In this document: positions 1-64,000 of the stretch, piece after piece
Position numbering within the stretch: position 1 is the first letter of the stretch
How the letters are laid out: each line of letters begins with the position of its first letter
From: Desulfofundulus kuznetsovii DSM 6115
GTDB lineage: Bacteria; Bacillota; Desulfotomaculia; Desulfotomaculales; Desulfovirgulaceae
Direction of reading: 5' to 3'
Assembly (NCBI RefSeq): GCF_000214705.1
Contig: NC_015573.1
Location: 2,673,001-2,737,000 of the forward strand
DNA: 64,000 nucleotides
The notes under the pieces: model-generated
Told to the model about the DNA's origin: nothing
Databases searched by the model: none
Seen by the model: only the letters and a program-made list of their open reading frames with translations
Translations under genes and position numbers: made by a program

Positions 1-497
1 GCAGCCACGGCATCCAAAAGGGTATCCCGGAAAATATAATCGCCCAACTCCACCACGCCTGGACCCACTGCGCCGGCAGAAAGGAGAACCACCTTATTTT
101 GCTGGCAGATGGGTGCGGCCAGCTTGGTCTTGCCGGTAGTGGGGTCGCCCACAATGGCCACCACCCGGTCCTTGCTAATCATTTTCTGCACCACGGCGGC
201 AGCCTCAGTTTGCTTGCTGCCGTGGTCCGACTCCACGATTTCAATCTTTTTGCCCAGCACGCCGCCTTCTTTATTTAAATCCCCGGCGGCCATTTTCATG
301 CCTTTTAAGGTTTCTATACCGTAACTGGCCTCGTTCCCGGTCAAAGCGCCCATGAAACCAATCTTAATGGTATCACCCGACGCCCCGCCTTTATTTTCGC
401 CACCGCCCGAGGTGCCCGTTTTACCACCACACCCGGCCACCAGGGCGATCATGAGCAACACACTTAATAATACCAGGGCTACTTTATGCTTTTTCAA
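1..497 (-). CDS. Branched-chain amino acid-type ABC transporter substrate-binding lipoprotein (partial)
   Basis: The first ~165 residues are present; the rest runs off the window edge. The TTG start at 497 sits directly after AGGAGGAGG. A short Lys/His-rich N terminus, a hydrophobic stretch and a VAGCGG lipobox predict a lipoprotein. The mature part contains KIGFMGALTGNEASYG and a later VAIVGDPTTGKT segment, typical of LivK/periplasmic-binding-fold type I proteins that bind branched-chain amino acids or similar amides outside the membrane. The start is fixed by the ribosome site. The ligand cannot be told from sequence, because this family also binds urea, amides and aromatic acids. Confidence 0.85.
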   Translation of the reverse strand, partial: MKKHKVALVLLSVLLMIALVAGCGGKTGTSGGGENKGGASGDTIKIGFMGALTGNEASYGIETLKGMKMAAGDLNKEGGVLGKKIEIVESDHGSKQTEAAAVVQKMISKDRVVAIVGDPTTGKTKLAAPICQQNKVVLLSAGAVGPGVVELGDYIFRDTLLDAVA

Positions 498-703
498 CTG
501 TCCTCCTCCTTTTTCTTTTACTCTCCAAAACCCTTCCGCCTACCCCCTTAACTCGCCATGTACCCCCTGTAGCACTTTCACCCCCATTTTCTGAAAATTC
601 CTTGTATAAAAGCATTTCGACTTAAAGGGGATAAATCCTTTTCAAAAAATCGACAAAGAAGAAAAATTTTTTTGTCCACATTTTTAGACACCTTGGCCCT
701 TGT

Positions 704-757
704 CAAAAACAAAAAAGATCCTGCCACCCCCTTTAGTTAGAAGGCTTTCGGATCTTT
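704..757 (-). terminator. Intrinsic terminator in the leader of the binding-protein gene
   Basis: On the minus strand AAAGATCC (757-750) pairs with GGATCTTT (721-714), and TTTGTTTTT follows. An inner GCC/GGC pairing is possible. It lies between a promoter at ~821-850 and the binding-protein start at 497, so it would end transcripts early. This suggests an attenuator or a short leader RNA. Confidence 0.6.
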
Positions 758-820
758 CCCCGATCCACCCGGCCGGGCGCCGTTACCCGGCCGAGAAAAC
801 AATTTTTCCTTGTTTTCCCC

Positions 821-850
821 ATTTTACACCTGCCAAAGGCCAGGTGTCAA
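821..850 (-). promoter_or_regulatory. Sigma-A-type promoter with an inverted repeat in the spacer
   Basis: Minus strand: TTGACA (850-845), 18-nt spacer, TAAAAT (826-821). The spacer holds ACACCTG...CAGGTGT (826-847), a 7-bp inverted repeat that could be an operator. Transcription would run toward the binding-protein gene. On the plus strand the same repeat is followed by TCTTTTTATT, so it could also be read as a weak terminator. Confidence 0.55.
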
Positions 851-1033
851 TCTTTTTATTCATCAAAACTTGATTTCGTCAACTGTTTAAAAAACTATAC
901 ACCAACACCTTGCGCGGGGAGTTGTTTAACTGGTCCGCGGGCGGTATGTTTTAAAGGCTACGTTACCGGCAGGAGTTCCACACTTTTAAAGCGAATAGTT
1001 ATTTGTCGAGCCTACAGAAAGGAAGAAGTCCAT

Positions 1034-1327
1034 ATGTGTGCACAGGAACCAAAGAAAAACCGGATTATCGTCACCGTCCTGGGACCCGACCGGGTGGGCA
1101 TTATCGCCGGGGTGGCCCGGGTGCTGGCCGAAAACAACATCAATATCCTGGACATCAGCCAGACCATATTGCAGGAATTTCTGGCCATGATCATGATTGC
1201 CGACATGGAAAAAAGTCGCATCGACCTGAGCACTTTAAAAGAACGCCTGGCGGCAAAAGGGTCCGAACTGGGGGTGCGCATCGACGCCCAGCACGAGGAC
1301 GCCTTCCGCTTCATGCATAGAATCTAA
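1034..1327 (+). CDS. ACT domain protein (UPF0237 family)
   Basis: A 97-residue single ACT domain. The motif VTVLGPDRVGIIAGVARVLAEN is the usual ACT entry strand and helix, followed by INILDISQTIL. ACT domains bind amino acids or related small ligands and act as sensors. The start is ATG at 1034 after GGAAGAAG. It lies 35 bp before the UPF0210/PFL-like gene on the same strand. This pair is conserved in many Firmicutes and archaea, which suggests the ACT protein regulates or partners its neighbour. The ligand is unknown. Confidence 0.9.
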   Translation: MCAQEPKKNRIIVTVLGPDRVGIIAGVARVLAENNINILDISQTILQEFLAMIMIADMEKSRIDLSTLKERLAAKGSELGVRIDAQHEDAFRFMHRI

Positions 1328-1362
1328 CCTAAACTTAGGAATACAAAGGAGAAACAAATACC

Positions 1363-2721
1363 ATGCTTACCCTGGCAGAAATCATGGAAACCATCAAGAT
1401 GGTCCAGGAGGAAAACCTGGACATTCGCACCATTACCATGGGCATCAGCCTGCGGGACTGCGCGGACCCGGATCTCAAGAGGGCATGCCGGAAAATCTAC
1501 GATAAAATCACCCGCCTGGCCAGCAGGCTGGTTGCGGTGGGAGAAGAAATCAGCCGGGAATACGGCATTCCCATCGTACACAAAAGAATCTCCGTCACCC
1601 CCATTTCCCTGATTGCCGAATGCAGCCGTCAGGAAGATTACGTGGAATACGCCCTTACCCTGGATGCCGCCGCGGCCGCCGTAGGGGTAAACTTTATCGG
1701 CGGCTTTTCTGCTCTGGTACACAAAGGCTTTACCGGCGGGGACCGGATATTGATTACTTCCATCCCCGCCGCCCTGGCCGGCACCGGAAGGGTCTGCGCC
1801 TCGGTAAACGTGGCTACCACCAGGGCGGGCATAAATATGGACGCCGTTTACCTGATGGGCCGGGTGATTAAAGAAACCGCCGCGCGGACGGCGGAACAGG
1901 GCGGCTTGGGCTGTGCCAAACTGGTGGTTTTCAGCAACGTCCCCGAGGACAACCCCTTTATGGCCGGCGCCTTTCATGGAATCGGGGAGCCCGAATGTAC
2001 CATCAATGTAGGGGTGTCCGGGCCGGGAGTGGTTAAAAACGCCGTCGCCCGGGTGGGCAATGCGGATTTCGGAACACTGGCGGAAACAGTGAAAAAGACG
2101 GCTTTTAAAATTACCCGGATGGGGGAGCTGGTTGGCCGGCTGGCGGCGGAACGGCTGGGTGTGCCCTTCGGCATTGTAGACCTGTCCCTGGCCCCCACCC
2201 CGGCAGTGGGGGACAGCGTGGCGGAGATCCTGGAAGCCATGGGCCTGGAACGTTGCGGCACCCACGGCACCACTGCCGCCCTGGCCCTGTTAAACGATGC
2301 CGTTAAAAAAGGAGGGGCCATGGCCTCTTCCTACGTAGGCGGATTGTCGGGGGCCTTTATCCCGGTCAGCGAAGACGCGGGGATGATCCGGGCGGTGGAG
2401 GGGGGAGCCCTTTCCCTGGACAAGCTGGAGGCCATGACCTGCGTTTGTTCGGTGGGCCTGGACATGATTGCCGTTCCCGGGGATACCAGTGCGGAAACCA
2501 TCGCCGCCATTATTGCCGACGAGGTGGCCATTGGTGTGATCAACAATAAAACCACCGCCGTCAGAATCATTCCCGCCCCGGGCAAAAAGGTGGGGGATAA
2601 TGTCACCTTTGGCGGGCTCTTAGGAGAAGCGCCCGTAATGGCGGTGCATCCCTTTTCCGCGGACAACTTTGTGCGCCGGGGAGGCCGCATCCCCGCCCCC
2701 ATCCAGAGTCTGACCAATTAA
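1363..2721 (+). CDS. UPF0210 / PFL-like (DUF711) family protein
   Basis: A 452-residue protein, full length for the family, with ATG after AAAGGAG. Glycine-rich segments such as [16 protein letters not shown] and [21 protein letters not shown] match the DUF711 family, whose fold resembles glycyl-radical enzymes of the pyruvate formate-lyase type. I see no C-terminal glycyl-radical RVxG loop of a true PFL, so radical chemistry should not be assumed. The biochemical function is unknown. It is the second gene of a two-gene operon with the ACT protein and converges on the flavoprotein gene at 2746. Confidence 0.88.
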
Positions 2722-2745
2722 GACCGGGAAAGCCGTCCCATCCCA

Positions 2746-3654
2746 CTATTGATTGAGCAAATAACGGTAGGCCCCCAGGGCGGCCTTGGCCCCTTCCCCG
2801 GCGGCAACAATAATCTGTTTTTCCGGAATGCTGCTCACATCCCCGGCTGCAAAGGCACCGGGTACGGAGGTGCTGCAGTCGCAGTCGACCTTGATCTCCC
2901 CCTTCTCGTTCAGCTCCAGCAGACCTTCGACAAAATGTGTGCTGGGTACGGTGCCAATTTCGATAAATACCCCTTGCACGGGTATTTTTTTCTCTTCTTT
3001 TCGCCCGTCCAGGGAGCGCAAAGTGATGCCCGTCACCCTTTCGTTTCCTTCGATGCGCACCGTTTCGTACCCCACCAGCTTGGTCAGATTCGGCGCATCT
3101 TTCACTTTGTCGACGATAATGGGGTCCGCCGTCCATTCCGCCAGGGAGACAACGTAGACCTGTTTGGCTATTTTGATCAAATCGTAAGCCGCCGTAAGGG
3201 CCGAGTTGCCGCCGCCCACCACAGCCACGTCCATACCGGCAAAAAGGGGGGCATCGCAAACCGCGCAGTAGCTGACCCCCCGGCCCGTCAACTCCCTTTC
3301 ACCGGGCGCATTGAGCCGGCGGGGAGCCTTGCCGGAAGCTACAATCACCGCCCGCGAGTGAAACTCCTCGCCGCCGGCAGTGCGGGTGATAAAATGACCG
3401 TTCTCCCGGGTTAGTTTAACCACTTCGGCTTCGACCCGCTCAACGGGGTATTGTTTTACATGGTCTTCAAACTTAGACAGCAATTCGGGACCGGTAATGT
3501 ATTGAAAACCGATATAGTTTTCTACTCCCGAAGCCCAGGCCATCTGGCCTCCATACTGTTTTCCAACTAAGAGGGTAGACAGCTTTTTGCGGGCCGCATA
3601 TACGGCCGCCGTTAACCCTGCCGGGCCCATCCCGATAATGACCAGGTCGTACAT
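2746..3654 (-). CDS. Thioredoxin reductase-like FAD/NAD(P)H disulfide oxidoreductase
   Basis: 302 residues with ATG at 3654 after AGGGGGAAA. It has an FAD-binding GMGPAGLTAAVYAAR near the N terminus, a redox-active C130-A-V-C133 pair, a second Rossmann motif VVGGGNSALTAAYDL, and a C-terminal GAFAAGDV FAD motif. This is the low-molecular-weight TrxB layout. The family moves electrons from NAD(P)H or ferredoxin to thioredoxin or a similar disulfide protein. No thioredoxin gene is adjacent, so the partner is unknown and it could serve a different disulfide or peroxiredoxin system. Confidence 0.88.
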   Translation of the reverse strand: MYDLVIIGMGPAGLTAAVYAARKKLSTLLVGKQYGGQMAWASGVENYIGFQYITGPELLSKFEDHVKQYPVERVEAEVVKLTRENGHFITRTAGGEEFHSRAVIVASGKAPRRLNAPGERELTGRGVSYCAVCDAPLFAGMDVAVVGGGNSALTAAYDLIKIAKQVYVVSLAEWTADPIIVDKVKDAPNLTKLVGYETVRIEGNERVTGITLRSLDGRKEEKKIPVQGVFIEIGTVPSTHFVEGLLELNEKGEIKVDCDCSTSVPGAFAAGDVSSIPEKQIIVAAGEGAKAALGAYRYLLNQ

Positions 3655-3713
3655 TGCAAATTTCCCCCTGGCTATTATTTTCTCCCGGCGGGGAAAATTA
3701 ATACAACACTTAC

Positions 3714-3920
3714 CTGGTTATTTCCCCCACCGCCCGGACCGACCCTTCGGTCAACTGGTGCACTTCTTCGGCCACCACGGCAAAACCGCGCCTGTAATCC
3801 CCGGCCCGGGCTGTCTCAATTGCCGCGCAGTTTGGCCGCCGTCATTAAAGACTTCCGTCAAGCGGGCCAGTTCATCCTGCCCGGAAACCGGAATTTGCCG
3901 GGTTAAATCGCCGGCAGCCA
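3714..3920 (-). pseudogene. Decayed tail of a methyl-accepting chemotaxis protein
   Basis: Minus-strand translation from 3920 gives a HAMP-like AAGDLTRQIPVSGQDELARL. After a frame change it gives [24 protein letters not shown], the conserved tip of the MCP signalling domain, and stops at ~3714. The long helices between are missing. The fragment starts inside the stop codon of the HAMP protein at 3921-4829, so the two are probably remains of one chemoreceptor gene. Confidence 0.75.
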
Positions 3921-4829
3921 TCAATTTGTAATCTTAAATTGCAGAGAAAGGCTGTTCAACCTGTCTACCACCCGGGCCAGCCGGCGGGCTGCATTGTTTA
4001 TTTCCGCCAGATCCGCCATCTCTTTCTGATCTTTCCCGGCGGTGGAACAGTAGCTTTCCGTGCGGGACAAAATAAGCTGGCTGTTTTTGGCCATCTCCAT
4101 GGTGCTCAACTGGACCGTCCGGAAAAGATTGGTCAGGTAGACGGTCATGGTGTTAAACGCCTGGGCCAGGTTGCCCAGCTCGTCCTGCTTGCGTACCGGG
4201 ACTTTATAGGCGAAATTGCCGGTGGCGATATGCCGGGTGGCTTCCATTAAATCATTAATGGGCAGGCGTAAAACACGTTTGCTGATGATGTGTGCCAGCA
4301 TGATCCCGGCATACAACGCCGCCAGCAAAACAAAAACCATGGTCAGGGCCAGGTTGCGCATATATTTTTTTGTTCGTTCCTGATCCATCTGGATGTAAAA
4401 GTAGCCCAGCAAACTGCCTTCGGCAGTTCTTACCGGAGCGCTGATCACCGGACCGGGGGAAACGCTTTTTTGAAAGATTCCTTCCGGAGAGCCCCCGGAA
4501 ACAGTTCTGCCAATCAAAAGGGTATTGGTATGAGCAACTATTTTCCCGCCGGAATTAACGATGGCCGCTTCCCCGATATCTTCATTTGCCTTCAGGTCGG
4601 AAAAGAGCTTGTTTAATAGCTGCGGGTCGCCGGCCTGCAGCCGCTCGGCCGCCAGGGCGGTAACAGCGGAGGCAACGGCCTCGCCTTTCTCCTTTATTTG
4701 AAGCTCCATGATTTGCTGGATACGGATGTAAGTAGAACAACCCACCGTAATGATTAGAAAAGAAATTAACAGGCCAAAGTAAATGCTTATTTTAGTGGCA
4801 ATGGAAATTCTGCGCCCCGTGTTTTTCAT
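3921..4829 (-). CDS. Membrane sensor protein with HAMP domain, lacking an output domain
   Basis: 302 residues, ATG at 4829 after AGAGGTGA. It has an N-terminal transmembrane helix (about residues 15-35), an extracytoplasmic sensor with a cache-like NEDIGEAAIVNSGGKIVAHTN segment, a second transmembrane helix (about 160-182), then a HAMP domain with ATGNFAYKVPVRKQDELGNLAQAFNTM. After HAMP there are only ~70 residues and no kinase or MCP output. Family knowledge says HAMP normally passes signals to such a domain. The decayed MCP tail directly downstream suggests this is a truncated chemoreceptor. It overlaps the DUF192 gene by 38 bp. Confidence 0.75.
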   Translation of the reverse strand: MKNTGRRISIATKISIYFGLLISFLIITVGCSTYIRIQQIMELQIKEKGEAVASAVTALAAERLQAGDPQLLNKLFSDLKANEDIGEAAIVNSGGKIVAHTNTLLIGRTVSGGSPEGIFQKSVSPGPVISAPVRTAEGSLLGYFYIQMDQERTKKYMRNLALTMVFVLLAALYAGIMLAHIISKRVLRLPINDLMEATRHIATGNFAYKVPVRKQDELGNLAQAFNTMTVYLTNLFRTVQLSTMEMAKNSQLILSRTESYCSTAGKDQKEMADLAEINNAARRLARVVDRLNSLSLQFKITN

Positions 4830-5187
4830 TGCGAATCACCTCTTTTTCAGAAAAACTGAGTGTGTCTCCCGGTACTGTACCGGTTTTCAAGAGAACGCCC
4901 GCGGGCAGCTCAACCACCCGGCGCGCCCCGGGCACCGGCATGGTGAACCGGTAAGGAGGCAGATTGACCAGGGTTTTGAGCACCGTCCCTTTTTCATCCA
5001 GGAAAGCCACATCAATATGGAAACGCAGAAAGCAGGTGTGGACGGCCCGGCATTTTTCCAGAACAAGAGCCTCGCCGGGTTCCATCTTCCGCCTGCCCAT
5101 AAGCCCCTTCAACCGTGACCGGAAGTTTGCCGCCACCCGCACATTCTGGGCCAGCAATGCGTTGCGGGTTAAATTAATCAAACGCAT
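4792..5187 (-). CDS. DUF192 family protein
   Basis: 131 residues. FRSRLKGLMGRRKMEPGEALVLEKCRAVHTCFLRFHIDVAFLD is the conserved core of DUF192 (residues ~22-65), and RRVVELPAG follows. DUF192 proteins are small beta folds of unknown function, often exported or next to secretion genes. This copy lacks an obvious signal peptide. It follows the Tad genes on the same strand 12 bp after TadC, which suggests co-transcription, and it overlaps the HAMP protein start. Confidence 0.82.
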   Translation of the reverse strand: MRLINLTRNALLAQNVRVAANFRSRLKGLMGRRKMEPGEALVLEKCRAVHTCFLRFHIDVAFLDEKGTVLKTLVNLPPYRFTMPVPGARRVVELPAGVLLKTGTVPGDTLSFSEKEVIRNEKHGAQNFHCH

Positions 5188-5199
5188 CCCTGTAAAACC

Positions 5200-6117
5200 T
5201 CACCTGGTAAAAACCTTACTGATTTTGATCACCGCCGGCCCCAGGAGAACCAGGAATACGGCGGGAAATATAAAAAACACCATGGGGAAAAGCATTTTCA
5301 CCGGCGCCTTCATCGCTCTTTCTTCGGCCCGCTGGCGCCTCTTGTTTCTCATTTGTGCCGACTGCGCGCGCAGCACGTTGCCAATACTGATCCCCAACCG
5401 GTCGGCGACTATGATGGAGCCGGCAAAGGAGGAAAACTCGTCCACCCCCAGCCTTTCGGCTGCATCCCGGAGGGCTTCACGCCGCGGCTTGCCCATGTTT
5501 ATTTCCCGCAGTATTTGCGAAAACTCTTTGGCCAGCAGGCCTTTCTTTTTCTCCGCCACCTTCAAAAGGGCGCCGTCAAAGCCCAGCCCCGCTTCCACGC
5601 TTACGGTCAACAGGTCCAGCACATCCGGAAGCTCTTTTCTGATCAGTTCGGCGCGGTCCCGGATCCGGGCCTCAAGATAAAAGTTCGGCAGGTGCCAGCC
5701 CAGCAAAACGCCCAGGAAGGACAACAGGCAGGTTTGAACCGGCTCCAGGTGGAGCGTTCCGGAAAAGAAAAAGGAAAATACCCCGGCCGCTCCGGCGGTA
5801 AAGTACTTGAGCAAGGCATACTCGCCGGCGCTCAAACCGCCCGGCCTCCCCGCCCGGTTCAGTTTCTCTTCCAGAACGGCAGTTTTCTCGGCCGGGATTA
5901 AAACACCGGCCAGGCCAATCATCTTTCTTAAAACCGGCCGGACCACCCTTTGCAAAAAGGGCGCCTTTAATTCCTGTTCCCGGAAAGATAAGGCGGGGGC
6001 TCCCAACACTTCCTCCACCCTTTGGGAAATTTGCAAGCGCTCCCCCCAAAGGGCTTGGTAAAGGCCCAGAAGAAAAAATGCAATAGCCAGAAAAAACGCG
6101 GCCGCTGAAAGGATCAT
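5200..6117 (-). CDS. tadC: Tad pilus inner-membrane platform protein TadC
   Basis: A type II secretion F-domain protein. I take ATG at 6117, since GGAAGGGG lies 10 nt upstream; a TTG at 6141 would extend it and overlap TadB. It has an N-terminal transmembrane helix, two middle helices, the T2SSF core with LPDVLDLLTVSVEAGLGFDGALLKVAEK, and a C-terminal hydrophobic hairpin. With TadB it forms the membrane platform on which the TadA ATPase works to assemble Flp pili. It sits last in the pilus gene run. Confidence 0.9.
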   Translation of the reverse strand: MILSAAAFFLAIAFFLLGLYQALWGERLQISQRVEEVLGAPALSFREQELKAPFLQRVVRPVLRKMIGLAGVLIPAEKTAVLEEKLNRAGRPGGLSAGEYALLKYFTAGAAGVFSFFFSGTLHLEPVQTCLLSFLGVLLGWHLPNFYLEARIRDRAELIRKELPDVLDLLTVSVEAGLGFDGALLKVAEKKKGLLAKEFSQILREINMGKPRREALRDAAERLGVDEFSSFAGSIIVADRLGISIGNVLRAQSAQMRNKRRQRAEERAMKAPVKMLFPMVFFIFPAVFLVLLGPAVIKISKVFTR

Positions 6118-6137
6118 CAATAAACAACCCCTTCCTG

Positions 6138-7112
6138 TCAAACGCTTATGCGGACGATCCTTTTAATTAAAATCCATCCCAACAGCTCGGCCAGCACCGC
6201 CGCGCCCAGCATCATTCGCCCGGTGGGGTGGGTAAACAGGACACTGATATACCCGGGATTGATGAGCAGCATGACAACAACCAGGAATACGGGCAACACA
6301 CTGATGATTGTTCCGGAAAGGCGTCCCTGGGCGGTCAGAGCACGGATTTCCCCCTGAATACGCACCCTTTCCTGGATGGTCCGGGCAATCTTATCCAGCA
6401 CCTCGGCCAGGTTCCCTCCCACCTGCCGCTGGATGAGCACGGCGGTAACCACCAGGGACAGGTCTTCGCTTTTCACTCTTTTGACCAGGCTGGTCAACGC
6501 CTCCTCCACCGGCGTGCCCAGGCTCAACTCCCGAAAGGTGCGTCCAAATTCCCGCCCGATGGGCGGCGGCATCTCCCGCTGGACCACTTCGATGGCCTGC
6601 ATAAAACTAAAGCCGGCGCGCAAAGAGTTGGCCATGATTAAAAGAGTATCGGCAATCTGACCGTTAAAAAGCATCACCCGTCTTCTGGCGATTGCCTTTA
6701 CCAGCCAGAAAGGCGCCGCCCCGGCGGCCAGCGCAGCCATCACGGCCAGCTCCGGGCGCCCGGTCAGCGCAACAGCGATAACACCTCCCCCGGCCGCGCA
6801 AAACGCGGCCAGGGCGACAAATTCTTCTCCTTTGAAAGGCAGATCAGCTTCGGCCAGCCGCCTGTCCGCGGCCATACTCAACACCCGCGGGGACAGCCGG
6901 CCCGCGTGGGCGAGCAGCGATTTAAAGAAGTTATGGCGCAGGTCTTGATTAATCTTTTCCATCCGGCCGCTTCCGTCCGGGCCTCCCTGCCCGGCCAGTT
7001 CTTTTAGCCGGTCGGTGATAAACTTCTTCCGGGCCAGGATGAGTTGCTGCAGCCCCGGCACAAGCAACGCTACGGCCAGAAAAGTAAAAAGGGCAATAAC
7101 CTTCAAATCCAC
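6138..7112 (-). CDS. tadB: Tad pilus inner-membrane platform protein TadB
   Basis: About 324 residues. The GTG at 7112 is preferred because AAAGGAG ends 8 nt before it; a GTG at 7121 would overlap the ribosome site. N-terminal and central transmembrane helices precede the T2SSF domain containing IADTLLIMANSLRAGFSFMQAIEVV, with a hydrophobic C-terminal pair. It pairs with TadC as the Flp pilus platform. The order TadA-TadB-TadC is the standard one. Confidence 0.9.
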   Translation of the reverse strand: MDLKVIALFTFLAVALLVPGLQQLILARKKFITDRLKELAGQGGPDGSGRMEKINQDLRHNFFKSLLAHAGRLSPRVLSMAADRRLAEADLPFKGEEFVALAAFCAAGGGVIAVALTGRPELAVMAALAAGAAPFWLVKAIARRRVMLFNGQIADTLLIMANSLRAGFSFMQAIEVVQREMPPPIGREFGRTFRELSLGTPVEEALTSLVKRVKSEDLSLVVTAVLIQRQVGGNLAEVLDKIARTIQERVRIQGEIRALTAQGRLSGTIISVLPVFLVVVMLLINPGYISVLFTHPTGRMMLGAAVLAELLGWILIKRIVRISV

Positions 7113-7125
7113 GCCACCCACTCCT

Positions 7126-8514
7126 TTAGCGCAGCCAGAATATATTCGGCGGCAGCTCGATCCCGCACACTTCCAGGCGGTCTATAAATTTCGGCCTGAT
7201 CCCGGTGGCCCGGAACCGGCCGAGTATTTTTCCGTTGCCGTCCACGCCCGTCTGCTCGAAAAGAAAAAGATCCTGGAGGACGATCACGTCACCTTCCATC
7301 CCCTGTACTTCCGTAATGTGGGTTACTTTTCGGGACCCGTCCTTAAGGCGCGCCATGTGCACGATCACATCGAGGGCCGAGGAAATCTGTTCCCTGATGG
7401 CACGCACGGGCAAGTCCACCCCCGCCATCAGCACCATGGTTTCCAGGCGCGAAAGAATGTCCCGGGGGGAATTGGCGTGCCCGGTGGTCAAAGAGCCGTC
7501 ATGCCCCGTGTTCATGGCCTGCAGCATGTCCAGCGCTTCGCCGCTGCGCACCTCACCCACGATGATGCGGTCCGGGCGCATCCGCAAAGCGTTGCGCACC
7601 AGGTCCCGGATGGTTACCTCCCCCCGCCCTTCCATATTTGCGGGACGGCTTTCCAGGGTGACGACATGTTCCTGGCGCAGCTGCAATTCGGCCGCGTCCT
7701 CAATGGTAATGATCCGCTCATCGGCCGGGATAAAAGAGGAGAGAATATTCAGCATGCTTGTCTTCCCGCTTCCCGTGCCTCCGGAGACAATCATGTTCAG
7801 GCGCGCACGCACACACGCTTCCAGGAAAAGGGCCATTTCTTCCGTAAGGGTGCCCAGCGACAGCAGATTTTCCACCGTGAGCGGATCCTGAAAAAATTTA
7901 CGGATGGTAATGGTAGGCCCGTTCAAGGCCAGGGGAGGAATAATGGCGTTGACCCGGGAGCCGTCCGGCAACCGGGCGTCGACCATGGGAGAGCTCTCGT
8001 CTATTCTTCGCCCCAGAGGGGCCACGATTTTTTCAATCACGTGCATGACGTGCTGGTCGTCCCGGAAAGTAATGGGGGTGAGCTCCAGCCTGCCCCCCCG
8101 CTCCACGTAGACCTGACGCGGCCCGTTGACCATAATTTCCGTAACTTCCGGGTCTTTCAACAGGGAGGTGATCGGGCCAAAACCAATCGCTTCATCGATA
8201 ATCTCATTGATGATCCGCTGGCGGTCGGAACGGGAGACGTGCCGCCCGGATTCATCAATCAATCTGCCGACCAGGTCCCCGATCCTTTCGGCCACCGGTT
8301 CGCGGCGGTCTCTTTTCTCCTGGGGCAACTCCGCCAGTTCGGCAATAACTTTCTTGTGCAGGTCGATTTTAAGGTCCTGGAAGGGGTCTTTGGGGGGAGC
8401 GGAATAAGCCTGCCTGGCAGGCTGGGTGCTTTTATTTGCCTGTACAGCTCCGCCGGGTTCAAAAGTTCTCCTGTTCTTCTGCTCAAACCTCGCAAAAAGG
8501 GACACCCCAATCAC
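7126..8514 (-). CDS. tadA: Tad pilus assembly ATPase TadA/CpaF
   Basis: 462 residues. Walker A is GGTGSGKTS (about 245-253). A Walker B-like RPDRIIVGEVRSGEALDML follows, with the arginine-rich and His-box region between, as in secretion ATPases of the CpaF/VirB11 group. It hydrolyses ATP at the cytoplasmic face to drive pilin polymerisation. The N-terminal ~50 residues are poorly conserved. GTG at 8514 or 8505 could be the start; both follow AGGAGAGAG. Confidence 0.93.
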   Translation of the reverse strand: MIGVSLFARFEQKNRRTFEPGGAVQANKSTQPARQAYSAPPKDPFQDLKIDLHKKVIAELAELPQEKRDRREPVAERIGDLVGRLIDESGRHVSRSDRQRIINEIIDEAIGFGPITSLLKDPEVTEIMVNGPRQVYVERGGRLELTPITFRDDQHVMHVIEKIVAPLGRRIDESSPMVDARLPDGSRVNAIIPPLALNGPTITIRKFFQDPLTVENLLSLGTLTEEMALFLEACVRARLNMIVSGGTGSGKTSMLNILSSFIPADERIITIEDAAELQLRQEHVVTLESRPANMEGRGEVTIRDLVRNALRMRPDRIIVGEVRSGEALDMLQAMNTGHDGSLTTGHANSPRDILSRLETMVLMAGVDLPVRAIREQISSALDVIVHMARLKDGSRKVTHITEVQGMEGDVIVLQDLFLFEQTGVDGNGKILGRFRATGIRPKFIDRLEVCGIELPPNIFWLR

Positions 8515-8521
8515 CTCTCTC

Positions 8522-9799
8522 CTATCTTAACGAAACGGCTTTCGCGGATGTTTTGAAAAACTTGCCCAACAGCGACTTCCGCTCACGATAATCGGCGCGG
8601 CTTTCCGGAACAATCCTGCCTTTTCCGGCCGCTTCTTCCTCCCCGCGCGACAGCATCCCGGCCAGCTCAAATATGCTCTGGCTGATGGCGCTCCCCGCCT
8701 CGGCCAGAACGAAGGGCATTCCCCTGTTGATGGAGGGCAGGACGATTTTCTCTTCGTCAGGCACGGCATGCCAGAGGGAAAAATTCAAGCTTTTTTCGAG
8801 CTCGCTTGGTTTGAGCACATCCGGACGGGTCTTGTTCAAAACGAGCTTTATTTTGTTATGAAAGTTCAAGCGTTCGAGAATATCGATGTTCAGGCGCGCG
8901 TGTTTCAAGGCCGGCAGATCCTGGGTAACCAGGACGAGAACCTGATCGGCGGCTTCCAGGGTGCCAACAACCACTTCATTTAAGTAAGCGCAAGTATCCA
9001 CCACCACGTAGTCATAACTTTTCTTTAAAGTTTGCAAAATTGCCGTCACCTGTGCTCCCGTAACCGTTTCTGCCTGCTCCGGGTCGGCTGGGGACAGCAG
9101 AGCATTGATCCCCGAAAAGTGGGGGGCAAGATAGCTCTCCAGAAGGGAGGGGTCCGTGTAATCAGGTTCCTGAATTACTTCGGTGACGGTTCCTTTGGTG
9201 GGCATATTCAGGAGCACCGCCGCGTCCCCGCCCGCCAGATCCAGATCAACCAGAACCACCTTTTGGCCCGTCCCCTGGGCCAGGGCGACGGCCAGGTTGC
9301 AGGCCAGGGTAGTGCGCCCTACACCGCCTTTGGTGCTGAAAAGAGTGACCACTTTGCCGGGGATGCGGGCCGGTTGCGGGGGGGCGCCGGCAACCTGCCC
9401 GCCGCTAAAATGAACCTGCCTTTTCTTATGAAAAGCACCTGCCCTGCGGATTGTTTCGGCCAGCTCGCTGCTGTTAAAGGGCTTGACCAGGTAATCACGC
9501 GCCCCCGCAGCCATGGCCTTGCGCAGGTATTCCTGTTCCCCCTGGATGGAAATGATCACCACGGCAACTTCCGGAAACTGCATTGAGATCAGCTCCGTCG
9601 CCTGGATACCGTCCATCCTGGGCATGTTGATATCCATCAAAACCACATCCGGCTGCAGGGTTTCGGTGAGGCGCAGGGCTTCCTCCCCGTCGGCGGCTTC
9701 CCCCACTACTTTAATATCTTCCTCGAAGTAAAGAAGGCGTTTAATGTCCTCCCTGGTGCCGGCAATGTCGTCGGCAATTAAAACTCTGGTCGTCTCCAA
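8522..9799 (-). CDS. CpaE/TadZ-type protein: response-regulator receiver plus MinD-like ATPase
   Basis: 425 residues, TTG start after GGGAGGTGA. Residues 1-120 form a receiver domain with a likely phospho-acceptor D56 in VLMDINMPRMDG. Residues ~150-400 form a ParA/MinD-type ATPase with the deviant Walker A STKGGVGRTTLACNLA. TadZ/CpaE proteins place the pilus machine at a cell pole or focal site. Here the intact aspartate suggests phosphorylation may control placement. The partner kinase is not adjacent; the DegS-like kinase at 13535 is the closest candidate. Confidence 0.9.
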   Translation of the reverse strand: METTRVLIADDIAGTREDIKRLLYFEEDIKVVGEAADGEEALRLTETLQPDVVLMDINMPRMDGIQATELISMQFPEVAVVIISIQGEQEYLRKAMAAGARDYLVKPFNSSELAETIRRAGAFHKKRQVHFSGGQVAGAPPQPARIPGKVVTLFSTKGGVGRTTLACNLAVALAQGTGQKVVLVDLDLAGGDAAVLLNMPTKGTVTEVIQEPDYTDPSLLESYLAPHFSGINALLSPADPEQAETVTGAQVTAILQTLKKSYDYVVVDTCAYLNEVVVGTLEAADQVLVLVTQDLPALKHARLNIDILERLNFHNKIKLVLNKTRPDVLKPSELEKSLNFSLWHAVPDEEKIVLPSINRGMPFVLAEAGSAISQSIFELAGMLSRGEEEAAGKGRIVPESRADYRERKSLLGKFFKTSAKAVSLR

Positions 9800-9826
9800 A
9801 TTAGCTCACCTCCCGAATCAGGAAAG

Positions 9827-10552
9827 CTAGCGTACGAGATTTCCCAGCCGGGCAGACGGAAGCGCCACTTCAACTCCATCGCCGGGTGAACGCAGCAGCA
9901 GGCGAACGGACCCCCTTTCGGCGGCCAGGATCAGCGTCTGTGCCTGCTGCGGGGTAACCTCCAGAGTAACCGTTTGAGTCTGCACGGACTTATTGTTGTT
10001 TTTGACCGGGTTCGGGTCCGCGGACTGGTTGACGGCCAAAACATTTACATTTTGAATGAGCAGGGAAGTAACAGTTTCCCTGGCGCCTCCTGAAGGCACG
10101 TCCACCGTACCCGCCACGTCCACCCTGTCCCCGGGCCGTAAGAGCCCGGCGACGCCGGAAACATCGTTGACGGCAATGGTGGCCGCCCTTTTGCCGGGAC
10201 TGACCAGAAAGGCCAACCCCTGGGAAGGATCTTTGGGTCCGGCTATTTTCGTCTTCAAAATCTGCTCCCCGGGATAGATTACGGTGGTGGTAATTTTGCC
10301 CACCACTTCTTCCCGCTTCACAAGCGCTTCCTTATGGATGTAAGAAGACGGTATCTCCTTGACTTCCAGCATATTTTCCGTAATCTTTGTCTGGGGCGGG
10401 ATTTTTTCCCGGGCCAGGACCACCGGTCGAAAATCACCGGTGCTCCGGTAGGTGGCCTTTAACTGCTGAAGATAGGTATAAACTCCATACGCTGCCACAA
10501 GGCCAAAAACCACGGCCAGGATAAGGAACAGGTTAACTTTCCCGCGCAACAA
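9827..10552 (-). CDS. Flp pilus assembly protein CpaB/RcpC (SAF domain)
   Basis: 241 residues, TTG start preceded by AAAGGGGG. An N-terminal transmembrane anchor (about 5-25) is followed by a SAF domain with VVLAREKIPPQTKITENMLEVKEIP and a C-terminal RcpC-like region with RPGDRVDVAGTVDVP. CpaB is an envelope component of Tad systems. In this Gram-positive setting no secretin is present, so it probably acts at the outer face of the membrane. It is placed between the CpaE and TadG-like genes in one operon. Confidence 0.88.
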   Translation of the reverse strand: MLRGKVNLFLILAVVFGLVAAYGVYTYLQQLKATYRSTGDFRPVVLAREKIPPQTKITENMLEVKEIPSSYIHKEALVKREEVVGKITTTVIYPGEQILKTKIAGPKDPSQGLAFLVSPGKRAATIAVNDVSGVAGLLRPGDRVDVAGTVDVPSGGARETVTSLLIQNVNVLAVNQSADPNPVKNNNKSVQTQTVTLEVTPQQAQTLILAAERGSVRLLLRSPGDGVEVALPSARLGNLVR

Positions 10553-10588
10553 GCGAAAAGCCCCCTTTCACGCTGTTCACTGCCCGGG

Positions 10589-11524
10589 CTACTCCAGCAA
10601 TCTCACCGCATAAAGGCCGGTATCCGGAGGCCGGGAAAAATCCGCCTCTCCTTCCACCGTGGTGCAAATAAAATACCCGTGTATTTCGTCTTTTTCTGAA
10701 TCGGCCCGGTCCACCAAAAAGGCGGCAAAACCCTCTACCTTTACCTGGCTTCTCCCGTGGAGCGTACCGCTGGGATTGTAAACGGGAATAATCAGGATTT
10801 TCGGGCAGCCCGGCTCAAAATGGTCCACCGTGCAGTTGTTTTTGCAGCGGGCCAGCCGCTCGTCGATACCCTCGGTAGGACCGCTCATGTTACCCGGCTC
10901 AGTCGTGACCATGTCTCCTACCGCGATCTCGCCGCTGTATCCATAAATCAAGTTCTGCCGGTAAGTGCTCGCCCCGGTGCCGCCCAGGGCCAGGGCGCCG
11001 AAATTTCCGGGAAAGGCGGGATCTCCGTATTTTAAAGTGTACCTTTTTCCAAATTGAAAGTTCTGTTTGGGCACCAGCAAGGGGGCAACCCCCCGGCAGG
11101 AGGTAACTCCCGCCACGGCAGCGGAAGCGGCGGCCTGCACTTTTCCGGATGTATACCCCAGCAGCCGGGCCAGGATGAAGTCCACTTCTTTCTCGGCGGT
11201 TACCTCAACCACCTTCAGCCCGGACGGGCTGGTGGAAATAGAAACCGTGAGCCCTGCGGGATCGGCCCCGTTTTGCAGCGCGTATTGCTCGGCGCAGCTT
11301 TTGGCGACCGCTTCGTCGCCGCTCCCGGCTGGAGACAGTTCCGCGGCTCCTGCCAGCGCCGCGGCGTCCACGGCGTTAATCAGGCGCTGCTTGTTTAAGG
11401 TATACAGGCCGAAATCGGTGACCAGGGCGGCAAACCCGAGCAGGCCCAGCATCATCAGGGAAACCAGAACGAAAGCGCCGCCCCTTTCATCCGCCGCCAG
11501 CCGGGAAAGAGCTTTTTTAATCAT
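10589..11524 (-). CDS. TadG-like pilus-associated protein
   Basis: About 311 residues from ATG at 11524, which follows AAAGGAG. An upstream in-frame extension to 11596 is unlikely because it would run through the TadE coding end. The N-terminal AADERGGAFVLVSLMMLGLLGFAALVTDFG is a TadE/TadG-type pilin-like helix, followed by VDAAALAGAAEL, typical of the Flp-Tad TadG family. The rest is an exported domain of unknown fold. It starts inside the end of the TadE gene, showing translational coupling. Confidence 0.82.
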   Translation of the reverse strand: MIKKALSRLAADERGGAFVLVSLMMLGLLGFAALVTDFGLYTLNKQRLINAVDAAALAGAAELSPAGSGDEAVAKSCAEQYALQNGADPAGLTVSISTSPSGLKVVEVTAEKEVDFILARLLGYTSGKVQAAASAAVAGVTSCRGVAPLLVPKQNFQFGKRYTLKYGDPAFPGNFGALALGGTGASTYRQNLIYGYSGEIAVGDMVTTEPGNMSGPTEGIDERLARCKNNCTVDHFEPGCPKILIIPVYNPSGTLHGRSQVKVEGFAAFLVDRADSEKDEIHGYFICTTVEGEADFSRPPDTGLYAVRLLE

Positions 11525-11537
11525 CGGCAGGCTCCTT

Positions 11538-11927
11538 TCACTCCACCCGCATCGTGGTAGCGGCTTTAATGATGAAGGGGTCCGGCAGCAACGCACTGAT
11601 CAGGGGAATGACCAGGTCCACGGGATAAGTCACCGTCACTGTGAGCATGTCTCCCCGCCCGTAACTCTCGGGTTCCAGCAAAACATCCAGGGAATTGGCG
11701 TCCAGCGACGGTGCAGAAGCGATTACCTTCTCGCGCACCCCATCGTAAGTTTCCCCCACCACGGCGACCCGGGCACCCTCGCGGCTGGCACCGGTGATCA
11801 CCAGATAAGCATGGAAAATGCGCCCGAATTCAATAATTCCCCCTAAAATCAACAGCAACACCGGAAGCAACAGGGCCAGTTCCACCATGGCCTGTCCTTT
11901 TTGAGAGCGGATAATCCTTTTCCACAT
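11538..11927 (-). CDS. TadE-like pseudopilin
   Basis: About 129 residues. ATG at 11927 is preceded by GAGGTGA. The N terminus SQKGQAMVELALLLPVLLLILGGIIEFGR is the diagnostic TadE signal and helix, with a Glu after the processing point. TadE pseudopilins are cleaved by the Tad prepilin peptidase and act as minor components of Flp pilus assembly. It lies between the peptidase gene and the TadG-like gene, with overlaps or short gaps on both sides. Confidence 0.88.
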   Translation of the reverse strand: MWKRIIRSQKGQAMVELALLLPVLLLILGGIIEFGRIFHAYLVITGASREGARVAVVGETYDGVREKVIASAPSLDANSLDVLLEPESYGRGDMLTVTVTYPVDLVIPLISALLPDPFIIKAATTMRVE

Positions 11928-11935
11928 CCGGCAGC

Positions 11936-12466
11936 TCACCTCAAAATAAACGGAAACAGATAGGCCGCAAAAACGCCTGCAAAAATGGCAGCCCCGAAGG
12001 TAATCGCGTCACCCGGCGCGGCCTGTTCCAGGGGAGTTAAGGCGTACGGGGCGGGAACCCGGGCAAGGCGAAGGAGGGCAGCGCATCCAATCGCCCGCAG
12101 GGAGGAAAGCAGGCGCCCCTGCCTGATCAGCAAAACACAGGACATCAGGCCGCCGGCCAGCGCCGCGCCCAAAAAGACCAGAAGGGTAAATTGCGGCCCT
12201 TTAATCATCCCGATCGTGGCCAGCAGCTTGACATCTCCCGCCCCCATCTGGCGTACGGCAAAGGGGAGCAAGAGAAGCAACAGGCCGGTCAAAAAACCGG
12301 CCATCCCCTCCGCCAGGCCCTTAAGACCATGGAAATATAGCTGCATGATGACGCCGATGAGGGCAAAGGGCAACAACACTTTATTGTATATTTTGTTCCA
12401 GCGCAGATCCGTGTACAGGCAGATGGCCGTGAGCGCGATCACCAGAATGTCAAAAGAAATCATCAT
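11936..12466 (-). CDS. tadV: Prepilin peptidase, CpaA/TadV type
   Basis: About 176 residues from ATG at 12466 (CGGAG just upstream). It is a hydrophobic protein with several transmembrane helices and the two catalytic aspartates of A24 prepilin peptidases: one in TDLRWNKIYNK near the N terminus and one in the GxGD motif MGAGDVKLL. It lacks the N-methylation domain of PilD, as expected for TadV/CpaA. It cleaves the Flp pilin and TadE-like leader peptides. It sits 22 bp after the pilin gene. Confidence 0.9.
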   Translation of the reverse strand: MMISFDILVIALTAICLYTDLRWNKIYNKVLLPFALIGVIMQLYFHGLKGLAEGMAGFLTGLLLLLLPFAVRQMGAGDVKLLATIGMIKGPQFTLLVFLGAALAGGLMSCVLLIRQGRLLSSLRAIGCAALLRLARVPAPYALTPLEQAAPGDAITFGAAIFAGVFAAYLFPFILR

Positions 12467-12487
12467 TGTACTCCGGCACAACTGTGA

Positions 12488-12685
12488 CTACGAGGTACTC
12501 GAACTGCTAGTACCGGCGGAATCTTTAAGCGTGTTGCCAATCTTTTCTAATATTTGGCTGATGCCTCCCGACAAAGCCGTTAAGGCCGCAATCGCCGCAA
12601 TGGCCACCAGTGCCAGGATCAGCCCGTACTCGGCCATCCCCTGCCCGCTCTCTTCCTTCACCAGACGGGTCACTAAATTCCGCAT
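12488..12685 (-). CDS. flp: Flp/Fap-type major pilin
   Basis: 65 residues, ATG after AAAGGATGG. The sequence EESGQGMAEYGLILALVAIAAIAAL is the classic Flp pilin: a leader ending in Gly, then a hydrophobic helix with the conserved Glu-Tyr pair. The C-terminal SAGTSSSSTS tail is Ser-rich. This is the structural subunit of the Tad pilus and the first gene of the pilus operon, as in most Tad loci. Confidence 0.93.
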   Translation of the reverse strand: MRNLVTRLVKEESGQGMAEYGLILALVAIAAIAALTALSGGISQILEKIGNTLKDSAGTSSSSTS

Positions 12686-12735
12686 GCAAAAACACCATCC
12701 TTTCTTTTTCTTCTGATTCTACCACCGTTAGACTT

Positions 12736-12765
12736 TTTACACATCGCACAGGCGTCTCATTTCAA
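12736..12765 (-). promoter_or_regulatory. Candidate promoter of the pilus operon
   Basis: Minus strand: TTGAAA (12765-12760), 18-nt spacer, TGTAAA (12741-12736), 50 bp before the Flp pilin start. A GGACTTTGGTCC hairpin and a second TTAAGACCAAA copy lie just upstream (12771-12805), possibly regulator sites. The match to the consensus is moderate. Confidence 0.4.
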
Positions 12766-12802
12766 GTTGTGATTTTGGTCTTAATTTCCATAGGACCAAA
12801 GT

Positions 12803-12828
12803 CCCAAAAAAAAAGAGCGAAATGCCCC
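12803..12828 (-). terminator. Weak intrinsic terminator after the DegU-like gene
   Basis: Directly after the response-regulator stop, the minus strand has a short GU-containing stem AGGGGC/GCTCTT followed by nine T. It would separate the DegU-like transcript from the pilus operon. Confidence 0.45.
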
Positions 12829-12829
12829 T

Positions 12830-13471
12830 TCATACCTGCACCAGCTTGTTTTTGATGGCGTAAAGCACCGCCTGCGTTCGATCACTAACGTTTAACTTTT
12901 GAAAGATATTGGTCAGGTGGTTTTTCACCGTCTTTTCGCTGATGAAAAGTTTTTGGGCAATGCTTTTGTTGCTTTCCCCCTGGGCGAGCAGCTGGAGAAT
13001 TTCCAGCTCCCGGTTGGTCAGGATATTTCCCGCTTTCCCCGTCCGGCGGTTGAATTCCTGAAAAACTTTAGCCGCCAGCCGGGGCGAAATAAAGGATTCC
13101 CCGCGGGTTACACCCAAAATAGCTTCCAGCAATTTGTCCGGGCTCACGTCCTTTAACAGATAGCCCGAGACCCCGGCCCGGATCAGCTCAAATATATATT
13201 CTTCCTGGTCGTGGATGGTCAAAGCGATAACTTTGGTGTCGGGCATTTCCGCTTTAATCAACTTGCAGGCGGTAATGCCGTTCATGCCGGGCATATTGAC
13301 GTCGAGCAGTACAACGTCCGCCCCCGTCCGGCGAGTCAATTCTACGGCCTGTTCCCCGCTTTCCGCTTCCCCGGCGATAACCACGTCCGGCGCCAGCGAA
13401 AGAATCCTGCGCAAGCCCTCCCTGATCAAAGGGTGGTCATCCGCAATAACAACCTTGATCGCCAAGTGCAC
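12830..13471 (-). CDS. NarL/DegU-family response regulator
   Basis: About 213 residues. GTG at 13471 lies 5 nt after AAAGGAG; a GTG at 13477 would overlap that site. The receiver domain has a phospho-acceptor D57 in VLLDVNMPG, and a LuxR-type helix-turn-helix lies at the C terminus ([41 protein letters not shown], shown here only in part order). It lies downstream of the DegS-like kinase and upstream of the pilus operon on the same strand. It likely controls transcription of nearby genes, perhaps the pilus. Confidence 0.9.
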   Translation of the reverse strand: [213 protein letters not shown]

Positions 13472-13534
13472 CCCCACTCCTTTTCTACTATAAGGATTAT
13501 AAGAACAAAATATAAATTAGAAAAACACTTCCAG

Positions 13535-14671
13535 CTATTCCTGCAGCGGAACCGTTACATATACCGCAGTCCCCCTGCCCGGAGCCGTGTTGATTTGTAC
13601 AGAACCGTTTAGAAGCTGCGCCCTTTCGCGAATATTGATCAGCCCGTAACCTTCCGGGCGGCTGCTATTTTTTACTTCCTCAAGATCAAAGCCTTTCCCG
13701 TCATCCCTGACCAAAAGGTTTACCCTCTCCGGCAGGACCTCCATTTTAATCAGCACGCTGCGGGCTTCCGCATGCTTGCGCACGTTATTCAGGCACTCCT
13801 GGACAATCCGGAATAACGTTACCTCCGTAGAAACGGGGAGTCGCCGGTCCTGTCCAAAAAAGGAAAATTCGGCGGCTATTCCGTACTGCTCCCGGAAATC
13901 GGCCACATAACGCTTTAAGGCCGCCACCAGCCCCAGGTCGTCCAGTACCATCGGCCGCAGGTCAAAGATGATTTTGCGCACGTCCTGCAGGCTTTGCCGG
14001 ACGAGCTCCCGCAGGGCATTGAGCTCTTCCTTCAACCTGGCGGGATCGATTTCTAACAGTTTAAGACAAAATTCTGCCCGCATGACGATGTTGGCCATCA
14101 TTTGGGCGGGTCCGTCATGTATTTCCCGGGCGACGCGCTTGCGTTCCTCTTCCTGGGCCCTGATGATGCTGACCCCGAGATCGTGGAGCTGCTGCAGTTC
14201 CCCTATTTTCAGCGACACCTGCTGCAGGTTGTTGCTGAGGTAGTTAATGGCCGTGCTCAGGTGGGCAAGGGTGCTTTCCACTTTGGCCAGGCTGGTTTTC
14301 ATGTGCCTTAAGTTTATTTCCAGCTGATCCCGGCGGAAGCGGAGCATTTTTTCCTGATTGCGCAGGTCGCGTAAACGGAGTTGTAAATTTTGGGCGGTTT
14401 CGTAGGCGCTTTTGATATCTTCCTCCCGGTAGCGCTTGAAATCCCTGCTCACTTCCATGAGGTGAATGCGCGCCTTTTTCTCCCTTATTTCCAGATCATC
14501 CACCTGGTCGATGGTCTTTCTCAGTTCCTCCATCACCTGCTGCAACTCTTGCTGGATGCGGTTGCATTCAATCTGCGTGGCCTCCGCGATCTCGAAAATC
14601 TGGCTCCTTCCATTTTCCATGGCGGCAAGAGTATCTTTAATTACCCTGTCTAAAGCTGAAATGTCAAACAA
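13535..14671 (-). CDS. DegS-like sensor histidine kinase
   Basis: 378 residues with a TTG start after GGGGTGAG. The N-terminal ~165 residues are a coiled coil like the DegS sensor domain and have no membrane helix, so the kinase is cytoplasmic. The HisKA_3 site is RVAREIHDGPAQ with likely phospho-acceptor H185. The HATPase region includes a DDGKGFD motif and a GYGLINIRERAQLL G-box. It pairs with the response regulator at 12830. The signal is unknown. The neighbouring Tad locus makes surface attachment or colonisation control a reasonable inference. Confidence 0.9.
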   Translation of the reverse strand: MFDISALDRVIKDTLAAMENGRSQIFEIAEATQIECNRIQQELQQVMEELRKTIDQVDDLEIREKKARIHLMEVSRDFKRYREEDIKSAYETAQNLQLRLRDLRNQEKMLRFRRDQLEINLRHMKTSLAKVESTLAHLSTAINYLSNNLQQVSLKIGELQQLHDLGVSIIRAQEEERKRVAREIHDGPAQMMANIVMRAEFCLKLLEIDPARLKEELNALRELVRQSLQDVRKIIFDLRPMVLDDLGLVAALKRYVADFREQYGIAAEFSFFGQDRRLPVSTEVTLFRIVQECLNNVRKHAEARSVLIKMEVLPERVNLLVRDDGKGFDLEEVKNSSRPEGYGLINIRERAQLLNGSVQINTAPGRGTAVYVTVPLQE

Positions 14672-14969
14672 GCCTTCTCACCCCGTCCCGTTCAGCAGAA
14701 ACACACATTTTGCACAGGATGCTGTACATTTCATTCTTTCGTCTTGTAGAGACATTCTGATATAATTTTGTTGTTAAGGCACTGCTGACATCTCTGGAGC
14801 TACCCCTCCTGCTTTTTAGTGAAGTCATAAGGCTTTATTCGAGAGCGTGAGGGCAATACCCTTTTTACATGCTTTCCACCTTATTACCTTTGACTGCCGT
14901 TTTGCGTACATCGTTTATGCCCCAGAAGAGGTACCGACTGAAAAGAGATCAGTTCGGGGAGAATGTTAT

Positions 14970-15824
14970 ATGGAATGTTATAGCAGCATACTTGAAAAAA
15001 TAAAAAGAAAAATTCCCCGGGGAGAACTCTGGATCTCCGGGGAAATACTAAGAGAGTTAGGCCTGGAACAAACGCAGGAGTCCCTGATCACTCTCAGTGC
15101 AAGCATTGGCGCCGATATTTGTTTTTTTAGCTACACCAGCCCCGTTCAAAGTCTCCCTGTCAATTCCGGGGAGATGAGCCTCCTCATAAAAAAAGCTCAT
15201 ACTTCAGGCCTGGTCTGTGGAGTTGCCGTTGACGGCCCCTTTGAGCGGACTGTCAGGGAACACGGTTTTATGGAAGTTATAAAATGGTTTTATAACCCGG
15301 ACCGCCTGGAAGAACAATTGATAAAAAACACGGCACTGGCGGCAACTGAGCTGGAGGCAGCTGATAACGCCGGCGCCGATCTTTTACTCTTATGCGATGA
15401 TATAGCCTATACGCAGGGTTTATACTTTTCTCCCGGGCAGTTCAGGAGTATACTCCTGCCCTTATATCGCAGGCTGAGAAATACAATAAGTGGCAATAAA
15501 TTGATGGGGTTTCACTCCGATGGTAACATTGAATCGATAATTATCTCTTTAATCCAAGAGGGATATTCGGCTTATTCCCTGGAACCCGAAGCCATGAACC
15601 TGGTGGAGCTGTGCCGGAGATTGCCTGAAAATGTGATCATTCTTTCAGGGATAAAGGCCGGGTGGCTGATGGGACCGGACCCGGATGATAACGAAGAGGC
15701 GGAAATGCTTCAATATATTAATGACCTAAAAAATAGCTGTAAGCTGATACTGGCCTCATCGTGCGGACTCCCCGACATTCGCAGCCTAGAAAGGTTAAAG
15801 AAGATATACAGGCTGGTCGTATAA
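14970..15824 (+). CDS. UroD-type corrinoid methyltransferase-like protein
   Basis: 284 residues from ATG at 14970; GGGGAG lies upstream, and an earlier in-frame start at 14847 has no ribosome site. It resembles uroporphyrinogen decarboxylase-fold methyltransferases (MtaA/CmuA/MtvB superfamily): LLLLCDDIAYTQGLYFSPGQF, then GFHSDGNI and a C-terminal LILASSCGLPD segment. The His-x-Cys zinc motif of MtaA is not evident; HSDG and SSCGL are the nearest positions. It is shorter than usual (~340). It converges on the RamA-type gene with a 3-bp gap. Its 5' part exists as a decayed copy at ~28450-28597. Confidence 0.7.
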   Translation: MECYSSILEKIKRKIPRGELWISGEILRELGLEQTQESLITLSASIGADICFFSYTSPVQSLPVNSGEMSLLIKKAHTSGLVCGVAVDGPFERTVREHGFMEVIKWFYNPDRLEEQLIKNTALAATELEAADNAGADLLLLCDDIAYTQGLYFSPGQFRSILLPLYRRLRNTISGNKLMGFHSDGNIESIIISLIQEGYSAYSLEPEAMNLVELCRRLPENVIILSGIKAGWLMGPDPDDNEEAEMLQYINDLKNSCKLILASSCGLPDIRSLERLKKIYRLVV

Positions 15825-15827
15825 CCT

Positions 15828-17663
15828 TTATCCGGGGAACCTCACCTGATCTAAAAAGTTATCGCCGAACTCCGGCATTGCCGCCAGTTCTACATACTTA
15901 ATATTACGGGCAATTTCTTCCGCCCGCCGGCGTTCGGTTTCAGATAAAAGGATCATCCGGGCACCGGCACCTGCTGCGTTACCCACCTGTTGAATGCGTT
16001 CCAACGGCAGATCAGGCAGCATGCCGATGGCGACGGCACTTTCCAGCCGCAGGTGGGTCCCGAAAGCACCGGCCACGATCACCCTTTCTATATCTTCCTC
16101 CTTCAAACCGGCCTTCTCAAGTAAAACCTTTGTTCCGGCGGCAATAGCAGCCTTTGCCAGCTGTATTTCGCTGATGTCCTTCTGGGTAATTACTATGTCC
16201 CGGTCAACTCCGCTTTCCTCCGACGGTACCAGAACATATTCAGCAACTTTCCTTTCGCCGTTAAACCTGACCCGGGGATGATTGGCGTCCAACCGGCCGT
16301 TATAGTTTATCACTCCTGCCCGGTACAGTCCTGCCACGGCGTCCAGTATACCCGATCCACAGATACCCACCGGCGGGCTGCCGCCGATGGTCTCATAGTG
16401 CAATTTCAGCCCTCCCTCAGCCACTTCCACCCTGCTGATGGCACCGTCAATCGCCCTCATTCCCTGCTGAATGTGAGCTCCTTCAAAGGCCGGACCGGAA
16501 GCGCACGAACAGGAAATCATTTCTCCGTCCCGGGCAAGTACAATTTCGGTGTTGGTGCCAATGTCCAGGCCCAGGGTTACCCCACGGGCCTCATGTATGC
16601 GGCTGCTCAAGATCATGGCCACATGGTCTCCCCCCACAAAGCCGGCAACGGCCGGTACCAGGTAGGCAACAGCACCGAAAGCCATACCCAGGCCCAGGTC
16701 GCGTGCCTTAATTTCCACCGGCAGCGTTACCGCCGGCACATAGGGGGACCTTGCCAGCTGGCTTACCGGCAACTTCAAAAAAAGATGATGCATGGCGGTA
16801 TTGCCCACAATCACGGCCTCTTCAACATCTTCGGGAACCACACCCGCCGCGTTGCAGAGAGTGTGCAGCAGCCGGTCAAGGCCTTCCCTCAGCACCCGTG
16901 TAATCAGGCTGTACTGTTCTTCCTTTTCAAGGGCATAAGCCAGCCGGCTTATTACATCTTCACCGTAAGCAATCTGCGGATTCAAAATGCCTTCGGCAGC
17001 CAGGGTTGCACCGGTCTCCAGGTCGACTAAAAATCCGGCTATCTTGGTGCTTCCAAGGTCCACCGCCAAACCAACCGGTTTTCTCATCCCGCCGGTCAAA
17101 AAGGCGTTGGTTATCTCCCTGCCGCGGATAGAAACTGTTATCGGATCATCTCCGGCCAGAGCCTCAACCCGGCCTATCAGCCCGGAATCTATACGCAAGC
17201 CGGACAACCCGTAATTTTGGGCCAGGAAGACTTCCACCTGCTGCCAGGTTGAATACGGGTAATCAACGGACGTGGTTTTCAAGGGAATGTTATAACGTTT
17301 AATCGTGGGTTCCGGAACAACAGCGGCATCTGTTCCATCCAGCTGCAGCTTCTGGCGTCCGGTGAGAGCTTCCGGCGGAATCTCCACCTTTGCCGGGCCA
17401 ATTATTACCGCCTGGCATGCCAGGCGGTAACCTTCCTCGAGACCTTTTTTACCGAGCAGTCTCACCTCAACCTCATTGGGTGGGGAAAATTCCCCCTCCA
17501 CCAGGCGCACCCTGCAGCGCCCGCAAAGACCCTTGCCGCCACAAGGCGCGCTGATTCCGCCCGACTCAGGGGTAAACATCGCCCGTGCGGCCTGCATAAC
17601 AGTCTGACCGGTTTCTGCCTCTACCCGGAGGCCGACAGGTTCAAATTCGATAATAACACCCAA
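15828..17663 (-). CDS. RamA/RACo-type corrinoid protein reductive activator (ASKHA ATPase with 2Fe-2S domain)
   Basis: 611 residues, TTG start 9 nt after GGGAG. The N-terminal plant-type ferredoxin domain has C41, C47, C50 and C83 (APCGGKGLCGRC). A linker and an ASKHA ATPase domain follow, with VDLGSTKIAGFLVDLETG and LGLDIGTNTEIVLA. This is the DUF4445 family: ATP-dependent reduction of inactive Co(II) corrinoid to Co(I). It is the last gene of the methyltransferase operon, 1 bp after the second corrinoid protein, so it probably keeps these two corrinoid proteins active. Confidence 0.93.
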   Translation of the reverse strand: MGVIIEFEPVGLRVEAETGQTVMQAARAMFTPESGGISAPCGGKGLCGRCRVRLVEGEFSPPNEVEVRLLGKKGLEEGYRLACQAVIIGPAKVEIPPEALTGRQKLQLDGTDAAVVPEPTIKRYNIPLKTTSVDYPYSTWQQVEVFLAQNYGLSGLRIDSGLIGRVEALAGDDPITVSIRGREITNAFLTGGMRKPVGLAVDLGSTKIAGFLVDLETGATLAAEGILNPQIAYGEDVISRLAYALEKEEQYSLITRVLREGLDRLLHTLCNAAGVVPEDVEEAVIVGNTAMHHLFLKLPVSQLARSPYVPAVTLPVEIKARDLGLGMAFGAVAYLVPAVAGFVGGDHVAMILSSRIHEARGVTLGLDIGTNTEIVLARDGEMISCSCASGPAFEGAHIQQGMRAIDGAISRVEVAEGGLKLHYETIGGSPPVGICGSGILDAVAGLYRAGVINYNGRLDANHPRVRFNGERKVAEYVLVPSEESGVDRDIVITQKDISEIQLAKAAIAAGTKVLLEKAGLKEEDIERVIVAGAFGTHLRLESAVAIGMLPDLPLERIQQVGNAAGAGARMILLSETERRRAEEIARNIKYVELAAMPEFGDNFLDQVRFPG

Positions 17664-17664
17664 C

Positions 17665-18300
17665 TTACAACACTCCCATCCATTTCTGGCATATGGTTAC
17701 ACCCTTGCGGGCGTCGGTCACCCACTCGTCCGCCCCAGAATATTCCCGCACCTTTTCATTAACCATCCCTCCGATGAGAACTTTAATCCTTCTCTGGCTG
17801 TCAAAAAGGCGAACTAAATTCACTGTGCGCTGCAGGGCTTCAAAACAGGAAGAAAGCAGGATGGACAGGCAAAGAATGCTTGCCCCTGTTTCTTTCAGAT
17901 AGTGAATAAACTTATCTGGAGGTACATTTACCCCCAGGTCCCAGACTTCAAAGCCATGACAGCGCAACAAAGAGATGGTGATATTTTTGCCAATGTCATG
18001 AATGTCGCCTTCAACCGTTCCGAATACTATCTTCCCGGCGGGTTTGTGCGTTACTTTTTTATCAAGCGCAGGAGCAAGTACCTGCATAATTTCATGAAAA
18101 ATCTCTGCGGATAAAACCAGGTCTCCCAGGAAATATTCTCCCCTGGAGTAGCGCTCTCCCACCGCTATCATACCAGTTCTACACTCTTCTACGATGTCCA
18201 GGGGTGTGGCACCCATATCCAGGCGGAGTTTAACCAACTCCATTGCGAGGCTTTCATTCAGATCGCTGATTGCCTGGGCCAGGGAAGGCAATTTACTCAA
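17665..18300 (-). CDS. Corrinoid (cobalamin-binding) methyltransferase protein, copy 2
   Basis: 211 residues of the MtaC/MttC/MtvC type: an N-terminal helical cap (residues 1-85) and a B12-binding Rossmann domain with GTVEGDIHDIGKNI, where H101 is the lower axial cobalt ligand. It carries the methyl group between a substrate methyltransferase and methyl-H4folate synthesis. TTG at 18300 touches the GntR stop, and a TTG at 18291 is better spaced from AAGGGGG. A second corrinoid protein in one operon suggests two substrates or two routes. Confidence 0.92.
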   Translation of the reverse strand: MSKLPSLAQAISDLNESLAMELVKLRLDMGATPLDIVEECRTGMIAVGERYSRGEYFLGDLVLSAEIFHEIMQVLAPALDKKVTHKPAGKIVFGTVEGDIHDIGKNITISLLRCHGFEVWDLGVNVPPDKFIHYLKETGASILCLSILLSSCFEALQRTVNLVRLFDSQRRIKVLIGGMVNEKVREYSGADEWVTDARKGVTICQKWMGVL

Positions 18301-19012
18301 CCCCCTTCAGCGGTCGAACTTCTGACACTAAGCTAAAACGATCCCCCCGGAAAATAAAAAACCCCCAACCAACAACTGTTTCGTCATTGGCGTACAAATA
18401 CTGTTCAAGATAGAGGACGGGCGAACCAGCCGGGACCTGAAGCAGGAGAGCATCTTCTTCTTCAACCACTGCCGGTCGCATTACCATACGGCTGCGCACC
18501 GGCAGCACCTCGCTATGCATTGAAATTACTTCCGAAAAGGCCTTGTACTGTAACTCGTTTTCCAGTATGGGGCTCCCCTTTTTAAAGCGCATGTATTTGC
18601 GTTCAATGGCCATCGGCACATTGTCGGCCAGGAGGAGCCGGCAAAAGTATAAAACCCTCTCGTCAGCCTTCAACTCCAGTTTTCCACTGATTTCCGCTGA
18701 GGCTTTGAGTACCTTGACTGCGATTAACCTGGCTTCCGGATTTAAACCGCGGCGAGACATCTCCTTGTGATACTCTTCAATAGTGAATACAGCCCGGTCC
18801 AGGGCCGGCCGGGAGACAAAGGTACCCCGACCCCGGTAGGCGGATATCAGCCCTCTTTCAGCGAGTATATTGAGGCACTTGCGGACAGTCATGCGGCTTA
18901 AATTGTACTCTTTGGCCAGATCGTTTTCAGACGGCAGGGAATCACCCGGTTTGAACTCTCCCGAAAGGATTTTTTGCTCTAAAATCTGGGCCAGTTGAAA
19001 ATAAGGAGGCAC
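18293..19012 (-). CDS. GntR-family (HutC/UTRA) transcriptional regulator
   Basis: 239 residues, GTG after AGGA. The N-terminal winged helix has SGEFKPGDSLPSENDLAKEYNLSRMTVRKCLNILAERGLI in family order, followed by a UTRA ligand-binding domain to the C terminus. HutC-type regulators usually repress the operon that metabolises their ligand. Its place inside the methyltransferase operon points to local control by the methyl donor or a product. The best operator candidate is the 22-bp palindrome at 24193-24214. A shorter TGTCctGACA palindrome occurs at 19067-19076, upstream of this gene. Confidence 0.9.
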   Translation of the reverse strand: MPPYFQLAQILEQKILSGEFKPGDSLPSENDLAKEYNLSRMTVRKCLNILAERGLISAYRGRGTFVSRPALDRAVFTIEEYHKEMSRRGLNPEARLIAVKVLKASAEISGKLELKADERVLYFCRLLLADNVPMAIERKYMRFKKGSPILENELQYKAFSEVISMHSEVLPVRSRMVMRPAVVEEEDALLLQVPAGSPVLYLEQYLYANDETVVGWGFFIFRGDRFSLVSEVRPLKGVE

Positions 19013-19085
19013 AAAGGAATTCCTGTTAATCCTGTCACCTGCCAGACCTTTATCCCCCTTTCAATAAATGTCCTGACATGGCCCT

Positions 19086-19802
19086 CTATGACGGATCTCT
19101 GGCCCGGCTCAAGGGACATTTTCGCCTGATGCTGCAATAATAGCAATGGTTTTCCGCACTGGGGGGGAATTCGCGCCCGATTCCCATAACCATGCTCAAG
19201 GATTTTTTGGGCAACATAATGCCGCTTTTCAGTATGGTTACACCAATTGTTGAAGGGTTCACCAGATCATAAATGATCCGCTGGTCCTGAAGGTTTTTCC
19301 AGTAAGAATGGCCGGGACCCAGAGGTATTGTCGTCTTAAGGCCGCAGGCTTCCAGATGCGTTTTAATCCTTTCTACCAGCTGCCTGCCGGCCGCTTCAAT
19401 AATGCACGTACCGGCGATATCCAAAAAGTAGGCATGCGCCGCCAGCCCCTTGCGGCTATACTCCTCCACCCTGCGGTCAATCATATGTCCCAGGGTGCAG
19501 ACAACCAGGAGCAGGCTCCGGGCAGTGCCGGCCAGGCGGACAAGCAAACTGCTTGTCAACGCCTGGCCGCCTTCCAGGAAAATCTGCCTGCCGGTTGTTT
19601 TCACCACCGGCACGGCTTTGCAAACGGCTTCCGCCCGGGCCAACTGATGTGCTTCCTGCAGTATCTCATTAACCAGCGAACGTGAATAGGTACTGGTTGT
19701 CCTGGACAGGCAGTCCCACCCGGTGCAGGAAACGTCCTTTTCGGTAAGCTTAACATTTAACTTATAATAATTCATTAAACCATACATTGCTGAATTACTC
19801 AA
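19086..19802 (-). CDS. MetH activation-domain-like protein
   Basis: 238 residues resembling the stand-alone vitamin B12-dependent methionine synthase activation domain found beside corrinoid methyltransferases: SLLLVVCTLGHMIDRRVEEYSRKG, then LDIAGTCIIEAAG and GPGHSYWKNLQDQRIIYDLVNP. The C terminus has a Cys cluster (HCYYCSIRRKCPL) that could bind a metal or Fe-S centre. The AdoMet-binding RPAPGYP motif of MetH is replaced by IPLGPGHSYW, so AdoMet use is uncertain. The TTG start at 19802 is tentative. It likely helps reactivate corrinoid or has become a methyl-transfer accessory protein. Confidence 0.78.
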   Translation of the reverse strand: MSNSAMYGLMNYYKLNVKLTEKDVSCTGWDCLSRTTSTYSRSLVNEILQEAHQLARAEAVCKAVPVVKTTGRQIFLEGGQALTSSLLVRLAGTARSLLLVVCTLGHMIDRRVEEYSRKGLAAHAYFLDIAGTCIIEAAGRQLVERIKTHLEACGLKTTIPLGPGHSYWKNLQDQRIIYDLVNPSTIGVTILKSGIMLPKKSLSMVMGIGREFPPSAENHCYYCSIRRKCPLSRARDPS

Positions 19803-19855
19803 CTTTCTTCACCAGAAAAACAGTTAGATAGTGAAACTGTAACTATATAAAGAAA

Positions 19856-20656
19856 CTATGCTTTCAACTTTCCCTGATGGTAACAGCGGATGTACTGCAT
19901 GCAGAACCGGTCCTTGTTCAGCAGTGCTTCCGTGGCGTACACCAGAGCCATCAAGGTACTGTCCAGCGGGTCGACGATAACGGCGTCAAGCCCGCTGGCC
20001 ATACTCAACACCACGTAGGCCCGATTCAGGTGCCGGCGTTCCGGCAAGCCGAAGGACACGTTGCTCAATCCCGAAACGAAGTGCAGGCCGCTGAATCTGG
20101 ATGCCATCTCTTCCATGAGGCGCAATGTTTCCACTACCGTTTCGGGATTGGTGGCCACGGAGCGGACCAGGGGGTCAAAGTAAATATCGTCAACCGGTAC
20201 CCCGGCATCCAGGAGGTCGTTGACCAGTTTTACACCAACCTCCAGGGCCTGGTTTTTGTTTGCCGGGATACCCCTGTCGTCCATACAGAGGGCCACTACG
20301 GATGCACCATACTCCTTCACCAGGGGCAATACTTTTTTGTACCTTTCAGTTTCCCCGCTGATGGAATTTATCATTGCTTTACCCCGGTGAACGCTCAACC
20401 CGGCGGCCAGGGCTTTGTAATTGGGGCTGTCAATGCACAAGGGTACACCGGCTATTTCCTGTACGGTTTGCACAAGCCATTCCATAACAGCCGGCTCTTC
20501 CTGCGCATCCAGGGTGCCGCAGTTCACATCGAGCATGTGCGCTCCGGCGTTTACCTGATTCAACGCCTCTTCGCGGATAAAGTCCGCATCCTTGGCCCGA
20601 ACCGCCCTGTCTATGCTTTTACGGGTGGAATTGATTCTCTCGCCGATGATTAACAT
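19856..20656 (-). CDS. Methyltetrahydrofolate:corrinoid methyltransferase (pterin-binding)
   Basis: 266 residues, ATG after CGGGAGG. It has the pterin-binding TIM-barrel signature of AcsE/MtvA: LIIGERINSTRKSI at the N terminus, GAHMLDVNCGT, PLCIDSPNYKAL and INSISGE. It transfers a methyl group between a Co(I)/methyl-corrinoid and H4folate. In Moorella MtvA passes methyl groups from the vanillate-derived corrinoid into the Wood-Ljungdahl pathway. The position between corrinoid protein 1 and the MetH-like gene supports the same role. The length is normal for the family. Confidence 0.92.
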   Translation of the reverse strand: MLIIGERINSTRKSIDRAVRAKDADFIREEALNQVNAGAHMLDVNCGTLDAQEEPAVMEWLVQTVQEIAGVPLCIDSPNYKALAAGLSVHRGKAMINSISGETERYKKVLPLVKEYGASVVALCMDDRGIPANKNQALEVGVKLVNDLLDAGVPVDDIYFDPLVRSVATNPETVVETLRLMEEMASRFSGLHFVSGLSNVSFGLPERRHLNRAYVVLSMASGLDAVIVDPLDSTLMALVYATEALLNKDRFCMQYIRCYHQGKLKA

Positions 20657-20716
20657 AAATGCCTCCCGGTGTTCCGCCCCTGGCCGGAGTGGTATCCGGC
20701 CAGGGGTTGTTATGAT

Positions 20717-21340
20717 TTATGAATAAACCTTTTTGCAAATGTTAACACCCGCTACAGCGTCCTCCGCATAATAGTCGGCCCCCGTAAACTGCCGGACCTG
20801 CTCGTTGCACGGGGCTCCCCCGATGATGATGGTCACCTTATCCCTTAAACCGGCTTCAGTAACAGCCTCTACCACGGTTTTCATCTCAGGGTAGGTGAAA
20901 TTAAGCAAGGCGCTTAAACCAAGCACCCTGGCTCCGGTTTCCCTGAGCGCTTCCACAAATTTTTCGGCCGGCACGTCCACGCCAAGGTCGATGACCTCGA
21001 AGCCGGAGCCGCGCAGCAGGTTGACTACGATGTTCTTCCCGATGTCGTGGATATCGCCTTTGACTGTGCCTATGACAACCTTCCCCGCCGAACCGTCCGA
21101 CTCGGATTTCGGCATCAAGGGTTCCAGCATGTTCATCACATTTTTAAATATCTCCGCCGAGAATATCAGCTGGCTTAAAAAGTATTGTCCCGAAGAAAAC
21201 AGCTCGCCGACACCGACCATCCCGGCATTGCATTCCGCAATTATCTCCAGGGGGGATGTACCGCTTTTAATTTTTTCTTCAACCAGTTGATATACCTTTT
21301 TTTCATCCAGGTCTTTCAGTGCTTCTGCCAGTACTGTCAT
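20717..21340 (-). CDS. Corrinoid (cobalamin-binding) methyltransferase protein, copy 1
   Basis: 207 residues, ATG after AAGGAGG. Cap domain then a B12 domain with GTVKGDIHDIGKNIVVNLLRG; H98 is the cobalt ligand. It is clearly related to the copy at 17665 but diverged in the cap. It is directly downstream of the UroD-type methyltransferase and upstream of the methyl-H4folate methyltransferase, giving the B-C-A arrangement of a three-component O-demethylase. Confidence 0.93.
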   Translation of the reverse strand: MTVLAEALKDLDEKKVYQLVEEKIKSGTSPLEIIAECNAGMVGVGELFSSGQYFLSQLIFSAEIFKNVMNMLEPLMPKSESDGSAGKVVIGTVKGDIHDIGKNIVVNLLRGSGFEVIDLGVDVPAEKFVEALRETGARVLGLSALLNFTYPEMKTVVEAVTEAGLRDKVTIIIGGAPCNEQVRQFTGADYYAEDAVAGVNICKKVYS

Positions 21341-21432
21341 TTTTTATTTTCCTCCTTAAGTTCAATTTTACTCCATACAAAACCACAAAAACAAATGTTG
21401 AGACTTTACCTATCTCTACCAGATTCTCCTCT

Positions 21433-22797
21433 TTACAACACCCATTGCCATATCCAGGTGTATCCCATGATCTCCAGCAATTCCCACGGCCTGCGAATTA
21501 AGTCTTCTTCGCCTAATACACCTCCCAGTTCGGCAAGTTTTACTTCCCACGGGGTTACCATTTTGAGCTGGACCGGGGCTTTTGATCCATCCGGTTGCGG
21601 AACCCTGGGTTTCGGGTCAATACTCTTGTCATACGTCCCGTATTCAATAATGGCATCGATCATTGCCCTGTAATTTTCCGGCTTTGTATCATAGGGGATG
21701 TTACACCCTCCGTTGATAATAAATCCTCCATCTCTGCCTACTGTTTCACAGAGAAGTTTAACCCTTTCACGTATTTCCTGCGGCGTGCCGAGGATGAACA
21801 TCGAATCCGGTATTCCCCCGGCAATGCACAGGTGGTTACCGAGTATTTCCTTGGCCTTAAATATATCCCCCTGGTTATCTATATCGCATAAAACCTTACC
21901 TCTTGGTAATTCCAGCAGGTGATGCAAATGGTGTCCCCAGTCCCCTTCCAGGTACGCCCGGATGGTATATCCCGCTTCTATCAGGCGCTCCATTGTTTTC
22001 TTAAACGAAGGCCAGTAAAACGTTTCAAACTGCTTGGGCGACAAGAAGCACGCCTTGTGAGTGGGCACGAAAATGGGATACCGCTTCAACGGGTCCGCTG
22101 TTGCCAGGGCCAGGTTCACCATTTCGTCGACAAGAACGTCGCAGGCCTCCATCACCTTGTCCGGCTGGCGGTAAATATCAAGAAGTACTCCCCGCAGGCC
22201 CCTCATAGCATCGGCCAGAGCATCGAAAGGGGCCAGGAAAAAGCCGGTCATGGGCTGGGGCATGCCCAGTTTTTGCTCCAGATAAAGAGATCTGTTTCTC
22301 ATGATCTGGGACATCATCACCTGGGCCATGCCGCCTTTTAAAAGAGCCATGCGGGCCCGGATGGAGCCTGGCTCGGCCAGCTCGCCGAGCAAGCGGGGAA
22401 GAAGACGGTCCATCATGAACTCCAGCGGGTTGTTTATAAGCACGTCGTACTCGTCGGCTTTCATGTATTCGTCCTCGACAAATTGAAACTGGGTCCTGGG
22501 AGGCAGGTCACGCCCGGGGAGTTTATACGTTTTACAGCCCACTGCATCGTAAAGGGGCCCCCAAATCCTGTTGTCACGGAGGACGTCTACTTCCGGGAAG
22601 TCCCGAATAAAAGCCTCTTCCGCCCGGAGCCATTTTTCGCTGTCATAGATGGTCTCCTGTTTTGTATTTCCCGAATATACCTCAGCAAAATAGTTGCTGC
22701 CCGTTGCTATCGGCATCCGGTCAGTCTTTTCCAGGGCAATGGTGGCCTGATAGCGACCAAGCCTTTGTTCGTAGAGCTGTTTAATCTCTTCCGACAT
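21433..22797 (-). CDS. UroD-family methyltransferase (MtvB-like)
   Basis: 454 residues. ATG at 22797 follows GGGAGGT; an ATG at 22812 would overlap that site. The UroD-fold features include FFLAPFDALADAMRGLRGVLLDIYRQPDKVMEACD, KACFLSPKQFETFYWPSFKKTMERLIEAGY and a C-terminal GGCNIPYDTKPENYRAMIDAI. The middle ~280-330 region has LEGDWGHHLHHLLELP, where His residues may bind zinc. Vanillate O-demethylase MtvB belongs to this superfamily, so a methoxylated compound is a plausible methyl donor. Other methylated compounds cannot be excluded. Confidence 0.85.
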   Translation of the reverse strand: MSEEIKQLYEQRLGRYQATIALEKTDRMPIATGSNYFAEVYSGNTKQETIYDSEKWLRAEEAFIRDFPEVDVLRDNRIWGPLYDAVGCKTYKLPGRDLPPRTQFQFVEDEYMKADEYDVLINNPLEFMMDRLLPRLLGELAEPGSIRARMALLKGGMAQVMMSQIMRNRSLYLEQKLGMPQPMTGFFLAPFDALADAMRGLRGVLLDIYRQPDKVMEACDVLVDEMVNLALATADPLKRYPIFVPTHKACFLSPKQFETFYWPSFKKTMERLIEAGYTIRAYLEGDWGHHLHHLLELPRGKVLCDIDNQGDIFKAKEILGNHLCIAGGIPDSMFILGTPQEIRERVKLLCETVGRDGGFIINGGCNIPYDTKPENYRAMIDAIIEYGTYDKSIDPKPRVPQPDGSKAPVQLKMVTPWEVKLAELGGVLGEEDLIRRPWELLEIMGYTWIWQWVL

Positions 22798-22893
22798 TGT
22801 AAAACCTCCCATTAATTAATTTTGTTTTGTATTAAACTGTAATACCGGTTTATCCCCCGGCAGGGTTATGTGCGGGTCTTTTCTGTTTTACTG

Positions 22894-24093
22894 TTATGCC
22901 CGTTTATTTTCCGGCCTCACAGGGAGCAATAGCAATATACCAAGCAGGGGGCCGGCAGCCATAAGCCACCATACTGATTCAAAACTCCCTGTAAAGTCAA
23001 TTGACCAGCCGAGCACCACAGGACCAATCATAGGAGCAAGCTGGAAAATGAAGTTGGCTGTTCCGTTGGCTGTGGCAGCCCATTCCTTGCCGGCAAACTC
23101 TGAAATTAACACTGTAAGATGCGGGTTGGCCAGGTAAGAACAAAATCCGAAAATAAAACCCAGGGTGCTCAGCATCGTAATTGAAGTCTGGTAGCCAAAA
23201 GCTATTGTCAGGGGAATTATCAGGGCATAGGAGAGTATAAGGATGTTCTTTCGCTGACCTATTCTGTCAGAGATGTATCCGGACACCAAAGGAGCCAGGA
23301 CACCACCTATTCCGTAAAAGATCATTACTAAACCGGCTGCCTGTACAGTATATCCCAACTTCTTTATGTAGGCGTTTGCCCAGGTAGCGGTGCCCAACTC
23401 CACCCACATCAGGCAGAAACCTGCCAGTGCAGTAAAAATCAGGTCTTTGCTCCCAAAAACAACCCTAAATCCACCGAACATGCTTTCACTGCTTTTAATC
23501 TCATTGGAGGTTCGAACCAAAATAAATATTAAAATACCTACAGCAGCGGTTGCCAGTCCTATTGCCTGGAATGCTCCCTGCCAGCCAACAGATTTATTAA
23601 GTGCAGGCACAATATAGTTCGATAAAACTATACCACCCGAGGGAGCAGCCAGCATAATTCCAAAGGCCGTACCGCGTTCCCTGGCTGGGAACCATTCCAT
23701 CAATGCACGCGCACAGGCGGCATATACGGCTCCTGCACCAAGGCCGGTAATAAATCTAAGCCAGAATCCCATGTCAAACGTGATCATATACCCCATAGCG
23801 AAAGTGCTTATACCTTCAATGATCAGGCTCAACGCAAGGATCGTGCGCACCCCGAAACGGTCTGCCAGCACTCCCGCCGGGATCTGGGTTATGATATATC
23901 CAAAATAAAATGCGCTCATAAACGCCCCAGCCTGGGTCATCTTCATACCCAATACAGGCACTACCACTGGAATAAGCGGTGGCCAGGAAAACCTGGTAAT
24001 AAATGTGAACAGGAAACAGCTAAACATAAGAATAAGGATTACCCACCGGTAACGATTTACTTCCTTACTTTCAACAGCGGTCGCTGTTGCCAT
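22894..24093 (-). CDS. MFS transporter, probable substrate importer of the methyltransferase operon
   Basis: About 399 residues with 12 predicted transmembrane helices. ATG at 24093 is chosen. The MFS loop 2-3 signature is GVLADRFGVRTILALSL, and the second-half equivalent is GYISDRIGQRKNILILS. It resembles the anion/aromatic acid and oxalate-formate antiporter branches. It is the first gene of the methyltransferase operon, ~80 bp before the UroD-type gene, so it most likely brings in the methylated substrate or exports the demethylated product. Confidence 0.88.
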   Translation of the reverse strand: MATATAVESKEVNRYRWVILILMFSCFLFTFITRFSWPPLIPVVVPVLGMKMTQAGAFMSAFYFGYIITQIPAGVLADRFGVRTILALSLIIEGISTFAMGYMITFDMGFWLRFITGLGAGAVYAACARALMEWFPARERGTAFGIMLAAPSGGIVLSNYIVPALNKSVGWQGAFQAIGLATAAVGILIFILVRTSNEIKSSESMFGGFRVVFGSKDLIFTALAGFCLMWVELGTATWANAYIKKLGYTVQAAGLVMIFYGIGGVLAPLVSGYISDRIGQRKNILILSYALIIPLTIAFGYQTSITMLSTLGFIFGFCSYLANPHLTVLISEFAGKEWAATANGTANFIFQLAPMIGPVVLGWSIDFTGSFESVWWLMAAGPLLGILLLLPVRPENKRA

Positions 24094-24192
24094 AATCAAT
24101 TACCCCACTTTCTTTTTGTTATTTTTAACTTTTCTACCAGTAGATACCTCCTAAAATTTAATCACGTCACCTTGTACACCCCCCTTGAATAC

Positions 24193-24214
24193 CATAGATG
24201 TATATACATCTATG
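24193..24214. promoter_or_regulatory. Perfect 22-bp palindrome, candidate GntR operator
   Basis: CATAGATGTAT joined to its exact reverse complement, 100 bp upstream of the MFS start. The GTATATAC core resembles GntR-family sites, and a GntR gene lies in the operon. No other copy was found by eye in the window. Confidence 0.6.
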
Positions 24215-24277
24215 CAATTATACAATTCTCGATATTTCGAAATTTTCCTCCTGGGTCTTTAATTTTTATCAAAAAAA

Positions 24278-24308
24278 TTTGCCCCTCAAAAATTTTTTGA
24301 GGAGCAAA
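24278..24308 (-). terminator. Intrinsic terminator
   Basis: Near-perfect inverted repeat TTTGC-CCTC/GAGG-GCAAA with an A/T-rich centre. On the minus strand it is followed by ATTTTTTTGAT. It would stop leftward transcripts before the methyltransferase operon promoter region. Confidence 0.65.
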
Positions 24309-24429
24309 AGGATTGGCAACTATATGTAGAAAAAACGCCCCTCTGAAAGTTCGCCCTCTTTGTGGAGTGAATCGAGCGGGGCATCGTATTTACCGTGACG
24401 TGGTGGGAGCCAGCGGCATCCAGGGGTAT

Positions 24430-24555
24430 TCAGACGTCTCTCCTGGTAAATACCGCCACTGCCCCCGCCAGGGCGATCGCCAGATAGATGACGGTGTAGA
24501 CGACCATTGCCCCGCTTGGAGAATTGGCGCTGCCAAAAGGCGTCATGGAAAGAGG
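24430..24555 (-). pseudogene. Duplicated 3' fragment of an ABC-2 permease gene
   Basis: The minus-strand translation ends SMTPFGSANSPSGAMVVYTV...AVAVFTRRDV. This matches the C-terminal ~40 residues of the permease at 28595 with few changes, and DNA identity is also high over ~125 bp. Identity stops abruptly at ~24555, and the upstream sequence (to 24663) is unrelated. It is a remnant without function. Confidence 0.85.
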
Positions 24556-24673
24556 TAAGCCAGTGTTTAAGGTGGAGCCGGGTGGTAATACAAACCCCGG
24601 CGCCTGCGCATTACACCGCGTTACGGCCGGGGGTACCGCCTGTAAAACGCTGGTATTCAGCACTTCCGCCCAG

Positions 24674-24703
24674 TTGACGTGTCCCCGGTTGGCTTGTTAA
24701 AAT
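24674..24703 (+). promoter_or_regulatory. Promoter of the VapBC operon
   Basis: TTGACG (24674-24679), 18-nt spacer, TAAAAT (24698-24703), 53 bp before vapB. It matches the sigma-A consensus well. Confidence 0.6.
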
Positions 24704-24756
24704 GGAAAAGGAGAGTAAGACTAAGTAAGAAAGTTAGAATGGGGTGAGCTAAAACC

Positions 24757-25011
24757 ATGAACCTTATACGAATTCGCTCCAAAGGACAGATAACGCTTCC
24801 CCTTCCGGTCCGCAGGGCCGTGCAAGCCGACATCGGCGACTACCTCGTGTGCGAGGTCCGGGGGGACAGCGTGATCCTGCGCAAGGCGCCCGTCTACCCC
24901 CGCGCCAGCTTTGACGACGCCATCTGGCGGCTGGTGGGTTCCGCGGAGGATAAGGAAGGAAGAGAAGATGTGTCCGTCGATAAGCACAAATACCTGGGGG
25001 ATGAGCTGTGA
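24757..25011 (+). CDS. vapB: VapB-type antitoxin with AbrB/MazE swapped-hairpin DNA-binding domain
   Basis: 84 residues. The N-terminal IRIRSKGQITLPLPVRRAVQADIGDYLVCEVRGDSVILRK (given in order) is the AbrB/SpoVT fold; the C-terminal half is the likely toxin-binding tail. ATG at 24757 follows GGGGTGAG. Its stop overlaps the GTG start of the PIN gene (GTGA), the usual coupling of antitoxin and toxin. It likely neutralises the toxin and autorepresses the operon. Confidence 0.9.
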   Translation: MNLIRIRSKGQITLPLPVRRAVQADIGDYLVCEVRGDSVILRKAPVYPRASFDDAIWRLVGSAEDKEGREDVSVDKHKYLGDEL

Positions 25012-25424
25012 GGGTGCTGGTAGATTCCAGCGCGATAGCAGCCCTGATCCTGCGGAACGACCAGCGGCATCCTGAAGCGGTCCGGGCTCTCCGCTATTTC
25101 ACCGAGAAGGGGGCCGAACTGGTCCTCACAAACTTCATCGTCGCCGAGACGTACAACCTCCTTGCGGCCAGGGCATACCCGGCAAAAGCCAGAGAATGGC
25201 TGCTGGCAAACACCTGGCCCGTGGAGAGGGTTTCGGAAGAAGACGAAAAAGAGGCCCGTCGTATCTTAGAAAAATACGCCGACAAGGATTTTTCCTATAC
25301 CGACGCCACCAGCTTCGCCCTCATGACCCGCCTCTCCTTCGACCTGGCTTTCACCTACGACCGGCACTTCACCCAGTACGGGCTGCGCACCCAGGAAGAC
25401 CTGCTGGCCCGAGGAGAAATTTAA
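25008..25424 (+). CDS. vapC: VapC-type PIN-domain ribonuclease toxin
   Basis: 138 residues, GTG start overlapping vapB. The acidic residues of the PIN active site are visible: D6 (VLVDSSAIAAL), E47 (VAETYNLL), D99 (YTDATSFALM) and D118 (TYDRHF). PIN toxins cut tRNA or rRNA in a Mg2+-dependent way. All key residues are present, so it is probably active. Confidence 0.92.
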   Translation: MRVLVDSSAIAALILRNDQRHPEAVRALRYFTEKGAELVLTNFIVAETYNLLAARAYPAKAREWLLANTWPVERVSEEDEKEARRILEKYADKDFSYTDATSFALMTRLSFDLAFTYDRHFTQYGLRTQEDLLARGEI

Positions 25425-25443
25425 GCGATTTTTAGCCGCCGCG

Positions 25444-25492
25444 TGCCCGGAAAGATAAGACCCGGAGACTCTAAAGTCCGGGCATTTTTTTT
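25444..25492 (+). terminator. Terminator of the VapBC operon
   Basis: TGCCCGGA (25444-25451) pairs with TCCGGGCA (25477-25484), followed by eight T. It is 20 bp after vapC. From here to 25725 I see no further feature. Confidence 0.85.
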
Positions 25493-25725
25493 AAACCCGT
25501 CCGCCGCTTTTTTTTGCACCTCCCGGGTTGTCTTGCTCGATTTTCACGGCCTTACAGTCCTCCTTTCAAGCCTGATTTTGGACACGAAAGCCTTTACAGT
25601 CAACACAAGGAACATTGTCATGCGCTGTTGCTTTTTGTTCGGGAACTGTGAAACAGGGGCATCCTGGTACCCATCCGCCTGCCCACGGGCCAGAAGCGGT
25701 GCAGGAGGGGTTATGTCCATGGATG

Positions 25726-26586
25726 CTATTCACTGTAATACTTCCGGCAAATACTCTCCCTGTTTGACCGCACGTCCTCCAGGTAGGGCCATCTCTGGCG
25801 GACCTTGCTCACCAGGGACAGATCCAGGTCGAAGTAATATACCCCCGGTTCCCGGCCACAGGATAACAGGGTATACCCGTCGGGATAGGCCAAAAAACTT
25901 TCCCCCTGCACTTCCCGGCCGTCGGGGTAGCTGGTCGCGGTATTGTTGGCTGCAACCACAAAAACAGTGTTCTCACAGGCCCGGGTGATGCCAACGCTTT
26001 GCCAGAGGGGCATCCGGGCAGCCGGGATATTGGCCGGGTTCAAGATTAACAATGCCCCCCTTAAGGCCAGGCTGCGCACTATTTCCGGGTACATGATATC
26101 CACACACACCGCCACACCGAGAGATGTGCCCCGGTGCTGGATCACGGGCAATAAACTGCCGGGCTTTACATAACTCCTTTCGCCAATGGCCTGGGAGGGG
26201 AACTGTTTTTCAAAGAAAACGGGGGCGGATAGTTCGCCGCCCAGGATCATGCCCCGGGAATAAATGCCTCCTTCCGCCCGGACATACTGGGCCCCGGAAA
26301 TAAGGATGGGGTTGGGAGACGGGCCGCCGGTGACAGGGGTACCCCCCGGGATATACCCTCCGGACTTGCCCCGGGAGAGGATGGCTCCGTAGAATAACTT
26401 AATAATGATCTCCTGGTAATCATCCCAGTCAATCACTGTTGCTCCCAGCCAGTCCTCCGGCAGCAAAACCACATCTACGTCCGCGGTAATTTCATCCAGA
26501 AATTTGTGCATTTGAGCGATGTTCTGATCAAGATTTGTTCTATCCCTGGGGAATTGAATAATGGCCAGTTTTAAACAGGACATCAT
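25726..26586 (-). CDS. Nitrilase-superfamily carbon-nitrogen hydrolase
   Basis: 286 residues, ATG after GAGGAGG. The Glu-Lys-Cys triad is visible: E44 in LLPEDW, K127 in FFEKQFP and C161 in GVAVCVDIMYPE. The following NPANIPAARMPLWQSVGITRACENTVFVVAANN block is also typical. These enzymes hydrolyse amides or nitriles; the substrate here is unknown. It lies after the Fe-S protein gene on the same strand and may share its MarR-controlled transcript. Confidence 0.9.
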   Translation of the reverse strand: MMSCLKLAIIQFPRDRTNLDQNIAQMHKFLDEITADVDVVLLPEDWLGATVIDWDDYQEIIIKLFYGAILSRGKSGGYIPGGTPVTGGPSPNPILISGAQYVRAEGGIYSRGMILGGELSAPVFFEKQFPSQAIGERSYVKPGSLLPVIQHRGTSLGVAVCVDIMYPEIVRSLALRGALLILNPANIPAARMPLWQSVGITRACENTVFVVAANNTATSYPDGREVQGESFLAYPDGYTLLSCGREPGVYYFDLDLSLVSKVRQRWPYLEDVRSNRESICRKYYSE

Positions 26587-26600
26587 TTCTCCTCCTCAGT

Positions 26601-26645
26601 GTAATTCGTGGCCGGCGCGGGGTTTTACGGTGTTGGCTTAATCCT
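26601..26645 (-). repeat. Short dispersed element after a stop codon, copy A
   Basis: About 45 bp resembling 37672-37715. Shared blocks include GCCGGCG, GGTTTTAC and GGC(C/T)TAAT in the same order. Both copies begin 0-2 bp after the stop of a minus-strand gene. The role is unknown; no strong hairpin was seen. Confidence 0.45.
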
Positions 26646-26646
26646 C

Positions 26647-27756
26647 TTAAAACCGTCCTTTTTCCCTGGCGATGCGGGCGAACTGCTCCCGTTTGTCGGC
26701 TGGCGGTACGTGCAATTTTGACCTGCGGGACATGCCCAGTGCGCCGGTGGGGCAGGCGGATGCGCACACGCCGCAGCCTATACACAGGCCTTCGTCCACC
26801 ACCGCAATTCTCGCTCCTTTTTTTTCTGCAAGCGATATAGCGTTAATGTGGCAGCTTTCGGTGCAGGTACCGCAGCCAACGCAATTGTCTTCCTCCACCT
26901 TTGGCAGGAAATTACTGGGGTGAACGGCCCTGATTCCCGACTCGTTGATGGCGCGCAACACTCCGCAGCAACACCCGCAACAGTGACAAATGTAGGCAGG
27001 TTTGTTCAGCACGTTGTCGCCCAGGTGAACCAGTCCCAGTTTTTCCGTCCGGTCCAGTACCCGCAGCAGGTCGTCGACACTGGCCGGTTTCGCCATGCCC
27101 CTGTGCACCAGCCAGCGGCCCGCGTTGCCCAGCGACACGCAAACGTCATCCACCGGTGCGTCGCAGGCCGTGCCCAGGTGGGCGGCCTTGTGGCGACACG
27201 AGCACATGCCCAGCGCGCCGCCCCCGGACTGGCGGATAATCTCCGAGGCCCTTTCGTAACTCAATACCTCGGTCTCCACCACAGCCGGAATCAGACTTTC
27301 GTACACCAGGGCTTGAAACATCTTGGTGTCGCCGCCGAATATCTCCTCCCGCACCCCGTCGCTTTGAAAATACTTTTCAAACAACTCCGCCAGTTCCTTC
27401 ATGTTCACGCCGTCCCTGACCCGCATGAAAGTGTACTCAAAAAAACCCACTATCATCGGTGCCAGCATGTAATAGGTGCCGTCCCGGCGGGGCAAATCCA
27501 GCACCAGCCCCTTGTCGGCCATTTTTTCCAGCGTTTCTTTCAACTCGCTCTTCTTCATTCCGGTAGCTTCGGCAATTTTTTCTATGGGCACGGGCAGGAG
27601 CGGAAAACTGGCGCCCACCTCCGCCTCGGTCACTGTATAAAGACGATGCAATATTTCCATCAAATACTCGTTAACCGGCGCACCCACCGGATTTCTGTTC
27701 AGGCGCTCAGCCAGAGCCCGGTAAACTTCCTCCTTCGCGTTAACCAGGTGACCCAC
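26647..27756 (-). CDS. Winged-helix/4Fe-4S ferredoxin-like protein
   Basis: About 369 residues. A GTG at 27756 follows AAGGGGG; a TTG at 27777 is the alternative. The N-terminal part looks like a helix-turn-helix domain (PIEKIAEATGMKKSELKETLEKMADKG). The middle has cysteine clusters (GMCSCRHKAAH, then CHCCGCCC), and the C terminus holds two classic 4Fe-4S motifs, CVGCGTCTESC and CIGCGVCASACPTGA. This design is seen in Clostridia and Deltaproteobacteria near redox enzymes, and its role is not established. A palindrome at its promoter and a MarR gene upstream suggest redox or small-molecule control. Confidence 0.82.
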   Translation of the reverse strand: MGHLVNAKEEVYRALAERLNRNPVGAPVNEYLMEILHRLYTVTEAEVGASFPLLPVPIEKIAEATGMKKSELKETLEKMADKGLVLDLPRRDGTYYMLAPMIVGFFEYTFMRVRDGVNMKELAELFEKYFQSDGVREEIFGGDTKMFQALVYESLIPAVVETEVLSYERASEIIRQSGGGALGMCSCRHKAAHLGTACDAPVDDVCVSLGNAGRWLVHRGMAKPASVDDLLRVLDRTEKLGLVHLGDNVLNKPAYICHCCGCCCGVLRAINESGIRAVHPSNFLPKVEEDNCVGCGTCTESCHINAISLAEKKGARIAVVDEGLCIGCGVCASACPTGALGMSRRSKLHVPPADKREQFARIAREKGRF

Positions 27757-27809
27757 AATCCGTTCCCCCTTTAACAATTTTTGTATTCCCCCGCATAATT
27801 GCCATAAAA

Positions 27810-27829
27810 ATTATATGTGCACAAATAAT
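27810..27829. promoter_or_regulatory. MarR-type operator overlapping a -10 element
   Basis: ATTATATGTGCACAAATAAT is palindromic apart from one symmetric mismatch pair and contains the TTGTGCACAA-like core favoured by MarR proteins. On the minus strand, TATAAT (27815-27810) lies at one edge, so a bound repressor would block the promoter of the ferredoxin gene. A related TTGTGTAC core occurs before the MarR gene itself (~28304-28320). Confidence 0.6.
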
Positions 27830-27841
27830 CTTGCTGAAAAA

Positions 27842-28282
27842 TTAATCAAGTATATCGCCAAGACGGCCAAGTACTTTTAAAAACACGTTAAAATCCTCTT
27901 CAGAAAAGTGTTCCCTTATTTCCCGGTCCAGTTTTTCGGCCAGCTCGATCATGGCCGTTCCATTTTTCCTGGCTTTATCCGTTAAAAATACCAGCAGCGA
28001 ACGGCGGTCTTCGGGGTCGTCCCTCCTTTCCACATACCCCCCCCTTTCCATCCGGTCCAGAATTCCGGTGAGTGTTGAGCCGTCTATGTTCACACTTTTA
28101 GCCAGGTCTTTGAATTTCATGCCGTCGTTTTGCCACAGGGCGTTAAGCACGTAAAACTGCACCGGCGTAATTCCGTAAGGTGCAAGGTTGTTTTCGTAAT
28201 AGCGCTGCACCTTGCGCATTACTTTGCTGAGTTTGTAGCAAATATACCTGGTGGGCCCTGCGTGGTTTATTTCATGGCTCAT
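27842..28282 (-). CDS. MarR-family transcriptional regulator
   Basis: 146 residues, ATG after AAGGGGA. The winged helix lies at GMKFKDLAKSVNIDGSTLTGILDRMERGGYVERRDDPEDRR, in family order, with dimerisation helices at both ends. It is upstream of, and on the same strand as, the ferredoxin and nitrilase genes; a palindrome between them supports direct control. The effector is unknown. Confidence 0.92.
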   Translation of the reverse strand: MSHEINHAGPTRYICYKLSKVMRKVQRYYENNLAPYGITPVQFYVLNALWQNDGMKFKDLAKSVNIDGSTLTGILDRMERGGYVERRDDPEDRRSLLVFLTDKARKNGTAMIELAEKLDREIREHFSEEDFNVFLKVLGRLGDILD

Positions 28283-28449
28283 GGTCCCTTAAACCCCTTT
28301 GATTGTATAAAAATTGTTTGTGTACCAATATTATATTTTCAAATTATGCCAGTGTCAACATAATAATTTGCCGTGCTTATTTGGGTCCTGCATTCCAAGA
28401 CCCGGCTAATTGGAACCATCTGCTCGGCAGTTGCGACGAGAGGCCTAAA

Positions 28450-28597
28450 AAACAAATAACAAGTACTAGTTGAAGAAAGATTAAGCTCAGGATGAATGTT
28501 ATTATATGGGTTATATGGCATATTATGGCTTGCCTGAAAAATAAAAAATTCCCCGGGAAGAACTCAGGATTTCCGGGGAAATGCCAAGAGAGTTTCA
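28450..28597 (+). pseudogene. Decayed copy of the 5' end of the UroD-type methyltransferase gene
   Basis: The sequence from ~28450 to 28597 resembles 14925-15060. Shared stretches include GAATGTT followed by ATATGG, then AAATTCCCCGGG, GAACTC, CCGGGGAAAT and AAGAGAGTT. An ATG at 28519 opens only nine codons before TAA. The copy breaks off exactly where the permease 3' end (28595) begins. It is non-functional. The rest of 28283-28449 shows nothing clear. Confidence 0.7.
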
Positions 28598-29425
28598 GAC
28601 GTCCCTCCTGTTAAATACCGCCACTGCCCCCGCCAGGACGGCAGCCAGGTAGACGACGGTGTAGGCGACCATAGCCCCGCTTGGGGAACTGGCGCTGCCA
28701 AAAGGCGTCATGGAAAGAACGTTCACCACGTTGTCCGGTGAGGTGAGGATCACTGTGATCATCTTTTTATACATGGCGTCGGAAGGTATGATCAAGCTGC
28801 TAACAACCCCGATATTCTGCAGGGTGCTGTTTTTCAAGCCTACTCCAATCTGCTCCACCATGCCGCCCACCGCGGCCAGGATATAAAGGGTGAACATGGC
28901 CACGCCGTTGGCCAGGGTGGATAGAAATGTGGAGCCCAGAAGACTTAAAGCCAGCAAAACCATAGGGCCCAGGATATACAGGCCCATGGCCTCAAGGATA
29001 TTTCCCGGGTTGAAACCGGTCATGTGCTTGACCAGCAGGACAATGCCGAGGAAAAAGAAAGCCGCGTAGATGCAAACAATACTTCCGTAACCCAGGAACT
29101 TTCCCAGCACTATTTCCGAACGCCTGATGGGCCTGGTGGCAATGGCGTGCAGGATACCGCTGTCGATCTCTCCGGAAATGGCCCCCACACCGGAGAAAAC
29201 GGCTAACAGGGCCACTATAAAACTGGAAAAGTAAAGTCCCAGGGATAACAGCTGGGGGTAGATGAAGAGCTTATAGAGGGAATTGCTGTATCTGTTAAAC
29301 TGCTCCACCGCATAGTGGGTGGCCAGGCCGTAAAGGAGAAAAAATACCACGGTAAGCAGGATAACGACCAGGAAAATTTTTTTGCGCAGCACTTCTTTGG
29401 TGGTGAGCCGGATAATGGTGATCAT
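28595..29425 (-). CDS. ABC-2 type transporter permease
   Basis: 276 residues from ATG at 29425 (GAGAGGAG upstream). About six transmembrane helices; the DSGILHAIATRPIRRSEIVLGKFLGYG segment is typical of ABC-2 permeases that export lipids, peptides or drugs. It begins 2 bp after the stop of the ATPase fragment, so they were one operon. Because the ATPase gene is broken, the exporter is probably inactive unless another ATPase serves it. Its last 125 bp are copied at 24430-24555. Confidence 0.88.
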   Translation of the reverse strand: MITIIRLTTKEVLRKKIFLVVILLTVVFFLLYGLATHYAVEQFNRYSNSLYKLFIYPQLLSLGLYFSSFIVALLAVFSGVGAISGEIDSGILHAIATRPIRRSEIVLGKFLGYGSIVCIYAAFFFLGIVLLVKHMTGFNPGNILEAMGLYILGPMVLLALSLLGSTFLSTLANGVAMFTLYILAAVGGMVEQIGVGLKNSTLQNIGVVSSLIIPSDAMYKKMITVILTSPDNVVNVLSMTPFGSASSPSGAMVAYTVVYLAAVLAGAVAVFNRRDV

Positions 29426-29426
29426 C

Positions 29427-29900
29427 CTACTCCTCTCTTTCCTGCACCAGATTGATGAAGAGGCTTTCCAGGGATTGCCTCCTGGGAACGAGCTGGTATA
29501 GCCGGCCTCCACTGGCAACGATAGCCCCGGCCAGCCCGGGAATTTCCTCTTCATTCCTCAGAGTTGCCGTTAAGCATTCACCGTCAAAACTAAAATCAAA
29601 TCCCTGTTCCCGTAATTTGCGGTGGATATCTTCGTTAAACCCGTCCACCCTGGCTTCCACTTCAATTCTGCCCGAATTAAGCTCGGCCATGGTGCCGCTG
29701 GCTATGATGCGTCCCTTCTTAATGATGGCCACCCGGTCGCAGATCATTTCCACTTCGCTCAAGAGGTGGCTGTTTAAAAAGACGGTCTTGCCCTGCCTTT
29801 TCAGGGCCAGGATTAATTCCCTTACCTCCTTGCGCCCCAGGGGATCCAGCGCCGAGGTGGGCTCGTCCAGAAACAACAGGTCCGGGTATAGGGTAACCAG
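29427..29900 (-). pseudogene. ABC transporter ATPase gene, 3' half (Walker B to C terminus)
   Basis: The minus-strand frame gives LYPDLLFLDEPTSALDPLGRKEV, LNSHLLSEVEMICDRVAIIKKGRII and a normal C-terminal domain ending at 29427. Walker A and the signature motif are absent. Upstream of ~29900 the sequence becomes IS4-like. The matching 5' half with Walker A lies at 36246-36390 on the same strand, 6.3 kb away; about 100 central residues appear to be lost. A TTG at 29876 could still start the fragment. Confidence 0.88.
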
Positions 29901-29906
29901 TTTTTC

Positions 29907-30366
29907 AGAGGAATTTCCATTTACAAAATTATTTACACTCCCGCTTTCAGCAGAGGATGTGGCGCTCCTTTACCGGGCGCGCTAGAGCATCGAACCGGTT
30001 TTCAAGGAACTGAAGCGTCTCTACCAGTTGGATGTGATCTCCAGTGGGGCACCTGCCGTGGTAGAATCTCTGGTTCTGGTGGCCATGCTGACCCTGGTTG
30101 TAAGCCACCGGCTGCTTAACCACATGCGGTTGCTGGCTCCGGAGAAAAGTGCCCGCTTTACTCCTTTGCGCTGGGCCGAATCGTTTTACTCCATTGCGCC
30201 GGTTATAATGGCTCGCGTACTCAAGTTTATCGGAATTGACGAAGATCCTCTCCTGCTTATAATTTACTTCATGGCTGAGGGTGTCGATCCCAATGTCAAC
30301 AGAGAACGCCTGTTGTCACCCTGGGTAAAGGCGGTAAATTCCCAGGTATTAGATGGTAATAAGTAA
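29907..30366 (+). pseudogene. IS4-family transposase remnant
   Basis: The plus-strand frame reads FTLPLSAEDVALLYRAR, a TAG stop where the family has Trp (YRARW), then SIEPVFKELKRLYQLD and continues to 30366. The YRARW...FKELK block is the conserved IS4 region with the catalytic Glu. Everything before it, including the first two acidic residues, is missing. It borders the cut ABC ATPase. Confidence 0.82.
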
Positions 30367-30389
30367 CATATCTGGTAAACCGATCACGC

Positions 30390-30432
30390 ATGAGAGTACC
30401 ACCAATTATACTAGGCGGCACTCTCATTTTCT
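30390..30432 (+). terminator. Inverted repeat/terminator after the IS4 remnant
   Basis: ATGAGAGT (30390-30397) pairs with ACTCTCAT (30420-30427), with further CC/GG pairs inside, and TTTCTTCC follows. It may be a terminator or one IS end. Confidence 0.5.
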
Positions 30433-30479
30433 TCCTTTCCCGAGGTTTCTTCCTTCTGTAGGCAGAGGAGGTTTTTAGA

Positions 30480-30827
30480 ATGAGAAAGTGTAAAATTGAT
30501 TTCAATGAATCTCTTCATCCCGAACCTTGGCGAGATTTTTATATACGCTATTTTCCAGAACTAGAAACGATGGACGTAAAGGAAGACGGCTTCACCGACC
30601 AGTCTTTGCGTTGCCTCCATCACGACGACAGGAAGCCTTCCGCAACAGTTAACGTCAAGTCCGGCTTCTACGTCTGCCATGTCTGCGGGAGCTTTTCACC
30701 GTACCGCTTTTTAGTTGAAATTGCAGGCATTGCGCCGGAAAACGCGAGCTACTTCATAAACGACTACCTCCGCGAGCTATACGTAAAAGACGAACAAACA
30801 GGAAACCACCTCAATAAGGTTGAATAA
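30480..30827 (+). CDS. Small CHC2-type zinc-finger protein (primase-like zinc-binding domain)
   Basis: 115 residues, ATG after GAGGAGG. The centre resembles the DnaG zinc-binding domain: CLHHDDRKPSATVNVKSG, then FYVCHVCGSFSPYRFLVEIAG. Possible zinc ligands are the Cys and His of CLHH and the two Cys of CHVC. No polymerase domain follows. Such stand-alone domains occur in plasmids, phages and integrative elements. It may be cargo of the mosaic, with a possible role in its replication. Confidence 0.62.
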   Translation: MRKCKIDFNESLHPEPWRDFYIRYFPELETMDVKEDGFTDQSLRCLHHDDRKPSATVNVKSGFYVCHVCGSFSPYRFLVEIAGIAPENASYFINDYLRELYVKDEQTGNHLNKVE

Positions 30828-31269
30828 TCTTCGTTAATCTCACAATTTCAGCCATTTTCATTTTCCGCAGGGCTACGACTGATAAATGATGCCCAGTTAT
30901 GCCTTTGTCTGGAAGGTGGTGTATGCAGAAATACCAGGGCTGCTTGTGTGACAATTTTTCGCGCGCTCTTATCTCCACACTTTACCCTGGCGGCCTACCC
31001 TCTCATGTCTCCCGGGATACCAATGACCGTGCCGGCTCCGGACTTTCCTTCGTCCCACCTGCCCAGGGGTGGAGGCCATTGTGCTACCTAACAGGGTCTA
31101 CTTGCCCTCATGGTTTGATTTTTGGCTCTCCGCGCTGCATGATTGTCAAGGTCCATGTAGCAAAGGCATTATAACGGTACAATGTTATGATGCAGCCAGC
31201 ACCTTCCGCCTGCAGCCCGGTAGAACGGAAGGAAAGCCGGCAGGTACAGGCCGTTGCCTGGATACCGGC
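30828..31269. other. Non-coding flank 3' of the IS110-type transposase
   Basis: No convincing gene. In IS110/IS1111 elements a structured guide RNA is encoded in a non-coding end, so this stretch or 32527-32682 could hold it. I could not define the element's ends by eye. An open frame at 30899-31174 has no ribosome site or family resemblance. Confidence 0.35.
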
Positions 31270-32526
31270 CTAAGCGGCTACTTTTGCCACTGGTCTAACC
31301 GGTCCGGCATGTACTAAGGCCGGATGGCTTTCAGGCAAAACCAAATCCCGGTTATACGCCATTCCCTTGCGTGCCAGGGCAAAGATGATGCGCAAAAGCC
31401 TGCAGCAAATGGCCACCAGGGACTGCTTTCCTTTCAGTGGGTTGTTGGGCCTGGTGGTGTAATAGTGGTGGAGTATCGAAAATTCCTGCGTTCTGGCCAC
31501 CAAAACTAGGGCTACCCGGAAGAGCGCGCAGCGCAGCTTTGCTCTGCCCCGCTTGCTGATGCGGGTCCTTCCCTTGTGGGTGCCTGAACTGTTTTCCACC
31601 AGGTTCAGGCCGGCCAGCTTTATTAACTGCCTGGCATTGCGGTAGTTGTTCAGGTCGCCCACTTCGGAAACTATGGTGGCCACTTGCAGTATGCTCATTC
31701 CCGGGATGGTGAGCAGGTACCCGGCATAAGGGATTTCCCTCAACAGTTCTGCCAGGCGGGCCTCAACCAGCTCGCATTCCTTGAGGATTTCCTTGACCCG
31801 GCGTAGCTGGTAGCGGAGCTCCATCCTGGCGCCTTCAAGGCCATCTCTTACACCCACCGAGGTCCTGGCTTTATCCTTTAGGAGCTCAGCATGCTTGAGC
31901 CCGACCCGGTTATGAGTGGCCCGGCTTAAAACGTCAGCCACTTCATCTACCGGCTTTTCAATGAGGTCAGCTGGGAAAGGGAAATTATCCAGGGCAGCCA
32001 TGGCGGCCTTTCCTTCAACAGACTTGAAAACGTCTTGAAACTCCGGAAAGTACAGGTCCAGGATGGTGTTGATTCGCGCTTCGCTTTGTTGAAGGTCTTT
32101 GTTTAACCGTCCCCGGAAGTTGACGAGATTGCGGATATCCGCTATTACGCCGGCTGGAATGTGCGGGATGTAGAAACGACCATCCCTGGCCAGGCGGGCA
32201 ATTACCCCGGCATCCTTGTCATCCCGTTTGGTTGGTGAATTGTCGTCCAGTTCCTTGGCCTTTTTGACATGGTGCGGGTTGACCAGGACCACCGTAATCC
32301 CTTGCGTTTTTAAGACACAGGCTAAGGGGAGCCAGTAATGGCCGGTAGGCTCCATGGCCACCAGAACTTTAGACAGGCCGTGTTTAAACTGGATCGTCTT
32401 GATTTGCTGGACTAGATCACCAATGCCGGATATGGTATTCTGGAATGGGAACGGCTTGTGCAGTCCCTCCCCCCGGAAATTGATCATTTGGGCGTAGTGG
32501 GTATGCTTGGCCACGTCTACACCCAC
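31270..32526 (-). CDS. IS110-family transposase (DEDD recombinase)
   Basis: 418 residues, GTG start with no clear ribosome site. The N-terminal RuvC-like domain has the DEDD residues: D4 (GVDVAKH), E59 (VAMEPTGHYW), D102 and D105 (KRDDKDAGV). The C-terminal Tnp_IS110 domain has IPGMSILQVATIVSEVGD, with the catalytic Ser, and LAGLNLVENSSG. It appears full length. These enzymes recombine circular element DNA into targets using a guide RNA transcribed from the element. It sits beside an IS66 remnant and may have inserted into it. Confidence 0.92.
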   Translation of the reverse strand: MGVDVAKHTHYAQMINFRGEGLHKPFPFQNTISGIGDLVQQIKTIQFKHGLSKVLVAMEPTGHYWLPLACVLKTQGITVVLVNPHHVKKAKELDDNSPTKRDDKDAGVIARLARDGRFYIPHIPAGVIADIRNLVNFRGRLNKDLQQSEARINTILDLYFPEFQDVFKSVEGKAAMAALDNFPFPADLIEKPVDEVADVLSRATHNRVGLKHAELLKDKARTSVGVRDGLEGARMELRYQLRRVKEILKECELVEARLAELLREIPYAGYLLTIPGMSILQVATIVSEVGDLNNYRNARQLIKLAGLNLVENSSGTHKGRTRISKRGRAKLRCALFRVALVLVARTQEFSILHHYYTTRPNNPLKGKQSLVAICCRLLRIIFALARKGMAYNRDLVLPESHPALVHAGPVRPVAKVAA

Positions 32527-32682
32527 AATTAAGGTTTAAGGTGTGATCGTGGCAAGCTTCTGGGAAAGGGGATTGTACATCGCTGATCCCTCCTGGTATT
32601 GGTGGTTTTGGGTTTTGGCATTTACACCATACCAGGATTTTTTCTTTCCCTCAACCCCCACTACTCCTGATTACAGGAATGC

Positions 32683-32916
32683 TTTGTCATTGGCCGCAAG
32701 AACTGGTTGTTTGCCAATACTCCGCGGGGTGCACGGGCCAGCGCTATTACTTACAGCATCATAGAAACGGCAAAGGAGAATGGATTGAATCCTTTCCAAT
32801 ACCTCAGCTATCTTTTTGAAAAACTTCCCAACCTGAACCCTAAAGACAGTAACGCCCTGGATCAGTTACTCCCCTGGTCCGATTCATTACCCCCTGTCTG
32901 CAGGGTTAATAAATAA
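32683..32916 (+). pseudogene. IS66-family transposase, C-terminal remnant
   Basis: The frame from 32683 reads FVIGRKNWLFANTPRGARAS, then YSIIETAKENGLNPFQYLSYLF and LPWSDSLP to the stop at 32916. These are the conserved last ~75 residues of IS66 TnpC. The remainder of the transposase is absent; the sequence to the left belongs to the IS110 element. Confidence 0.88.
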
Positions 32917-32927
32917 GCCAGATTATG

Positions 32928-32962
32928 TCCCCACCTGATTGCAAGGTGGGGTTTATTTTACG
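32928..32962 (+). terminator. Terminator after the IS66 remnant
   Basis: CCCCACCT and AGGTGGGG are separated by GATTGCA and followed by TTTATTTT. Confidence 0.8.
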
Positions 32963-33015
32963 CTTACTTCAAGACAGACCAAAGTGACAATGCCTGGAAA
33001 ACTGTTGGAGAGTAC

Positions 33016-33408
33016 TTGAGTGGACCGAGCCTTCAAGATGTCGACCAGTGGAAGGTCTTCGGAAGGAACTTGAGTGGGCAGACTGTACATGATAACATTG
33101 CTGCACGCGCTCGAGGGGTAGCCGCAAAAGTTGAGTCGGAACCATTGAAGCAAGACCTCGAAGCATTTGCTCGATCATTAGAACTTGCTTACGAGAAAAA
33201 GGATGTCAGGCTGCTGATACTCGCGCATCGCATCATTCATGACCTCGACTACTGGGTGTTCAGCAATGAGACCTTCGAGTCTAGAGACTACTGGGGAGCT
33301 ACAAGTACCTTAGAAGGCAAGGAAGGCAGTCCTGTTGGGCGGCTGCTTGACGGTTGGTCGGATTACAGGCAGAGAATCTTGTCGGATGGCAGCGTAGTAG
33401 GGGGTTGA
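33016..33408 (+). CDS. Hypothetical protein
   Basis: 130 residues from TTG at 33016, with GGAG five bases upstream. The frame remains open upstream through the terminator and gives a protein-like YFKTDQSDNAWKTVGEYL, so the gene may be the tail of a longer one. The middle is helical and acidic (KVESEPLKQDLEAFARSLELAYEKKD). No family was recognised. Codon use is less GC-rich than the surrounding chromosome, in keeping with transferred DNA. Confidence 0.42.
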   Translation: MSGPSLQDVDQWKVFGRNLSGQTVHDNIAARARGVAAKVESEPLKQDLEAFARSLELAYEKKDVRLLILAHRIIHDLDYWVFSNETFESRDYWGATSTLEGKEGSPVGRLLDGWSDYRQRILSDGSVVGG

Positions 33409-33627
33409 CACTACTGGTAGAGTTGTTGTAGATTTTCCTACGAGTAGCGAAACGGAGTAGCTTGTCTCCTTTATATCGAGCTTTGCCGAACAAAGTCGGA
33501 AACTTTTTCCCTCTGAACGCGGAACCATTTTCCTTCCTTTAACGCCTGTATAGGTAGGAGAGGATCGAGGGGGTGGTTCCGATGCGCTGATAGACTAATC
33601 GACCTGTTCGTAATGGAGGTGATGAGA

Positions 33628-33963
33628 GTGAGTGGTAGACTAAAGTCCTGCTCCTTTTGTGGGAAAACCGAGACGACAGTCAAGCTCGTAAGTGCTCCCG
33701 ATGACTATGATTCAGAAATCTGTATTTGTAATGAGTGTGTGAAGGAATGTGTGGACATCATTGATGGAGAAACCACGTTGGGAACGCTCTTTCATAGTGT
33801 TACTTCGGCAACTCAAGAAAGCAAATCCTCAAGTTGCTCCTTTTGCGATAAGACCGAGAAGCAGGTAGACTTCCTTTTAACGAACCATACCCTCTTCATC
33901 TGTAATGAATGTATCTCTCTCTGCAAAAAAATCCTTGAAGAAGAGGAGAAAAATCAGGTTTGA
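33628..33963 (+). CDS. Tandem ClpX-type C4 zinc-finger protein
   Basis: About 111 residues. GTG at 33628 lies 7-8 nt after GGAGGT. Two similar C4 fingers: CSFCGKTETTVKLVSAPDD..ICICNECVKEC (first half) and CSFCDKTEKQVDFLLTNHTLFICNECISLC (second half). These match the N-terminal zinc-binding domain of ClpX (CSFCGK...ICNECV), which binds adaptors and substrates, but no AAA+ part follows. A stand-alone duplicate could act as a decoy or adaptor for ClpXP, or mediate other protein contacts. The function is inference only. Confidence 0.72.
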   Translation: MSGRLKSCSFCGKTETTVKLVSAPDDYDSEICICNECVKECVDIIDGETTLGTLFHSVTSATQESKSSSCSFCDKTEKQVDFLLTNHTLFICNECISLCKKILEEEEKNQV

Positions 33964-33980
33964 AGAGGAGGTTAGTTAGA

Positions 33981-34444
33981 ATGAGAAGCCTACATTCTAA
34001 GACACTGGCGGTATTCCTTACGCTGTTGCTAACGGTCTTTGCAGGATTACTGGCGGCGCCAGCTAGTGCTCACACGGTTGAGGAAGGCTTAGTAGCCACA
34101 GAGTCCAGCAGCGGTGGTGACATCCAACCAAATCATGTCATAACTGGTGACTTGGCAGTGTAAACTTCACTGTCCTTCGATCTGGCAGAACGGCTGGAGC
34201 CACAATCGGTATATTTGGATATCCAGGTGTTACTGTAACTGGTCGGTGGACTGTGGATTGGGGTGATGGGACTACCAGTAGTGGCTGGATACCTACTGGT
34301 GTATCATCTTGGTCCTACCAGATAACCCATACCTATCCAGATACAGGTACGTATACTGCTACCCTTACGGGTTGGGTAAGCTTAACGGCTTCTCCGTTCT
34401 ACTGCACTTTCCTACCTCACTCGCACACAACGACGGGGAGTTAG
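33981..34444 (+). pseudogene. Secreted PKD-like protein gene with a frameshift
   Basis: ATG at 33981 follows GAGGAGG. A clear signal peptide (TLAVFLTLLLTVFAGLLAAPASA) is followed by ~30 residues ending in VITGDLAV and TAA at 34161. Shifting frame at ~34155 continues smoothly as VNFTVLRSGRTAGATIGIFG and then a PKD-like VDWGDGTTSSG...ITHTYPDTGTYTATLTG to the stop at 34444. One base appears to be missing. Without the shift it would encode a ~154-residue exported protein with one immunoglobulin-like fold. Confidence 0.68.
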
Positions 34445-34474
34445 AACTACATTAGACCAAGTAATGTAAAACTC

Positions 34475-34508
34475 GGCGTAGAGGACGCTTCGGGCGTCCT
34501 CTTTCCTA
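34475..34508 (+). terminator. Terminator after the PKD-like gene
   Basis: AGAGGACGC and GCGTCCTCT flank a TTCGG loop, followed by TTCCTATTCTT. Confidence 0.8.
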
Positions 34509-34685
34509 TTCTTACCGCTTTTGATGAGAAAATTGAATAACTTGTCCAGGCCTTGAATATGATGGTACTAGATATGGCACGCTTTTGCCAAAGTTAGCCG
34601 TGTCGAATCTTGTAGAAAAATTTGGAATCCCTCTTTTAAGTTCCTAGCATACATCCTATAATAATAACATAGGAGGTGAAACCTG

Positions 34686-34898
34686 GTGAACGCGCTACTT
34701 ACTACCAATGAAACGGCTGAAATCCTCGGAATATCGCCCATTGCGGTCGCCAATCTCCTTCGGGATAAGAAACTGCCGGGTATCAAGAAACGAGGTGATG
34801 ACGGGATTGACCGCTGGTTCATCAGACGGGAAGACGTTGCCCTCTACTGCGCGGGGTTGGCTATTTTCAAGTATGCTCCAGCACAAAGCCAGAATTAG
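34686..34898 (+). CDS. Excisionase-like helix-turn-helix protein
   Basis: 70 residues, GTG after AGGAGGTGA. TTNETAEILGISPIAVANLLRDKKLPGIKK is a MerR/Xis-type helix-turn-helix, followed by a beta wing with WFIRREDVALYC. It precedes the serine recombinase by 30 bp on the same strand. Such small proteins often act as recombination directionality factors for integrative elements. That role is inference from position and fold. Confidence 0.75.
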   Translation: MNALLTTNETAEILGISPIAVANLLRDKKLPGIKKRGDDGIDRWFIRREDVALYCAGLAIFKYAPAQSQN

Positions 34899-34928
34899 AG
34901 GGCAAGCTATGGAGGAAGGTGTCCCACT

Positions 34929-36282
34929 GTGATACTACGGAAACGAGCAGCGATACTGGCAAGAGTTTCCACAGAAGACCAGGTAGAAGGTACCTCTCTC
35001 GATATTCAAGTCGAAATTTGCATGGCGGAAGCTCAAAAGAGAGGATACCACATTACCCCTGCGGACGTTTTCAAAGAGGACGGATACAGTGGTGCCCTTG
35101 GTATTAACGACAGACCTATCCTCCGTAACCTGTGGGAAAAGTATCAGGCTGGAGAATACGACGCCATCTTCCTTTACCGGCAGGACGGGCTTGCACGCTC
35201 GGTAGCAATCCTCTCAGCACTTCGGGATGAAGCCCTCAAACCGCGCCGATGCGGAACCAAAGGTGACGGTTTCATTTTCGTTCAAGGGGGATTTGAGGAT
35301 ACACCGGAAGGCAGGCTCTTCTCCAATATCCAGGGATCGTTTGCAGAGTACGAAAGAGAGGTAATCCGCCTTAGAACTCTGACCGGTAAGAAGAAGAGAG
35401 CGCAAGAAGGAAAATTCTTCGGTACCGCAGTATTCGGTTACCGATGGAATAAGGAAAAGCAACGCTGGGAAATTGTCGAAGAAGAAGCCAAAATAGTCCG
35501 GCTCATCTATAACTGGTACGTCTATGGTGACGGTAAATCCGGCCCGATGGGTACGGTTAGGGTGGCTGAGAAACTTTACCCAGCTTGGTATTCCTACGCC
35601 CTCTCAATTTCGCGGCGTTCACCGAGGCAAGAAGGGTAAACCGGTCACCCAGTGGAGCGAAACCACGGTTCAGAGAATCCTTACCCACACCGCTTATAAG
35701 GGTACGAACTACTTTTGGCGCGGTGACAGTGTGCCGGTAAGCCAAGAGCGGGTTGAAAGAGCTAAGGCAACAAATCCCAATGATGGATGGTACGCGGTTG
35801 ATTTCCCTGTTATAATTGACCCTCTCCTGTGGGAGAAGGCGCAGGAAAAGAGGGTTGGAGCGAGAGGAGGCTTCAACAGGAAGTATCCTAAACCGCTTCT
35901 TGCAGGACGTATCAACTGCGGGTTATGCCAACACGCCTACGGTATCGGGTATTATAACACCGGAAAAACGCTTGTCTTTAAGTGTAACGGAAGGCTCAAG
36001 AAAAACCATCTCGACGGTAGTCCGAGATGTACCTCTCCCATCCTCTACGGTGAAGCGTTAACGGAAGAGGTTAAAAGCCGCATTGTAAAGCTCCTCCGTA
36101 GCCCGGAACAGATGCGAACAGCTATCGAAGAATATGTAGAAACCTTGGAACGGAGAAAGGAGGAACTGGAAACCCTGCTCTCACCAATAAACGAACAACT
36201 CTCTCAAGTCCAGGAGAAGCAGCGTAGGCTCGCCAACATTTACCTTAACCAGGGTGCTCTTGCCCGCCCCGTTGGGTCCTAA
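34929..36282 (+). pseudogene. Large serine recombinase gene, frameshifted and cut at the 3' end
   Basis: The first frame (GTG at 34929) has the resolvase domain with the nucleophile in ILARVSTEDQ, then YDAIFLYRQDGLARS and GSFAEYEREVIRLRT. It leaves frame near 35575: an extra T in a TTT run turns EKL-TQLGIPTPS into EKLYPAWYS and a stop at 35639. The second frame continues with SETTVQRILTHTAYKG, a recombinase domain, a zinc ribbon (CGLCQHAYGI...SPRCTSP) and a coiled coil. The last residues run into ABC ATPase sequence, so the C-terminal tail is lost. Probably inactive. Confidence 0.88.
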
Positions 36283-36390
36283 AAAACCGAAAATTTGCCC
36301 CTCGGGAACCGAGAGGCAAATATCCCGGCAGCCCAACCTGCCGCCGTAAAGTTTGGTTAAATTAAAGGTCTCTATGATCAAGGCACTCAC
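36246..36390 (-). pseudogene. ABC transporter ATPase gene, 5' half (Walker A)
   Basis: ATG at 36390 overlaps the stop of the sigma-type gene (ATGA). The translation SALIIETFNLTKLYGG, then GQIFGFLGPNGAGKSTLVK, is a normal ABC N terminus with Walker A. After STLVK the frame enters the recombinase gene and stops at 36181. Together with 29427-29900 it makes the two ends of one ATPase, with the middle missing. Confidence 0.88.
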
Positions 36391-37427
36391 CTCAGGGATG
36401 CGGCTACTTTTTGCAGTTCTTTGAAGCTAAGGTTTCCATCCACGATTGTAAGGATGCCGTCCTTCTGCCAGAGAATGAAGCCCGACTGTTCCCTGCTATA
36501 GTTTCTCGATACATAGATCCCCGGGGTGCCATTAATGGAAACCTTTTTAACCCGCCGGTCGCTATCGGGGATAACCAGGGTTCCCTGCCAGTCCTCAATG
36601 GCGGCCAGCTGCCGGCGAACAGGTTCCGGGATGGCCGGCAGGGAGAGCAGGGCCTGGCGCAGGCCGTTGATATCAACCCCTGCGGGGGCTTTAATCTCCG
36701 GGCTCCGGGTCCTGATGATATTTAAATAATGGTAGTTTTGCGGGCTTTGCTCATTGGCGCGATAATTGACGCTCAGGCTGTCGGACATGATCAGGGTAAA
36801 GGTCTGGCCGTTTAGTTCCCGGGGCAATAAAGCAGTGCCACCTAAAGCTTTAATTAAGGAGTTGGCCTTTTGTACATCAAGGGTAAAGCTAACCCTTCCC
36901 CCCGGCTGAAGTTCAATATTTCTTGCGGCAATGTCCTCATAACTGTAACCGGTAAATCTGAGGATCAGGCAGGTCCTATCCCTGGGCGGCAGCTGTTCCA
37001 GCACTTCCCTGACCAGAGCCGCCTCCTGGCGGCGGAAAACTTTTTCTTCCGGACATTCCCGGAAGGTCTCCTGGCCCGGCTCAACCCGCGCTTCCCGCAA
37101 ACGGCGCCTCTTTTCGCTCCGGAGAAAGTTATAGGCCAGGTTGGCCGCCACTCTAGAAAGCCAGCCGCCGGGGTTATCCAGCTGGGAGGGAGGGCAGGAA
37201 TAGAACTTTAGAAAGACCTCCTGGGCTACATCCTCGGCAAGGGCTCTATCCCCAAGCAAGCAATTCACCTGCCGCAAGATCTGGTGATAGTGGGTATCAT
37301 AAATCTGGCAAAACTGGCGCTCCCAGGGCACTTCTTCATTGGTTACAGTTTCCAGGTTAGCGATCGGGGCTCCCCCCTTTCTTGCGCCTTCACCTATATA
37401 ACACCGCGGGTTCCTTTTCTGTGACAT
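36387..37427 (-). CDS. ECF sigma factor fused to an unrelated C-terminal domain
   Basis: 346 residues. Residues ~45-110 are sigma region 2 (LLGDRALAEDVAQEVFLKFY), and ~150-170 are the start of region 4 (LEQLPPRDRTCLILRFTGYSYEDIAA). There the helix-turn-helix should continue but is replaced by RNIELQPGGRVSFTLDVQKA and ~170 residues resembling the extracytoplasmic part of DUF4367-type anti-sigma proteins. I read this as an in-frame deletion that joined a sigma gene to its downstream anti-sigma gene. Without region 4 it should not recognise -35 elements. It precedes the broken ABC genes in one operon. Confidence 0.72.
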   Translation of the reverse strand: MSQKRNPRCYIGEGARKGGAPIANLETVTNEEVPWERQFCQIYDTHYHQILRQVNCLLGDRALAEDVAQEVFLKFYSCPPSQLDNPGGWLSRVAANLAYNFLRSEKRRRLREARVEPGQETFRECPEEKVFRRQEAALVREVLEQLPPRDRTCLILRFTGYSYEDIAARNIELQPGGRVSFTLDVQKANSLIKALGGTALLPRELNGQTFTLIMSDSLSVNYRANEQSPQNYHYLNIIRTRSPEIKAPAGVDINGLRQALLSLPAIPEPVRRQLAAIEDWQGTLVIPDSDRRVKKVSINGTPGIYVSRNYSREQSGFILWQKDGILTIVDGNLSFKELQKVAASLR

Positions 37428-37503
37428 AATGTTTTAGCCAGATGAAACAATTATTGATTATGGCTGTCCGGGGATGTTTAATGGCAGGATTGTCAGTCAA
37501 GCG

Positions 37504-37597
37504 GTTCGCCAAGAAAACAGGCCGGGGCAAGCGGGCTTCAGGTCTGGTGACCAGCCCAGCTGAACGTAGTTCGCCAAGAAAACAGGCCGGGGCAAGC
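37504..37597. repeat. Two 29-bp direct repeats
   Basis: Identical 29-bp units beginning GTTCGCCAAGAAAACAGG occur at 37504-37532 and 37569-37597, separated by 36 bp. The spacer contains a CTGGTGACCAG palindrome. The 288-bp intergenic region otherwise shows nothing clear. See rejected list for the CRISPR reading. Confidence 0.85.
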
Positions 37598-37671
37598 CGC
37601 AAAACCGAAAGTTTGCAGAAAAGGTACCCCCAACCTGAGGGTACCCGCATGCTTAAAATTACCCTTGGTGC

Positions 37672-37715
37672 AAATCGTAGCCGGCGTAAGGTTTTACCCG
37701 GTGCTGGCCTAATTT
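37672..37715 (-). repeat. Short dispersed element after a stop codon, copy B
   Basis: Resembles 26601-26645 and begins directly after the TAG stop of the GTPase gene. Shared order of blocks: TCGT(A/G)GCCGGCG, GGTTTTAC, TGGC(C/T)TAAT. Confidence 0.45.
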
Positions 37716-38693
37716 CTATACCAGCAACTCCACAATATCCCTGTCCTGCAGGACGTATTCCTTCGGCACACTCTGGCCGGGGAAACGGGCCGACCCCCAG
37801 ATGCGTGCTCCACGCAAGGTTTTCAAAAAATCCTTGTGAATATTCCCGGCCAGATCCAGAATATTGCTGCCGCGGGGCAAAATAAAGGGGCGGGTGAGGT
37901 CGGGCTCCTTGCCCGGAGACCTGGTAAAAACACGAATAACCTCCAGGGCTGAAAACAGCCTGGTTTTAAGCTGTTCCAGGTTGAGACCCGTTGCGGCAGA
38001 AACCGGTAAAATTTCCAGGTGGGGCGGCAGCAGCTCCTGCAGCAGCGAAAGGTTTTCCTCCCCCTCGGGCAGTTCCGCTTTATTAGCAGCTATGATCAGA
38101 CGGTGCGGCGGTACGGCCCTAACCCCGGGGGGAATCTCGCTGCGGATGATTTTGCGTTCGTTCAGCAGGCGCAGGGAATTTTCCAATTGTTCCAAACAGT
38201 CACCGGCGCAGATGTCGATTACCAGCAACAGGGCGTCTGCGTTGCGCAGCAAACCGGCCAGCCCGGGGGGAAATCCTTCGGCGGTAAGGGGCGGGGTGTC
38301 AACCAGCTGGACGTAAACTTCCTCGTAAGGCATCATGCCGCTAAAAGGAATGGTAGTGGTAAAGGGGTAGTCCGCCACCTTCACCCTGGCTCTGGTTAGA
38401 GCCCCAACGAGAGCTGACTTGCCGCTATTGGGATAACCCACCAGGGCCACCTGCCCGGCCCCCTGTTTTTCAATATGAAAGGGGTCGTGCCGGCCGAGGG
38501 TGGTTTTCTTTTGACCCTCTTCCCGCAAACGGGCCAGCCGGCGTTTAATGTCGGCCTGCAGCTTTTCCGTGCCCTTGTGCTTGGGGATTACGGCCAGCAT
38601 TTCTTCCAGGGCGGCGATTTTTTCCTCAACGGTGGTGGCATTGCGAAAGGCTTCTTCCGCAGCGTGATACTGGGGGGTCAGGTTGGCGGGCAC
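37716..38693 (-). CDS. Obg/DRG-type GTPase with C-terminal TGS domain
   Basis: 325 residues, GTG after AAGGGGG. G1 is GYPNSGKSALV, G2 lies in DYPFTTTIPFSGMM, G3 is LVDTPPL (DxxG replaced by DTPP), G4 is ANKAE instead of NKxD and G5 is VSAATG. The C-terminal ~80 residues form a TGS domain with VPKEYVLQDRDIVELLV. The layout matches the archaeal/eukaryotic DRG and bacterial YchF-like group of ribosome-associated GTPases. The altered G3 and G4 suggest changed nucleotide handling. Its start overlaps the TnpB end by 16 bp. Confidence 0.85.
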   Translation of the reverse strand: MPANLTPQYHAAEEAFRNATTVEEKIAALEEMLAVIPKHKGTEKLQADIKRRLARLREEGQKKTTLGRHDPFHIEKQGAGQVALVGYPNSGKSALVGALTRARVKVADYPFTTTIPFSGMMPYEEVYVQLVDTPPLTAEGFPPGLAGLLRNADALLLVIDICAGDCLEQLENSLRLLNERKIIRSEIPPGVRAVPPHRLIIAANKAELPEGEENLSLLQELLPPHLEILPVSAATGLNLEQLKTRLFSALEVIRVFTRSPGKEPDLTRPFILPRGSNILDLAGNIHKDFLKTLRGARIWGSARFPGQSVPKEYVLQDRDIVELLV

Positions 38694-39898
38694 TGGCTAT
38701 TCCCCCTTTTTAAAATGTCAAAAACGGTTTGGCTTTTGTATCCCAGACGCTCTTTGATGATGCTGCGCTGCCAGCCGCTCACCTTGCGGGAGAGACCCCT
38801 GCTCCCGGCCTTCCCGCGCAGATGGGCAAGGTCTTCGTAGGCAATTATCTTCGGTCGGCGTTCTTTGTAGAATTCGTTAAACGCCCGGTTGATTTCGTTC
38901 TCGCACCTGGTTCGGTATTTTTTGTTTCTTTTGGTTTGCTTGGTAAGGCCCAGGTTGTGTTTTAAGATCCGCCGGGCCTTGTTCGGGTCCTGTTCGAGGA
39001 ACTTCCGGCGCAGCGCCCACAGCTTGCCGCGCTTCCGGCTCTTGTCCAGGATGTGGTCGGACATTTCCTGCAGGGCCTCACCGTATTCGGGCCGGTATTT
39101 TTTGCCGGTATCGTCGGTGAACACCTCAGTCACGCCCAGGTCGATGCCCGCTTCTCCCTCACCGGGCGGGAAAGTCCGCGGTTCCCTGGTCAGGTGGATT
39201 TCCACGCAGTTTTCTTCGGGAATCAGAACCACCCGCACGTTGCCTTCTATGGCGTGCACGCCAGCCAGCGGGATGATCACCCTCTCGCCGGGAGTTAGAG
39301 TCGCTACAGCAATGTACTGCCGCTTTCCACTGTTGAAAACCCGGTACATCTGCTGGTCGACGGTGAAGCTGCGGGCCTTCTTGACCCGGGGCTTCCTGCC
39401 CAGAACGCGCCGAAAAACGCGCTTTAAGTACTTTCTCACCCTGGCGCGGCCTCCCGCGTCCAGCTTTATCTCTTCGCTGACAATATCTTCACCGGTGAAG
39501 ACTGCCCGGATGCGTTTCCAGTTGCGACCGTGCTTCACGTGCCTGTACAGCAACCAGAAGGCGTAGTGCTTTTCTTCATCGGTCAGCCCTTCGTGGCGGT
39601 AAAGGTACTCTTTGACTTCGGCAATGGCGGCCTCCCACTGCCTCTCCAGGGTGTAAAGAGCATCTTCCAGGGCCAGCTTCCACTGCCGGGCCTGCAGGCC
39701 AAAGGGACTGACGAAACCGGCGGAAACCAGTTCGTCCCGCAGCTTGCGCTTTTCGCCCAGATAGTGCAGGTATTTTACATGCCCGTACTCCACCAGGAAG
39801 GCGTCCTTCTGCCGGGCATATGCATCGGCAGTTTCAGTTATCCTGGCCCACTTCTCATTGTTCAGCGGCAGGCTCTTCTGTCTTACTGTCTGCTGCAT
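38678..39898 (-). CDS. tnpB: TnpB nuclease of an IS607-type element, C-terminally truncated
   Basis: 406 residues, ATG inside the tnpA end. The RuvC-I motif is GIDLGVTEVFTDD and RuvC-II is IAYEDLAHLRGK, preceded by the arginine-rich bridge region. The protein ends SIIKERLGYKSQTVFDILKRG and stops. The family would continue with the CxxC...CxxC zinc ribbon and the RuvC-III Asp. With these missing, RNA-guided DNA cutting is not expected. The junction lies right at the start of the GTPase gene. Confidence 0.85.
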   Translation of the reverse strand: MQQTVRQKSLPLNNEKWARITETADAYARQKDAFLVEYGHVKYLHYLGEKRKLRDELVSAGFVSPFGLQARQWKLALEDALYTLERQWEAAIAEVKEYLYRHEGLTDEEKHYAFWLLYRHVKHGRNWKRIRAVFTGEDIVSEEIKLDAGGRARVRKYLKRVFRRVLGRKPRVKKARSFTVDQQMYRVFNSGKRQYIAVATLTPGERVIIPLAGVHAIEGNVRVVLIPEENCVEIHLTREPRTFPPGEGEAGIDLGVTEVFTDDTGKKYRPEYGEALQEMSDHILDKSRKRGKLWALRRKFLEQDPNKARRILKHNLGLTKQTKRNKKYRTRCENEINRAFNEFYKERRPKIIAYEDLAHLRGKAGSRGLSRKVSGWQRSIIKERLGYKSQTVFDILKRGNSQCPPT

Positions 39899-40606
39899 CT
39901 TTCAGCGCCTCCCGGACGGTTCTGGTGAGCTTTCGCGCCTTATATGTGCTCTGGCCGTACAACCTGGCCGCGAAGTGCTGGACGATGCTGATCAGGTCTT
40001 CGGTCAACTCCTGGGCCGGGGACATGTCTTCGGCTTTGTTGACCACCAGTATTTCGCAGCCGAACTTGGCAAACAGGTCTTCAAAAAATTCAAAGCCGAA
40101 CCGCACCAGACGGTCCTTGTGGGCAACGATAACAGTTTTGACTTCTCCCCGGGTGACCATGCCGCACAGCTTCAGGAAATTCTTGCGCTTATAATTGAGG
40201 GCGGAGCCGACATCGGAAAGTATTTCGTCCACGGTCAGCCCCCTGCCGGCGGCAAAGTCCTTCAGGTACTCAAGCTGGTTTTCCAGGTCCGGTTTCCGGC
40301 CGGCTGATGACACCCGGGCGTATAAAACGATTTTCTTTGGCTCCTGGCGGTTCTTTATGCCCAGTGCCCGGTAGAGCATCTCTTCAGTATACCTTCGCTT
40401 ATTGGTTGGTGTACGTAAAGCAACCAGTTTACCCTCTTTATCCCAAGCGCGGAGCGTTGATACGCTGACACCAAGCTTTTCGGCAAACTCGCTTATTGTG
40501 TAAAGTTTCATAAAACACCACCTGATATTAATTTATATCAGATGGTGTTGGTTGGCAATGCCTATTTAGGATAATTATTAAAAGAGAAGAAGCTGTTTTC
40601 TACCTC
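38693..40606 (-). mobile_element. IS607-family insertion sequence
   Basis: tnpA plus truncated tnpB. The end upstream of tnpA (40512-40606) has an imperfect TGATAT...ATATCA palindrome and is repeated at 63265-63359. It abuts the comEC stop (40609), so the element inserted immediately 3' of comEC. The other end is lost or lies at the tnpB/GTPase junction. Confidence 0.75.
39855..40511 (-). CDS. tnpA: IS607-family serine transposase TnpA
   Basis: 218 residues, ATG at 40511. An N-terminal MerR-type helix-turn-helix (YTISEFAEKLGVSVSTLRAWDKEGKL) is followed by the resolvase domain with the nucleophile Ser in VLYARVSSAGRKPDLENQ, then DVGSALNYKRKNF and VAHKDRLVRFGFEFF. This reversed order (DNA-binding first) is diagnostic of IS607. 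The gene looks intact, with a 44-bp overlap with tnpB as usual. It could still catalyse circle formation. Confidence 0.93.
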   Translation of the reverse strand: MKLYTISEFAEKLGVSVSTLRAWDKEGKLVALRTPTNKRRYTEEMLYRALGIKNRQEPKKIVLYARVSSAGRKPDLENQLEYLKDFAAGRGLTVDEILSDVGSALNYKRKNFLKLCGMVTRGEVKTVIVAHKDRLVRFGFEFFEDLFAKFGCEILVVNKAEDMSPAQELTEDLISIVQHFAARLYGQSTYKARKLTRTVREALKDAADSKTEEPAAEQ

Positions 40607-40608
40607 TC

Positions 40609-43104
40609 TCAAGCCGCCCGGCGCTGGCGGCCCGTCCTGACAAAGATGTGTTTGCCGTCAGTCCTCAAGATAACCGCCCCATCCAGGTCGGTGCGGTAAA
40701 CCCGCACCGGCATCCGGGCCAGGTGTTCCAGCGTTTCCGGGGCGGGATGCCCGAAATTGTTATGCCGTCCCACGGAAATTACCGCCACAGCCGGATGAGT
40801 TTTTTCCAGGAAAGAAGGGAGCAGGTAACGGCTGCCGTGGTGGGGTATTTTGAGCACGGTACACCCCAGATTAACGCCCCCATCCATGAGGGCCTGCTGG
40901 GCCTCCACCTCAATATCCCCGGTAAGCAACAGCACTTCTTCCCCGTAACGAAGACGCAGCACTACCGAGGCGTTATTAAGATCGGACCGGGTGCCGGAAA
41001 GCAGCGGCCGGGACGGTCCCAGTACCTGGATATCCAGAGCCGGGTCCAGGTGCAGGCGGTCCCCGGCCCCTGTTGCCTTTACAGGCACACCCCGGGCGGC
41101 CAGTCCGGCAAGAAGAGTGCGGTAGGTTAAAGGGACTTTGCCGGAAGACGGGGAATGAGCCCCAGCAGATACGGAGGGATCCCCTGTTCCGCCCACCGGT
41201 GACACCAGGACCAAATCAACCGGAAAGGCTTCGATCACCGCCCTCATTCCTCCGGCGTGATCCTCGTGGGGATGGGTGATCACCAGCACATCCAGGCGCC
41301 TGACGCCCAACCGGCGCAGGTAGGGCACCACCACCTTCTCCCCGGCCCCTTCCCCCGAGTCCAGTTCCCCCGGCCAGCCCCCGGTATCCACCAGCATATT
41401 TCTGCCGCCGGGAGTCTGGACAAGAATGCTGTCTCCCTGGCCTACATCGATGAAATGGACCACCAGTTGACTTTCCCCGGGACTTTTGAACAGAAAAATA
41501 GCTATCAAAAGTCCTCCACCCATGAAAGCCACCGGCAATAAGCGGTGATGGCGGCTGAAAAATTGGCGCAAGGCGGCCCGGCCCTCGTTTGAGACAAGCA
41601 AAACTCCCAAAAACAAAAGGGGATACCAGGCCACCACCAGGAAAAAAGGCGGCGTGGGAACATAGATTACCGAACCGGGCAAGGCCCGGCAGAAGGAAAC
41701 CAGGCCCATGAAAAGATCCAGGAGCATGGAGGTGCTGATATTAATAAAGCCGGCCAGGGAAGAAACAACCAGGCCCAGGAGGGCAGACGCCGTACCCAGG
41801 GCAAGGATCAACCCGGTGAGGGGCACTGCCGCCAGATTGGTCAATAAGGAAACCAGGGAAATCAAATTGTAGTACCAGGCTATCAGGGGCAGGGTAGCCA
41901 GCTGGGCGGCCAGGGAAACCCAGAGGGCTGCCCTTAACCACGTATGCCGGATGACATTTTTCAACAGCCCGTCCAGCACCGGTCCCAGGTAGAGGATCCC
42001 CCAGGTGGCAGTAAAGGAAAGCTGAAACCCAATGTCGTAGAGGGAGAGGGGTTTGGCCATGAGACTGACCAGGGCAGCCGCGGCCAGGGTGGTAGGCCAG
42101 TCCCTTGTCCGGCCCAGGTGGTGGGCCCAGAGAAACATGAGGGCCATGAGGGTGGAACGGGTCACCGCCGGACCCAAACCACACAGGGTGGCGTAAAGAA
42201 GCAATATCGCGGTACCGGTAGGAGCAGTAAGGGAAAGGGGTACGCGCAGCAACCTGACCAGGGCCAGCACCCCGGCCAGAACGAGGCCCACGTGAAGGCC
42301 GCTAACGCTCAGGATGTGAACCACGCCGGATTCACTGAAAAGCTGCCAGGTCTTCCGGTCTATCTGCCCCTGGCTGCCGAAGACAATGCCGTTTAAAAGG
42401 GCCGCTTTATCCGGCGGCAGGGTAGCCCGGCTGACCGTGAGGAGTTTTTCCTTAACCCGCAGAACCGCCCGCACCACCGGGTGCCCGCCCACCCCAAGCT
42501 TCTGAATGGAAGCTGGATCCCGCACCATAAGGACTGCACCGGCACCCCGGCGGGTCAGGTAAGCGCGATAGTCAAATTCCCCGGGGTTGCCTGCATCCGG
42601 AGGGCGAGTCAGCAAGCCATGCAGGCGCAAACGATCCCCGTAGGAATAAACCGGCCCAGGCGCGGCAGCCCGCACAAGCACCAGCGCCTGGAGCTCCCGG
42701 GCCTCCCGGCCCAGGGAAATCCTATGCACATCCAGCCAGTAGTAAACCCGGTCCGAACGGACATCCGCCTCCTGGGTTACAATTCCTTCCACGGTTACCC
42801 AATGGCCGGTGTACTGGTACAGGGCCGGGTTAATGCTGGAAGCGTCCAGGGTGGCCCGGGCAAGACCCAGGGCCAGGAACAGGCTTAATATAACCCACCG
42901 GTTAAAAGACCAGTGAAAAAAATACCCCAGCACGGCTGCGAAAAACAGGGCACCACAAATCAACAAGGCCGTGTTGGGGGACAACTCCCAACTGCCCGCC
43001 AGGAAGATGCCGGCTGCAAAAGCCAGGGTCAAATACACCAAAGGCCTGGAAACCAACACCAACACCCCAAAATGACAGGTAATAACAAGGGAATTGTTCG
43101 CCAC
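40609..43104 (-). CDS. comEC: ComEC/Rec2 competence DNA channel protein
   Basis: 831 residues, full length. Hydrophobic N-terminal helices and an OB-like DUF4131 domain (~residues 95-200, with GIVTQEADVRSDRVYYWLDV) are followed by the ComEC transmembrane core (SGVVHILSVSGLHVGLVLAG). A C-terminal metallo-beta-lactamase domain has VVHFIDVGQGDSILVQTPGG and the zinc motif THPHEDHAGG. It transports single-stranded DNA across the membrane and may degrade the other strand. GTG at 43104 is the start used. ComEA lies 1.3 kb away. Confidence 0.95.
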   Translation of the reverse strand: MANNSLVITCHFGVLVLVSRPLVYLTLAFAAGIFLAGSWELSPNTALLICGALFFAAVLGYFFHWSFNRWVILSLFLALGLARATLDASSINPALYQYTGHWVTVEGIVTQEADVRSDRVYYWLDVHRISLGREARELQALVLVRAAAPGPVYSYGDRLRLHGLLTRPPDAGNPGEFDYRAYLTRRGAGAVLMVRDPASIQKLGVGGHPVVRAVLRVKEKLLTVSRATLPPDKAALLNGIVFGSQGQIDRKTWQLFSESGVVHILSVSGLHVGLVLAGVLALVRLLRVPLSLTAPTGTAILLLYATLCGLGPAVTRSTLMALMFLWAHHLGRTRDWPTTLAAAALVSLMAKPLSLYDIGFQLSFTATWGILYLGPVLDGLLKNVIRHTWLRAALWVSLAAQLATLPLIAWYYNLISLVSLLTNLAAVPLTGLILALGTASALLGLVVSSLAGFINISTSMLLDLFMGLVSFCRALPGSVIYVPTPPFFLVVAWYPLLFLGVLLVSNEGRAALRQFFSRHHRLLPVAFMGGGLLIAIFLFKSPGESQLVVHFIDVGQGDSILVQTPGGRNMLVDTGGWPGELDSGEGAGEKVVVPYLRRLGVRRLDVLVITHPHEDHAGGMRAVIEAFPVDLVLVSPVGGTGDPSVSAGAHSPSSGKVPLTYRTLLAGLAARGVPVKATGAGDRLHLDPALDIQVLGPSRPLLSGTRSDLNNASVVLRLRYGEEVLLLTGDIEVEAQQALMDGGVNLGCTVLKIPHHGSRYLLPSFLEKTHPAVAVISVGRHNNFGHPAPETLEHLARMPVRVYRTDLDGAVILRTDGKHIFVRTGRQRRAA

Positions 43105-43184
43105 TGAATTCCATCTTCCTGTCGCGTTAAAACAAAAGGGGCTACGACCTGCTTTACCTTGTCAACGGCCTTACTCGTTGTCTG

Positions 43185-43221
43185 TGTATTAATGCAATTA
43201 GATTGAGACATCCTAATCTAA
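43185..43221 (+). promoter_or_regulatory. Sigma-G-like promoter of the spore protein gene
   Basis: TGTATT (43185-43190), 18-nt spacer, CATCCTAA (43209-43216) resemble the forespore sigma-G consensus TGAATA/CATACTA. TTAGATT...AATCTAA (43198-43221) forms an inverted repeat over the -10 region. Confidence 0.5.
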
Positions 43222-43232
43222 GGGGTGATCTA

Positions 43233-43475
43233 ATGGGTCACAAGAAGGACAACGACAAGCTGCGTACGGAAAGGCAACTGGACAGGCTTAAGTGGGAGAC
43301 GGCCAAGGAACTGGGCCTGGAGGATGATCTGGCCAACGCCGGGGATGAGTTGACCGTGCGGGAAGCAGGCAAAATTGGCGGCAACATGGTACGCAAGCTG
43401 GTGAAGGCCGGAGAAGAGGCGCTGGCCGAAGAAGGGGATCGCAAAGCCCGTCTGAACCTTCAGGATGACTTTTAG
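43233..43475 (+). CDS. Alpha/beta-type small acid-soluble spore protein
   Basis: 80 residues, ATG after AAGGGGTGA. It carries the two SASP signatures: KWETAKELGLEDDL and VREAGKIGGNMVRKLVKAGEEAL. SASPs coat DNA in dormant spores and are degraded by the GPR protease on germination. This copy has an extended, highly charged N terminus. It shows that the organism or a close ancestor forms endospores. Confidence 0.9.
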   Translation: MGHKKDNDKLRTERQLDRLKWETAKELGLEDDLANAGDELTVREAGKIGGNMVRKLVKAGEEALAEEGDRKARLNLQDDF

Positions 43476-43594
43476 GTAGCGTTCAAATCCAAAATATCGC
43501 GCAAACTAACCGGGCGGCGGTCACTCCTTAAGGCATCGCCACCCGCACCGCCCCTGGTTTTGCGACGTCCCGTGTGACGATTGACAAACGTTTG

Positions 43595-43626
43595 AACCCG
43601 GCTGCTGGAGTGCCGGGTTGCTTTTT
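43595..43626 (+). terminator. Terminator downstream of the spore protein gene
   Basis: AACCCGGC (43595-43602) pairs with GCCGGGTT (43612-43619), followed by GCTTTTT. It lies 120 bp after the gene. Confidence 0.75.
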
Positions 43627-44339
43627 CACACCATAAACTCATGCCTTGCCGCAGCTACCCGCTGCAGATATTGCTGCGTTTCGCGGTAGGGAGGCACGCC
43701 GCCGTAGCGTTGCACCGCCCCCGGGCCGGCGTTATAGGCCGCCAGGGCCAGGTTGACATTGCCTCCGAAACGCTCCAGCAGGGATTTCAAATAACGGGCG
43801 CCCCCCTCCAGGTTTTCCCGGGGGTCCCACGGGTTCCGCACTCCCAGAGCCGCAGCCGTGGCGGGCATGAGCTGCATCAACCCCTGCGCCCCGGCAGGGG
43901 AAAGGGCGAAGGGATTGAACCCCGATTCCACCTTGACCACCGCCTTGAGCAACGCCGGTTCCAAACCGTACTTTTTAGCCACATCGTTGATCAGGGCATC
44001 GAACCCACCGGCTTTAGCCGGTGTACCGTTGTTCTTGATGGAAGAAAAATTCCTTTGCTCATGTCCCTGTTGGGGAAGCAACGTATTAAAAATTGTCCAC
44101 AGGGATGTCAAAAGTTCACTGCTACCCGCCGTCAGCAGAAAGAACGGCAAAAGTAACTCCGTAATTTTGGGCTTGTCCAATTGCTTGCCTTTCTCCGCCC
44201 TCCCGTTCCCGGCGGACGATTCCAGCGCTGCTGCCAGCAGCAGGGCAAAGGACTGCCGGGGAGCATTAAGAGTCCCTATTGGGAAAGCGGCCTGCCTGTT
44301 ACTGATTTGAGGAAACGGGTTCGCCAGGGGGACAAACAT
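43626..44339 (-). CDS. Soluble lytic murein transglycosylase-like protein
   Basis: About 237 residues. ATG at 44339 lies 8 nt after GGAGG; an ATG at 44354 is possible. The C-terminal ~120 residues are an SLT domain with catalytic Glu in [30 protein letters not shown] and the later [21 protein letters not shown] block. The N-terminal ~100 residues are low-complexity and show no clear signal peptide, only a short hydrophobic stretch ([16 protein letters not shown]). It cleaves peptidoglycan glycan strands, possibly for pilus, competence or spore functions. Confidence 0.88.
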
Positions 44340-44446
44340 TAACGCTTCCTCCATTTTTCCTTAATAATAAAATAATAACACGGGACCGCGGACCCTCTGG
44401 AGACAAAACGCGGTGGAATGCGTTCTCAGGGAAGACTTCAAACTGG

Positions 44447-45106
44447 CTAATATACCGTTATGTAATCCTTGAGCTGTTCAAACCTTTTATCCCCGATGCC
44501 GGAAACATTTTTAATGTCCTCGGGCACTTTAAAAGGTCCGTTGGTTTCCCGGTATTGAATGATGCGCTGGGCCAGGGAGGGTCCAATCCCGGGCAGGGTT
44601 TCCAGTTCCTTTTGGTCGGCCGTGTTGATATTTACCAGCGTACCGCCCCCGGAAGCCGGTGAATCACCGGATGGTTGAGCAAAAGGATTATTGCGCAAGG
44701 TGGCATTAACGGGAGCAGAACCAGACATGTTCTGCAAAGGCACCGCGCCACCGGCTGAACCAGGTTGTTTTGCCGGTACAACCAGTTTTTGCCCGTCGGC
44801 CAGGGGAGCGGCCAGGTTTAACATATCCAGATCCGCTTCCGGACGGGCAACAGCCATTTTAACCGCATCCTGCACCCTCGCACCGGGTGAGAGGCGATAT
44901 ACCCCCGGCTTTTCCACGGCGCCGGCAACATGGACCACCAATTCTTTTTTTTCAAAATTTTCCGGAGGTTTTAGCTGTTCCAGTGCCGGTTTGCTTTCAG
45001 CACTGGCCCGCTGCTGCCACAGGGCATAGCGATAACCCCCGCCAAAAATCAGTATGGCCGCAACTATTAAAATGATCAGCTGATGGCGCCTTGTAATTTC
45101 AAACAC
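44447..45106 (-). CDS. comEA: ComEA-type DNA-binding competence protein
   Basis: 219 residues, GTG start after GGGG. An N-terminal membrane anchor (LIILIVAAILIFGGGYRYAL) is followed by a SLBB domain (LVVHVAGAVEKPGVYRLSPGARVQDAV), a Ser/Gly-rich linker and a C-terminal double helix-hairpin-helix domain (VNINTADQKELETLPGIGPSLAQRII). ComEA binds double-stranded DNA at the cell surface and passes it to ComEC. Confidence 0.93.
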   Translation of the reverse strand: MFEITRRHQLIILIVAAILIFGGGYRYALWQQRASAESKPALEQLKPPENFEKKELVVHVAGAVEKPGVYRLSPGARVQDAVKMAVARPEADLDMLNLAAPLADGQKLVVPAKQPGSAGGAVPLQNMSGSAPVNATLRNNPFAQPSGDSPASGGGTLVNINTADQKELETLPGIGPSLAQRIIQYRETNGPFKVPEDIKNVSGIGDKRFEQLKDYITVY

Positions 45107-45222
45107 CAGTTTCGCCCCACCCCTTTTTTACCAGTAAATTCTACTTTAAAAGGCATATTCCTCTTTTTTAAATGAAAAGACGAACTAATAACCCTAATAA
45201 CTTTCAAAACTTTGCAGGTTAA

Positions 45223-45251
45223 TTGACAAGCGATCAATTTTTTAGTAAAAT
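45223..45251 (+). promoter_or_regulatory. Sigma-A promoter of the betaine transporter operon
   Basis: TTGACA (45223-45228), 17-nt spacer, TAAAAT (45246-45251). It is close to consensus and about 20 bp before the riboswitch. Confidence 0.8.
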
Positions 45252-45267
45252 TTTAACAAACAACTTT

Positions 45268-45419
45268 TGCAGGCCGAAGCTTCTTGTCAGAGGCGCGGGG
45301 GAACCATCCTTTGGGGCGAATTTCCGGCAGGTTATTCAACCACCTCAACATCCTGCCGGGATAGGGCAAACCCGAGTCCGAGCCCGTCAGCTAACTCCGC
45401 AGGCTATTACGGGTCCTAG
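45268..45419 (+). promoter_or_regulatory. ydaO/yuaA-type c-di-AMP riboswitch
   Basis: Recognised by conserved blocks in order: GCGGGGGAACCA, TTGGGGCGAAT, GGGATAGGGCAAACCCGAG and CAGCTAACTCCGCAGGC. The spacing and the final TCAGCTAACTCCGCAGGC block are those of ydaO aptamers. A terminator follows at 45437. In known cases c-di-AMP binding switches expression off. The downstream genes import an osmolyte, which fits the established role of c-di-AMP in osmotic control. Confidence 0.88.
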
Positions 45420-45436
45420 GTAAATATTCTTTATAT

Positions 45437-45462
45437 GCCCGGGGCCTTACCGGGCTTTTTTT
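45437..45462 (+). terminator. Riboswitch expression-platform terminator
   Basis: GCCCGG (45437-45442) pairs with CCGGGC (45450-45455), followed by seven T. It lies between the aptamer and the binding-protein start at 45564. Confidence 0.85.
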
Positions 45463-45563
45463 ATTACTTCTCTCCTCTACTCCTCCTCTCTCTTCGCCCC
45501 TTATTTCCCCGCCATTGCCTCTACTCCGGCTTCGGCTCCTGCATACAGATTGGAGGGTTTTTC

Positions 45564-46625
45564 ATGCGAAGAAATAAAACACATAACCGCTTCTGGCAGC
45601 AGTCCGTCGTGCTGGCTTCACTTTTACTGTTCTTTGCCCTACTTATGATGGGATGCGGCGCTCATAACGGTCAGAGTGCAGGTGCTGATAAAGCGAAAGA
45701 GAAACCTGAGATTGTGTTTGGCGACTTCAGCTGGGACAGTGTACAGGTTCACAACCGCATAGCCGCATTTATCATAGAGCACGGGTACGGTTACCCGGTT
45801 AACTTCATGTTCGGGGAAACCATACCTATCTTACAGGGCCTCGAAAGAGGAGACGTTGACGTTAGCATGGAGATATGGGTTGACAATATTCGCGAAGCCT
45901 ACCAGAAGGCGCTCGATTCCGGCGCTGTTAAAGACCTTGGAACTAACTTTCCTGATGCCCCCCAGGGATGGTACGTACCGACATATGTTATAAAGGGCGA
46001 CCCGGCGCGCGGGATTAAGCCCATGGCACCAGATCTCAAGTCAGTAAGCGACTTGCCCAGGTACTGGAAATTATTTAAAGACCCCGAGCAACCGAACAAG
46101 GGGCGGTTTTATAACAGCCCCCCGGGCTGGGTAGTTACAGGCATCAACACACAAAAGCTAAAGGCTTACGGGCTTGACAAATATTTCAATGATTTCATTA
46201 CCGGCTCCGATACGGCACTGGCCACCTCAATTGTTTCCGCGTACGAGCAAGGAAAACCCTGGCTTGGTTATTACTGGGAGCCGACATGGGTGATGGGTAA
46301 ACTGGATATGACGATGCTGGAAGAGCCGCCCTATAGCGAAAAGCGCTGGAATACTGACCGTGGCTGCGCCTTCCCTGCGTGCAAGGTTACTATTGCCATT
46401 AATAGTAAGTTGGAAAAAGTTGCACCTGAAGTAGTTAAATTTCTCGACAACTACCAGACGACACTTGAACAAACCAACAAAACCCTGGCTTACATGCACG
46501 ATCATGGCGTTGATGCAAAGGCCGCTGCGATCTGGTTCCTTAAACAATATCCCGATCACTGGAAGCAATGGATTCCCGAAGACATTGCTGTCCGCGTTTC
46601 GCAGGCTTTAAACGAGGTGAAGTAG
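45564..46625 (+). CDS. opuAC: Glycine betaine/proline ABC transporter substrate-binding lipoprotein
   Basis: 353 residues from ATG at 45564 (GGAGGG upstream). The lipobox is FALLMMGCGA. The OpuAC domain has EIVFGDFSWDSVQVHNRIAAF, GDVDVSMEIWVD and a tryptophan-rich ligand region (YYWEPTWVMG, RWNTDRG). It captures betaine-like osmolytes outside the cell and delivers them to the permease. It is the first gene after the c-di-AMP riboswitch. Confidence 0.92.
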   Translation: MRRNKTHNRFWQQSVVLASLLLFFALLMMGCGAHNGQSAGADKAKEKPEIVFGDFSWDSVQVHNRIAAFIIEHGYGYPVNFMFGETIPILQGLERGDVDVSMEIWVDNIREAYQKALDSGAVKDLGTNFPDAPQGWYVPTYVIKGDPARGIKPMAPDLKSVSDLPRYWKLFKDPEQPNKGRFYNSPPGWVVTGINTQKLKAYGLDKYFNDFITGSDTALATSIVSAYEQGKPWLGYYWEPTWVMGKLDMTMLEEPPYSEKRWNTDRGCAFPACKVTIAINSKLEKVAPEVVKFLDNYQTTLEQTNKTLAYMHDHGVDAKAAAIWFLKQYPDHWKQWIPEDIAVRVSQALNEVK

Positions 46626-46626
46626 C

Positions 46627-47547
46627 ATGGGCTCCGGAGCACTCCCCCTTCTCGAGGTGGAACATTTGTGGAAGATATTCGGTTCTTCCGAACGGCATGC
46701 AGATGTTACCGACCCCGCTTCCATCGAGAGGGCGGTAGCGGAAGGAGCGGTAGTTGCCGTCCGCAACGTTTCGTTTAAGGTCGCCCGCGGCGAAGTTTTT
46801 GTAATCATGGGTCTTTCTGGAAGTGGCAAGTCTACGCTAATTCGCTGCCTTCTGAGACTGGTCGAACCAACCGCAGGTCGGATCCGGGTCGGGGGCGAAG
46901 ACGTAACGTCCATGGATGAGCACCAGCTAACCCGGTTCCGGCGGACACGTGTTGCCATGGTCTTCCAGCATTACGGGTTACTCCCCCACCGCACGGTACT
47001 GGAAAATGTTGCTTTCGGTTTGAAGCTGCGCGGTGTAGGCCGTGAGGAACGGGAGGCAGCAGCAAGGAAAGCAATCGAGCAGGTTGGGCTGAGTGGCTGG
47101 GAGGAGCGCTACCCTGCTGATCTCTCCGGCGGTATGCAGCAGCGGGTCGGCATTGCCCGGGCACTGGTACAGAACCCGGAGCTTCTCTTAATGGATGAAC
47201 CCTTCAGTGGCCTTGATCCCCTGATCCGCCGGGAGATGCAGGACGAACTAATCCGGCTTCAGGAAGAACTCCACAAAACAATTGTATTTGTAACACACGA
47301 TCTGAACGAAGCTCTCCGGTTGGGGGACCGTATGGCAGTTATGCAACATGGCACCTTTGTCCAGGTTGGAAGGCCGCAGGAGATCATCATGCACCCGGCA
47401 AACGACTATGTCCGGCGTTTTGTACAGGACGAGCGGCGAATTATACTTATGGCCGGTGCCGGGGAAAACCGAGCCGGGCTGGAGAACAATGAAAAGCTTA
47501 TCCACCCGGCAAGCCGGAAAAAACACATCGCTGGCGGCGGGAGGTGA
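46627..47547 (+). CDS. opuAA: Glycine betaine ABC transporter ATP-binding protein
   Basis: 306 residues, ATG after GAGGTGA. Walker A is GLSGSGKST, the signature is LSGGMQQRVGIARAL and Walker B is LLLMDEPFSGLDP; the N-terminal AVRNVSFKVARGEVF is of the ProV/OpuAA type. It lacks the C-terminal CBS pair found in many OpuAA proteins, so ionic-strength gating by CBS is not expected. It starts 1 bp after the binding-protein stop. Confidence 0.93.
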   Translation: MGSGALPLLEVEHLWKIFGSSERHADVTDPASIERAVAEGAVVAVRNVSFKVARGEVFVIMGLSGSGKSTLIRCLLRLVEPTAGRIRVGGEDVTSMDEHQLTRFRRTRVAMVFQHYGLLPHRTVLENVAFGLKLRGVGREEREAAARKAIEQVGLSGWEERYPADLSGGMQQRVGIARALVQNPELLLMDEPFSGLDPLIRREMQDELIRLQEELHKTIVFVTHDLNEALRLGDRMAVMQHGTFVQVGRPQEIIMHPANDYVRRFVQDERRIILMAGAGENRAGLENNEKLIHPASRKKHIAGGGR

Positions 47548-47553
47548 ACGGGT

Positions 47554-48408
47554 TTGTTCCCCGCTAATTTACAATTCCATGTCGCTCCGTACATCGATAC
47601 ATTCGTTAAATGGATTACCGTCAACTGGGGAACCTTCTTCTCCTCCCTGAGCAGCCTCATCCTGACGATCCTGCTCCAAATCCAGGCTGTACTATTGTTC
47701 ATCCCGTGGTGGTTATGGATTGCCCTGGTGGCCGGCATCTGCTGGTACCAGGGGCGCAGGCTGTTAAGCACCGCCGGTTTGGTTTTGCTATTGACGGGTA
47801 TTGGTGTTTTTGGTCTCTGGGAAGCAGCAATGGAAACCCTCGCCATTGTAATTACTTCCGTAATCATCTCAATAGCCATGGGCATCCCGCTGGGCATTAT
47901 CATGGCTGAATCAAACCGGGTAAACTCCATCGCAACCCCCCTTCTAGACGCCATGCAGACCATGCCCAGCTTTGTATACTTGATACCGGCCATGATGCTT
48001 TTCAGCCTGGGAAAAGTACCGGCAGTGATTGCTACCGTTATCTACGCAGTTCCACCGGTAGTCCGGCTTACCAGTTTGGGTATCCGCCAGGTTTCGGCAA
48101 CTGTACTGGAAGCGGCACGCGCCTTCGGTGCCACCCCCTGGCAGTTGATGAGCGAAGTGAAGCTGCCTCTGGCGATGCCTTCAATCCTTGCAGGAGTAAA
48201 TCAGACAACTATGATGGCACTGGCAATGGTGGTCATTGCCAGCATGATCGGCGCCGGAGGAGTGGGCGAACATGTCCTGCTGGCGATTAACCGGATTGCC
48301 GTAGGAAAGGGTTTTGAAGCCGGTTTCGCAATAGTCGCCCTGGCCATTGTTATTGACCGGCTAACGCAAGGTTTTGCTCGACGCTGGCAACCACCGCAGG
48401 CCGGTTAA
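47554..48408 (+). CDS. opuAB: Glycine betaine ABC transporter permease
   Basis: 284 residues, TTG start after GGGAGGTGAA. About six transmembrane helices, with the EAA loop EAARAFGATPWQLMSEVKLPLAMPSILAGVNQ and an N-terminal amphipathic region like ProW. It completes the importer. A terminator was not evident; the gene converges on the YetF-like gene with a 27-bp gap. Confidence 0.93.
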   Translation: MFPANLQFHVAPYIDTFVKWITVNWGTFFSSLSSLILTILLQIQAVLLFIPWWLWIALVAGICWYQGRRLLSTAGLVLLLTGIGVFGLWEAAMETLAIVITSVIISIAMGIPLGIIMAESNRVNSIATPLLDAMQTMPSFVYLIPAMMLFSLGKVPAVIATVIYAVPPVVRLTSLGIRQVSATVLEAARAFGATPWQLMSEVKLPLAMPSILAGVNQTTMMALAMVVIASMIGAGGVGEHVLLAINRIAVGKGFEAGFAIVALAIVIDRLTQGFARRWQPPQAG

Positions 48409-48435
48409 TACAATTCTCGAATGTTCAGCAACTTT

Positions 48436-49110
48436 TCACAAAATCCTATCCTCATTGATAAACAGCCGGCCATCGGTGCCCAGGGTGGCCAGAAAAACCT
48501 GCTCTGGCTCCAACCCGGCCGCGGCCAGGCGCTTCTTCAGCCATGCCTCGTCGAGGCCGACCAGACGCAGGTTTTCCCTTAATACCTGCCCATCCATAAC
48601 CAGGATGGTGGGCAAACCTTCATAGCCTGTCGGCAAGCCCAGATCCTCGGGGGTAACGGGACGTTTCTGGGATTTGGGGATTACGCTCAGCTTGCCTGAA
48701 GTTTCCAGCACTCCGAACTCCACGTCACCCACATTAACAATTCCCTTCTCCCTGAGCTGGGCCAGAAGGTCGTTTAAATTATAGCGCGCCCGGCGCAGTT
48801 CGTCCTTGATAATGCGCCCGTTTTTGATTACCACCTGGGGTTCACCGTCCAGCAACCGGCGCAGGAAGGGGCTGTGCAGGGCCAGGTAGCTGAGTATAAC
48901 TTCCAGAATACCCAGGGTAACCAGGGGAACAATCCCTTTCCACAACGGAAAATTGGTGGACTCCATGGGAATAGCCGCCAGCTCGGCAATAATGATGGCC
49001 ACCACAAAATCAAAGGGTGAAAGCTGACCAATTTCCCGCTTGCCCATGAGGCGAACTACCAGCAGTACAATAAAATATATTAGCACCGTGCGGTAAATTG
49101 TGATCAGCAT
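48436..49110 (-). CDS. YetF/DUF421 family membrane protein
   Basis: 224 residues. Three N-terminal transmembrane helices (LITIYRTVLIYFIVLLVVRLMGKREIGQ, then FVVAIIIAELAAIP, then PLVTLGILEVILSYLAL) are followed by the conserved cytoplasmic domain with EPQVVIKNGRIIKDELRRARYNLNDLLAQLREKGI. YetF-type proteins are found mainly in spore formers; several related proteins affect germination, but the molecular activity is unknown. Confidence 0.9.
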   Translation of the reverse strand: MLITIYRTVLIYFIVLLVVRLMGKREIGQLSPFDFVVAIIIAELAAIPMESTNFPLWKGIVPLVTLGILEVILSYLALHSPFLRRLLDGEPQVVIKNGRIIKDELRRARYNLNDLLAQLREKGIVNVGDVEFGVLETSGKLSVIPKSQKRPVTPEDLGLPTGYEGLPTILVMDGQVLRENLRLVGLDEAWLKKRLAAAGLEPEQVFLATLGTDGRLFINEDRIL

Positions 49111-49176
49111 TGACCCGGCCCCCCGCTCCTGTAGTTTGGCCCCGGGGAAGGCCGGGTTATTCTTTGGAAGGTCTAT

Positions 49177-49662
49177 TTAATGCAGCTGGCCCGGATCCAC
49201 ACACCCGGCCAGAATTTCCTGGAGTTTTTCCAGCTCCTCCCCCGGATGGGATCCCTGCAATGGCGGCACCACCTGGGCCACCTGTCGAATTAGTTCGTCG
49301 AACCCCCGGTAGGCCTGGCGGATAACCAGGGCTTTGGATGGGGAGATCCTTGTCTCCTGTCCAACCAGATCCCAGTCGGTGATGACAGTCAGGTCTTTGT
49401 GCCGTACGGCAGGCAGGATATCCCACATTTCAGGGGTAAAACCGATGGCCACTTCGTGTCCGCCATCCCAGTTTAAATCCAGAGTAACCAGGTAGTTTTG
49501 GCCATCGATGGGTACCAGTTGCCAGCCAAAACGGTAAGGAACCTTTTCACCCCGGTTGAAGCGCTGGAATAGCGGTTCAAGCTCGTCCTCAAGCGCCGAA
49601 ACCATTACAATCATCCCGTGCTCCGATTCGCCAATAAAATCAGGCAAGGCAATCTCCCGCAA
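49177..49662 (-). CDS. Hypothetical protein
   Basis: About 161 residues. TTG at 49662 follows GGAGGT by nine bases; a TTG at 49692 has no ribosome site. The protein is acidic with alternating hydrophobic strands (GMIVMVSALEDELEPLFQRF, VPIDGQNYLVTLDLNWDGG) and a C-terminal helix. No signal peptide or membrane helix. No family was recognised. It lies alone between the YetF-like and CitE-like genes and is transcribed away from the latter. Confidence 0.65.
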   Translation of the reverse strand: MREIALPDFIGESEHGMIVMVSALEDELEPLFQRFNRGEKVPYRFGWQLVPIDGQNYLVTLDLNWDGGHEVAIGFTPEMWDILPAVRHKDLTVITDWDLVGQETRISPSKALVIRQAYRGFDELIRQVAQVVPPLQGSHPGEELEKLQEILAGCVDPGQLH

Positions 49663-49886
49663 AACCCACGCACCTCCACCACCTGCTAACAAAACTTAAA
49701 TGGCAGGATTAATTCCCGTACGAAAAGAATAAAAGGCAATTATACCCGGGCATTAAACAATATACAATTCCACAAAGCTTCATGATAACATTGTCCCATA
49801 GAAAAGACCTTGTTGGCAAGTAGCAGGTTAAACCGGATTTTACGAAAAGCCCCGGGAATAATTTCAATAAGGATGGTGTTTTCAGA

Positions 49887-50756
49887 ATGTTTCCACTGCG
49901 CACACTTCTTTTTACTCCCGGAGACGATCCCCGCAAAGGGGAAAAGGCCTTTGCAGCCGGGGCCGACGCCGTCATCCTCGATCTGGAGGACGCCGTGGCT
50001 GAGGCCCAGAAGGAAAGGGCACGCCAGCAGATCCGCCAAACTTTGAGCATTCCCCGTCCCGTTCCCGTTTTTGTGCGCATCAACGGTGCCAGTTCGCCCC
50101 ATATTCTTCCGGATCTTCAAACGGTGGTCGATTTGCCTGTAGAAGGCCTGATGCTGGCCAAGGCCGAGTCGGGGGAAGAGGTACGCCGGGTAGATTGGCT
50201 GCTCTCCCTCCTGGAGCAGCAACATCAATTGCCCGTGGGTAAAATCAAAATAATCCCCTTTGTAGAAAGCGCCCGGGGTATCTCCCGGGCCGGAGAAATT
50301 GCCGCCGCCCCCCGGGTGAGCTGCCTGGCTTTTGGAGGCAACGATTATACCATGGATATCGGTGTCCCCTACTCGCGGGACGGCGAAGAATTATTTTTCG
50401 CCCGCAGCCAGCTGGTGGTGGCTTCCCGGGCGGCAGGCATCGCCCCGCCCCTGGATACCGTAAACCCCGACTTCAGGGACATTTCCTTCCTGGTGGAAGA
50501 CGCCCGCCGTGCCCGCAAACTGGGCTTTCAGGGCAAGCTGGTGATCCACCCCGCCCAGGTGGCGCCGGTAAACGAGGTCTTCACCCCCGGAGACGAGGAA
50601 ATTGCCTGGGCGGAGAAGGTGGTGGAGGCCTTTGCCCGTGCCCAGGCCGCCGGCAGCGGCGTCATACAGGTGGAAGGGAAAATGGTGGAACTGCCCATTG
50701 TACGCCGGGCGGAACAATTGCTGGCTGCCGCCCGGCGCCTGGGTAAAAAACAATGA
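49887..50756 (+). CDS. HpcH/HpaI-family (CitE-like) aldolase/lyase
   Basis: 289 residues, ATG after AAGGATGG. The CitE features are LLFTPGDDPRKGEKAFAAGADAVILDLEDAV, VFVRINGA, KIIPFVESARGI and a C-terminal LVIHPAQVAPVNEVF. The active-site Asp/Glu of the Mg2+-binding pair (DLEDAV and VES) are present. CitE-like proteins split citryl-CoA, malyl-CoA or citramalyl-CoA. No CitD/CitF genes are near, so a stand-alone malyl- or citramalyl-CoA-type activity is more likely than citrate lyase. Confidence 0.87.
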   Translation: MFPLRTLLFTPGDDPRKGEKAFAAGADAVILDLEDAVAEAQKERARQQIRQTLSIPRPVPVFVRINGASSPHILPDLQTVVDLPVEGLMLAKAESGEEVRRVDWLLSLLEQQHQLPVGKIKIIPFVESARGISRAGEIAAAPRVSCLAFGGNDYTMDIGVPYSRDGEELFFARSQLVVASRAAGIAPPLDTVNPDFRDISFLVEDARRARKLGFQGKLVIHPAQVAPVNEVFTPGDEEIAWAEKVVEAFARAQAAGSGVIQVEGKMVELPIVRRAEQLLAAARRLGKKQ

Positions 50757-50834
50757 ATATGCAACAATTCACTGAGAGATTTTAAGTAGTGTTTACAGTT
50801 TAGACTTGTTAGAACGAAAGGTGGAATGGTAATC

Positions 50835-51005
50835 ATGCCGGCCGGGAACAAAGCGCCAAAGGTAAAAAGGCTCAAGAAAAAGGAACCCCGGTTTGCTCCG
50901 GGGAAGGAAGACCTTCTGGAGCAACCGGCCACCCCAGAAGAAAAGAAACGCGGTGAATTTACCAGGGTAACAACCCTATCCTTTGATGAAGTAGAACCAG
51001 GTTAA
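50835..51005 (+). CDS. Small basic/acidic hypothetical protein (56 aa)
   Basis: ATG at 50835 follows AAAGGTGG at 10 nt. The product begins [18 protein letters not shown] and ends [11 protein letters not shown]: a Lys/Arg-rich N-terminal half, a Pro-rich middle and an acidic tail. It has no Cys and no membrane helix and is probably disordered. It lies 78 bp after the CitE-like gene on the same strand and overlaps the convergent chemoreceptor stop by 4 bp. Codon use and the ribosome site suggest a real gene; the function is unknown. Confidence 0.5.
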
Positions 51006-52885
51006 TTCAACTTGAAACGGTTCACGTGGGACTCCAATTCTCCGGCCATGGAAGAAAGCTCATGGGCCGCCCGGGCTATCCGCTCCACTGTTCCCGACTG
51101 CTCGCTGGCCGCGGCGGCCACTTCCTGGCTGGCCGCACTCACTTCACCGGTGGCCCGGGCCACCCGATCCACCTGCCGGGCAATGTGCTCGACTTGCTGT
51201 ACGATGGCATTAAAGTGTTTCCCGGTTTCGACGGCCAGCCGGACACCCTCCCCCATACTTTGCACGCTTTTTTCCATATCATTGACCCCGCGGGCGGTCT
51301 CCTGCTGCACTTCGCGGATAAAAACGCCTATTTCCGTAGCCGCCCGGGCGGACTGCTCGGCCAGTTTGCGCACCTCGTCGGCCACCACGGAAAAGCCCTT
51401 GCCGTGCTCCCCGGCCCTTGCTGCTTCAATAGAAGCATTGAGAGCCAGCAGGTTGGTCTGCTCGGCTATGTCGGTGATCATTTCCACGATCCGGCCCACT
51501 TCCAGAGAACGGCGGCCCAGGCCGTGAACGACGGTGGAGAGCTCGCTGACCAGGCCCTGGATTTTTTCCATCTGGGAGCGCAGACGTTCCATGGCCTCTT
51601 CCCCTTCCCGGGCCGCCAGGGAAGCATCCTGAGTGTTTTTTTCCAGTTCCTCCACTCCCTGATTTAACTGGGCGGCAACCCGGGCCAGGCTGTCGGCGAT
51701 ACCGGCCGTCTCTTGAGCCCCCGCGGAAACCTGCTGGATGGAAAGGGATAAATCCTGGCCTGCCGCCGAAAGCCGGCGTGCGGTGGCAAGCGCCTGACCA
51801 ACCAGGGTGCGAATGCTTTCAATCATGCTGCAAAAACTGTTTGTAAGTTGTCCCACTTCATCCCGGGAAGAGCAGACCGGAGAAACTGTAAGATCACCTT
51901 CGCCCGCACGCGCCATCTCACCCACCAGCCTGGTGATGGGGTCAAGGGAACGCTGGAGGAGCATGTAGATAATGACCAGTACCAGGGCACCGATAACCAT
52001 GAAAACGACAAACTGGTTAACCATGGTGGCATTGAGTTTTGAAAGCATACCTTCCCGGTTTAAAACTATCTTGGCATAGGCAACGGTCGCGCCGGAGTAG
52101 TCCTTCAAGGGAAGCAACTGCACCGCCTGGCGGCCGTCGTTTATGTATGTTACCTGCGTCTTCCCCTGTTCCAGGCAGGCTTTAATTAAGCCCTCGTCCA
52201 CAGGATATGTATCTTTGTCCGCCGTAGCAGCCAGCAGGTTGCCGCTATCCACCAGGGAGATACCCCTGTCCCCCCGCCGGTAAACAAAAAAATCGGCCCC
52301 CAGTTGCTCTTTCCATTTTGCCAGCAGAGCCTCGTTAAAACCCTGACCGTACTCGGCGCTGCCCACATGCTGCCCCTGGTAGAACACCGGCACCACCACG
52401 CGGAAACCGTAACCGCCCCGCCCCTCTTCCAGGCCGGCCACCGGCTTTTTGCTCCGGTTGGCCTCCACCACCGTGGCCCGGAAGGAAGAAAGGTCGTCCC
52501 CAAATTTACCGGGCATATGCAGGCGCAAGAAGGCGGTGGCCGGTGGAAGGTGGAACTGGAATTGATCGATTCCGTCGTCTTTAATTTGTTCCCAAATGGG
52601 GGCAGTGAGTGCTTTCAGCTTTTCCCTGTCCCTGGCTGCAAATACTTCCTGCACCTGGGGGTTGTTGACCACACTTTCAATACCCAAACGAATGCGCCTG
52701 TTGGTTTCGGCAAGATCGTTTTCCACAAAGGCCTGGATGGACTGGAAATGCTGCTTTTCCTGCTGGACGATTATGCTTTTAGTCTGGCTGTAGTTGTAAA
52801 ACGCTAAAAGCCCAAAGCCCAGAGCCGGTAATACCAGCAAAGGGAGCAAAATGCGGGTCTTGATGCTGGCAAATAAAGCTTTCAT
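51002..52885 (-). CDS. Methyl-accepting chemotaxis protein
   Basis: 627 residues, ATG at 52885. An N-terminal transmembrane helix (~12-32), a large extracytoplasmic cache-type sensor (~35-290, with [18 protein letters not shown] and [22 protein letters not shown]), a second helix (~292-312), HAMP, then the signalling domain with the intact tip [37 protein letters not shown]. It should bind CheA/CheW. It lies downstream of the Fe-S flavoprotein that carries a related but degenerate signalling domain, separated by a long hairpin. Confidence 0.93.
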
Positions 52886-52937
52886 ATGTATTTATCGCCT
52901 CGCTATATCCATCCCCACTGCGCAGTATATTTTTTTT

Positions 52938-52981
52938 GGGGACACCCGGAGTGTGTGGTTCCAAAACACTCCGGGTGCCCC
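52938..52981. repeat. Long perfect hairpin between the two chemoreceptor-domain genes
   Basis: CACCCGGAGTGT (52943-52954) and ACACTCCGGGTG (52966-52977) form a 12-bp stem with an 11-nt loop, extended by GGG/CCC. On the minus transcript it is followed by A, not T, so it is not a standard terminator. It may be an RNA processing or stability element. Confidence 0.7.
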
Positions 52982-52984
52982 TTA

Positions 52985-55771
52985 CTACGCCGATTTTTCC
53001 TCCACGGGAACAGTTTCCCCCTGCCCGGCACCCAGTTCCCCGGCGATGCGGGCCACCCGGCCCACCTGCCGGACAACGTTCTCAATATGCTGCACAATGG
53101 CATTGAAGTGTTTTCTTGTTTCCAGGGCGAGCAGGAGGCCTTCCCCTACGGCAAAACTGCCGTCACTCACGCCGGGGGATGTGTCCTGCTTCACCTTGTG
53201 AATGAAAACGCCGATTTCCGTCGCTACACGGGCGGACTGTGCAACCAGTTCCTGCACCTCATTCAGCAAAGCAGAATTTTCGCTTCCCCGGCCCCCAGCC
53301 CCGACCGCCTCAAGGGAAGCGTTGAGAGCCAGCAGGTTCATCTGTTCAGCCACATCGGTAATCATCTTCAGTATCCTACCCGCTTCTAAAGCGAGCCGGC
53401 CGGGACCATGGACAACCGTGGACAGTTCACTGACCAAATCGTGAATTTTCTGCATCTGGGGCCGTATCCGCTCCATGACCTCCCGTTCCTCCCGGGAAGC
53501 CCAGAAGATTTCTGCCCTATCTTTTTCTGGTTCCAGAGCCTCTGGTTCCAACACCATGGAGACCAGTTCAGTCCAATCGACGGGTCGAAACTCCCTGCCG
53601 TAGACTTGGTGGGCCCATACCCGGCGTAAGCAGGCGGGACATATTTCGGTTGCGCTGTGAAGGCGGCTCGGATAATCTTTTAAACGTTCTTTCACAAAGT
53701 CAAGATGTTTTGAGGTAGCATAGGACTGCCCGCAAATCCGGCAGGCAAACAGTTCCACACGGCTCATCAGCCCCCCGCACATGCGCATCTCCCTGAACCC
53801 GCCTTCATCGCTTAAGGTTATGGCCCTGGTTGGGCAGTTGACGGAGCAACTGCCACATCCGATACATCTATCGCCCGGGCGTGCAAAATCAGTTGCCGAT
53901 CCCCTGCTGCCTTCAACGTAACCCAGCTGAATGGCTTCCGCCCCCACTTTGCGGCAGGTATCAACACACTTTCCACAGGCAATGCAAAGGTCACACCGCA
54001 GGCACCTGCCTGCTTCCACCGCACCGGCTTCCGGGCCAAGACCCTTCATTACTTCGTCAAACGTGTCCTGTCTTGCGGGTAAGTACTGTTTCTCAAAGGA
54101 ATAGGCCCGGGAGCAGCTTTTTTCCTGGGCAGTAACCTGCATGAGTGCGGCAACTTTTCTTTTAACCGGATACTTTATGGCGGCTGAAGGTTTTTCTCCA
54201 CGCAAATAGGCTTCTATAGCCGCCGCTGCCCGTTTCCCGGCGGCAATGGCCTTTATGGCGCTGGCGGGCCCGGTAACAGCATCGCCCCCCGCAAAAACTC
54301 CCGGCCGGGATGTTTCCATAGTGTCCGGGTTAACAACAATGCGGTCCCGGGAAACCAGCACCTGCGGCGGCTCCGGCCCCTCAGTGATAAAGGAGAGATC
54401 CGGCTCCTGGCCTACGGCAAAAATAACCATGTCGGCTTCCATCTTGAACTCCGAATTCTTGATGGGCACCGGCCAGCAGCGGCCGGTGGCATCGGGCTCG
54501 CTCAAAGCATTGCGTATGCACTCCACGTACTGGACGCACCCGTCTCTGCCACCCAACCCTGTGGGAGAAATAAGGTATTCCAGAATTATTCCTTCCTTTT
54601 CAGCAGCTTCTATTTCTTCATCCAGCGCGGGCATTTCCTGGCGGGAACGCCGGTAAATTATCCTCACCTCAAGGGCTCCCAAACGCCGGGCCACCCGCGC
54701 GGCGTCGATGGCCACGTTGCCGCCGCCAACCACAACCACTTTCTTGCCGCTGACCTCTACCGCGGGTTGACCGGTACCTGCCAACAAGCCCTGATTTACC
54801 ACCCTGAGAAAGGTCACCCCGTCCATAACGCCTTTGAAACACTCATGGTTGGGGATGGGAATAGAACCTTTCCAGGCTCCGGTGCCTAAAAACACTGCCG
54901 CGTAACCATCTTTCAACAAAGCCTCAATACCGTATTCCCCGGTAATCGGGCTGTTCAACCTGATTTCCACACCCAGGGCCTGGATGCGGGCAATTTCATC
55001 CCGGAGTACGTCCCGGGGAAGCCGGTACGGGGGAATGCCGTACGCAAGCATTCCCCCCGGCTGGGGCATGGCTTCAAATATGGTTACCGCGTAACCTTTC
55101 TTGGCTAAGAAATAGGCGCAGGACAGGCCCGCAGGACCTGACCCGACCACCGCAACTTTCTTGCCGGATTTTCTTACGGGCCGCGGTGAAAAGAGGTTTA
55201 TCTTTTCCCGGATCTCCCGGACCTGGTCGTAGGCCAGTCTTTTCAGAGCGCAGATAGATACGGGGGCGTCAACCTCACCCCTGCGACAGGCACGCTCACA
55301 GGGATGTTCGCAAATACGCCCCAGAACACCGGGCAGGGGAACATCCTCCAATATTAGCTGCAAAGCTTCGGCATACTTGCCCTGTCCTACCAGGGCAACA
55401 TAATTCGGGATATCGATACCTGCCGGACAGGCCGCCTGACAGGGTGCGAGCACCAACGGGGGACATTCCGAGGCGGGACATACCCGGTTTTCAATGTGCA
55501 CAATGAAATCGTCCCTGCCTTCCCGCAAAATACTCATAACTTCCGGCGCCACACGCTTCCCCTGACCGCAGTGGCACGTAAGGTGCAGCCTGTTAACCAA
55601 TGTCAGCAGGCCCTCCAGGTCGCCAAGGCGGGCCTTTCCGCTCCTTATCCCGAACAGCAGTTTTAAAGCTGTATTCAGGTTGGAGCGACACTGGCCGCAA
55701 AGTCTGTCCATTTTTAAATAGGATTTTACAATTTCCTCTGCCTTCTTGACGCTACAGGCAATTTTTGCCAT
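52985..55771 (-). CDS. Fe-S flavoprotein (NuoF-like/GltD-like) fused to a degenerate chemoreceptor signalling domain
   Basis: 928 residues from ATG at 55771 (AAGGAG upstream). Domains in order: a NuoF-type C-terminal 4Fe-4S region (residues ~24-95, CGQC...CHCGQG); a GltD N-terminal Fe-S domain (~98-175, CQAACPAGIDIPNYV...CEHPCERACRRG); FAD motif VVGSGPAGLSCAYF (~208) and NAD(P)H motif VVVVGGGNVAIDAARV (~345); two 4Fe-4S motifs, CDLCIACGKCVDTC and CIGCGSCSVNCP (~610-665); then a Cys pair region (FACRICG...ICPACLRR). The last ~150 residues align with the neighbouring [33 protein letters not shown], then [22 protein letters not shown]. Its tip has lost EAARAGE/GFSVVA. It probably passes electrons between NAD(P)H and the adjacent ferredoxin/molybdoenzyme. 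Confidence 0.88.
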   Translation of the reverse strand: MAKIACSVKKAEEIVKSYLKMDRLCGQCRSNLNTALKLLFGIRSGKARLGDLEGLLTLVNRLHLTCHCGQGKRVAPEVMSILREGRDDFIVHIENRVCPASECPPLVLAPCQAACPAGIDIPNYVALVGQGKYAEALQLILEDVPLPGVLGRICEHPCERACRRGEVDAPVSICALKRLAYDQVREIREKINLFSPRPVRKSGKKVAVVGSGPAGLSCAYFLAKKGYAVTIFEAMPQPGGMLAYGIPPYRLPRDVLRDEIARIQALGVEIRLNSPITGEYGIEALLKDGYAAVFLGTGAWKGSIPIPNHECFKGVMDGVTFLRVVNQGLLAGTGQPAVEVSGKKVVVVGGGNVAIDAARVARRLGALEVRIIYRRSRQEMPALDEEIEAAEKEGIILEYLISPTGLGGRDGCVQYVECIRNALSEPDATGRCWPVPIKNSEFKMEADMVIFAVGQEPDLSFITEGPEPPQVLVSRDRIVVNPDTMETSRPGVFAGGDAVTGPASAIKAIAAGKRAAAAIEAYLRGEKPSAAIKYPVKRKVAALMQVTAQEKSCSRAYSFEKQYLPARQDTFDEVMKGLGPEAGAVEAGRCLRCDLCIACGKCVDTCRKVGAEAIQLGYVEGSRGSATDFARPGDRCIGCGSCSVNCPTRAITLSDEGGFREMRMCGGLMSRVELFACRICGQSYATSKHLDFVKERLKDYPSRLHSATEICPACLRRVWAHQVYGREFRPVDWTELVSMVLEPEALEPEKDRAEIFWASREEREVMERIRPQMQKIHDLVSELSTVVHGPGRLALEAGRILKMITDVAEQMNLLALNASLEAVGAGGRGSENSALLNEVQELVAQSARVATEIGVFIHKVKQDTSPGVSDGSFAVGEGLLLALETRKHFNAIVQHIENVVRQVGRVARIAGELGAGQGETVPVEEKSA

Positions 55772-55787
55772 AAAAACCTGCTCCTTT

Positions 55788-56297
55788 TTAACTATGCCCC
55801 ACTGCAACAATTTGGTGGGCATAGCGGACCCTTTTTACGTCCGGCATACGTTCGGCCGGGCCAAAGAGAAGACTGCTGGTGGGACAGGCGGTGACGCATG
55901 CCGGCTTGAGCCCCGCATCAATACGGTCTTTGCAGTAGTCGCATTTCACGGCCTTGCCTTTTCTGGCGTCCCACTGGGGCGCACCCCAGGGACAGGCCAT
56001 GATGCAGCTCTTGCAACCCACACAAAGCTCCTGGTCTATAAAAACGATCCCGTCCTTGGCCCTTTTCTGTACCGCTCCGGTGGGACAGGCCGGCACACAC
56101 CAGGGTTCCTCACAGTGGAAACAGGGCATGAAAACATTTGTCGCTCTGGGCTGGCTGTCTATCTGAACGGGACCGACCACAACTATTTGAGTTGGCCTGG
56201 GTCCCGTACCGAGCCCTTTGTTTACCTTGCACTGCACTTCACAACTGCGGCAGGAAATGCATCTTTTCTCGTCCTGGTACAGGTAATACTTGCTCAT
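55788..56297 (-). CDS. Four-cluster ferredoxin-type electron-transfer subunit
   Basis: 169 residues, ATG after GGGAGG. Cysteine motifs for four 4Fe-4S clusters, HycB/PsrB-like: CISCRSCEVQC, CFHCEEPWCVPACPTGA, CVGCKSCIMACPWGAP and CDYCKDRI...CVTACPTSSL. It should wire the molybdopterin subunit to the flavoprotein. It lies between them, 16-20 bp from each. A very similar copy is at 61719 on the other strand. Confidence 0.93.
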   Translation of the reverse strand: MSKYYLYQDEKRCISCRSCEVQCKVNKGLGTGPRPTQIVVVGPVQIDSQPRATNVFMPCFHCEEPWCVPACPTGAVQKRAKDGIVFIDQELCVGCKSCIMACPWGAPQWDARKGKAVKCDYCKDRIDAGLKPACVTACPTSSLLFGPAERMPDVKRVRYAHQIVAVGHS

Positions 56298-56317
56298 TGA
56301 TTAACCTCCCAACGGTA

Positions 56318-58402
56318 TCAGTTAATTGGCCTTACGGTGACGAAGACATGCTGCAAAGCCGGGCTGCCCCCCACCATATCGGTGACGTTTTCCTGCAACA
56401 GGGCGTCCATGGCCCCCTTGCCGTAGCACCTGGACTGCACGGGCACCTTGTGACCGAAACCGTGGAGCATGAACACGGCTTCGGGGTGGATGAGGTCCGT
56501 GACAAAAGCACGGATGGTATCCCGGCCCCGGGAGGAGATGACTTCCACCATCTGGCCGTTCTTGATGCCCAGTTTTGCCGCCTGGAGGGTGTTGATCCAC
56601 AGCACGTTCTCGGGCACCAGCTCGTTTAAGAGGGGGTTGTTTTGCGTCGATACATGGGTATGGGCTGCGGTCCTGCCGATCATCAGACGGAAATATCCTT
56701 CCGGGGGCGCCGGCACGGGCTCGTAAGCCGGGAAGGACGGGAAGCCGTTTTTCTCCAGCAGGCTGGACACAAACTCGATTTTGCCGGAGGGAGTTTTCAG
56801 CTTGATCCCGTCTTTGCGGTCCCAGTAAATGGCTTCATCGCTGAGGGAAACGAAGCCTTTTGCATCAAAGTCGCTGATGCTGATGCCGGTGCCCTGCAAC
56901 TGGTAAACCCACAGGTCTTCCAGGGTTTGGTAGGGGAAGTACTGGCCGATGCCCAGCCGGTCGGCTAAAGACTTCATAATCTCCCATCCAGGCCTGGTGT
57001 CGTAGCGGGGGGACACCGCGGGCCTGCGCAGGTACAGGGCGGGCTTTAAGCCGTTTGCCTCCTGGATGGAGTCTCCCCTTTCCAGGTAGATGGATTCCGG
57101 CAGGACGACGTCGGAGTACCAGGCCGTTTCGCTGAACTGGATATCTATGGTAACGACGAGGTCGAGCTTTTCCAGGGCACGTCTAGTATATTCGTAGTCA
57201 GGTATGGAAAGCAACGGATTGAAGCGCCAAACAAGTAACGCCTTGACCGGGTAGGGGTCTTCTTCCAGTATGGCCTTGGGCAGCATCTGTACCACCCCGT
57301 GGGCCGGGTCGGGCAAAGGCAGCCTGGGGGTGCCCACGCCGTCGCATCTTTCTTCGGTTACCTCGGGCAGGTCCTGATCCGTTAGTTTGTTGAGGGGTTT
57401 CTTACCCGCATCCTTGGCGCCTTTCTTGAAAAAGAGTCCCCCGGGAGCTTCAATGCTGCCCATGAGGGCGTTCAACATGATAATGGATCTTCTGAAGTAG
57501 ATTTCGTTCAGGTAATGGGAGCACCGGTAACCGTAGTGGAATACCACTGCCGGTTTGGCCTCGCTGGCTTCCCGGGCCAGGGAGACAATTTCGTAAGCGG
57601 GAATGCCGGTTTCCTTTTCCGCCCATTCGGGGGTGTAGGGCTCGACGAATTGCTGCAGTTCCTTCAAGCCAAGAACCCAGCGGTTGACATATTCCTTGTC
57701 GTACAGGCCTTCCTTTAAGATGACGTGCATCAGGGCATAGTTCAGGGCCAGATCCGTTCCGGGCCGGATCATGAGATATTTGTGGGCTTTTGTGGCCGTA
57801 ACGCTCACCCGCGGGTCGATGTAAGTGAGTTTGGTCCCGCTGTCAAGGGCCTGCATCAGTTGCTTGACCGGCTTGAGTTCCAAAGATTCAAAAATATTGC
57901 GGCCGTAAAGGATCACGTGCCTGGCCTTGCCCAGGTCCACGCCCACCTGACCGTCGGTATATCCGGTCAGGGTCCGGAAGGCGGTGTTCAGGGAGCCCTT
58001 GCAGCAGGAGTCGTGGGTGAAGTAATTGGGGGAACCCAGGGCCTTCATAAAGGTTTTGCTGATGTGGGAGTTCAGGTGAGCTCTTTCGGCCAGGGCGATA
58101 CTCCGCCCGCCGTATTTTTCTTTGACCTCGGCCAGTTTTGCCGCCACGTAGTCCAGCGCTTCCTCCCAGGACGCTTCCCGCCATTGACCGGAACCCCTGG
58201 GGCCGGTGCGGATCAAAGGCCTTTTCAGCCTTTCTTCGTCGTTTAGAAGGCTGACCCCGGCAGCCCCTTTGGGGCAGATGCTCCCTTCAATGCCGGCAAC
58301 GTGGGGGTTGCCTTCAATCAGCTTGACGTCGTCATTTTCCACCATCACTTTAATGGGACACCTTACCGTGCACATGAAACAAATGCTGTAGACAGTTTCC
58401 AT
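56318..58402 (-). CDS. Molybdopterin oxidoreductase, thiosulfate/polysulfide reductase-like
   Basis: 694 residues; ATG at 58402 lies 8 nt after GGAGG. The N-terminal 4Fe-4S motif is CFMCTVRCPIKV...CPKGAAG. The likely Mo/W ligand Cys is in GSPNYFTHDSCCKGSLN, as in PhsA/PsrA. The C-terminal molydopterin-dinucleotide domain has RTAAHTHVSTQNNPLL. No Tat signal is present, so the enzyme is cytoplasmic, and no NrfD-type membrane anchor gene is nearby. Substrate by family: sulfur compounds such as thiosulfate, tetrathionate or polysulfide; arsenate or selenate cannot be excluded. Confidence 0.9.
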   Translation of the reverse strand: METVYSICFMCTVRCPIKVMVENDDVKLIEGNPHVAGIEGSICPKGAAGVSLLNDEERLKRPLIRTGPRGSGQWREASWEEALDYVAAKLAEVKEKYGGRSIALAERAHLNSHISKTFMKALGSPNYFTHDSCCKGSLNTAFRTLTGYTDGQVGVDLGKARHVILYGRNIFESLELKPVKQLMQALDSGTKLTYIDPRVSVTATKAHKYLMIRPGTDLALNYALMHVILKEGLYDKEYVNRWVLGLKELQQFVEPYTPEWAEKETGIPAYEIVSLAREASEAKPAVVFHYGYRCSHYLNEIYFRRSIIMLNALMGSIEAPGGLFFKKGAKDAGKKPLNKLTDQDLPEVTEERCDGVGTPRLPLPDPAHGVVQMLPKAILEEDPYPVKALLVWRFNPLLSIPDYEYTRRALEKLDLVVTIDIQFSETAWYSDVVLPESIYLERGDSIQEANGLKPALYLRRPAVSPRYDTRPGWEIMKSLADRLGIGQYFPYQTLEDLWVYQLQGTGISISDFDAKGFVSLSDEAIYWDRKDGIKLKTPSGKIEFVSSLLEKNGFPSFPAYEPVPAPPEGYFRLMIGRTAAHTHVSTQNNPLLNELVPENVLWINTLQAAKLGIKNGQMVEVISSRGRDTIRAFVTDLIHPEAVFMLHGFGHKVPVQSRCYGKGAMDALLQENVTDMVGGSPALQHVFVTVRPIN

Positions 58403-58491
58403 GAGGGAAGCCTCCATAAAATAAGTTTTTAACGGAGTGATTGGATATTTACTTTGCCGCTGACAGCGGCAGGGATATCTTATATAAAAAC

Positions 58492-59031
58492 CTAGCTTTT
58501 GCTGGAATTTTCTTCATAAGCCATCAGCATCCGGTGTATGCCCCTGAAATAGGGGAGCCGGTTTTTCACCCGGCTGAAAAACATGCGGGCCAGGATGTAA
58601 CAGATGATAAAGGTAAAGACGTAATTTACAGCCAGGCCGGTAAAGGGTATGGGAAAGCCGATGCCGGCAAAACGCTGCTGCATCCAGGCAAGGGCAAAGA
58701 AAGCGGGCCACAGGGCGGCCGCCGACAGGCCAAACATGTTGAAGAAAGCCCGGCCAAAGGCGTCGTTGGCTTCTTTGTTGCAGGCGTCATAGCTCTTCTT
58801 GTCCCCCAGCTTTAAGGCAGCCAGGGATAGCTGCTGCAAATCCGCTAACCGGGTGTTCAGCCGGTCCAGGTGGTTTTTGTTCACCACAAAGACCATGGAG
58901 ATGGTGAATTCCCCGATGATCACCGCCAGGAGTGCCACCAGGAATGTACCCAGAAAGTAATCAAAAACCGGATGGCCGCTGATTTTGTAAAACATAATCA
59001 GGACCTGATCCACCAGTTCCCAAAGACCCAT
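58492..59031 (-). CDS. Membrane protein resembling the DUF106/EMC3 (YidC-superfamily) group
   Basis: 179 residues. A first transmembrane helix (~24-48), a coiled-coil or helical hairpin (NKNHLDRLNTRLADLQQLSLAALKLGDKKSYDACNKEANDAFGRAFF), and two or three C-terminal helices. This topology, and the helical hairpin after the first helix, resemble DUF106 proteins, which are mostly archaeal relatives of YidC/EMC3. The match is by eye. It lies between the TauE-type exporter and the molybdoenzyme on the same strand, so it may assist assembly or act with the exporter. Confidence 0.55.
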   Translation of the reverse strand: MGLWELVDQVLIMFYKISGHPVFDYFLGTFLVALLAVIIGEFTISMVFVVNKNHLDRLNTRLADLQQLSLAALKLGDKKSYDACNKEANDAFGRAFFNMFGLSAAALWPAFFALAWMQQRFAGIGFPIPFTGLAVNYVFTFIICYILARMFFSRVKNRLPYFRGIHRMLMAYEENSSKS

Positions 59032-59120
59032 CCTTCAAGCCCCCGTTTATTCAGGTAGTTGCTCCAGGTTCTCCGGGAACAGCCCGGGGAACCTGGAGCG
59101 GAATATCTGTTAAGCGAATC

Positions 59121-60311
59121 TTACATCGGAACCCAGGCTTTCCCGAAGAATCCCTTGCTGAAGTAACCAAGACCGACATACAGGGCGAGAACGACAAACA
59201 GTCTCTTCAGCCAGATGTCCGGGATATATTTCTGGGTGCGCGGACCAATCATGGAACCGATAAATACGCCGATTAACTCCACCCCAATCATGCCCCAGTC
59301 CATGGCGGCACCGGCTACGGTGATGTAGGTGGTGATACTGGTCATCATGCTCACCAGGACGGCCATGGCCGAGGTGCCGGCCACCACAAACATGGGCAGG
59401 CCCACGATACTGGTCAGGTAAGGCACGTACAAAAAGCCGCCGCCCACACCGAGGAAGGCCGAAATGGCTGCGATTACCACGCCGCCCACAAAGGCCCAGA
59501 TGGGGTTGAACTTAAACTCCACGCCGAAGAAGGAAAACTTAATGTCGGTAAGACTCCACTGGGTAACTGTAATCCCCTGGGCAGCTTCGTCTTTCTTTTC
59601 CTTGATGCTCTGCTCAAAGGCCCTGGCCGCCTCCTTGGCCGCCTTCTTGCTGGCCTGCCCCCGGGGGGTCGTTTCATATAAAAGAACGCCGCCCACCACA
59701 AAAACAAATAGTCCGAACCATCCCTGGTACTGGCTGAAGCTCACCTTGCCGCCGGTCAGAGCGGGAATGGCCACAGCCCCCACAATGGAACCCAATCCCA
59801 GGGCGATACCCAGGGGCCAGGCCAGACGCTTGGCTTTTAAATAGTTAATGGTACTTAAAAGTGCCGACAGACCAACCAGCCACTGGTTGGAGGTACGGAT
59901 ACTGTCGGTAAGCAGCTTGTTCAACTGGGGCGCGGTATTCTTAAAAGGCTTTACCCAGTCACCCAGGCCGTAAACGGTCATGTGGCCTACTCCAGCCATA
60001 ATGCCGCCAAATGCACCCACAGTGGAGAAGATCCAGCCCACCCAGACGGCCCACAGGATGGCCACCAGGTAGTTGATCTCAGGCGCTCCGGGAATGCCGA
60101 AGGCTCCCCTGGGCGCATCGGGATCGATCTGCCCCTTACCCGTGCCCACCGGGGCTTTAGCTATGGCTTCACCCAGTTTTCCCTTCAAGCCGAGGTCACT
60201 GCCCACCGCTGTTTCCTGCTGCGCCCCCACGCCGCTGGCGCCCAAAGCCAGAACGGCCAGCATCAAAAGCAGGGTGGCCAGGGCAATTTTATTGATCATC
60301 CCCTTCTTCAT
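59121..60311 (-). CDS. TauE/SafE-family sulfite/sulfoacetate exporter-like protein
   Basis: 396 residues, ATG after GGGGGAGG. It has an N-terminal signal-like helix and ~8 further transmembrane helices in two halves, with the repeated motif AFGGIMAGVGHM and FLGVGGGFLYVPYLTSIVGLPMFVVAGTSA. A charged insertion (EAARAFEQSIKEKKDEAAQG) lies in the middle loop. Family members export sulfite or organosulfonates. Next to a sulfur-type molybdoenzyme this suggests removal of sulfite formed by the pathway. It is the first gene of the redox operon. Confidence 0.88.
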   Translation of the reverse strand: MKKGMINKIALATLLLMLAVLALGASGVGAQQETAVGSDLGLKGKLGEAIAKAPVGTGKGQIDPDAPRGAFGIPGAPEINYLVAILWAVWVGWIFSTVGAFGGIMAGVGHMTVYGLGDWVKPFKNTAPQLNKLLTDSIRTSNQWLVGLSALLSTINYLKAKRLAWPLGIALGLGSIVGAVAIPALTGGKVSFSQYQGWFGLFVFVVGGVLLYETTPRGQASKKAAKEAARAFEQSIKEKKDEAAQGITVTQWSLTDIKFSFFGVEFKFNPIWAFVGGVVIAAISAFLGVGGGFLYVPYLTSIVGLPMFVVAGTSAMAVLVSMMTSITTYITVAGAAMDWGMIGVELIGVFIGSMIGPRTQKYIPDIWLKRLFVVLALYVGLGYFSKGFFGKAWVPM

Positions 60312-60568
60312 TTAATCCTCCCCCGTAATTAGTGATGAAAACCCTTATAAGTTCACGCACCTGTTACTTAAACAGCTAAAAAGGCATGTGTTCACAATCA
60401 CGCATGAATGATCGGGGTATGAAAACATCGATCAAAACTTTAATGTACTGTGGGACCACCCCCTTAATACAGGTGTTGAATAAAAATTCACCTCCCCCAA
60501 TGGATTTTTAAAATAAGACATACTTTCATGTGTTATAATTAAATATAATCAATGTATTAACATGTTAA

Positions 60569-60629
60569 TGTCAGGAGCATGACAATCTAAAAGTCATCTT
60601 GAAGACAATATAATGTCATGCTCACGACA
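60569..60629. promoter_or_regulatory. Paired 16-bp palindromic operators between the Crp/Fnr gene and the exporter gene
   Basis: TGTCAGGAGCATGACA (60569-60584) and TGTCATGCTCACGACA (60614-60629). The reverse complement of the first differs from the second at two positions only. Centres are 45 bp apart. TGTC-N8-GACA dyads suit Crp/Fnr-type dimers. The remaining divergent region (60312-60855) is AT-rich with TATAAT-like elements and shows no other gene. Confidence 0.7.
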
Positions 60630-60855
60630 CTGTTTTAAGCAAAATTTCAAAAAATAACGACCACACCATCCAATTCCTGGTTTTTCAGGCTTCCCACAAC
60701 CACCATTGACAGGAATGGAGAAGGGGGAATATAATAATTGCTAAACGTGTTAACTTTCCCTTTTGCGTTTTGAGTATTCGTTGCTTAACAGTTCCAAGAA
60801 TTTTCTAATAAGTTGGTTGTCAATCGACCCTTTCTTACCGGGAGGGAGAGACGGC

Positions 60856-61524
60856 ATGTCACTACCGCACCTGGAAATAGCGGCATTAAATGAAGTGGAA
60901 AGGGCAATTATTCGCCAGGCGGGATTTACGGTGCACTATCCGAAGGGGCACGTCATTTTTGCCGCCGGTGACCCGGCCGACCGGGTCTACCTGGTGGAAA
61001 GCGGCTGGGTAAAAATCTACCGCTTGAATGCCGACGGCCGCCGGGTTACCGTAGGCAGTATCCGCAGTCCCGGGGAGTTGATGGGTCTGGCCGAAGCCCT
61101 GTGGGGAGGGGAACGTACCTGCTTTGCCGGTGCCATCAGCAATGTCAGTCTGGTGGTTTTGCGTAAGAACAAATTTGAAGAACTAATGGGCGCCCATCCT
61201 TTTCTGGCGATTAAAGTTGCCAAATTACTGGGAGTACGCATGCGGGAAGCGGAACAGATTATCCACGAGATGGTTTGCTGGCAAGCTCCCGGACGACTGG
61301 CCCTGGCCCTGTTAAAAATGGGCGAACGCTGCGGCGTGGAAACCAAAAACGGCATTAAACTGGGCGTGCAGCTTACCCACGAGGAACTGGCCAATATGGT
61401 GGGAACCTCCCGGCAGACGGTAACTTCCCTTTTGAACACCTTCAAGCAGGAAAAAAGCATTGCTTATGAAGGAAGAACTATCAGCATTGTGGATCCCGAT
61501 AAGCTGGCTCGATGGATTATGTAA
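60856..61524 (+). CDS. Crp/Fnr-family transcriptional regulator
   Basis: 222 residues from ATG at 60856 (GGGAGGGAG upstream). The cyclic-nucleotide-type beta barrel has FAAGDPADRVYLVESGWVKIYRLNADGRRVTVG, the dimer helix follows, and the C-terminal winged helix has LTHEELANMVGTSRQTVTSLLNTFKQE. There is no N-terminal Cys cluster, so it is not an Fe-S Fnr; heme or another effector is possible. It is divergent from the exporter/redox operon and likely acts through the two palindromes at 60569 and 60614. Confidence 0.9.
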   Translation: MSLPHLEIAALNEVERAIIRQAGFTVHYPKGHVIFAAGDPADRVYLVESGWVKIYRLNADGRRVTVGSIRSPGELMGLAEALWGGERTCFAGAISNVSLVVLRKNKFEELMGAHPFLAIKVAKLLGVRMREAEQIIHEMVCWQAPGRLALALLKMGERCGVETKNGIKLGVQLTHEELANMVGTSRQTVTSLLNTFKQEKSIAYEGRTISIVDPDKLARWIM

Positions 61525-61561
61525 GTTAGCCGGCCTTACAGGCCCGCTTGAGATATCTAAC

Positions 61562-61594
61562 AAACCCCGCAAAAGAGCGGGGTTTATTTTTTTT
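61562..61594 (+). terminator. Terminator of the Crp/Fnr gene
   Basis: AAACCCCGC pairs with GCGGGGTTT, followed by ATTTTTTTT, 37 bp after the stop. Confidence 0.9.
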
Positions 61595-61718
61595 GACCGG
61601 TGAATCCGGTGAAAGTCTACCATTATTTATAAATAAAAATAATGCTTTAAAGAAGGTTATCTAATAAAAGTATCGAACTATAGTCAATATTACAAAGCGA
61701 TTGCTGGGAGGCTAATCA

Positions 61719-62225
61719 ATGAGCAAGTATTACCTGTACCAGGACGAGAAAAGATGCATTTCCTGCCGCAGCTGTGAAGTGCAGTGCAAAGTAAACAAGG
61801 GGCTTGGTGTAGGGCCTAAGCCGAATAAGGTTGCTGCGGTCGGCCCTGTTATCAGAAGCGGTCAAGCAATGGCAACGTATGTTTTCACAGCCTGCCACCA
61901 CTGCGAGGACCCCTATTGCGTGCAGGCATGCCCGGTTGGGGCCGTCCAGAAACGCCCCAGGGACGGCATTGTGTTCATTGACCAGGAACTGTGTGTGGGG
62001 TGCCGGAGCTGCATTATGGCCTGCCCGTGGGGTGCGCCCCAATGGGATGAAGAAAAAGGTGTAGCTGTGAAATGCGACTACTGCAAAGATCGGATTGACG
62101 CCGGGCTCGAGCCGGCCTGCGTTACCGCCTGCCCCACCAACAGCCTTCTCTTTGGCCCGGCAGAACGTATGCCGGACGTAAAAAGGGTACGTTATATCCG
62201 CAAAAGATTTACAGGTAATGTATAA
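61719..62225 (+). CDS. Four-cluster ferredoxin-type electron-transfer subunit, second copy
   Basis: 168 residues, ATG after GGGAGG. Same four cysteine motifs and almost the same sequence as 55788-56297; the differences lie mainly at residues 31-60, where this copy has GVGPKPNKVAAVGPVIRSG, and at the C terminus (YIRKRFTGNV). It is an orphan here, with no catalytic subunit beside it. It may replace the operon copy under other conditions or serve a distant enzyme. Confidence 0.92.
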   Translation: MSKYYLYQDEKRCISCRSCEVQCKVNKGLGVGPKPNKVAAVGPVIRSGQAMATYVFTACHHCEDPYCVQACPVGAVQKRPRDGIVFIDQELCVGCRSCIMACPWGAPQWDEEKGVAVKCDYCKDRIDAGLEPACVTACPTNSLLFGPAERMPDVKRVRYIRKRFTGNV

Positions 62226-62231
62226 CCGCTT

Positions 62232-62264
62232 CGCAAAAAAGCCGGCCGGAAATCCCGGCCGGTG
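62232..62264 (-). terminator. Terminator of the nitroreductase gene
   Basis: CCGGCCGG-GATTT-CCGGCCGG on the minus strand, followed by CTTTTTTGCG. It lies directly after the nitroreductase stop and also faces the convergent ferredoxin gene. Confidence 0.8.
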
Positions 62265-62266
62265 GC

Positions 62267-62788
62267 CTAAATGTAACTCACAATTTCTTCTATTTCCCTT
62301 CTCTTGGGCCTCCGGGCCGGGTCGTCGGCCGGGTAACCCACGGGAATAATAGCTACGGGTACAAGCTCCGCGGGGATGCCCAGGCACTCCCTCACCCGTT
62401 CCTCGTCAAAAGCGCCCACCCAGCAGGTTCCCAGACCCAGGGCATTTGCGGTAAGCAGAATATTCTGCACCGCGGCGGCCGTATCCTGAATACAGTAAAG
62501 TCGCCGCCCCCGCTCGCCGTAAACCCGGGCCGAGCGTTCCGGTTCCGCGCAAACCACAATCACCGCAGGGGCCTGGACTATAAAACGTTGATTTAAAGCG
62601 GCCTGTGCCAGGGCTTCTTTTTTGTCCTCCCGGATCACCACGTAAAAAAACCAGGGCTGCAGATTCCCGGCGGAAGGAGCCCAGCGGGCCGCTTCCAGGA
62701 GTTGATCCAGTAATGCTTCGGGCAGCGGATCCGGTTTATAGTGTCTTACGGAGTACCGGCTCCTCACCAGGGAGAGTATCGTGGACAT
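62267..62788 (-). CDS. Nitroreductase-family FMN oxidoreductase
   Basis: 173 residues; ATG at 62788 follows AGGGGAA. The FMN-binding features are RSRYSVRHYKPDPLPEALLDQLLEAARWAPSAGNLQPWFFYVV near the N terminus and a GTCWVGAFDEERVRECLGIP-type segment, with a final PVGYPADDPARRPKR. It reduces nitro compounds, quinones or flavins with NAD(P)H; the natural substrate is unknown. Length is normal for the short nitroreductases of anaerobes. Confidence 0.92.
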   Translation of the reverse strand: MSTILSLVRSRYSVRHYKPDPLPEALLDQLLEAARWAPSAGNLQPWFFYVVIREDKKEALAQAALNQRFIVQAPAVIVVCAEPERSARVYGERGRRLYCIQDTAAAVQNILLTANALGLGTCWVGAFDEERVRECLGIPAELVPVAIIPVGYPADDPARRPKRREIEEIVSYI

Positions 62789-63264
62789 GATCAATTTCCC
62801 CTGTTTCATTTTTGCTATCAACTTCTATCAAGTAGCGATAAAAGCGACAGCAAAAGCAGTTCACGCTCTCCGAGAGGCCGGGCATCCCCACCTGCCCGGC
62901 TGACAGAGCAGGCGGACCGCGGGCTTCTGGAGTCCCGCCCGAAACAGTCACCGCCAAACCGGTACGTCATCCGGCAGACTCACAGGCCCACCGTCTTTAT
63001 CCAGCCTGAGGCTTCCAAACGGCGGAGTGGTCTTATCGCCCAAAGGCTCCCACCTGAAGGACAGGAACGGTTTGGCCGACCGGAATGCCGTTTCCCGTAC
63101 ACCCCAGTGCACGGCTACCCGGCAGTGCTCAGTTCCCAAAGGAAACCTCATCGTTAAAGCCCGCTTCGCGTGCGCCACTGCCAGCCAGCGCACGTTCCAT
63201 CGGAGCTTTCTCCCGCCGGGCCAGCCCCTGCCCTTTCCCGGGAACATCCCGGGAGAATGAAAGG

Positions 63265-63359
63265 TGAACATCACCTGATATTAGTTTATATCATACAATA
63301 TTGGTTGGCAATACCTATTTGAGATAATTGTTACAAGGAAAGAAGCTGTTTTCTACCTC
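63265..63359 (-). mobile_element. Orphan IS607-type element end
   Basis: About 80% identical by eye to 40512-40606, the end upstream of tnpA in the IS607 element, and in the same orientation. Shared blocks: ACCTGATATTA, TTTATATCA, TTGGTTGGCAAT, CCTATTT and AAGAAGCTGTTTTCTACCTC. No tnpA follows on the inner side; sequence to the left (62789-63264) is GC-rich with several overlapping open frames and no recognised family. Confidence 0.75.
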
Positions 63360-63507
63360 CTGCATCAAAATGCTCTTAATTATTATACCCCCGGGACCCC
63401 CCATCTCGTGTTTTTTCACAACCGCCTTCTTAAAGCCAAAGCCTTCTTAAAGAAATCCCCCTCTAATTTTCTCAGCATAAGCCCGGGCAACTACAATCGT
63501 TTTTCAC

Positions 63508-63942
63508 TTACCTGACGATCATTACGGGGCAGGGGGCCAGGTGCAGCACTTTATGGCTCACGCTGCCCAGAAAAAGGGACTTAATATCGCCAAAACCGCG
63601 GCTACCAACGACGATCAGCTCAAATTGACCCTCCGCAGCCAGCCGACAGATGGCTTCAGCGGCATCTCCCCGTTCCACCGCCGTGGCTATGGCCTGGCCT
63701 TCCGCCCGAAAAATCTCTTGTACGGCGGCAAAGACTTTTTCCGCGCGGGCTTCTATTTCTTGATCCAGCTCCTTTTGCTGAAGCCAGGCACATACTCCGG
63801 GTTCGGGGAAAAGTTTATAACAGGAAGGCCCCACATATAAAGCCGTTACTGCAACTTCCGGGTTTAGTTTACTTAAGCGCAAAGCCTGTCTGGCAGCACG
63901 CATTGAATTCTCCGAACCATCCACGGCCAGAAGGATTTTCAC
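63508..63942 (-). CDS. Universal stress protein (UspA family)
   Basis: 144 residues, GTG after GGGGGAGG. It has MKILLAVDGSENSMRAARQAL at the N terminus and the ATP-binding GSRGFGDIKSLFLGSVSHKVLHLAPCPVMIV at the C terminus, close to the G-2x-G-9x-G(S/T) motif. Such ATP-binding Usp proteins respond to stress and energy state. It is transcribed as a single gene. No terminator was clear; the region 63410-63507 contains two GCCTTCTTAAAG repeats. Confidence 0.93.
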   Translation of the reverse strand: MKILLAVDGSENSMRAARQALRLSKLNPEVAVTALYVGPSCYKLFPEPGVCAWLQQKELDQEIEARAEKVFAAVQEIFRAEGQAIATAVERGDAAEAICRLAAEGQFELIVVGSRGFGDIKSLFLGSVSHKVLHLAPCPVMIVR

Positions 63943-64000
63943 AAACCACTACCTCCCCCGAAGACAATCTTTATTGCAGGATCTTCTACGTTATAGTGGA

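Follow-up and report, generated by a model that had tools for sequence, protein, structure and literature searches.

In ClpX, the zinc-binding domains at the N-terminus form dimers; these dimers, attached to the ATPase ring by a tether, capture adaptors as well as some substrates. The isolated zinc domain dimerises (PMC9035409) and recruits substrates and adaptors (PMC9035409, PMC7857489, PMC7804408); dimerisation and the recruitment of adaptors had been stated in an earlier note on the DNA described here, and the literature bears them out (PMC9035409, PMC7804408). In E. coli ClpX, residues Phe16 and Ile46 belong to a pocket of the zinc-binding domain (ZBD) dimer that is needed for enhancement by trigger factor (PMC7804408). 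This pocket overlaps the site for lambda O and is common to SspB and RssB (PMC7804408).

Two described systems involving Clp unfoldases serve for comparison. Mycobacterial ClpC2, a partial homologue of ClpC1, has been shown by experiment to act as a sponge (PMC10030653), and Gp53 of phage SPO1 is an example of a Clp protease being manipulated by a phage (PMC6873191). Closer in sequence are the stand-alone ClpX-type fingers of phages and plasmids, which are gathered in four PHROG families (phrog_6797, phrog_12435, phrog_5259 and phrog_20296) and carry the NCBI name 'ClpX C4-type zinc finger protein'; our literature search found no paper assigning them a function. Here, we describe a protein from Desulfofundulus kuznetsovii that shares with them a motor-less ClpX finger on mobile DNA. 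Every phage or plasmid member read has one finger, often behind a helical N-terminal part, and none is tandem, whereas the protein described here carries two fingers in a single chain.

A tandem of ClpX-type fingers lacking the motor

The gene lies at 33628..33963 on the plus strand of a 64-kb window, the whole stretch of DNA that was analysed, and encodes 111 residues between a GTG start and a TGA stop. A ribosome-binding site, ggaggtg, can be read from the sequence at about 33615..33621 (+); further upstream, a promoter-like site (TTGACA-18-TAGATT, 33405..33434, +) is weak evidence, the count of such sites being near chance. The protein belongs to the zf-C4_ClpX family (PF06689), which it matches in two stretches with an E-value of 4.2e-23 and 81.4 bits overall. 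In the genome-wide search, finger 1 (33643..33765, +; genome 2706643-2706765; C8/C11/C34/C37) scores 38.4 bits and finger 2 (33832..33942, +; C70/C73/C92/C95) 51.8 bits, each above the curated cut-off of 27 bits. The eight-cysteine pattern occurs once in the window and in none of 100 base-shuffled windows (0/100), and the nearest PDB sequences to the protein are ClpX zinc domains. The claim of the earlier note that this small protein holds two ClpX-type C4 fingers and no ATPase is thus upheld, the latter because the profiles for complete ClpX fall far below their cut-offs (TIGR00382, 47.0 against 370.75 bits; NF003745, 55.7 against 359 bits), showing that the AAA+ ATPase module is absent and that the protein is not a ClpX. 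Nor is it a broken clpX, since tblastn with both ClpX proteins of the host matches the N-terminal fingers only and finds no AAA+ remnant nearby. Assignment to the Lar restriction-alleviation family was likewise rejected (TIGR03655, 13.9 bits against a cut-off of 39.6), and PADLOC gave no match linking the finger protein to a defence system.

The host genome, a single contig of 3,601,386 bases, has two full ClpX proteins, at 412578 and 782990, the former of a type present in almost all members of the class. The second (418 aa; L127:6949-8205, genome 782948-784204) is flanked by mobile-element-like helicase, HTH, VWA-like and HNH-like ORFs; relatives in the class otherwise have one ClpX. The tandem fingers are not a copy of this second protein, both being about equally distant from either ClpX.

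Relative to the ClpX N-terminal domain (PF06689; 1ovx, 2ds5-2ds8), the tandem protein retains the finger sequence, the zinc ligands, the fold of finger 2 and the pocket Phe and Ile, but differs in having two fingers per chain and no AAA+ motor. Finger 2 keeps the canonical spacing of 18 residues between its cysteine pairs, the same as in ClpX, whereas finger 1 has 22, four more, giving a longer hairpin loop; finger 1 also carries a glutamate (E40) where a helix leucine is expected, and the AGP turn is lost or altered in both fingers. By alignment, Phe16 and Ile46 of E. coli ClpX correspond to F10 and I44 in finger 1 and to F72 and I102 in finger 2. These retained residues are consistent with partner binding, of which the phenylalanine is weak evidence because it lies inside the near-invariant CSFC motif.

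The earlier note had called the protein a duplicate of the ClpX zinc domain. Two ClpX-type fingers are indeed present, but they are identical at 17 of 38 positions (about 45%), no nearer to each other than to the ClpX fingers of other bacteria, and their identity to ClpX-type fingers is about 40-50%. At the 17 residues common to both fingers, the same codon is used in nine cases against 7.8 expected, so that a recent internal duplication has left no trace. As the identical residues show no codon excess, any duplication would be old, or else the fingers came together from separate sources.

An AlphaFold2 model was built on an alignment of 27 rows that is deep over finger 2 only; a model made without an alignment was poor. 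Finger 2 is modelled with pLDDT of about 93-98 and overlays the ClpX ZBD-XB complex (2ds8_B) with a deviation of 0.9 A over 41 residues, and the structure comparison ranks ClpX ZBD entries clearly first (Z 6-7). Finger 1 reaches a pLDDT of about 53-74, the linker (48-64) is of low confidence, and the model of the whole protein, with a pTM of 0.42 from an alignment deep over finger 2 only, gave no packed finger-finger arrangement.

A degenerate insertion around an intact gene

The finger gene resides in an insertion of roughly 6.3 kb that is framed by two pieces of an ABC-transporter ATPase gene on the minus strand. The C-terminal piece (29430..29909, -), with Walker B, includes LLFLDEPTSALDP in its translation, and the N-terminal piece (36245..36390, -; PF00005, 1.3e-7) carries Walker A. 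The ends of the insertion are not clean: judged by eye, the stretch that separates Walker A from Walker B has lost some tens of residues. None of the five congeners searched has the surrounding ABC-transporter cluster, so no empty site was seen in them.

The insertion is crowded with fragments of IS elements, including an IS110-family transposase (31270..32526, -; NF033542, 5.9e-66), a C-terminal remnant of IS66 (32707..32916, +; PF13817, 5.1e-16) and other IS remnants. Upstream of the finger gene, an ORF of 130 aa from no known family (33016..33408, +) has weak relatives in two class genomes, both lacking a tandem or second finger gene, and linkage between the two genes was therefore rejected. 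Directly 3' of the finger gene is a gene for a secreted PKD-domain protein (33978..34445, +; PF00801, 4.9e-5) broken by one frameshift, such that its signal-peptide-like N-terminus and its PKD part lie in different frames; a terminator-like hairpin follows in the sequence at 34480..34502 (+). Beyond it are an excisionase-like HTH_17 protein (34686..34898, +; profile matches) and a large serine recombinase pseudogene (34929..36282, +; PF00239, PF07508 and PF13408) that is split by a frame break into 236 and 252 aa and is apparently truncated at its C-terminus. At 30480..30827 (+), an ORF of 115 aa encodes a CHC2-type, DnaG-like zinc finger (PF01807, 5e-5, just under the cut-off; phrog_360, 6.2e-8) but no primase domain; like the fingers of the tandem gene, it is a zinc domain that stands alone in this insertion.

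The mobile setting described in the earlier note is thus real but degenerate, and the element looks dead. Unlike its surroundings, the finger gene looks undamaged: all eight zinc-ligand cysteines are kept while adjacent genes are frameshifted. Its composition is foreign (GC 42%, GC3 47%, against a GC3 of 65% for a set of other large genes in the window).

Distribution of tandem and single fingers

The tandem protein was found only in its host among 113 genomes of the class (1/113), being absent from the 112 relatives, and the finger gene is carried by no congener. Searches were run at thresholds of E 1e-9 or 1e-11. In a phylum sample of 398 genomes (397 besides the host), E 1e-9 was reached in no other genome except through ClpX itself, and partial sampling of three other phyla (188 + 398 + 396 = 982 genomes, the searches of 398 and 396, in the phyla of G500 and G496, being without a positive control) yielded no tandem. 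The earlier note had suggested looking for tandem proteins in phages and integrative elements; the phage, plasmid and viral-contig sets contained single fingers only. The 111-residue protein is therefore a singleton in the searches made.

Single fingers are, by contrast, widespread. The phage profile phrog_6797 describes a helical N-terminal part of about 60 residues followed by one C-terminal finger; in its best stretch, the match of the tandem protein covers the finger only (profile 58-105 of 107, 2.2e-16), whereas true members cover 1-106, and membership was rejected. Two single-finger relatives are each found in 109 of 5,426 E. coli genomes, one on P1-sized plasmids (109 genomes, 104 plasmid places) and the other in chromosomal relatives of a P2-like phage, and single fingers occur in Caulobacter phage Cr30 and in a range of viral contigs. 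Within the class, genome G029 encodes a 185-aa single-finger protein with a helical N-terminus. In a second class genome, G087, a single ClpX finger protein of 75 aa (L129:2022-2246, -) lies on the same strand as clpX, about 600 bases upstream of it, and is possibly a partial duplication of that gene.

Relatives outside ClpX are mostly stand-alone proteins, with few fusions, and are not confined to unrelated enzymes, the pattern that the earlier note had considered damaging to its proposal. In one viral contig (L192:2953-3513), a ClpX finger is fused to a dUTPase_2-like domain whose match stands at its cut-off, suggesting that phage enzymes employ the finger as a docking module. A Labilithrix MAG (Myxococcota) encodes an N-terminal ClpX finger joined to a C-terminal MshEN domain (L100:8016-8834); this MAG has three finger matches, each in a frame of about 300 residues, and one of the three frames was read. 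For mobile DNA, stand-alone ClpX fingers are thus already on record, and the tandem is a rare variant. The suggestion that the protein might represent an undescribed strategy fails for the general kind, already clustered in PHROGs and named at NCBI; the tandem arrangement is unmatched in the sets searched. The earlier reading stands in its domain, its missing ATPase and its mobile setting.

Possible roles of the tandem protein

The best explanation, which we put forward tentatively, is that the protein may imitate the ClpX N-domain dimer within a single chain and bind the partners of ClpX as a decoy. It starts from two intact fingers, the lack of a motor, the pocket residues, the foreign composition and the degraded mobile setting. 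Held in one chain by a flexible linker (about residues 48-64), the fingers could pair with each other and would then offer the same hydrophobic pocket as the ClpX dimer. Docking partners of ClpX would be retained rather than unfolded, and the action of ClpXP on them might be lowered or redirected; the element could benefit, for example, if one of its replication or recombination proteins were spared. A decoy or adaptor role is reasonable given what the zinc domain of ClpX does on its own, namely form dimers and bind adaptors and substrates, and given that the pocket residues are kept. The recurrence of stand-alone single fingers on phages and plasmids counts in its favour; the longer loop and E40 of finger 1, the low pLDDT of that finger and the degenerate host element count against it. 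ClpC2 would be a parallel, since it too is homologous to part of a Clp unfoldase and has no motor, its decoy action being experimental and that of the tandem proposed, although ClpC2 is a ClpC paralogue of unrelated fold that binds cyclomarin and its own promoter (PMC10030653). Gp53 resembles the tandem in coming from a mobile element and in modulating a Clp protease, the latter again a proposal for the tandem, but it is adaptor-like for ClpC and contains no copy of an unfoldase domain (PMC6873191).

The protein might instead bind ClpX itself, one finger swapping into the ClpX zinc-domain dimer in the manner of a subunit-like adaptor while the second recruits a partner or blocks the entrance. 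The ZBD is a dimerisation domain (PMC9035409), and the single fingers with helical N-termini (phrog_6797 and the G029 protein) and the dUTPase_2 and MshEN fusions look like a docking module on varied cargo, which fits heterodimerisation. We nonetheless regard this as doubtful, since tandem fingers can satisfy each other and have less need of ClpX. Rather unlikely, too, is that the gene is an evolutionary relic that arrived with the now dead element and has no current role. Frameshifts in the recombinase and PKD genes, the abundance of IS fragments and the absence of the gene from congeners speak for a relic, but the ORF is intact, with its ribosome-binding site and all zinc ligands, and a relic today would leave the ancestral function standing. 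A role that has nothing to do with ClpX, for instance in binding nucleic acids or in regulation within the element, is improbable: treble-clef fingers are in wide use and the finger 1 model weakly resembles ribosomal and GATA-like fingers, but at a background level (Z about 3) beside the clear matches to the ClpX ZBD, both fingers are of ClpX type by sequence (about 40-50% identity), and a basic surface is not apparent, the C-terminus being acidic (EEEEK).

Extending the preferred decoy reading beyond this protein, mobile elements might use free protease docking domains, single or as one-chain dimers, to shield element proteins from ClpXP or to retarget it, the tandem being the self-dimerising form; so broad a proposal we think unlikely to hold as stated. 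The present case is a single one, located in a degenerate island, and the tandem form would be a convenient single-chain reagent for testing a decoy or docking role. If the proposal is true, the widespread and already named stand-alone ClpX fingers would gain a testable role in the control of host proteolysis.
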